From a virus: a DNA stretch of 21,069 nt. The notes under the pieces were generated by a model. The model did no database searches. It worked only from the letters and a program-made list of their open reading frames with translations, and was not told the DNA's origin. This document shows, in pieces, positions 1-21,069 of this stretch (its first letter is position 1; each line of letters opens with the position of its first letter). Made by a program: the position numbers and the translations under genes. The stretch spans positions 1 to 21,069 of IMG/VR virus record IMGVR_UViG_3300017717_000113; one strand, given 5' to 3'.

Positions 1-252
1 CATATATTTACTATTATTATCTGTTTTTATCCAAGATGATATACTTAATGCACCAGTAATCTGGACAGAGCTATCATTACCAAAATCTATATAATCATTG
101 TTACCATCAAACGATGTCGAACCCTCTGATGGAAATGCAAGGGTGTCTGACCTACTTGATTTGAAGTCGAGGTATAACTTGAGGTTGTCCTTGACATATG
201 TTAAGAGGGATGCACCACCCCTAATTAGCGATGAGCCTAATCCTAAAGCCAT
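1..252 (-). CDS. LamG-like (concanavalin-fold) virion protein, C-terminus beyond window
   Basis: This is the N-terminal 84 residues of a protein that continues past the left edge. The start MALGLGSSLIRGG is followed from about residue 25 by a LamG/laminin-G-like beginning: LYLDF, then FDGNNDYIDFGN, then ALSISSWIK. That pattern (a tract of displayed sequence, F-x-G-x-x-D-Y-I, then an S-x-S-x-W-I-K strand) is typical of LamG_3/concanavalin-like lectin domains. Such domains on phage tail or fibre proteins usually bind surface glycans; that role is inferred here. The start lies one base after the stop (TAG) of the preceding gene, so it is probably translated by reinitiation. It is the last visible gene of the late operon. 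Confident of the gene and fold class, not of its exact place in the virion. Confidence 0.8.
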   Translation of the reverse strand, partial: MALGLGSSLIRGGASLLTYVKDNLKLYLDFKSSRSDTLAFPSEGSTSFDGNNDYIDFGNDSSVQITGALSISSWIKTDNNSKYM

Positions 253-253
253 G

Positions 254-553
254 CTAACCTAAGTAAGCTACTACTTTACCGCTTGATAACTGAAACCCAG
301 ACCAACGACCAAATACAGTAATTCCTTGAGGAAATGTAACGCTAGCTACGCTATCACCACCATTATTAGTGCTTCCTATATATTGATTAGTTCCTGATTC
401 TGGGGTAAGAGATGTAAATACAGTATCTTCTAAAAATTGTATAGCAAGTATTTTTTTACCTGTTACAGCACCGCTACTTGTTTCTAACAAAGAGCCTACT
501 TGACCCAATGATACATTACCGCTTTCTACTACATTATATTTATTTATTGCCAT
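254..553 (-). CDS. Small putative virion protein of unknown function
   Basis: A 99-residue protein that I do not recognise by function. I start it at MAINKYNVV because AGGAGTT lies a good distance upstream; an in-frame Met 13 codons earlier (592) lacks such support. The C-terminal half alternates small and aliphatic residues (SVASVTFPQGITVFGRW, then SSGKVVAYLG), which suggests an all-beta fold. It reads like a small decoration or tail-associated protein. It lies between an adaptor-like gene and a LamG protein, within the structural operon, so a virion role is inferred from context only. It has no Cys and no membrane segment. Confidence 0.7.
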   Translation of the reverse strand: MAINKYNVVESGNVSLGQVGSLLETSSGAVTGKKILAIQFLEDTVFTSLTPESGTNQYIGSTNNGGDSVASVTFPQGITVFGRWSGFQLSSGKVVAYLG

Positions 554-632
554 CTTGTTAACTCCTGTTCTATGCCTTACCGAGCTTGACAATTCTCATG
601 GGCATATCTTGGTTTAATTTACTAAAATTATA

Positions 633-1031
633 TTAAAAGTCAATACTATTTATAGACCTAAATGTACCTAATCTACCACGATAAGCATGCTTTCTTCCAT
701 TTTTAACATCATCTTCAAACTTACCATTAAAATATTGAGCAAGTTGTAAGGTTTCTATATTCCTTTCATAACCAAGTGCAATAGCTTTATTTACTAATGC
801 ATCTTGGTATTGTTGAGGTATATCAGATTCTTGCTTATCCCAATTTCTATCCATAGAAGGTATATTAAAATGCTTCGCTTTTTTATTGTAAAATAAAGTA
901 AGTAATTGACCAGCTATTGAAGAATCGGGTGAAGATATTTTTTCCTTATCTACTTTTGATTCATCATAATAACCAAGTAAAATATTATTATCTTCAACCC
1001 ACCATACCCATTGTTTAATCATTGTGCTCAT
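633..1031 (-). CDS. Putative head-tail adaptor/connector protein
   Basis: A 132-residue protein with an aromatic N-terminus (KQWVWWVEDNNILLGYY) and a helical C-terminal half (IPQQYQDALVNKAIALGYE, then LQLAQYFNGKFEDDVKNG). The pattern I-P-x-x-Y-x-x-A-L-V-x-x-A-I followed by an A-x-Y-F-x-x-x-F/Y helix is common in small adaptor or completion proteins of short-tailed phages. The assignment is inferred from that pattern and from context. The start overlaps the stop of the upstream gene by one base (TAATG) and has AAGGGA upstream, supporting coupled translation. A second in-frame Met three codons later has poorer spacing. No enzyme motif is visible. Confidence 0.7.
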   Translation of the reverse strand: MSTMIKQWVWWVEDNNILLGYYDESKVDKEKISSPDSSIAGQLLTLFYNKKAKHFNIPSMDRNWDKQESDIPQQYQDALVNKAIALGYERNIETLQLAQYFNGKFEDDVKNGRKHAYRGRLGTFRSINSIDF

Positions 1032-1309
1032 TAAGTCATATCCCTTTTAACAGCTCTACCTGTAAACCTACTTATAGTTTCTCCATTTAAATCAACATCT
1101 TTAATTTCCATTATTTCATCTTTGTCACCATCTACACTTAAAGAATATCTTCTTTGGTCTGCAACTACAGTTATTTCTTTTGATGATTCTAGTATTCTTG
1201 TTCTAGTAGTGTACTCATCCTGAGCTCTATTAATCATTTTTATAATCTCTTGAGCATTCATTTGAGGATGATGTTGCTGTACTAATTCAACCATCTCTTT
1301 TAATATCAT
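1031..1309 (-). CDS. Putative adaptor-like structural protein
   Basis: A 92-residue protein. The N-terminal helices carry EIIKMINRAQDEYTTRTRIL, followed by beta-rich EITVVADQRRYSLS and DEIMEIKDVDLNG. The pattern I-N-x-A-Q-x-E, R-T-x-I-L, then a Q-x-x-Y-x-L strand is typical of the N-terminus of gp11-like adaptor or DUF6682-type proteins of podoviruses, as I recall those families. It is shorter than a full gp11-like protein (about 200 residues), so the adaptor function may be split between this gene and the next one. Both gene ends use TAATG overlaps, and GGAG for this gene lies within the last codons of the upstream gene. Confidence 0.68.
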   Translation of the reverse strand: MILKEMVELVQQHHPQMNAQEIIKMINRAQDEYTTRTRILESSKEITVVADQRRYSLSVDGDKDEIMEIKDVDLNGETISRFTGRAVKRDMT

Positions 1310-2877
1310 TATTTAGCTCCTATTCTAGATATATTTTTATCAGTATTGGGGTTAAATATACTAGCCCAACCTTCATCTACTAATTGTTTTATAATAGCTA
1401 ATTGATTTTGCATCATTTGTAAATCAGAACTAAATTTATTTGCTACAGCAGAAGCTCTTTGTATTTCTTGTCCAGCTGTATTAAGAGTCCCACTAAGCAT
1501 TTCAGGGTCTTCTTCTCCTAACCAATATTCAGCATCTTTAGCACTACCGGTAAGTGTAGCATCATTGTCTATTAAATCTTTTGCTTTGTTTATAGCATCA
1601 TTATACTCACTAACCATTGTAGTTTTTAAATCTCCAATCTTTTTTAATAAAACATAATAAGATGCAATTTTTATTATTTGAGTATGAAATAATCTTGGCA
1701 TATTAGTTATAGTTTCAGCAGAGTCATCAATCGTACCCGGGACTACTTTTGTTATATAAGCTAATTCTGTAGCACTTGGAGCGGGGTAAATTTGAACTTT
1801 TCCATTTTCAATAGAATATACTGGCGATTTAGAATCTGCGTAGTAAACACTATTTAAATCTTGAACTTGAGTTATAAATTTTTTATCCACTAAAGAAGCG
1901 TCAAACTTATTGCTCTCAACGGTAGTATTTGTTAAAGCAAGGTTGCTTTGATTTCCTTTTAAATCAGCTAATGTATTTTTTGTAAAATCATAGTAAAGAA
2001 CTAAATCATTAGAAGAAGTATAGTCTTTATAATTATTAAGTAAATCTATATAATTGGCATTGTTATATATAGCGTAAATATTAGAATTGTCTAATAAGGT
2101 ATTGTAAATACCAAAGTTTTTTAAATGAAAATTACCTGAGTATTCAGTCGGAGAAGAACCAGCCCCACTAACTAAATCTATATGGTATCCAATATAAGCC
2201 CTAGAATTTGAATCGTGATAATAAAAATTTGATAAACTAAAAGTACCTGTTGTTATTAAATTTGTTTTAACTCCATTAATAAATATATCTGTAGTAGAAC
2301 CATTAGATTTTACAATAATATTATACCAAACATTTGGCTCTATTGTATAATCAGAAATTATTCTTTTATAAGTGCTCTCATGATGGCTGTATGATGAACC
2401 TTCCGCTACTTTTCCATATTCAAAATAAATATTGTTTTTTGCATTTTTTCTAATTCTATAACCATTAGTACCAGCCCCGCCAACAGTTAGATTATTAGAT
2501 GTAAATATTGGACAGTCAGTATCCCTATCTAAGAATTTTATTATCATAGATACTGTAACTGATTGAGCATTATACGCATCAGTACTTGTAGAACTTCCAT
2601 CTACTAAAGCAACAGCTCCTGTTTTGCTTACTAAATATCCTGTTGTACTGTCTACTCTGGTTACATTTAATACTATATTATTTACTAAGTTATTATCACT
2701 GTCTGTATTAGAATTACTCTCAACCTCAGAAGACATTAAGTGAAGCATCTCAGGTTGTAATTGAGATACTTTTTGTATAGTATCTATTTGAGCATTTTCT
2801 AATGCTTGAGCTATAGTAGTAGCATCATTAGTACTAGCATCACCTGTTAACTGTCCTATTTGTGTAGTAAAACTCAT
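1309..2877 (-). CDS. Structural protein with inserted LamG-like domain
   Basis: A 522-residue protein with three parts. Residues 1-75 are helical (ALENAQIDTIQKVSQL, then VNNIVLNVTRVDS). Residues about 100-318 form a LamG/concanavalin-like domain (SVTVSMIIKF, a YNIIVKSNGSTTDIFINGV strand pair, and FGIYNTLLD). Residues about 328-522 return to a typical phage structural protein: LNSVYYADSKSPVYSIENGK, VQIYPAPSA, a PRLFHTQIIKIASYYVLLKK helix and a long C-terminal coiled segment. The flanks read as one continuous fold in related phages as I know them, so the LamG portion looks like an insertion that would display a glycan-binding surface on the virion. The stop forms a TAATG overlap with the next gene and the ATG follows the upstream TAA directly. 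Exact virion location unknown. Confidence 0.78.
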   Translation of the reverse strand: MSFTTQIGQLTGDASTNDATTIAQALENAQIDTIQKVSQLQPEMLHLMSSEVESNSNTDSDNNLVNNIVLNVTRVDSTTGYLVSKTGAVALVDGSSTSTDAYNAQSVTVSMIIKFLDRDTDCPIFTSNNLTVGGAGTNGYRIRKNAKNNIYFEYGKVAEGSSYSHHESTYKRIISDYTIEPNVWYNIIVKSNGSTTDIFINGVKTNLITTGTFSLSNFYYHDSNSRAYIGYHIDLVSGAGSSPTEYSGNFHLKNFGIYNTLLDNSNIYAIYNNANYIDLLNNYKDYTSSNDLVLYYDFTKNTLADLKGNQSNLALTNTTVESNKFDASLVDKKFITQVQDLNSVYYADSKSPVYSIENGKVQIYPAPSATELAYITKVVPGTIDDSAETITNMPRLFHTQIIKIASYYVLLKKIGDLKTTMVSEYNDAINKAKDLIDNDATLTGSAKDAEYWLGEEDPEMLSGTLNTAGQEIQRASAVANKFSSDLQMMQNQLAIIKQLVDEGWASIFNPNTDKNISRIGAK

Positions 2878-3585
2878 TTAACCTTGAACACCATATGATG
2901 ATACCCTAGAAGATGGAGTTGTAAAAACAGAATCCTCGTTTTGATATTCATCTAAAAGACCCCTATCTTTCATTAAACTATTAAAAGCATTTGATGTTTT
3001 TGGGCCTAATATTGAGTCTACCTCACCTTCATAATAACCTTCGTCTTTCATAAGTTGTTGTAAAGAACCTAAGTTTTCTTGAGACACATCTTGTATATTC
3101 ATACCCTTTTTTAACATACTCATTGCTTCTTGAGGATTATAGGTATTACTACTTTCCTCTGTAGGCATTTCAGTATTATAAGTGCCACCACCCGCTTCTG
3201 TAAAAGCGTCAGATTCTGGCTTGCCACCAAACATACTCCTTAATCTACTTCCTAGCCCACCTATAAAATCTTTAGTAGATTGGTCAACTCCTCGTTCTTT
3301 TCCAAATCTTATTTTACCAAGTGCTTGCATAGTTGATGGGTCAATACCTTTTTGCTCTCCCAAATAGGGTTTATCTATTCCTGCTTTTTCTCCCATTATA
3401 AAACCTCCGGGGCCTTCAGGGTTAGCTTTTATAAGACCTTCATCATCATAAAGCCTATCTTTTATACCCTTACCAATAGCCGTTGCTCCTCTGCCTAACA
3501 TACCACCTAAAGCTTCACCAAGAGTGCTGTCTACTAATGGTTCACCATAAGCATTCATTCTATTACCACCACCAAATATTGCCAT
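2878..3585 (-). CDS. Structural protein with peptidoglycan-binding-like C-terminal domain
   Basis: A 235-residue protein. The Gly-rich N-terminus (EALGGMLGRGATAIGKGIKD) and the middle GKERGVDQSTKDFIGGLGSR look flexible and partly helical, as in phage internal or ejected proteins. Residues about 152-208 resemble a PG_binding_1 domain: LGSLQQLMKDEGYYEGEVDS then LGPKTSNAFNSLMKD, matching the family pattern L-Q-x-x-L-x-x-x-G-Y-x-G-x-V-D-x-x-x-G-P-x-T-x-x-A. No catalytic domain accompanies it. It could hold the virion to the cell wall or be delivered during entry; this is inferred. The start uses a TAATG overlap with the 37-residue peptide upstream. Confidence 0.7.
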   Translation of the reverse strand: MAIFGGGNRMNAYGEPLVDSTLGEALGGMLGRGATAIGKGIKDRLYDDEGLIKANPEGPGGFIMGEKAGIDKPYLGEQKGIDPSTMQALGKIRFGKERGVDQSTKDFIGGLGSRLRSMFGGKPESDAFTEAGGGTYNTEMPTEESSNTYNPQEAMSMLKKGMNIQDVSQENLGSLQQLMKDEGYYEGEVDSILGPKTSNAFNSLMKDRGLLDEYQNEDSVFTTPSSRVSSYGVQG

Positions 3586-3698
3586 TACTTACCCCTTTGA
3601 GTATAAACACCCCTAGTTACAACAGGTTTTTCAACTTTAGGTACTTCTTTAATTTCAACTATTTTTTTTACTTTTTTCTTTATTTCTTTTTTAGCCAT
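3585..3698 (-). CDS. Lys-rich 37-residue peptide
   Basis: A very short gene: start MAKKEIKKKVKKIVEIKEV, end VVTRGVYTQRGK. It is preceded by AAGGA at good spacing and its TAA overlaps the ATG of the next structural gene (TAATG). The N-terminal half is strongly basic and may be helical; a Pro/Val-rich segment follows. Short Lys-rich peptides just after the capsid gene occur in other phages, but I know of no defined function. Coding support comes from the ribosome site, the tight overlap and the otherwise gene-free gap. Function unknown. Confidence 0.6.
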   Translation of the reverse strand: MAKKEIKKKVKKIVEIKEVPKVEKPVVTRGVYTQRGK

Positions 3699-3719
3699 TT
3701 TAAATCCTTAGTTATCCAA

Positions 3720-3737
3720 GGCCCCTGTTAAGGGGCC
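3720..3737 (-). terminator. GC hairpin after the capsid gene
   Basis: A perfect GGCCCC/GGGGCC six-base-pair stem with a six-base loop lies 19 bases past the capsid stop. Read on the minus strand it is followed only by TTGGAT, so it lacks a good U-run. It may be a weak terminator, attenuator or processing stop that raises capsid mRNA relative to the genes downstream. Confidence 0.55.
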
Positions 3738-3755
3738 CTGAATTGGTTGTTATTA

Positions 3756-5174
3756 TTAAGAGAACTTAAGAATAGTATGTGTCTCAGGCAAAGAGATTTC
3801 TAGACCAGCTTCGGTCATAACAATATCTTTTCTTCCGTCTACATTATTATTCTGTACATTCGTAATAATATGAGTATCACGATTAACACCATTACCTGCT
3901 AATGGGCGATAAGCCACATTTGCAAGGTCAATCATAATAGCATAATCTTCGTGCATTCCTCTAAGTAAAGGCTCTGCAACTAAGTTTAAGTTACCATAGA
4001 TTGTATTAACCACAGATACATTGTGCCCAAAGGCACCTTTTATATTCTGTACATCCAGACCATAGCCATTAGAACCACCAGAAGTAGATGCTGTATGACC
4101 AAGTGCTACTGTGTTACCCAAGAATGAATCACCACCTAGTTTATTAAACCAAGAGATTACTTTTCTAGAAGCAAGTACAAGCTTATTTCCGCTGTTTCCT
4201 GTTTCAGGAGCGAAAATATCTTCCATTGAAGTTAGAAAGTCATCATAACTTGAGCTAGCATATGTAAAGGGTTTAATCTTTCCATATCTTTCAGTGTAAG
4301 GTAAAATACCCCAAGAGCGTCTTACAGGCCCACTAGCTGTTGAATCATCAGAACCAACACCAAAAAGCATTGCATGCTCGATGTCCATCTTATGTTCCAT
4401 TAGCTTAGATTGCCATACTCTCTTGTATTCATCTGCCTTACCTCTGTAACGAGTAGCCATTGCTGTACCAGAGAACATAGGAATTGCAGTTTTAAAAATC
4501 TGCGCATACCCTTCTCTATCGTACATTTCGTCTTTCCAACCCTCTGGGTCAGTTCCACCTTCTGCAAAAGCACTACCAACTACTTGAGCTTTAGCTCCAA
4601 CTTCCATTTTTATCTTACTACTAGAAGCTGGAGTTTGTGCTCCAGTTCCGGGTAAAGATAAGTCAATGAAAGTAAGCGCTAGTTGAGCTTTAGAAGCACT
4701 AACTACAGGCGCTCCTGCAATTTTAAAAGTAGCGTGATATTTAGCAGTCGCATAACTTGAACCATTAGATGCGTACTTTACTTCTACTTTTATTAACTGG
4801 TCTTGTAATAAGAAGTTTGGTGCAACTGCTGTTGACACCTCACGCCCATACTTATCATATAGACATTCAACTTCTAATACCTCACTACCTCCAGCCGCTA
4901 AATCCCAATCTGCATTAGAACTATATCCGGTTGGAGAGATTTCTTCCGTCTTTACTTGAAAGTTCCTGCGTTGCCACTGATGACGCTGTTCTAAGAATTT
5001 GAACACTGGGTCATCGGTAGGCTTCTTTGCAACTTTCGAGAGGTATGTAAAGAATGGACTTTGCTCTGGAGCGAGTTCTGCAACTCTTTCTCCAAAGTTA
5101 AACATCCGTCTGCTATCATTAATAGTAGACGACTGCATACTGCCACCAGTAGATATACTGTATTTGTCAGCCAT
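3756..5174 (-). CDS. Major capsid protein
   Basis: A 472-residue protein immediately downstream of the scaffold. The N-terminal MFNFGERVAELAPEQSPF, then FTYLSKVAKKPTDDPVFKFL, followed by a DYAIMIDLANVAYRPLAG segment and the C-terminal ETHTILKFS, match large HK97-fold capsid proteins of the SU10/DUF5309 type as I know them. The order portal, scaffold, capsid supports the call strongly. GGAG lies upstream of the ATG. It would form the icosahedral shell. There is no sign of an N-terminal protease-cleaved domain; the separate scaffold gene fits that. A GC hairpin follows the stop. Confidence 0.92.
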   Translation of the reverse strand: MADKYSISTGGSMQSSTINDSRRMFNFGERVAELAPEQSPFFTYLSKVAKKPTDDPVFKFLEQRHQWQRRNFQVKTEEISPTGYSSNADWDLAAGGSEVLEVECLYDKYGREVSTAVAPNFLLQDQLIKVEVKYASNGSSYATAKYHATFKIAGAPVVSASKAQLALTFIDLSLPGTGAQTPASSSKIKMEVGAKAQVVGSAFAEGGTDPEGWKDEMYDREGYAQIFKTAIPMFSGTAMATRYRGKADEYKRVWQSKLMEHKMDIEHAMLFGVGSDDSTASGPVRRSWGILPYTERYGKIKPFTYASSSYDDFLTSMEDIFAPETGNSGNKLVLASRKVISWFNKLGGDSFLGNTVALGHTASTSGGSNGYGLDVQNIKGAFGHNVSVVNTIYGNLNLVAEPLLRGMHEDYAIMIDLANVAYRPLAGNGVNRDTHIITNVQNNNVDGRKDIVMTEAGLEISLPETHTILKFS

Positions 5175-5199
5175 TTTTAACTCCGTTTTATGTTATATC

Positions 5200-6129
5200 C
5201 TATTTCCAAGGATTTTTTGATTCATAATCACTAATCAGGTCATCCATAATTAAATCGCTGGCACTCTTTCCAGTTTGTTGCATGTTAGCGCTACTCTGGA
5301 CTCCCATAGGTGCCGGAACTGATTGTGCTCTCTGAACTTGGTTGAACTGGGGAGAAGGCTGTGCAACGGGTTGCTCAGGTACTTTACCTTTGTCCATTTG
5401 GTATAAACGCCATAGGTTTTCAATATTTAATGATTCAGGGTCGCTCATTTTTTTTATAAAGTCATTGACCTCTTCATCATTAGCATTGTATTGACTCTTT
5501 ATCTGTTGTGAAATAGTATTCACTTGTTCTTGATTACGCTTTTCAGCATCAAAAGCTTCTGTTTGCCTTTTTTGTTCTTCGGCTAACGCATCTCTTTCTA
5601 TCTGTAATAAATTAGCCTCATAATCTAATTTATCAGCGTTATAAGAATCCATCTCATCCCTGTAGTTGTCCATAGTATCTAAATACTGCGCACTAGCACT
5701 ATTAGGGTCATCAATAGCTTCTGCTCTATTAAAGCCTGCTGGTTTTACTGGTTTCTGCGGTGCATCACGAAACGGTTCGATTTCAGGTTCTGAAGATACT
5801 TCTTCAGGCTGATTAGTCGTAGGATTTTGAATAGTCTGCTGTAGAATTTCTACAGTTTTCTTTAACTGTTCATTCTCATTCTTGGCTTTATCTGCTTCAG
5901 ACTGCCAATACTGATATCGAACTTCTCCGTTATCTGATGTAGTTTCATAACCTACTTCTGGAGTTTGTTCAGAACTAGTTTCTACAGATTGCTCAACTGG
6001 AGCTACTGTTTCTTCTGGTTCACTTCCAAAACCCGGAGTAAATACACTATCTACACTATTTTCTATGCCAACAACAGAATCCACCAAATTCTCTTCTGTT
6101 ACTTGACCTTGTTGATTTTCTTGAGCCAT
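5200..6129 (-). CDS. Head scaffolding protein
   Basis: A 309-residue protein that is acidic and Gln/Glu-rich, with a long coiled coil (about residues 78-100, then 150-225, for example DALAEEQKRQTEAFDAEKRN) and a Pro/Gln-rich linker before a C-terminal helix ending ESKNPWK. This composition and position, between portal and major capsid genes, are typical of scaffolding proteins that guide procapsid assembly and later leave. The early acidic, low-complexity region (about residues 10-65) is likely disordered. No protease motif is visible, so it is probably not a scaffold-protease fusion. Confidence 0.85.
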   Translation of the reverse strand: MAQENQQGQVTEENLVDSVVGIENSVDSVFTPGFGSEPEETVAPVEQSVETSSEQTPEVGYETTSDNGEVRYQYWQSEADKAKNENEQLKKTVEILQQTIQNPTTNQPEEVSSEPEIEPFRDAPQKPVKPAGFNRAEAIDDPNSASAQYLDTMDNYRDEMDSYNADKLDYEANLLQIERDALAEEQKRQTEAFDAEKRNQEQVNTISQQIKSQYNANDEEVNDFIKKMSDPESLNIENLWRLYQMDKGKVPEQPVAQPSPQFNQVQRAQSVPAPMGVQSSANMQQTGKSASDLIMDDLISDYESKNPWK

Positions 6130-6152
6130 GTCATTTTCCTCAATTAAGAGCC

Positions 6153-8324
6153 CTAACTAGGAATAGGGGTATCTTGGTTTTTGCCAACTTCTTTTTTAGT
6201 CCTCCTGACTTCAGAAGCCATTTCACTAGTAGCGTCATCAAGGCGTTTCTCATACAAAGTACCTGCGGACTGAGCCCGGTTAGATATCTTATCAAGACCT
6301 GCCTTAAATTTTTCAACTTCAACTCTTTGTTTTAGATTAACATTTTCTCTATCTCTACTCTGCATATCTCCGGATAATCCTTTAATCTTTTCTTGAGCTT
6401 GTTGTAATTGTCTCGTGAGTTGTTCGATTGTATCTGTTCTTTCTAGAACTCCTTCGACATCAAATATTTCTGTTTTCTTCAATACTTCCTCTTTATCTAT
6501 TAATCCATTACGATACGCATCCATATATAATTCTAGTTGCGCATATCTATTTGTTGGAAGCGTTGTTCCTGTTACAACTACAACATCATAGTTACCAATT
6601 CCTATGTCATTGTATTTTTGTATTGTTTGTGTAAAATCATCGTAGAATCTTTTATTAATCAAATATTCGCTGGTCATATTGTTAGGTTGCACCAGACGGA
6701 TAACTTTTTCTTCTTGGTACAGTTGTTGCATAAGTGGGATTGCAACTTGACATACCCTACTCAGACCAGCTTCTATGTCCATTAACTTTGATTTTATCTT
6801 TCTTTGACCGAAGTCATCAATAGATACAGTGGCTTTATAAGTATGAGGAGCGGCTTGAGAATTACCCATCATTAACTCATAAAGACCAAGTTGATGGTCA
6901 ATATCTGATTTAGCAGTTTGTTCGTTTTGATATAATTCATTTGGTAATGGAAGTGGTTGCACTGGTTGAGGCGCTCCTTGGTCAAAGTCTACTTCTATAG
7001 CAACACCGGGTTGTGACCACTTTTGTTCAAACTCTCTCATATCAACAGAGCCTGCTGGGACTAAAATTTTTACATTTGTACTAGTAGTAGCATGAGCTAT
7101 AATAAGTGACCTAGTTTTATTAATATACTCCTGCATATCCTTACACATTCTAACATCAGAAAGAGGATAAGGTGTTCTTGTGTGTATATTCATAAAAGGC
7201 ACTATGGGGTACTTATCAGTCGGCAGTACTCTTTTGTAAAGAAGTTGGTCACCTATTACAACAACTTGACAAACTCTGCATGCTTGAATTTCTACTACTT
7301 TTATTAAACCCTCATCAATAAACTGAGCCATTGTTGTTACTTCTAATGAAGGTGGTTCTGGTAGTTGACTAGGGTCTAGGCCTTGTTGCTCAGCTTGTTC
7401 AACCATCATTTGATAAGACTGCTGAAGTCTTTCCATTGTCATCCTAGCAACATCTTCTCTTACAATGGGTCTACCTTCTATAATATAAGCTTGTCTATTT
7501 TGATATTCTTTATATTCTTCATCATCAAAAACATGCTCAACGCCAGTAAATGTTTCATGTACACGAAATCTACTAACCATTTCTTTATAGTATCTTTCAT
7601 ATCCTCTTACATATTCATCCGACTCTCCTAATGCAGAATCAGTAAGAGTTTCTACATCTTCTGGAAATATAGCTTTACCATCATGCTCTCTACCAGTTTC
7701 AGGCCTATCTGAAAGCCTATCTGAATTAGCATTTTTAATTTTTGTTTCATACTGAGGATACATTTTTCTAGCTTGGTCTCGAGTAAACATTCTAGACACA
7801 ATCATATTTTCTGCATCATCTCCAAATCTATCTCTTGAATTAGGGTCTATATATAAATCTAATGGGTCTATGTCTTTAATGACTACATCTCCCTTTGCAT
7901 TATCACGCATTGGGTCTTGATATACCATCATTACGCCCATTCCACAGGTATAGTAATCATCTACTACATTACGAAGTACACTAATCCCGTCTGATATATC
8001 CCACATATAAGCTATTAAAGCATTAAATAATTGAGCTATTTTATTATCACTATCTTCTCGTGGTGATACTCTAAATTGAGGTCTGTTAGCAGTTAATAGG
8101 GCTTTTGCCATTTCTACTGCGGGATGTATTCTATTTACAACAATAGGAGCTTGTCCACGCTCTCTAAGTACTCGAGCTTGTTCTTTAGTCCATTGTTGAC
8201 CTAAACGAAACTCTCGGTCTTCTTGAGCTTGAATAGCCCACTTTTCTCTATTGTTAGAATAGTCGGTAAAAAGTTTTTGGGTAGCGTCAACAACGCTATT
8301 TTTCTTATTATAGTTCTCAGCCAT
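6153..8324 (-). CDS. Portal protein (P22-like)
   Basis: A 723-residue protein, close to the length of the P22 portal. Near the start it has REFRLGQQWTKEQARVLRER, then PIVVNRIHPAVEMAKALLTA and RPQFRVSPR, the usual opening of P22-type portals. DYYTCGMGVMMVYQDP and DPLDLYIDPNSRD follow. About residues 385-420 hold PLSDVRMCKDMQEYINKTRS, the portal stem/clip pattern. The C-terminal 100 residues are strongly coiled (QLTRQLQQAQEKIKGL), fitting the barrel helix of P22-like portals. It forms the dodecameric DNA entry channel. AGGA lies eight bases upstream of the start. It follows the large terminase by 26 bases. Confidence 0.93.
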   Translation of the reverse strand: MAENYNKKNSVVDATQKLFTDYSNNREKWAIQAQEDREFRLGQQWTKEQARVLRERGQAPIVVNRIHPAVEMAKALLTANRPQFRVSPREDSDNKIAQLFNALIAYMWDISDGISVLRNVVDDYYTCGMGVMMVYQDPMRDNAKGDVVIKDIDPLDLYIDPNSRDRFGDDAENMIVSRMFTRDQARKMYPQYETKIKNANSDRLSDRPETGREHDGKAIFPEDVETLTDSALGESDEYVRGYERYYKEMVSRFRVHETFTGVEHVFDDEEYKEYQNRQAYIIEGRPIVREDVARMTMERLQQSYQMMVEQAEQQGLDPSQLPEPPSLEVTTMAQFIDEGLIKVVEIQACRVCQVVVIGDQLLYKRVLPTDKYPIVPFMNIHTRTPYPLSDVRMCKDMQEYINKTRSLIIAHATTSTNVKILVPAGSVDMREFEQKWSQPGVAIEVDFDQGAPQPVQPLPLPNELYQNEQTAKSDIDHQLGLYELMMGNSQAAPHTYKATVSIDDFGQRKIKSKLMDIEAGLSRVCQVAIPLMQQLYQEEKVIRLVQPNNMTSEYLINKRFYDDFTQTIQKYNDIGIGNYDVVVVTGTTLPTNRYAQLELYMDAYRNGLIDKEEVLKKTEIFDVEGVLERTDTIEQLTRQLQQAQEKIKGLSGDMQSRDRENVNLKQRVEVEKFKAGLDKISNRAQSAGTLYEKRLDDATSEMASEVRRTKKEVGKNQDTPIPS

Positions 8325-8350
8325 AAGTTATCCTATATAAAATATACTAG

Positions 8351-9850
8351 TTAGAGAGTTAGCCAGTCAAGTACTTTTTTTCCTAACCTATCAGAGGTGT
8401 CAACCTCTTGGTATTCTTTTCTTTTACTAGCTCTTGAGCCATCTAATGCTGTCCACACAGCATCCATAACATCATCATGCTTACCACGGGGATAAGATAA
8501 AAATTCTGCTTGTGCTTCTATATCTTGAGGCCTAAAAAATAATTGACCTTTTGCAAGTATCGGGACTAGTGAAAGTAATCGCTCTGATTTTCTATTTCTG
8601 GGTTTAACGCCTTTCTCCAGTCCCGGTATATATAAATTCTGTTCTTGCATTTGTTTTCTTACTGCAGACCTTAAAGCCTCTTGATAAGCAACTGTTTCTA
8701 TTTTCATCCTTTTGGGTCTATATTTTTTATATTGCTTAATAATAGCATCAGGCTGTTCTGCTGGGTCTAATTTAGTTCGTACTATGTTTATTATGTAAAT
8801 ATTATTTTCATGGTCTATACCAAGCGTTACTATAACAAAAAAATCAGCTTTAGCTGATAATGAAGATGCAGGGTCTACTCCTGAATATACAGCTACTGGT
8901 ATTATTTTTTCTTTATCATCGGGTAATTTTTTAACAAGTATATTCTGTCCATCTCGTATTTCATAATCGTAGTGATGAATTTTAATATAATCTGGTTTAA
9001 ACGGAGCATCATCAGGTGATTGAGCTATATTCATATACTCCTGATAGAATCCATTAAGATTACCTACGCTAGCAAATTCATCTTTTATTTGCAATATACG
9101 AGATTTAGGGAATCTTTCTGGCCATATGCTTACCTCATCATCATTCCAGATACTATACCAAAGAACATCCCAACTAGGAGATTCTTTAGCCCAACATAGG
9201 AAACAGTCTTCAGAAATAACTGTTCCAATCATAGCTATTCTACCATCATCAGATAATGATGGTATAACAGCTTCTGTTATCCACTTTCTATTTTTAGCTC
9301 TAGCTTCTGGAGTATATGCATTCAGTTCTGACTCAAAGTCGTCAATAATAATGAGGTTAGGTCTAGTATCACCCTCGATAAATCCCCTAACCCTTTGCCC
9401 AGTTCCAACAGCAATAATACGAGCACCATTTGAAAGAATAATATCATTATTAGTCCAACGCCTAGCAGTGTTAGGGCCCATGTCTCCAAAATTTTCTTTA
9501 TATGTTTTACTATATGTAAGATGATATTTTATCCTTGATAAGAAGTTAATACTTTGACTTTGACTTTCTGAAATAATAACAATAAATAAGTCTTCACTAT
9601 CTAATTTAAAAGCACACTTCCAAAGAGGGTATATAAGAGATACCGTTGTAGACTTAGCTGTTCCTCGAGGAGCCGCAATTAATAATCTATTTCGAGACTC
9701 ATCCCTAAGGTGTTGGTATAGTTCATTATGAAAAGGGGGTATATCTTTATTTAATGCAGTTGGGAAACAAACTTTTCCAAAAAGCCCTATACTATTCCTG
9801 AATTTCTTTAGTACTTGAAGTTTCTCGTATTGAGCCTCGTAGTTCTCCAT
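8351..9850 (-). CDS. terL: Terminase large subunit (packaging ATPase-nuclease)
   Basis: A 499-residue packaging motor. Residues 60-69 hold the Walker A variant APRGTAKST. Residues 166-173 hold Walker B and the catalytic acid, LIIIDDFE. The coupling motif region GTVISED is at about 209-215. The C-terminal RNase H-like nuclease shows SGVDPASS (Asp326), KIETVAYQEAL (Glu385) and KHDDVMDAVW (Asp459/460), so both activities look intact. Length is usual for the family. The start lies 59 bases inside the upstream gene, with AAAGGA at good spacing, so the two are probably co-translated. The protein would dock on the portal encoded next. Confidence 0.96.
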   Translation of the reverse strand: MENYEAQYEKLQVLKKFRNSIGLFGKVCFPTALNKDIPPFHNELYQHLRDESRNRLLIAAPRGTAKSTTVSLIYPLWKCAFKLDSEDLFIVIISESQSQSINFLSRIKYHLTYSKTYKENFGDMGPNTARRWTNNDIILSNGARIIAVGTGQRVRGFIEGDTRPNLIIIDDFESELNAYTPEARAKNRKWITEAVIPSLSDDGRIAMIGTVISEDCFLCWAKESPSWDVLWYSIWNDDEVSIWPERFPKSRILQIKDEFASVGNLNGFYQEYMNIAQSPDDAPFKPDYIKIHHYDYEIRDGQNILVKKLPDDKEKIIPVAVYSGVDPASSLSAKADFFVIVTLGIDHENNIYIINIVRTKLDPAEQPDAIIKQYKKYRPKRMKIETVAYQEALRSAVRKQMQEQNLYIPGLEKGVKPRNRKSERLLSLVPILAKGQLFFRPQDIEAQAEFLSYPRGKHDDVMDAVWTALDGSRASKRKEYQEVDTSDRLGKKVLDWLTL

Positions 9851-10601
9851 TGTCCTTTTCTGTTGTTTCTGTTAACTTTATCTTTTGTTCCTCTTGGAGC
9901 ACATCTGCAATAAGTTTTTTTGTACTAACACCTTCTATTTGGCGAGTAGTCTTTATTGTATCTTTATCATCCATTCCGTGTAAAGACATAAGCTTTTCAG
10001 TAGCCCTCATAAGATTGCTAACATCTTCTTTTTTCTTAGCCATTGTAATTGCTTCTTCTAAAAGCTCCATTACATATTCTTTATCTTTGCCACTTTCTTT
10101 TAAAAGTATATCTAGCTCTTCTCTTACCACGCTTTTAAATTCCTCTGTCCTGATGTTTCTTTTCCATCTTCTCCTTTGCTGAGGAGTTGTTTGGCCCATA
10201 ACGAGGTCAATAGCCAAATCTGCATCAAAGTTTGTAGAAACATATGCGAGGGCGAGGTTTTTCCATTTATGTGATTTAGACTTAACTTCGAGTGCGGGCT
10301 TACCAGAGAGAGTCCATGGAGTACTTCTGCCCTCAGCATAAAATTTTTGTGTTTTATAATTGGGATTGTGCATAATATAGCCATATGGTGTTCTAACATA
10401 AAGAGTGGCTTCATTTCTATCGGATTCATAATTTTTTCTTTTTAGTACCTTTGCTATATACCCGTCATCTGATATGCAATAAGTTCCTTCTTTTGCTTCT
10501 TTCCAATGTTTAAAATCTATCCCTTTTTCTATAGCTTCTGTCTCTGAGTATATAGGGTATGATTTTGCGCCCGATTTATGATTTATTGTTATTTCGAACA
10601 T
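9792..10601 (-). CDS. Probable terminase small subunit
   Basis: A 269-residue protein directly upstream of, and overlapping, the large terminase. Residues about 140-165 are basic (TTPQQRRRWKRNIRTEEF). Residues about 165-215 are helical: VVREELDILLKESGKDKEYV, then LLEEAITMAKKKEDVSNLMR and ATEKLMSLHGM. That block (a helix, K-x-x-V-M-x-L-x-x-E-A, then an N-L-x-R-A-x-E-x-L-x-x-L-H-G segment) resembles the oligomerisation region of small terminases in other phages. The N-terminal 120 residues are unusual for the family and beta-rich, with YVRTPYGYIMHNP. No clear ribosome site precedes the ATG; translation may depend on the overlapping 33-residue gene. Confidence 0.65.
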   Translation of the reverse strand: MFEITINHKSGAKSYPIYSETEAIEKGIDFKHWKEAKEGTYCISDDGYIAKVLKRKNYESDRNEATLYVRTPYGYIMHNPNYKTQKFYAEGRSTPWTLSGKPALEVKSKSHKWKNLALAYVSTNFDADLAIDLVMGQTTPQQRRRWKRNIRTEEFKSVVREELDILLKESGKDKEYVMELLEEAITMAKKKEDVSNLMRATEKLMSLHGMDDKDTIKTTRQIEGVSTKKLIADVLQEEQKIKLTETTEKDNGELRGSIRETSSTKEIQE

Positions 10602-10677
10602 CGTCTAAATGTTGCTTCCATAACTTAGAATTTATCCAAACTAATACTAATACAAATGTTAAACTAAGTTCAATCAT
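10576..10677 (-). CDS. 33-residue single-span membrane peptide
   Basis: A short gene: MIELSLTFVLVLVWINSKLW then a polar tail ending NNNKS. The ATG overlaps the stop of the MazG-like gene (TAATG) and GGGAGG lies nine bases upstream, a strong ribosome site. Its end overlaps the start of the small-terminase gene by 26 bases. Residues 3-15 form one hydrophobic span with a basic, Asn-rich tail. It lies two genes after the endolysin, so a small holin or pinholin-like role is possible, but there is no direct evidence. It may equally serve to couple translation into the terminase gene. Confidence 0.5.
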   Translation of the reverse strand: MIELSLTFVLVLVWINSKLWKQHLDDVRNNNKS

Positions 10678-10892
10678 TAATAATCCCTCCCGAATAGGTT
10701 TTCTTTTTTTTCTCGTTGCAATTCAATAAGTCTTGCTGTTAGGTAAACCATTCCATCTAAAAGTTCTTCTAGTGTTTCTTCTTCGTAATCTCTTTTATCA
10801 TAAAGAGGTACTTCTTGCCCATATTTCTTTCTACCTAAGTCAAGTCTTTCTTTGACTTTTTTTATAATAAGTTTATTTATACCCTTAGACAT
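10677..10892 (-). CDS. Short MazG-like (NTP pyrophosphohydrolase-like) protein
   Basis: A 71-residue helical protein with GRKKYGQEVPL, then DYEEETLEELLDGMVYLTAR. The acidic E-E-x-x-L-E-E-L-L-D motif (Glu37 to Asp46) preceded by K-Y-G resembles the metal-binding helix pair of MazG/DUF550-type nucleotide pyrophosphohydrolases that phages often carry. The usual MazG domain is about 100 residues with two acidic motifs; here one complete ExxD is clear and the second is uncertain, so activity is doubtful. The start overlaps the endolysin stop by eight bases. It could be an unrelated helical protein. Confidence 0.6.
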   Translation of the reverse strand: MSKGINKLIIKKVKERLDLGRKKYGQEVPLYDKRDYEEETLEELLDGMVYLTARLIELQREKKENLFGRDY

Positions 10893-11367
10893 TTAAAGCT
10901 CTCTTAAACCATCCGTACCAATATTTTTCTTGATTGTGCTTAGACACTACAATAGTAGCGAACTTTAAGACCCTATACGCTCTGAGTCTATCTGGCTCCA
11001 AGTTTTTAAGGGCTTTGAGCGTCTTAGGGCCGACTCTTCCATCAAGCTCCAATCCTGCTTTGTATTTCCCATTAATAGCTCTTTGAAGAACCTTACCAGC
11101 ACCAATAATGCCAAAATTAACGCACATATCAAAATATATATGTTGTAGGTCATGATGTATAAGATAAGCCTTTGAAGGTTTCCAATACTTATTATAATAG
11201 ATATCTTTTGCCTTATCTATAGTAAGGTTTTTAATATCTTCTTTTGGGAATGCTCTCTTAGATATACCATACTTTGTTTCCCCTCCCGGGTCTACAGGGT
11301 CATCTACATACCCTCCCTCTTTTTCAATGACATCTTCGATGATTTCATTAAAGTCCTCTGAATACAT
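10885..11367 (-). CDS. Endolysin, GH108 family muramidase with PG-binding tail
   Basis: A 160-residue lysis enzyme. Residues 14-36 carry IEKEGGYVDDPVDPGG then ETKYGIS, the GH108 signature (E-x-G-G-Y...D-P-G-G-x-T-x-x-G-I) with Glu17 as the likely catalytic residue. Residues about 75-160 hold LQHIYFDMCVNFGIIGAGKV, then LDGRVGPKTLKAL and a C-terminal W-F motif (YWYGWFKRALN), matching the PG_binding_3 half usual in this family. It would cleave the glycan chain of peptidoglycan. There is no signal peptide, so it needs a holin or similar. AAGGAGT precedes the start. Length is normal for the family. Confidence 0.93.
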   Translation of the reverse strand: MYSEDFNEIIEDVIEKEGGYVDDPVDPGGETKYGISKRAFPKEDIKNLTIDKAKDIYYNKYWKPSKAYLIHHDLQHIYFDMCVNFGIIGAGKVLQRAINGKYKAGLELDGRVGPKTLKALKNLEPDRLRAYRVLKFATIVVSKHNQEKYWYGWFKRALNV

Positions 11368-11542
11368 AGTCCACTCCTTGTTGTATTTTTAAATTAAGCC
11401 TTATTAATTCAGCTTGTGTACGAATATAGTTAACTTTTATCTTTAGAGTCAACAGGTTTGCCACTGCTGTCAACAATCTTAGGGGTTTGCTGTTTCTGAG
11501 CTTTTTTCTTAGCAAGCTCAGTGAGGTAATTAGTGAGTTCAT
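11348..11542 (-). CDS. Possible overlapping 64-residue gene
   Basis: An open frame inside and beyond the end of the 85-residue gene, in another frame: MNSLITSLSLLRKKLRNS, ending NLKIQQGVDYVFRGL. AAAGGAGATACAG before its ATG is a strong ribosome site, and its last third fills the 62-base gap before the endolysin, which is otherwise empty in a tightly packed region. The ribosome site also encodes Lys-Gly of the other protein, so it may be chance. The protein is basic and partly helical with no lipobox. I do not recognise it. It may be spurious. Confidence 0.3.
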   Translation of the reverse strand: MNSLITSLSLLRKKLRNSKPLRLLTAVANLLTLKIKVNYIRTQAELIRLNLKIQQGVDYVFRGL

Positions 11543-11687
11543 CTGTATCTCCTTTATATTCTATATAAGATGCTATAAGCTGATACAATTCACTAACCTG
11601 TGCTTGTAATGAAGAGATAGCATTGCTATGTAATGACAGTGCATAGTCTCTATCTTTATTGGATGGTTTAGTTTTGCCCGCTTTCAT
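11430..11687 (-). CDS. 85-residue coiled-coil protein, lysis-region
   Basis: A small protein: MKAGKTKPSNKDRDYALSL, then a probable amphipathic helix SNAISSLQAQVSELYQLIAS, then a charged tail rich in Lys, Gln and Asp. GGAGG lies six bases before the ATG, supporting this start. The central helix has heptad-like spacing (I, L, V, L, L) and could mediate oligomerisation. No membrane segment is seen, so it is not an obvious holin or spanin. It lies just upstream of the endolysin, and downstream of the operator-like repeats at 11705-11795. Function unknown. Confidence 0.68.
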   Translation of the reverse strand: MKAGKTKPSNKDRDYALSLHSNAISSLQAQVSELYQLIASYIEYKGDTDELTNYLTELAKKKAQKQQTPKIVDSSGKPVDSKDKS

Positions 11688-11704
11688 AGTTCCTCCTGTT
11701 ATTG

Positions 11705-11795
11705 TTAGGTACCTTACTTAGTTACCTAAGCTAAGTTACTTTTAAAAACCTTTATTAATTCAAACTTTATAAAGTTACTGTACTTAGGTACCTTA
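11705..11795. promoter_or_regulatory. Cluster of palindromic operator-like repeats
   Basis: In a 132-base gap between two minus-strand genes, TTAGGTACCTTA occurs at 11705-11716 and again at 11784-11795, with a variant TTAGTTACCTAA at 11718-11729. Between them is a perfect 14-base palindrome, AACTTTATAAAGTT (11763-11776), and a short ACTTAG/CTAAGT inverted repeat (11716-11736). This density of palindromes fits protein-binding sites for a regulator of the lysis/late genes. No clear -10/-35 promoter was found. Confidence 0.5.
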
Positions 11796-11819
11796 GGTAG
11801 TTAGAATTTAAAGTAAGAA

Positions 11820-12053
11820 CTATTTCTTGTCAACCCTTTTTTCCAGTTTTTCTGTTATTTGATGCTCATAACACCATTTAGAACCTAAACCCAAGTCCTT
11901 ATAGAGGTGTCTTTGCCCGTCAATAGTCTTTACTTCAATAAGTCTATTATAAGCATAGTGGTTAACCTCAGTAATATAGGGGCTTTTAGTAGTACTTTCA
12001 TTTGATTTAGTACCTAATAGTGTTAAAAGTAACAATATTGCTAGTTTTTCCAT
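11820..12053 (-). CDS. 77-residue protein with signal peptide or membrane anchor
   Basis: The start MEKLAILLLLTLLGTKSNES begins with a Lys and a run of Leu/Ile (residues 4-13), a signal peptide or anchor. There is no lipobox Cys. The rest is polar: about residues 26-60 form YITEVNHYAYNRLIEVKTID and HLYKDLGLGSKWCYEH with a single Cys, and the C-terminus is basic. A longer frame upstream would need a TTG start; I take the ATG at 12053 although no clear ribosome site precedes it. It is the first gene of the late arm after the central non-coding region. It might be a spanin-type or other envelope protein. Function unknown. Confidence 0.6.
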   Translation of the reverse strand: MEKLAILLLLTLLGTKSNESTTKSPYITEVNHYAYNRLIEVKTIDGQRHLYKDLGLGSKWCYEHQITEKLEKRVDKK

Positions 12054-12080
12054 AGGTGAAATTACAAAAAGTATTTGCAA

Positions 12081-12510
12081 CTACAAGGAGGTTTTCTAAA
12101 ATTTACAGTAGAATGTGAGTGTGCAATATACACTCGCAGGTACCCCCTCGAAATTCACCCCATGGGGGGTGATTCTCGTTGAAACTTGACCTATATAATA
12201 GTTCAGTCCAGTGAAGTAGCTCACTACTCGCACTCACCTAGCAAGTAGCACAACTAATAGCTCTGCTATTAGACGCTTTACGCTTTGCGCTATTGCTGGC
12301 TCTGTGCTGTTCACTGTCCAGTCCTATCATGTAGGCGTGTGTAGTCTACTTTCGTAGACATACCACTTCACAAGTTTCTCCTCACCTCCCTCCCCCAGCT
12401 CTGCTACCGCAGACCCAAGTGGGGTTCATTCGAGGTACCTGCTTAATCCCGTACTTGCTATCAGCAACGGATTTTCCTTGCTATAACCATTAATGATATA
12501 GGAGTATATT
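12081..12510. other. Central non-coding region between divergent arms
   Basis: About 430 bases without a convincing gene on either strand, richer in G+C than its surroundings. It holds several hairpins: GAGTGT/ACACTC (12117-12135), TCACCCC/GGGGTGA (12155-12172), GTCTAC/GTAGAC with a TTTC loop near 12350-12365, and TCTGC/GCAGA near 12402-12416. AGGTACCC is at 12138 and AGGTACCT at 12433. The position between the late (minus) and early (plus) arms suits divergent promoters, an untranslated leader, a small RNA or a replication origin. I found no well-spaced sigma-70 promoter; a TATAAT at 12194 lacks a -35 at 17 bases. Confidence 0.5.
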
Positions 12511-12816
12511 ATGAGTTTAACTGGAACTATTACCAATACATTTGCTGGTTCTCGCAAGGGAAGTAAATGGGTTTATAAGCTTGATGAGAATGAGCAGAGA
12601 ATTGCTACAAATGCTCTAAAGCTTACGGTCAGTGACGACCAAGAGTTACCAGCTGTTTTAACTGCAGAAAGAATTACTAACGCTAGTAAGCAGTTAACTA
12701 ACCTTAAGTTTATCGCTGGTTCTGATTACCGTAAAGCCAGTGAAGAAACTCACTTCGAGGAGAGTCAGCAGATATCTGCAACCTATAAGCCTCTCCCAAA
12801 GAAGATTAGTTTCTAG
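12511..12816 (+). CDS. Early 101-residue protein of unknown function
   Basis: The first gene of the plus-strand arm. It begins MSLTGTITNTFAGSRKGSKW and ends TYKPLPKKISF. AGGAG precedes the ATG with a seven-base spacer. The protein is soluble, charged and without Cys; the N-terminal FAGSRKGSKWVYKL and the basic C-terminus would suit nucleic-acid binding, but I do not recognise the family. The gene is visibly less AT-rich than its neighbours (codons CTC, ACC, GGT, CGC). A long leader precedes it and a strong terminator follows, so it is a single-gene unit that is probably highly expressed early. Function unknown. Confidence 0.75.
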   Translation: MSLTGTITNTFAGSRKGSKWVYKLDENEQRIATNALKLTVSDDQELPAVLTAERITNASKQLTNLKFIAGSDYRKASEETHFEESQQISATYKPLPKKISF

Positions 12817-12825
12817 AGGTTTTAG

Positions 12826-12867
12826 CCCCCTTAGTCCTTACGAGGATTGAGGGGGTTTTAGGGTTTT
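12826..12867 (+). terminator. Strong Rho-independent terminator
   Basis: The arm CCCCCTTAGTCC (12826-12837) pairs with GGATTGAGGGGG (12844-12855) over 12 base pairs including two G-U pairs, around a six-base loop, followed by TTTTAGGGTTTT. It begins ten bases after the stop of the 101-residue gene and so ends that one-gene unit. Confidence 0.85.
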
Positions 12868-13024
12868 ATCCCCTGAAATAAATAAAAGTAAGGCAGTCAG
12901 GAGGTTGCACAGTAATGGAGATAACATCAGTGCATACCATCTCCTACCTACCTACCTAAGAGACCTTGCTTTTATTTTTTTTACTAGGGTTACATAGTAA
13001 TTAACAACACAAAGGGAGTAAATA

Positions 13025-13240
13025 ATGATTGATACATTAATGCCAATAGCAATGTTAGTATCAGTAATACTAATCTTTTGTCTTTTATGGACACTTAATA
13101 TGTTAAGACAAGAGCTTGAACATAGTGAGACTAAGATTAAATTATTGTACAGACGAATTGAAGATGTAAATAATGAAATGTTTCTGATTAAAGAAGAAAG
13201 AAACGAGTATCTTGATAAATTAAGCAGTATGAGTAGATAA
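13025..13240 (+). CDS. Small membrane-anchored coiled-coil protein
   Basis: A 71-residue protein. Residues 7-25 (PIAMLVSVILIFCLLWTLN) form one membrane span, followed by a charged coiled coil (ELEHSETKIKLLYRRIEDVN then LIKEERNEYLDKLSS). GGGAG lies upstream at workable spacing. N-in anchor with a cytoplasmic or periplasmic helix is possible; orientation cannot be told. Such proteins in the early region can be membrane tethers or inhibitors, but no family is recognised. It stops directly before the ATG of the 45-residue gene (TAA then ATG), so the two are co-translated. Confidence 0.7.
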   Translation: MIDTLMPIAMLVSVILIFCLLWTLNMLRQELEHSETKIKLLYRRIEDVNNEMFLIKEERNEYLDKLSSMSR

Positions 13241-13378
13241 ATGAATAGTATACCGCCTTGGGGTAAAAAAGAGCTAATAATATGGTTAGTTAAAAATAAT
13301 CCAAATACACCCAAGAGCAAGTTTATAGCAATGAAAAAGAATCGTCTTTGGGCTATATTCTTTAGTCAGAGTAATTAA
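13241..13378 (+). CDS. 45-residue SAP/helix-like early protein
   Basis: MNSIPPWGKKELIIWLVKNN then PNTPKSKFIAMKKNRLWAIF, ending FSQSN. The pattern K-K-E-L-I-x-W-L, N-P-N-T-P-K-S, M-K-K-x-x-L-W-A-I is common in very small proteins of marine phages as I recall them and resembles two short helices of a SAP/LEM-like DNA- or RNA-binding unit. It starts straight after the stop of the preceding gene and its stop codon forms part of the structured region that follows (13376-13475). Function unknown; nucleic-acid binding is inferred only. Confidence 0.62.
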   Translation: MNSIPPWGKKELIIWLVKNNPNTPKSKFIAMKKNRLWAIFFSQSN

Positions 13379-13475
13379 GAGATAGAAGTGGTTTGTTAGT
13401 CTTTATGTGCAATTTTAATAAAAAGATGACTATGAGATTGGCGTTTCATTATTAAAACAACTAACCTATCTCTTA
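13376..13475 (+). ncRNA. Candidate structured RNA element 1
   Basis: TAAGAGATAG (13376-13385) is the exact complement of CTATCTCTTA (13466-13475), giving a ten-base-pair closing helix. Inside, GTTAGT (13395-13400) pairs with ACTAAC (13460-13465), which directly adjoins the outer 3' arm. The enclosed sequence can form shorter hairpins (AGTC...GACT, ATGA...TCAT). The element is about 100 bases and is followed by a T-rich run (TATATTTTTTATA), as in terminators. It could be a terminator with a large insert, a small RNA, or a processing site. No tRNA T-arm is present. Confidence 0.5.
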
Positions 13476-13488
13476 TATTTTTTATATA

Positions 13489-13500
13489 GGTCTCGAGACC
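13489..13500. promoter_or_regulatory. Perfect 12-base palindrome
   Basis: GGTCTCGAGACC is its own reverse complement over all 12 bases and lies exactly between structured elements 1 and 2. It could be a site for a dimeric DNA-binding protein or a short RNA hairpin linker. No nearby promoter was recognised. Confidence 0.4.
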
Positions 13501-13503
13501 AAT

Positions 13504-13588
13504 AGAGTGGATACTGAAATAAAATCAGGGCGTGATGAACATGCGTGTGAAGCGTAAAACATTGAAACCTTAGGTTTATATCCACTCT
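13504..13588 (+). ncRNA. Candidate structured RNA element 2 (multi-branched)
   Basis: AGAGTGGATA (13504-13513) pairs perfectly with TATCCACTCT (13579-13588), a ten-base-pair closing helix. Inside are three further hairpins: CTGA/TCAG (13514-13528), GCGTG/CATGC (13530-13544, one G-U), and AAACC/GGTTT with a three-base loop (13565-13577). The layout is cloverleaf-like and about 85 bases long, but no TpsiC loop, U33 or CCA-compatible end is present, so it is not an ordinary tRNA. TTTTATA follows. Likely a small structured RNA; role unknown. Confidence 0.5.
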
Positions 13589-13596
13589 TTTATAAA

Positions 13597-13643
13597 GGGA
13601 GTATAGTTTTGATTATTCTATGCTCCCTAAGATTTAATTTTTT
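13597..13643 (+). terminator. Hairpin with T-run (element 3)
   Basis: GGGAGTATAG (13597-13606) pairs with CTATGCTCCC (13618-13627) over ten base pairs with one G-U, around an eleven-base loop, and is followed by a T-rich tract (TTTAATTTTTTATTTATT). This fits a Rho-independent terminator ending the transcript that contains elements 1 and 2. Confidence 0.65.
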
Positions 13644-13654
13644 ATTTATTCTAA

Positions 13655-13672
13655 GTAATGCAAGAGCATTAC
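13655..13672 (+). other. Short perfect hairpin before the next operon
   Basis: GTAATGC/GCATTAC form seven base pairs around an AAGA loop, 41 bases before the ATG of the 57-residue gene. It would lie in the 5' leader of that gene's mRNA and could stabilise or regulate it. It lacks a T-run, so it is not a clear terminator. Confidence 0.45.
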
Positions 13673-13712
13673 CTCTATAAGAGTAAATAACACCCGTAAA
13701 AAAGGAGGTAAC

Positions 13713-13886
13713 ATGAGCAGAGTAGAGGAAGCTATTGATACATTGATACAGCAACTTGAAAACGCAGGTTACGAAACAAAAGACGCTATCAAAAAGGTAA
13801 ACGAAGACCTTGATGGTGCTAAAGCAGAAATACAGGCTTATAATGACTGGATTCAGGATAGAATCGAGTTATACTTAGAAGCATGA
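13713..13886 (+). CDS. 57-residue helical early protein
   Basis: MSRVEEAIDTLIQQLENAGY then TKDAIKKVNEDLDGAKAEIQ, ending DRIELYLEA. It is almost entirely predicted helix with acidic heptad-like character, so an oligomeric coiled coil is likely. The ribosome site is near perfect (AAAGGAGG with a five-base spacer), pointing to high expression. Its TGA overlaps the ATG of the next gene (ATGA), so the two are translated together. It opens the unit that ends with the ubiquitin-like gene. It is not a recognised family. Confidence 0.72.
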   Translation: MSRVEEAIDTLIQQLENAGYETKDAIKKVNEDLDGAKAEIQAYNDWIQDRIELYLEA

Positions 13887-14155
13887 ATTACGCTTTAATT
13901 GAATGTATTACCTTTCATCGTAAAATACTAAAAGGGGAATACAAAGGAGACAATACATATAAGAATAATCTTATCGGCATCTACAACAGTCACGAAGAAG
14001 CTGAGTTTATCCTGTCTAAATCTAAAAAGCATTTAGTCGCAAAGGATGCAGTTAAGAGTATTAAATATGATATTGTGAAGACAGATAAACAAGTAACAAC
14101 AAGCAAGGTTGGTAATTATATCAATCGTAATAAACAGGAGGTTAGTAATGGCTAA
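13883..14155 (+). CDS. 90-residue protein of unknown function upstream of the Ubl gene
   Basis: MNYALIECITFHRKILKGEY begins with a short beta strand, then GIYNSHEEAEFILSKSKKHL looks helical, and the C-terminal third is basic and Lys/Asn-rich. The strand-helix order with an H-x-E-A-x-x-x-L helix is reminiscent of small alpha/beta proteins, but I do not recognise it. The start overlaps the previous stop (ATGA) and its end overlaps the ubiquitin-like gene's start by eight bases, so all three are probably co-translated. Given that location it may be a partner or target of the conjugation set; this is inference from position only. Confidence 0.66.
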   Translation: MNYALIECITFHRKILKGEYKGDNTYKNNLIGIYNSHEEAEFILSKSKKHLVAKDAVKSIKYDIVKTDKQVTTSKVGNYINRNKQEVSNG

Positions 14156-14381
14156 CAACAATCCAGTAGTAATAAGATACATGGCGTATCACACAGGTGG
14201 AGTACCAAAGACTGTAGAGGCATCTACTCCAGCAGAGATTGCTGAAAAAGAAGGATTTGGCATTGATGACAATCAAGTAGCGATTTTCGTTGGTGGTAAA
14301 TCTGCAACCCCAAACACTCGATTAAAAGAGGGTCAGGTTGTATCTTTTCAGAAAGCTCGCCAAGAGTCTGGTAATAAATAA
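14148..14381 (+). CDS. Ubiquitin-like beta-grasp protein (ThiS/MoaD/Ubl-like)
   Basis: A 77-residue protein. I start it at MANNNPVV since CAGGAGG lies upstream; an earlier in-frame Met (14109) lacks such a site. The visible order is strand (PVVIRYMAYH), strand (PKTVEA), helix (STPAEIAEKEGF), strand (NQVAIFVGGKSA), then TRLKEGQVVSFQKA. This beta-beta-alpha-beta-beta order, with the V-x-V-x-G-x...T-x-L-x-x-G-x-x-V hairpin, is the mark of ThiS/MoaD/ubiquitin-like beta-grasp proteins. The C-terminus is ESGNK instead of Gly-Gly, so either trimming by the JAB peptidase or activation of a different end would be needed. It would be adenylated by the E1 at 17265 and transferred by the E2-like protein. 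A strong terminator follows, so it is likely made in excess of its enzymes. Confidence 0.68.
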   Translation: MANNNPVVIRYMAYHTGGVPKTVEASTPAEIAEKEGFGIDDNQVAIFVGGKSATPNTRLKEGQVVSFQKARQESGNK

Positions 14382-14389
14382 CCTGTTAC

Positions 14390-14424
14390 ACCCCCCTAAG
14401 CAATTAGGGGGGTTTAATTTTTTT
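14390..14424 (+). terminator. Strong Rho-independent terminator after the Ubl gene
   Basis: ACCCCCCTAA pairs perfectly with TTAGGGGGGT over ten base pairs around a GCAA tetraloop, followed by TTTAATTTTTTTC. It begins nine bases after the stop of the beta-grasp gene. No promoter is visible in the 30 bases before the next gene, so the enzyme genes are probably read through from upstream at a reduced level. Confidence 0.9.
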
Positions 14425-14445
14425 CTAATTTAAAAGGAGTTAAAC

Positions 14446-16437
14446 ATGAAAATAACATACGAAAGATTAAATATTGATTCAACAATATTATGTCCAATAT
14501 CTGTTACCAAAGAAAGTACAACAACAATGCTTAACAGGTTCTTTAATTTAAATGAAAACAAAGCTTTTTGGGAAACATTTTTAAACGATTATGAATTGTT
14601 TTATGATTATGACCATAAAAGTTTCTTTTATATTGTAAGAAATGCAAGACTAAGGTTGCGTAAATATTTTTATATGCCACCTATATATGTAAAACTTAAT
14701 TTATTACAAAAAGAGCAATTTGGAGACTTAGAACCTCAGCATATTAGATATCTTCAAAAGTTTGATTATTATAGCAATACAATAAACGAAGATGATTCAA
14801 AATCTTATGAATTTGATAGTGAATTTTCATTTATGTCAGCTTATCATCCTCATGTAGATAGTAACGCTTGTGCGTGTTATGGTAGATGGGCTACTCAAAT
14901 AACAGAAGCATATAGTAACGGCTTGGTTTACCCATTTATGGAAACTATCAGAGCTTATCTAAATGATTATAATGGTAGAAGTACATTTTATAGTATAGAC
15001 CCTTATGCTTTTGACGATAAACATAGTTTAAAAATAAATAATTTTGGCACTTATAAAGAAGATTGGTTAGCTATAAGTTCTAAAATGGAATTTGTTTATG
15101 GCGAACAATGGTTAATGGATTTTTGTGAATATAAAAACCTTAATTATGATATGTATTATAAAATATTTCTTTATTATCAAAATAATGATGTAAGAATGTT
15201 TGATAATGCTGACCAATTACATAGCGTAATGTTTAATGATGTACTGAAACAATATGTGAGTGACTATGATGAATATGTTCATTATAAATATGACATGACA
15301 GAAGAAGAATGGTCTGTTTACACAGAGTTTAAAGAATGGCTTAAACCTTATACTCAAGAAACAATAAATTTATGGTTAACAGAATTTATTCATCATTCTT
15401 ACAGTTCTCCTATTAAAAATGGAGATATTAATGCAATGCAGTATGCAATGGGAACTAGTATATACAGACTAAATAATATGGAACACCTCAGTGATAAATT
15501 AAGACCTGTATTAGAAAGATATTCTGCTATAGGTGTTATTAATTACTTAGAAAATGTTTTGCTTGATGACGATGCTAGAAGAGTTGGAAGCTATAGACAA
15601 GGAAACATGTTTTTATTATTATCTACTAATATTAAACCCAGTCAAATGTATGAATCTTACATTAAATGGGCTGAATATAAAATTGATAATGATAATACAT
15701 CTTTGTTAATGGAAAATTACAGTTCGATATCTAAATCAGCTAGAATGCAAAATCAAGGTTCTTTTGTAGATACTAATATGGAGTTAAAAAGTATTCATTA
15801 CGATATTGATTGGGAAGGTATACAGATGGATGGTTTTAGGCATACATGGATTAATAACTATAAAGACCATTGGAAAGAAATACTAGGGTTAAAATTAGTT
15901 AGAGAGTTAAATCGTTATTGTAATAATATGGTTGAAGACAATGATTTAAATATTAGTAATAGTGATAAAAAACATCTTTTAAACATAATGCTTAACAGAG
16001 AAGAAATAAGAGAAACAACAAATCTTAAAGCACCTAAAATGAAAGATACAATTAGACTTGCTCTTGTCTCAATGCTTAAATATCATAATTTAGGTTTAAC
16101 AGGTGATGTCTATAATGAACTAGTTAGTTTCTTAACAGAACAAAACACTGAATATAGTATGAATGAATTAGTAACAATGATGTCTGGAATTGTAAGTAAT
16201 GATGAAAACAACTTAGAAGAAAAAAGAGAAAAAATGGTAGATATGATATATGTAGCAATACCAGATTTTCCAAAAGACCTAGATGATTTTCATGACTATA
16301 CAATGAAATCTTGGACAATAATACTAAAAAATGCATTTACACACTATAAAATAAACATAACAAACAAAATAAAGGAGTTAAACAATGTACTTAACAATAC
16401 CTCTAGAAATATATCTCAAACTGAACTATTTTCTTAA
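14446..16437 (+). CDS. Large protein with E2-like (UBC-fold) conjugating motif
   Basis: A 663-residue, very Asn/Tyr/Asp-rich protein. Residues 131-148 read SAYHPHVDSNACACYGRW. This matches the E2 active-site flap H-P-N-[IV]-x-S-N-G-x-x-C: His134-Pro135-His136, then Cys144 exactly ten residues after the His, as in eukaryotic E2s (HPNINSNGSIC). A helix and a Y-N-G-R-S-T-F-Y segment follow (residues 150-185), parallel to the E2 helix and N-P-x-x-P segment. Cys142 is a second Cys nearby. Residues about 190-663 match nothing I know. E2 domains are near 150 residues, so this is a fusion or an extended E2. AAAGGAG precedes the ATG. The gene overlaps the JAB gene by 53 bases. I infer transfer of the ubiquitin-like protein; catalysis is not shown. 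Confidence 0.6.
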   Translation: MKITYERLNIDSTILCPISVTKESTTTMLNRFFNLNENKAFWETFLNDYELFYDYDHKSFFYIVRNARLRLRKYFYMPPIYVKLNLLQKEQFGDLEPQHIRYLQKFDYYSNTINEDDSKSYEFDSEFSFMSAYHPHVDSNACACYGRWATQITEAYSNGLVYPFMETIRAYLNDYNGRSTFYSIDPYAFDDKHSLKINNFGTYKEDWLAISSKMEFVYGEQWLMDFCEYKNLNYDMYYKIFLYYQNNDVRMFDNADQLHSVMFNDVLKQYVSDYDEYVHYKYDMTEEEWSVYTEFKEWLKPYTQETINLWLTEFIHHSYSSPIKNGDINAMQYAMGTSIYRLNNMEHLSDKLRPVLERYSAIGVINYLENVLLDDDARRVGSYRQGNMFLLLSTNIKPSQMYESYIKWAEYKIDNDNTSLLMENYSSISKSARMQNQGSFVDTNMELKSIHYDIDWEGIQMDGFRHTWINNYKDHWKEILGLKLVRELNRYCNNMVEDNDLNISNSDKKHLLNIMLNREEIRETTNLKAPKMKDTIRLALVSMLKYHNLGLTGDVYNELVSFLTEQNTEYSMNELVTMMSGIVSNDENNLEEKREKMVDMIYVAIPDFPKDLDDFHDYTMKSWTIILKNAFTHYKINITNKIKELNNVLNNTSRNISQTELFS

Positions 16438-17287
16438 ACAATTTCCAACAACAGAATGGTCAGGGCCAGCATGGTATAAGCCTCATTATAGAAAAGGAGA
16501 GAAATTTCCTAAAGGCTTTACACTTGTTCATTTTCATCCCGTTGATTTAGGACATGGTACAGCAACAACAATAGAAGCTGAAGATACTGCAAAAATACTT
16601 CAGAAAACTTGGAAAGATTATCCAGAAACAGAAAAATGTATGATGGGAATTATACATTCTCACCATAATATGGGTGCGTTCTTTAGTGGAACGGATAAAA
16701 ACTGTTTAAAAGATAATGCTCCAATAGAAAACTTTTATTGTTCAACAGTTGTAGCAAGTAAAAAAGAAAAGTTTGCATTTGCTATTAGTTATCAAGACCA
16801 ATATGGCAAAACGCATTTAGTAGAAGCTAATTCTGAGAATATTAATATGCAAATGCCTAATAAAAGCAAAGAACAAGATAAATGGGCTAGAATAGCTAAG
16901 AAAATCAAAGATGATAAAAAGACAACTACTGTTACTAGTTGGTATGATAAAGGAGGCAGTCTTAATCAAGGCAACCTCTTTCCTATGCAGAGTAGACCTA
17001 GTCAATTTGGTAGTTATTATACTAACAATTTTAGTATTAACGCTTATGATGAATACGATAGCGTTATAACTGGGCAAGAAAAAATCATAGATAAACACAG
17101 AAAAGATTCTATGACAGCCGATGACCCTGATTCTGCTTATATATCAAGTTTATATAAAAGTATGAATGCAGGAGAAATTGACCAGTTGTTAGTAGAAGAA
17201 GAACTTGAACTAATGAATCTAAATCCAGCAATAGTAATAGATGAAATAGGCAAGGAGGACAAAGATGAATCAAAAGCATCTGCGTAA
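16385..17287 (+). CDS. JAB/JAMM-family deubiquitinase-like metallopeptidase
   Basis: A 300-residue protein with the complete JAMM zinc-peptidase signature. Glu24 lies in TTEWSGPAWY, and His91-Ser-His93, then Ser101 and Asp104, lie in IIHSHHNMGAFFSGTD, matching E...H-x-H-x7-S-x2-D exactly. The domain runs from about residue 4 to 140. The remaining 160 residues (charged, with two internal Gly/Ser/Gln stretches and an acidic C-terminus) are an added tail of unknown role. JAMM enzymes remove ubiquitin-like proteins or trim their precursors. AAAGGAG precedes the ATG, which lies 53 bases inside the E2-like gene. Its end overlaps the E1 gene by 23 bases. Together with the neighbouring E1 and Ubl, it most likely processes or releases the phage Ubl. 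Confidence 0.88.
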   Translation: MYLTIPLEIYLKLNYFLKQFPTTEWSGPAWYKPHYRKGEKFPKGFTLVHFHPVDLGHGTATTIEAEDTAKILQKTWKDYPETEKCMMGIIHSHHNMGAFFSGTDKNCLKDNAPIENFYCSTVVASKKEKFAFAISYQDQYGKTHLVEANSENINMQMPNKSKEQDKWARIAKKIKDDKKTTTVTSWYDKGGSLNQGNLFPMQSRPSQFGSYYTNNFSINAYDEYDSVITGQEKIIDKHRKDSMTADDPDSAYISSLYKSMNAGEIDQLLVEEELELMNLNPAIVIDEIGKEDKDESKASA

Positions 17288-18008
17288 CAAAGACCTTATA
17301 CCACAAGAAAAACTCAACGATGTAACAGTCGTTGGGTTAGGTGGTATAGGTAGTAGTGTTATTATGTTATTAGCTACTATGGGCTTTAAGTTTATAAGAG
17401 GCTATGATAATGATAACATGGAAGAGCATAATTTTGGCACCACATTATATCCAGAAATATGGTATAATGAGGTTGATAATTCTAAAGCATCAATGGCTGA
17501 AAAAATTATTAAAAGCTACGGAGGTAGTAATGTTGAAATAGATATGCAACAAACTTTGTTTACAGGAGAGGGTCAGGTACTTTCTCCTAAAACAATAGTT
17601 TGTACAGATAGTATGAGCAGTAGAAAGATAGTATATAACAAGTGGCTTGAAAGAGAAGATAGAGAAGTGTTTATAGACCTCAGGATGGATGCACTTTCTA
17701 TGAGCTGTATAACAGCAACACAAGGACTTGATAAATATCAAGATTACTGGTTTCCTAATGGAGAGAGTGGACAAGAAGCTCCCTGCACTATGAAACATAC
17801 AATATTCTGTGCAAACCTAATTAGTGGTATTGGTGTAAATCAACTGTTTAATTACTTGACAGGGAGACCTTTTTATGGCTATATTTGGCAAGGTCTTTCG
17901 CCTTTAGTAATAAAGACAGAAGACTTCAATAGTGGAGAAGTAAATAACACAAACAATATAACTGAGGAGAATGCGTATGCAAATACAAACTCGTACAGTT
18001 ACAACTAA
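17265..18008 (+). CDS. E1/ThiF-like ubiquitin-activating enzyme
   Basis: A 247-residue adenylating enzyme of the ThiF/MoeB/E1 superfamily. Residues 21-30 hold the nucleotide loop VVGLGGIGSS (G-x-G-G-x-G). Asp48-Asn-Asp50 ends the next strand, followed by EEHNFGTTLYP (Asn56), a Lys in NSKASMAEKI (Lys74) and CTDSMSSRKIVYNKW (Asp115, Arg120), the usual order of ATP and Mg ligands. Candidate catalytic Cys are Cys174 (QEAPCTMKH) and Cys182. MoeB-type CxxC zinc pairs are absent. It would adenylate the C-terminus of the Ubl and pass it to the E2-like protein. AGGAGG precedes the ATG. It overlaps the JAB gene at its start and the recombinase gene at its end, so all are one translated unit. Confidence 0.88.
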   Translation: MNQKHLRNKDLIPQEKLNDVTVVGLGGIGSSVIMLLATMGFKFIRGYDNDNMEEHNFGTTLYPEIWYNEVDNSKASMAEKIIKSYGGSNVEIDMQQTLFTGEGQVLSPKTIVCTDSMSSRKIVYNKWLEREDREVFIDLRMDALSMSCITATQGLDKYQDYWFPNGESGQEAPCTMKHTIFCANLISGIGVNQLFNYLTGRPFYGYIWQGLSPLVIKTEDFNSGEVNNTNNITEENAYANTNSYSYN

Positions 18009-18816
18009 TTGGAACGAACAACCTGCGGGGCTGACTTGGTATTTTATAGGTCAGCCCAAAACAGGTAAAACCACAGCGGCCGCTAACTGGTCTGCAAAAG
18101 GTGCTAAAGGTGTCTTAATGATAGATACTGACCTTGGTGCAGACTTTGTTGACGGTGCTAATGTTGTAACAGTTACATCACTTAACCCACCTTTTACAGG
18201 AGAAGGGGATGATAGAAAAATGATACCCCCTCTTGAAAGAGGATTTTACCATAGAGTTGGCCCTAAAAGAGGCGAACCAATGGAGGTTTATTCTTTATTT
18301 GAGGTATATACTTGGATAAAAGATAATTGGAAATCTCTAGGCTATGAAAGCTTGGTAATAGACACAATAGATACTATTAACGAATGGATACAGGAAGCTG
18401 TATGCGAAGAGTTAGGTATAAGTGCAATGGGTCAAGGAGAATGGGGAGCTGATTGGGGTAAAGCAAGAAAGAAAAATGTGGATATAGTTAAGAGATTACA
18501 AACTCTAATGAAAGCACATGGTTCTAACTTAATACTCACTTCCCATAGTAAACAATCCCAAATGAATGATGGCAAAGTGCAATTAAGTCCTGAATTACCA
18601 AGAGGTCTTGGATATGCGCTATGTGCTAAAGCCGATGTAATAGGATACTCAACCGTAGTTAAAGATGAATTGATACCAAAAGTATCTTTTCAAGCTTATG
18701 ACGAAAGAACAGTTGGCTCTAGACTTAAGCCATTAAATGGGCTTGTTCTGCCTTTTACATATACTGATGTAAATAAGGCAATAACCGAATACAAAGAAGA
18801 TGAAGGAGAAAGCTAA
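17977..18816 (+). CDS. Sak4-like RecA-fold ATPase (recombination/annealing)
   Basis: A 279-residue ATPase. Walker A is GQPKTGKTT about 20 residues in; Walker B is SLVIDTIDTINEW at about 125. A polar LILTSHSKQSQ strand (sensor-like) follows at about 185. The G-x-P-K-x-G-K-T form and the short size fit the phage Sak4/AAA_24 family of RecA-like proteins, which work with an SSB in phage recombination; here an SSB-like gene follows directly. I choose the second in-frame ATG (17977) since GAGGAG is then at proper spacing; the first is at 17971. It overlaps the E1 end by 32 bases. It would load on or pair DNA during replication or repair. Confidence 0.82.
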   Translation: MQIQTRTVTTNWNEQPAGLTWYFIGQPKTGKTTAAANWSAKGAKGVLMIDTDLGADFVDGANVVTVTSLNPPFTGEGDDRKMIPPLERGFYHRVGPKRGEPMEVYSLFEVYTWIKDNWKSLGYESLVIDTIDTINEWIQEAVCEELGISAMGQGEWGADWGKARKKNVDIVKRLQTLMKAHGSNLILTSHSKQSQMNDGKVQLSPELPRGLGYALCAKADVIGYSTVVKDELIPKVSFQAYDERTVGSRLKPLNGLVLPFTYTDVNKAITEYKEDEGES

Positions 18817-19427
18817 TGGCGTTATTACAATCAAGTAGTAATACAAAAATGAATAGTGATTTTACTGGTTATTTTGAAGCTGGTATAGAAAAAGTCGAGG
18901 ATAAGAGCGGTCAATATGACTGGGCTGATTGTTGGCTTGATGTACACTTTAAAATAAAAAACAGTAAATACCCACAAGTTCATTCTATCAAAGGTTCTTA
19001 TGAAAAGAATCCTGACGGAACAGTAAGCATCAATAGAGTAGTTAGGCAGTTTAACTATTTAAAAGATGCTATTGGTTTCGAAGGTGGAATCAATACTGAA
19101 GGAGACTGGGAAATGGCTAATGGTGAAAAGATAGACAGTATAGAGTCTACTTTAAACAGCTATATTTCAGAAATGAACGGTAGTGATAATCCTTTGCTAG
19201 AACCGCCTCATAACTACCTAATATATGTTTATAGAGAAGCACCAAAGAAACAAGGTGATAAAACATATAAAAGGGTGTTGGGTAAAATAGTCGATAATGA
19301 TAATGCAGGTAGAAGTGACTTAGAAAGTTATGTAACCTACATGAAACAAAAAGGCTATCTAAAGGAAGCGTCTGAAAATGACACCCCTTCCGCACCAACT
19401 CAACCTCAAAGCGACATGCCATTTTAA
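18816..19427 (+). CDS. Putative single-strand DNA-binding protein, Sak4 partner
   Basis: A 203-residue protein next to the Sak4-like gene, sharing a TAATG stop/start. The core (residues about 14-60, 90-150) alternates strands (FTGYFEAGIEKV, CWLDVHFKIK, NYLIYVYRE, KRVLGKIVDN), fitting an OB-like fold. The last residues PTQPQSDMPF are a flexible Pro/Gln-rich tail ending in D-M-P-F, close to the D-I-P-F acidic tip by which bacterial SSBs recruit partners. Genes beside Sak4 are often SSB-like in phages (for example DUF669). Identity is inferred from context and tail; direct sequence match to SSB is weak. Confidence 0.6.
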   Translation: MALLQSSSNTKMNSDFTGYFEAGIEKVEDKSGQYDWADCWLDVHFKIKNSKYPQVHSIKGSYEKNPDGTVSINRVVRQFNYLKDAIGFEGGINTEGDWEMANGEKIDSIESTLNSYISEMNGSDNPLLEPPHNYLIYVYREAPKKQGDKTYKRVLGKIVDNDNAGRSDLESYVTYMKQKGYLKEASENDTPSAPTQPQSDMPF

Positions 19428-19456
19428 TGGAGCTTTATGTTGAAGTAGCTATAGGG

Positions 19457-19476
19457 AGCCCCCACCAAAGGGGGCT
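19457..19476 (+). terminator. GC hairpin before the primase start
   Basis: AGCCCCC pairs with GGGGGCT over seven base pairs around ACCAAA, followed by TCTTATG. It lies 30 bases past the SSB-like stop and four bases before the ATG at 19481. The poor T-run suggests partial termination, or a translational control hairpin that covers the G-rich site of the primase gene. Confidence 0.5.
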
Positions 19477-19480
19477 TCTT

Positions 19481-21069
19481 ATGCCTTTAGGTAAATACGA
19501 AAAAAACATGTCCGAGTTTTTAGAGCGGGGACAATACATACCCATATACAGGTCTCATTATCTATATGATAAAGATGCTTATCTATTTGTACAAGATAAC
19601 AAATCACTAAAAGACTACACGGGTAAAAGGTATGTTGATAATATACTTATTGATATTGACCGTAAAGATGATAGTGACGATAGAGTATTAGAAAAAGCTA
19701 AACTTGCAGTAAACGAACTTAATTCAATGGGACTAAAAGATGGTAATTATAGTATCTTTTATAGTGGTACAGGTTACCATATATTAGTTTCTGCTGATTG
19801 TTTTGACTTTACACCAAGTGAACAGTTACCTTATATAGTAAAACAAACAATGACACAGCTATTTACTACAGTTAATATAGACCCTGCTGTGTATATGAGG
19901 ACTTCTATATATAGAGAACAAGCTACTAAAAATGCTAAATCAAACTTGTTTAAAACAAAACTATCGACACAAGGTTTTATGCAATTAACCTTTGATAAAA
20001 TAAGAAAACTCGCATCAAAACCTTCAGATATAGACTGGGAAGAAACTCTTTGGGGTGATGGCAGTTTAGAAGATAAAGTAAAGACTAGTGTAGAAACTGT
20101 TCGTTCTTTTAAAGCTGTACAAGAGCCTACAAAAGTTGCACCTTGTGTGCAACAAATGTTTGCTGAAGGCCCTAATGAAGGTAATAGAAACAATGTTATA
20201 TTGCGTATGGCTTCGCATTTTAGACGAAATGGTATACCCTCTGATGCTACAAAAGCATCCCTATTACACTGGAACAATAATCAACTTCGTGAAGAAATTG
20301 TATTAGAAAAAGTAGAAAGTGTATACAATAACGGGTATCAATATGGCTGTCAAGATGTTGAAATGAAAGCTAGATGTAAAACGCATTGTATACATTACAA
20401 AAAGAAAGACTATGACATAGAAGTTAAAGACTTTCAACAACTACAAAAGAGACTAGAAGAAAGAATGTCAACTGACTTTAGTGGAAAAACAATAGATTTA
20501 TCAAAAATATTTGGTCTACCAGATGTTGATTGTACAATCTATCCCGGTGAGTTAGTTACTATATTTGGGCCTACTGGCGCAGGTAAAACTACTGTTGCTC
20601 AAAACATTATCTTAGGGTATAATTCTGCTCAAGACAGAATAGACCAAGATTCACAACTAAATACTTTGTATTTAAGTTTAGAATTGAGTGATTGGTATAT
20701 GCATAAAAGACATATTCAAATAGTTGCTGATGTAGATAAACAACAAGTCGAAGGAGATGTTTCTAAAATAGCAGAAGACCATAAAGACTTACTAGACCAT
20801 GTTGTTATACAAACTGTTCAACCAACCTTAGATAGTATTCAAACAAAAATAAGAGAACTAGACCCTCAGGTTGTTGTAGTAGACTATATAGACTTAATAG
20901 ACCCGGGCCCTACAAAGCGTGGAGAGTACGAAGCTATTAGGTATATTAGTCACTCACTTAGTAATATGGCAGTTAATAACGACATTATTATTATACAGCT
21001 ATCACAAGTAGCTAGAGAATATAGTAAAAATGATGTCTTAGACCTTTACGCAGGTAAGGGTAGTGGTGC
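19481..21069 (+). CDS. Primase-helicase (AEP primase plus DnaB-like helicase), C-terminus beyond window
   Basis: At least 529 residues, open at the right edge. The primase half has archaeo-eukaryotic primase motifs: LIDIDRKDD (Asp58, Asp60), YSGTGYH (Ser95, His100) and VNIDPAV (Asp134). About residues 222-250 (CVQQMFAEGPNEGNRNNVIL) resemble the PriCT region. A possible zinc cluster has Cys290, Cys299 and Cys303. The helicase half has Walker A GPTGAGKTT (363-371), Walker B VVVVDYIDLID (464-474) and IIIIQLSQVARE. It would prime and unwind DNA for replication. The ATG at 19481 follows a G-rich tract; a longer start at 19427, overlapping the SSB-like stop, is possible but lacks a ribosome site and would run through the hairpin. 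Confidence 0.92.
   Translation, partial: MPLGKYEKNMSEFLERGQYIPIYRSHYLYDKDAYLFVQDNKSLKDYTGKRYVDNILIDIDRKDDSDDRVLEKAKLAVNELNSMGLKDGNYSIFYSGTGYHILVSADCFDFTPSEQLPYIVKQTMTQLFTTVNIDPAVYMRTSIYREQATKNAKSNLFKTKLSTQGFMQLTFDKIRKLASKPSDIDWEETLWGDGSLEDKVKTSVETVRSFKAVQEPTKVAPCVQQMFAEGPNEGNRNNVILRMASHFRRNGIPSDATKASLLHWNNNQLREEIVLEKVESVYNNGYQYGCQDVEMKARCKTHCIHYKKKDYDIEVKDFQQLQKRLEERMSTDFSGKTIDLSKIFGLPDVDCTIYPGELVTIFGPTGAGKTTVAQNIILGYNSAQDRIDQDSQLNTLYLSLELSDWYMHKRHIQIVADVDKQQVEGDVSKIAEDHKDLLDHVVIQTVQPTLDSIQTKIRELDPQVVVVDYIDLIDPGPTKRGEYEAIRYISHSLSNMAVNNDIIIIQLSQVAREYSKNDVLDLYAGKGSG

Follow-up and report, generated by a model that had tools for sequence, protein, structure and literature searches.

Organization of the locus

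The window analysed here is a stretch of 21,069 nucleotides from a marine phage (positions 1 to 21,069 of IMG/VR record IMGVR_UViG_3300017717_000113). Between positions 14148 and 18008, four open reading frames on the plus strand encode, in this order, a ubiquitin-like protein (Ubl), a protein with an E2 signature, a JAMM/JAB peptidase and an E1 of the ThiF/MoeB type. The existence of this four-gene cassette, at the place given for it in a preliminary description of the DNA, is confirmed. The features of the region are:

14148..14381, plus strand: Ubl, a 77-residue protein of predicted beta-grasp fold, ending in ...QKARQESGNK, with S74-G75 as the conserved C-terminal glycine site and NK as a two-residue tail
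14390..14413, plus strand: terminator-like hairpin and T-run in the gap between the Ubl and E2 genes, the longest stem in the region scanned
14446..16437, plus strand: E2-like protein of 663 residues, with an N-terminal alpha/beta region, HPH at 134-136 and C144-x-G146, followed by a mostly helical part that evolves faster
16417..16431, plus strand: QTELF, close to the E2 C-terminus, resembling bacterial sliding-clamp-binding motifs; it shares DNA with the start of the JAB gene in another frame
16385..17287, plus strand: JAB/JAMM metallopeptidase of 300 residues, with E24 and HSHHNMGAFFSGTD; Pfam Prok-JAB, E 2.7e-6
17265..18008, plus strand: E1 of 247 residues, a single ThiF/MoeB-type adenylation domain with GLGGIGSS, D48, D50, N56, K74 and C174 (in APCTMKHT)
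17971..18816, plus strand: Sak4-type AAA ATPase (neighbour); Pfam AAA_24, E 5.5e-19
18816..19427, plus strand: probable SSB (neighbour), by position and C-terminal tail (SDMPF)
19427..21067, plus strand: primase-helicase (neighbour), truncated by the window end; Pfam DnaB_C, E 2.9e-16, and PriCT_1, E 6.1e-6

The open reading frame listed for the Ubl begins at an upstream TTG. The SSB is named as probable because the protein has no Pfam match at E 0.01. The cassette had been described as a set of overlapping genes in an early operon. Overlaps are present between E2 and JAB (53 nt), JAB and E1 (23 nt) and E1 and Sak4 (38 nt), but the Ubl and E2 genes are separated by a gap of 64 nt; replication genes do lie downstream, and it is from these that the operon may be called early.

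A hairpin scan of the region gave 8 sites, against 3.8 in shuffled sequences. A hairpin with a T-run is present in 11 of 35 folded Ubl-E2 gaps, the window counted in, a figure that stands without a shuffled baseline. Placed directly after the Ubl gene, the hairpin would permit a Ubl output above that of its enzymes.

Conservation of the gene set and selection

The counts that follow draw on the best 80 of 141, the best 80 of 133 and the best 80 of 506 relatives, 16 of the last 80 having been examined; those selected by E1 and by Sak4 may include near-identical loci. When IMG/VR loci were picked by their E1 alone, JAB adjoined the E1 in all 69 testable loci, a protein with the HxH...CxG motif was present in 53 of 53 and a Ubl in 46 of 46. 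For these counts, members of the same loci went into the Ubl and JAB profiles, and the E2-like protein was scored by position. With Sak4 as the bait, E1 was found in 64 of 66 loci with at least 900 bp upstream (62 by script and two, L132 and L152, by reading); where at least 4.3 kb was available upstream, all four genes were present in 27 of 29 loci and none in 2. Sak4 without the cassette is seen in L130 and L131. These linkages from two baits rule out a chance neighbourhood and bear out the earlier statement that the four genes are kept as a set beside replication genes.

Among contigs picked by their terminase, E1 is present in 10 of 16. The six without it include G012, which begins inside Sak4, and G010, G016 (both whole) and G006 (40.0 of its 41.8 kb), in which no Sak4, SSB or primase was found, so no true loss is seen among these four. 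An apparent JAB motif in G012 lies inside a 2549-residue open reading frame and was dropped. A host origin of the cassette was rejected: one scan of 84,980 species genomes with the E1 profile gave three loci, the best of which (L101, 29% identity, E 6e-16) reads as a fragment of a crAss-like phage with a UDG-like gene nearby, while the other two (L102 and L103) are short, weak matches.

The genes are under purifying selection: in nine pairs of relatives, some with a member in common, each gene that was compared (E1 in five of the pairs) has a dN/dS below 1. The E2-like protein is less conserved after residue 180 than in its first 180 residues in all nine pairs, in one by a mere 0.3 points. This later part evolves fastest in most pairs; the Ubl, and the E1 where compared, are nearly frozen. 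Such a contrast is what might be expected if the same conjugation chemistry served counter-defence or superinfection control, with host defence proteins or rival phages as targets and the variable helical part tracking an arms race. Accessory counter-defence genes are usually patchy in distribution, however, and this set is present in nearly all testable relatives, occupies a constant position among the replication genes of distant lineages and has dN/dS below 1. Bacterial Ubl systems do work in anti-phage defence (PMC10097602; for Bil, PMC11354881, both as far as the available parts of these papers go), and we regard counter-defence as unlikely here.

Divergent versions in a second marine lineage and in crAss-like phages

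The same gene order, near Sak4, SSB and primase, is present in a second marine lineage (lineage 2; the relatives closer to the window are termed lineage 1) and in crAss-like phages, among them crAss001 and DAC15. In crAss001, gp79 to gp76 follow the order Ubl, HSH...CxG protein, JAB, E1, as do their equivalents in DAC15, cr106_1, bajarodcaudo virus 1 and Flavobacterium phage Fpv3. All five sets have SG in the Ubl. A primase lies upstream and, in the sets that were read, Sak4-like and SSB-like genes lie beyond it; Sak4-like is the name in the crAss001 record for a gene of the region that corresponds to the window Sak4. With crAss001 left aside, the E1 proteins are 24-29% and the JAB proteins 15-20% identical to those of the window over the alignments. 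The crAss-like E2-like proteins are 394-444 residues long and the Ubl has a tail of 135-206 residues past SG, except in cr106_1, where a gene for an HNH endonuclease sits between the Ubl (ending in KSGKF) and its tail. This split is a natural cut shortly after the Ubl glycine.

The existing annotations of the crAss-like genes read ThiF/thiamine biosynthesis, E1 family, metalloprotease or hypothetical. The arrangement had been thought new to phages; this has to be qualified, the same order being present, unnamed as a set, in these deposited genomes. No published description of a phage Ubl-E2-JAB-E1 set was found in a search that covered literature listings and the main texts of some papers. ThiF and ubiquitin do not occur in the main text of PMC10569736, where the matches shown for "jab" are to the name jaberico, and none of the terms sought is present in the main texts of PMC7886860 and PMC6235969.

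The ubiquitin-like protein, the JAB and the E1

The AlphaFold model of the Ubl (pLDDT 77.8) contains beta-strands at residues 7-13, 21-25, 44-48, 51-53 and 64-69 and an alpha-helix at residues 28-35. Together with its structural neighbours in VIA, among the best of which are the sulphur carriers TtuB (Z 8.2), MoaD and CysO and the modifier SAMP1 (Z 7.4), the model predicts the beta-grasp fold that had been proposed. As single proteins, the window Ubl and the 663-residue protein have no match better than E 0.07 in Pfam, PHROGs, NCBIfam or PADLOC, while some of the 31 aligned Ubl relatives match ThiS or TGS and one lineage 2 Ubl scores slightly above the Pfam ThiS cut-off. Profiles of the crAss-like and the marine Ubl proteins match non-significantly (E 0.08 and 0.02).

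Residues S74 and G75 are invariant in all 31 aligned lineage 1 sequences. Past the SG, no residue follows in 2 of 46 loci, one in 26, two in 7 and at least nine in 11. In lineage 2 the Ubl ends in VGG (6/7) or VGGQA (1/7), with GG present in all seven.

The assignments of JAB and E1 proved sound. The JAB carries the JAMM metal-site motif (E, HxH, SxxD) and matches Pfam Prok-JAB with 27.7 bits (cut-off 25); H91, S92, H93, S101 and D104 are invariant in 27 of 27 sequences and E24 is present in at least 90%. The E1 matches Pfam ThiF at E 1e-10 (41.7 bits, cut-off 28.1), and its profile matches MccB, UBA6, UBA5, UBA3, MoeB and BubCD. D48, D50, N56, K74 and C174, the last of which we take from its position to be the catalytic cysteine, are invariant in 27 of 27 rows, crAss-like phages included; in lineage 2 the cysteine is kept in 7 of 7, and Sak4 is likewise present in 7 of 7.

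The neighbours TtuB, MoaD and CysO, and a single-domain E1 like ThiF and MoeB, would also suit a sulphur-carrier pathway, in which E1 and a ThiS/MoaD-like Ubl make a thiocarboxylate for thiolation of nucleotides, tRNA or DNA or for a cofactor, with JAB releasing the carrier and the 663-residue protein acting as the acceptor enzyme. We think this improbable: the HxH...CxG protein adjoins JAB in every testable locus, we know of no place for such a protein in the known carrier pathways, and no match to a rhodanese, NifS-like or thiolase family was obtained for any of the four.

Another reading makes the JAB the working part, a deubiquitinase that removes a host (Bil-like) Ubl from phage particles, while E1, E2 and Ubl serve as decoys or regulators. 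Host systems of the Bil type attach a Ubl to phage particles, which would give such an enzyme its target. Decoys would not need catalytic residues, however, and those of E1 and E2 are invariant in the alignments; nor had any tested locus kept JAB with the others lost. Relatives with JAB and ThiF alone, the contrary case named in the preliminary description, were thus seen at no tested locus, and we give this reading very little credence.

The E2-like protein

In the motif HPHVDSNACACYG at residue 134, of the form HPH-x7-C, the Cys lies, as had been noted, at the E2 distance from the His. H134, H136, C144 and G146 are invariant in 33 of 33 aligned proteins, and the proline of HPH is present in at least 90%. 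Residues 1-170 are modelled with a pLDDT of about 85-97 by blocks, with beta-strands preceding HPH...C and alpha-helices following it. In lineage 2 the motif is VC[LF]D, and the histidine before the cysteine is kept in 3 of 7 and lost in 4 of 7.

Among 994 chains aligned with VIA, the top two are 1y8x, an Ubc12 entry (Z 4.3, r.m.s.d. 4.7, 128 residues aligned), which stands 1.1 Z above unrelated helical rows, and 2ebk, an RWD domain (Z 3.4, r.m.s.d. 4.6, 113 residues aligned). A Foldseek search of the PDB with the full 663-residue model gave nothing better than E 1. Against viral models the top match is A0A516LW79, an unnamed protein of 474 residues (E 1.4e-3, probability 0.97), the rest having E 0.36 or worse. 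Profile searches of the PDB with three E2 alignments, including that of the window group, gave no sequence match to any chain for the window E2 profile. A Pfam scan of the 33 E2-like proteins gave scattered single-member matches (top, DUF3841, 7.4e-4), and one of the crAss-like E2 and Ubl proteins no informative match. Profile-profile comparison links the three E2 groups weakly (E 0.001 at a probability of 22% and E 0.002 at 13%), with no link between the crAss-like and lineage 2 profiles.

The UBC fold that had been proposed for this protein is thus suggested by the motif, the predicted secondary structure and the gene context, with weak structural matches, and it is the weakest link in the argument. 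The protein might instead be a non-E2 enzyme or a scaffold in which HxH...C forms a site for metal or thiol binding, the Ubl being attached by E1 alone or by that chemistry. The PDB searches, with no confident fold match, the unnamed protein at the head of the viral matches and the loss of the histidine in four lineage 2 members are all compatible with this. The cysteine at the E2 distance past HPH, the strands before it and helices after it, the VCLD-type variant in lineage 2 and the first two places of Ubc12 and RWD entries in the VIA ranking speak against it, and we hold a non-E2 protein to be improbable.

A clamp-like motif at the E2 C-terminus

With Qxx[LM]F or Q[LVIM]x[LM]x[LF] as the looser pattern for clamp binding, a clamp-like motif (such as QTELF or QVHLSF) is present in the C-terminal region of the E2-like protein in 27 of 31 lineage 1 relatives, a count uncorrected for kinship that omits the near-identical sequence L002. 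It fails in L036, L037 and L059, and narrowly in L019. The strict form QL(S/D)LF, the consensus given, as a lax one, in the available part of PMC9690074, is absent from these tails. With the JAB protein held fixed, 0.8 occurrences were expected in one estimate and 3.26 in the other, and 4 of 1043 control open reading frame tails, which include possible non-genes, contain the motif. A by-product of the overlapping JAB frame was therefore rejected as its source (27 of 31 against 0.8-3.3 expected).

No clamp-like motif was found at the E2 C-termini of lineage 2 or of the crAss-like phages. Because it is missing there and in four lineage 1 members, clamp docking cannot be the general function of the protein. 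Eight large related contigs contain no match to DNA_pol_A, DNA_pol_B or DNA_pol3_alpha (families A, B and C), nor to DNA_pol3_beta, the sliding clamp; a polymerase could lie off the contig ends, since these contigs are not rated complete.

A proposed pathway

The gene order, motifs and conservation lead us to propose that the locus probably encodes a complete, reversible Ubl-conjugation system that is part of the core replication module in this group of phages. That the Ubl is conjugated to protein is likely. The reactive glycine of the Ubl would be that of ...SG. The JAB would trim the short tail past the glycine (NK in the window) and later strip the Ubl off its targets. The single-domain E1 would adenylate the Ubl and load it on C174, from which C144 of the E2-like protein would accept it. 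Substrate choice, an E3-like role, may fall to the helical part of the E2-like protein, which evolves faster.

For a role in replication we put the chances at about even. The C-terminal motif of the QTELF type could tether the E2-like protein to the host beta sliding clamp, though the odds fall slightly against such docking. If the protein is docked on the clamp, a replisome or recombination protein would therefore be modified at the phage fork; candidate substrates are host clamp clients or the neighbouring Sak4, SSB and primase-helicase. Taken as a whole, a phage-run Ubl pathway at the replication fork, in which a clamp-held E2 tags a replisome or recombination protein, and which is an ancient core trait in three diverged forms among marine tailed phages and crAss-like gut phages, is a tentative proposal, about which we are more doubtful than confident.

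If true, tagging at the fork would resemble the PCNA-linked ubiquitin and SUMO that steer eukaryotic replication, and ubiquitin-style control of the fork may not be limited to eukaryotes. The cascade is compact, with four genes, and its E2 seems to join E2 and substrate-picking parts. Several known bacterial Ubl operons defend against phages; here phages, both marine and from the gut, keep the whole pathway among their replication genes. Phage Ubl conjugation is directly testable, since the set occurs in phages with named hosts, namely crAss001, DAC15 and Flavobacterium phages of the Fpv group.

Comparison with known systems

The tail cluster of phage lambda (TAPI and TAPK) shares with the window a phage Ubl and a JAB; it is a tail assembly cluster, for which the available part of PMC1779556 lists no E1 or E2. 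Cap2 and Cap3 of type II CBASS share the E1, E2 and JAB chemistry. They differ in having E1 and E2 in one protein and in joining cGAS to targets by its own C-terminus (PMC10097602, in the part available), where the window has separate genes and a dedicated Ubl.

Among the NCBIfam models, PRTRC_A scores 14.8 bits (cut-off 101.8) and PRTRC_ThiF 20.4 bits (cut-off 144.75), both far under their cut-offs, and PRTRC_B and PRTRC_C are unlisted at E 10; membership of the PRTRC group was rejected on these scores. Plasmid searches with the E1 and the JAB found no PRTRC gene. We take the PRTRC cassette to be the same as the type 6d operons. These contain genes for a ubiquitin-like protein, a JAB, an E1, an E2 and a helical protein (Iyer et al. 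2006, PMC1779556, available part). They share with the window a small, single Ubl with a conserved C-terminal glycine and separate JAB, E1 and E2 genes. Their E2 is described, in the same part of that paper, as having no histidine before the cysteine and a conserved one after it, whereas in the window group HPH precedes the cysteine (33/33) and the E2 carries a long helical part as a fusion.

The likeness to the Bil operon, drawn in the preliminary description, stands for the gene order, Ubl, E2, JAB and E1 being shared in that order, and does not extend to closer kinship; the interpretation given in that description is, overall, partly supported. According to the available part of PMC11354881, the Bil JAB frees the Ubl glycine, BilA contains a pair of Ubl domains, BilB carries a CEHH motif (Cys, Glu at +6, His at +8 and His at +13) and BilD consists of an inactive and an active adenylation domain and a Cys domain. 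The three hallmarks of BilA, BilB and BilD are lacking, and membership of Bil was rejected: the window Ubl is one domain of 77 residues, the residues at +6, +8 and +13 from C144 are T, I and S, and the E1 is one ThiF domain of 247 residues. The set here is, moreover, owned by the phage.

The four-gene cassette and its conservation

The preliminary description placed in a phage operon four consecutive genes, whose products it read as a ubiquitin-like protein (Ubl), an E2, a peptidase of the JAMM type and, last, an E1. All four are confirmed as open reading frames, and the last two proteins pass their Pfam cut-offs.

Cassette genes in the window, from the ORF listing
14148–14381, plus strand: Ubl
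14446–16437, plus strand: E2-like protein of 663 residues, with HPHVDSNACACYG at residues 134–146
16385–17287, plus strand: JAB (Pfam Prok-JAB, 27.7 bits)
17265–18008, plus strand: E1 (Pfam ThiF, 41.7 bits)

When the E1 profile is compared with solved structures, MccB, UBA6, UBA5, UBA3, ThiF, MoeB and Citrobacter BubCD are among the matches.

The neighbourhood is kept in related phage contigs. With the E1 as bait, 141 relatives were found in IMG/VR and 79 loci kept; where enough upstream DNA is available, JAB is present in 69 of 69 loci and the E2-like protein in 53 of 53, and all 46 loci testable for the Ubl have one no more than 400 nt from the E2 start. With the downstream Sak4-type ATPase as bait, the best 80 of 133 relatives were kept: E1 is found in 64 of the 66 loci with 900 bp upstream (62 by script, two by reading) and the complete set in 27 of the 29 with 4.3 kb. 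In the two Sak4 loci without the cassette (L130:2524–5804 and L131:2505–5785), its place is taken by a MoxR-type AAA ATPase together with a large VWA-like protein; the latter, 744 amino acids long and named by eye in L130, starts with MTQTDLF, another clamp-like QxxLF. Upstream of the Ubl, a small protein reads, by eye, like a SET-domain methyltransferase (GLGLFAAKDI...FINHNPKPNC...KKIAKGEELTLKYG; L027:2985–3350, L028:1558–1923, L030:2973–3344 and L032:3006–3350).

With the terminase as bait, the best 80 of 506 relatives were kept, and ten of 16 large contigs examined among these contain E1. Of the six E1-less contigs (G012, G010, G016, G006, G018 and G019), the first four were scrutinised. 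These four are uninformative on cassette loss, because G012 begins within Sak4, and Sak4, SSB and primase were not found in the whole of G010 and G016 or in most of G006. As a gene system, a conserved, phage-owned Ubl-E2-JAB-E1 cassette tied to replication genes is well supported. Conjugation is its likely, still putative, activity; a role in replication is plausible, at even odds.

The Ubl protein

As a single protein, the window Ubl has no match above a cut-off. Among 31 aligned relatives scanned at E-values up to 1, TGS is found in ten (best 0.0026) and ThiS in five (best 4.6e-4), both being beta-grasp families. The AlphaFold model of the 77-residue protein (mean pLDDT 77.8, with a flexible tail) has the strand and helix order of a beta-grasp fold, in agreement with the preliminary description. 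In VIA-align the sulphur carrier TtuB comes first (Z 8.2, r.m.s.d. 2.1, 63 aligned) and SAMP1 third (Z 7.4); SUMO and ISG15 head the Foldseek list (E 7e-4 to 8e-4).

At the carboxy-terminus, a Ser-Gly pair is without variation and the residues behind it vary freely, numbering none in two, one in 26, two in seven and at least nine in 11 of 46 proteins. This is the pattern of a Ubl precursor trimmed after the glycine, for which JAB would be the natural enzyme; in Bil, BilC is reported to perform such trimming (PMC11354881). The gap between the Ubl and E2 genes of the window contains a strong terminator-like hairpin. Of 35 such gaps folded, the window's included, 11 have a hairpin with a T-run, a count made without a shuffled control. 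Such a hairpin would favour Ubl in excess of the enzymes.

The E2-like protein

Residues H134, H136, C144 and G146 are constant in 33 aligned relatives, which are 415–731 residues long and as little as 11% identical to the window protein. Most of these were chosen by motif; the count was therefore repeated by position. At each E1-selected locus the ORF ending at the JAB start was taken, provided that it was complete and no shorter than 300 amino acids, and all 53 such ORFs have the motif. The model is confident over about residues 1–170, where helices are followed by strands (50–54, 59–64, 80–85 and 101–105), the HPH sequence, the cysteine and further helices, a predicted order that fits the UBC plan. 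Foldseek gave no useful match in the PDB and one among viral models, an unnamed 474-residue protein (E 1.4e-3). Of 994 chains aligned with VIA, the best is 1y8x (Z 4.3, r.m.s.d. 4.7, 128 aligned), its chain A being taken as Ubc12 from title and length, followed by the RWD domain 2ebk (Z 3.4, r.m.s.d. 4.6, 113 aligned) and, from Z 3.2 downward, unrelated helical chains. Direct fold evidence for UBC in this model is weak. The cysteine spacing given in the preliminary description stands, and the protein is a probable, not a proven, E2.

Selection was estimated from nine pairs of relatives, some with a shared member, with E1 compared in five. All dN/dS values are below 1, the maximum (0.976) belonging to the later part of E2 in L054/L055. 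Ubl is the best conserved gene, together with E1 in its five pairs, and E2 the least conserved in eight pairs, JAB being so in the other. E2 is less conserved after residue 180 than before it in all nine pairs (in one by 0.3 points), with higher dN/dS in eight. The contrast fits a fixed engine with a variable target-finding part.

A clamp-like motif near the end of the E2-like protein

In lineage 1, the marine form to which the window belongs, E2 carries near its carboxy-terminus QTELF, QSELF, QGELF, QGDLF, QAELF, QIPLFF, QVPLFF, QVPLSF, QVHLSF or QVQLSF, sequences resembling the beta-clamp motif QL(S/D)LF. The latter is carboxy-terminal and considered to tolerate variation, according to a review (PMC9690074). 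The stretch overlaps the JAB start in another frame. At this junction (window 16385–16437), two frames are coding over 41–125 nt in the lineage-1 loci measured; both are apparently under constraint, making it a case for the study of overlapping selection.

The motif is observed 27 times in 31 related sequences, against 0.8 expected when synonymous codons are drawn 4000 times per sequence with the JAB protein fixed, or 3.26 when the E2 frame is also required to be open, and it occurs in four of 1043 other ORF tails. It therefore seems selected in the E2 frame, as far as related sequences can indicate. DNA polymerases of families A, B and C and a clamp were not found in eight large contigs of the group, which makes it likely that these phages rely on the replicase and clamp of the host, barring genes of their own beyond the contig ends. 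The motif is absent from E2 ends of lineage 2 (described below) and of aligned crAss-like proteins; putative clamp docking, itself rated slightly below even, would thus be a lineage-1 refinement.

Contig G005 encodes a 3098-residue protein (L257:29–9325) with a cpYpsA/SLOG domain (E 4.7e-25) and a GADLDGD sequence reminiscent of the RNA-polymerase motif NADFDGD. It may be a giant RNA polymerase of the phage, similar in kind to those known from crAss-like phages.

Diverged cassettes

In seven of the ten E1-bearing terminase-selected contigs, the first E2 profile finds no match. Reading these revealed a second marine form, lineage 2, with the same gene order. Its Ubl has 65–69 residues and ends exactly in VGG in six contigs and in VGGQA in one; one is barely above the Pfam ThiS cut-off (22.6 versus 22.5 bits). 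In the E2-like protein (517–530 residues) the motif reads xPYI[SA]...VC[LF]D, with His at x in three of the seven, and its VCLD looks nearer to the textbook E2 active site than the window's own. All seven keep the E1 cysteine (PCNMKAT) and have a Sak4-like gene downstream of E1. Profiles of the two lineages align for Ubl (E 1e-4, probability 58%) and weakly, at the motif, for E2 (E 0.002, probability 13%).

In the phage collection, 39 records contain an E1 relative: 29 are from Flavobacterium phages, nine are crAss-like and one is bajarodcaudo virus 1. JAB relatives occur in 74 records, crAss001 among them. In bajarodcaudo virus 1, Fpv3, DAC15, cr106_1 and crAss001, JAB and E1 are preceded by an M-H-S-H...C-x-G protein and, further upstream, by a protein whose amino-terminal part reads beta-grasp-like and ends in KSG. 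In four of the five, 135–206 residues follow the SG; in cr106_1 (L009:1596–2799), the Ubl gene is interrupted directly after KSG by that of an HNH endonuclease, leaving a 92-residue Ubl ending in KSGKF and a separate 130-residue tail gene. At their ends, several of the long tails resemble one another in a short motif, [DE]I-x-x-MF (for example L109:4926–5603, L008:2432–3172 and L105:3318–3929).

Sequence links between crAss001 and the window are clear for E1 (5e-19) and JAB (2e-12). Seven aligned crAss-group E2-like proteins all keep H, S, H, C and G at the motif, and their profile has a weak link to that of lineage 1, aligned at the motif (E 0.001, probability 22%); for Ubl the similarity is not significant (E 0.08), although the SG residues coincide. 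Upstream in crAss001 are Sak4-like, SSB-like (identified by reading) and primase genes. Between E1 and UDG, some crAss-like loci contain a similar-looking protein of about 240–270 residues (crAss001 gp75, L109:9336–10148; L006:6606–7373, L101:825–1637, L105:7140–7853 and L106:7265–8035), a possible further component of the system in its crAss version. A literature search found no paper naming the phage four-gene set, and ubiquitin and ThiF are absent from the main text of three crAss papers (PMC10569736, PMC7886860 and PMC6235969).

Comparison with known systems

In Bil the Ubl consists of two domains, the E2 carries a CEHH motif and the E1 joins two adenylation domains to a Cys domain (PMC11354881). 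The window has a one-domain Ubl, T/I/S at the CEHH places and a single adenylation domain in E1, and membership of Bil is rejected. Of the likeness to Bil drawn in the preliminary description, the gene order holds; kinship beyond it is not supported. Membership of PRTRC is likewise rejected: on the window proteins its models either give no match or score far short of their cut-offs, and the histidine before the cysteine, invariant in window-type E2, is lacking in type 6d E2 (PMC1779556). By the features tested, the cassette would work like Bil and PRTRC, yet is a member of neither.
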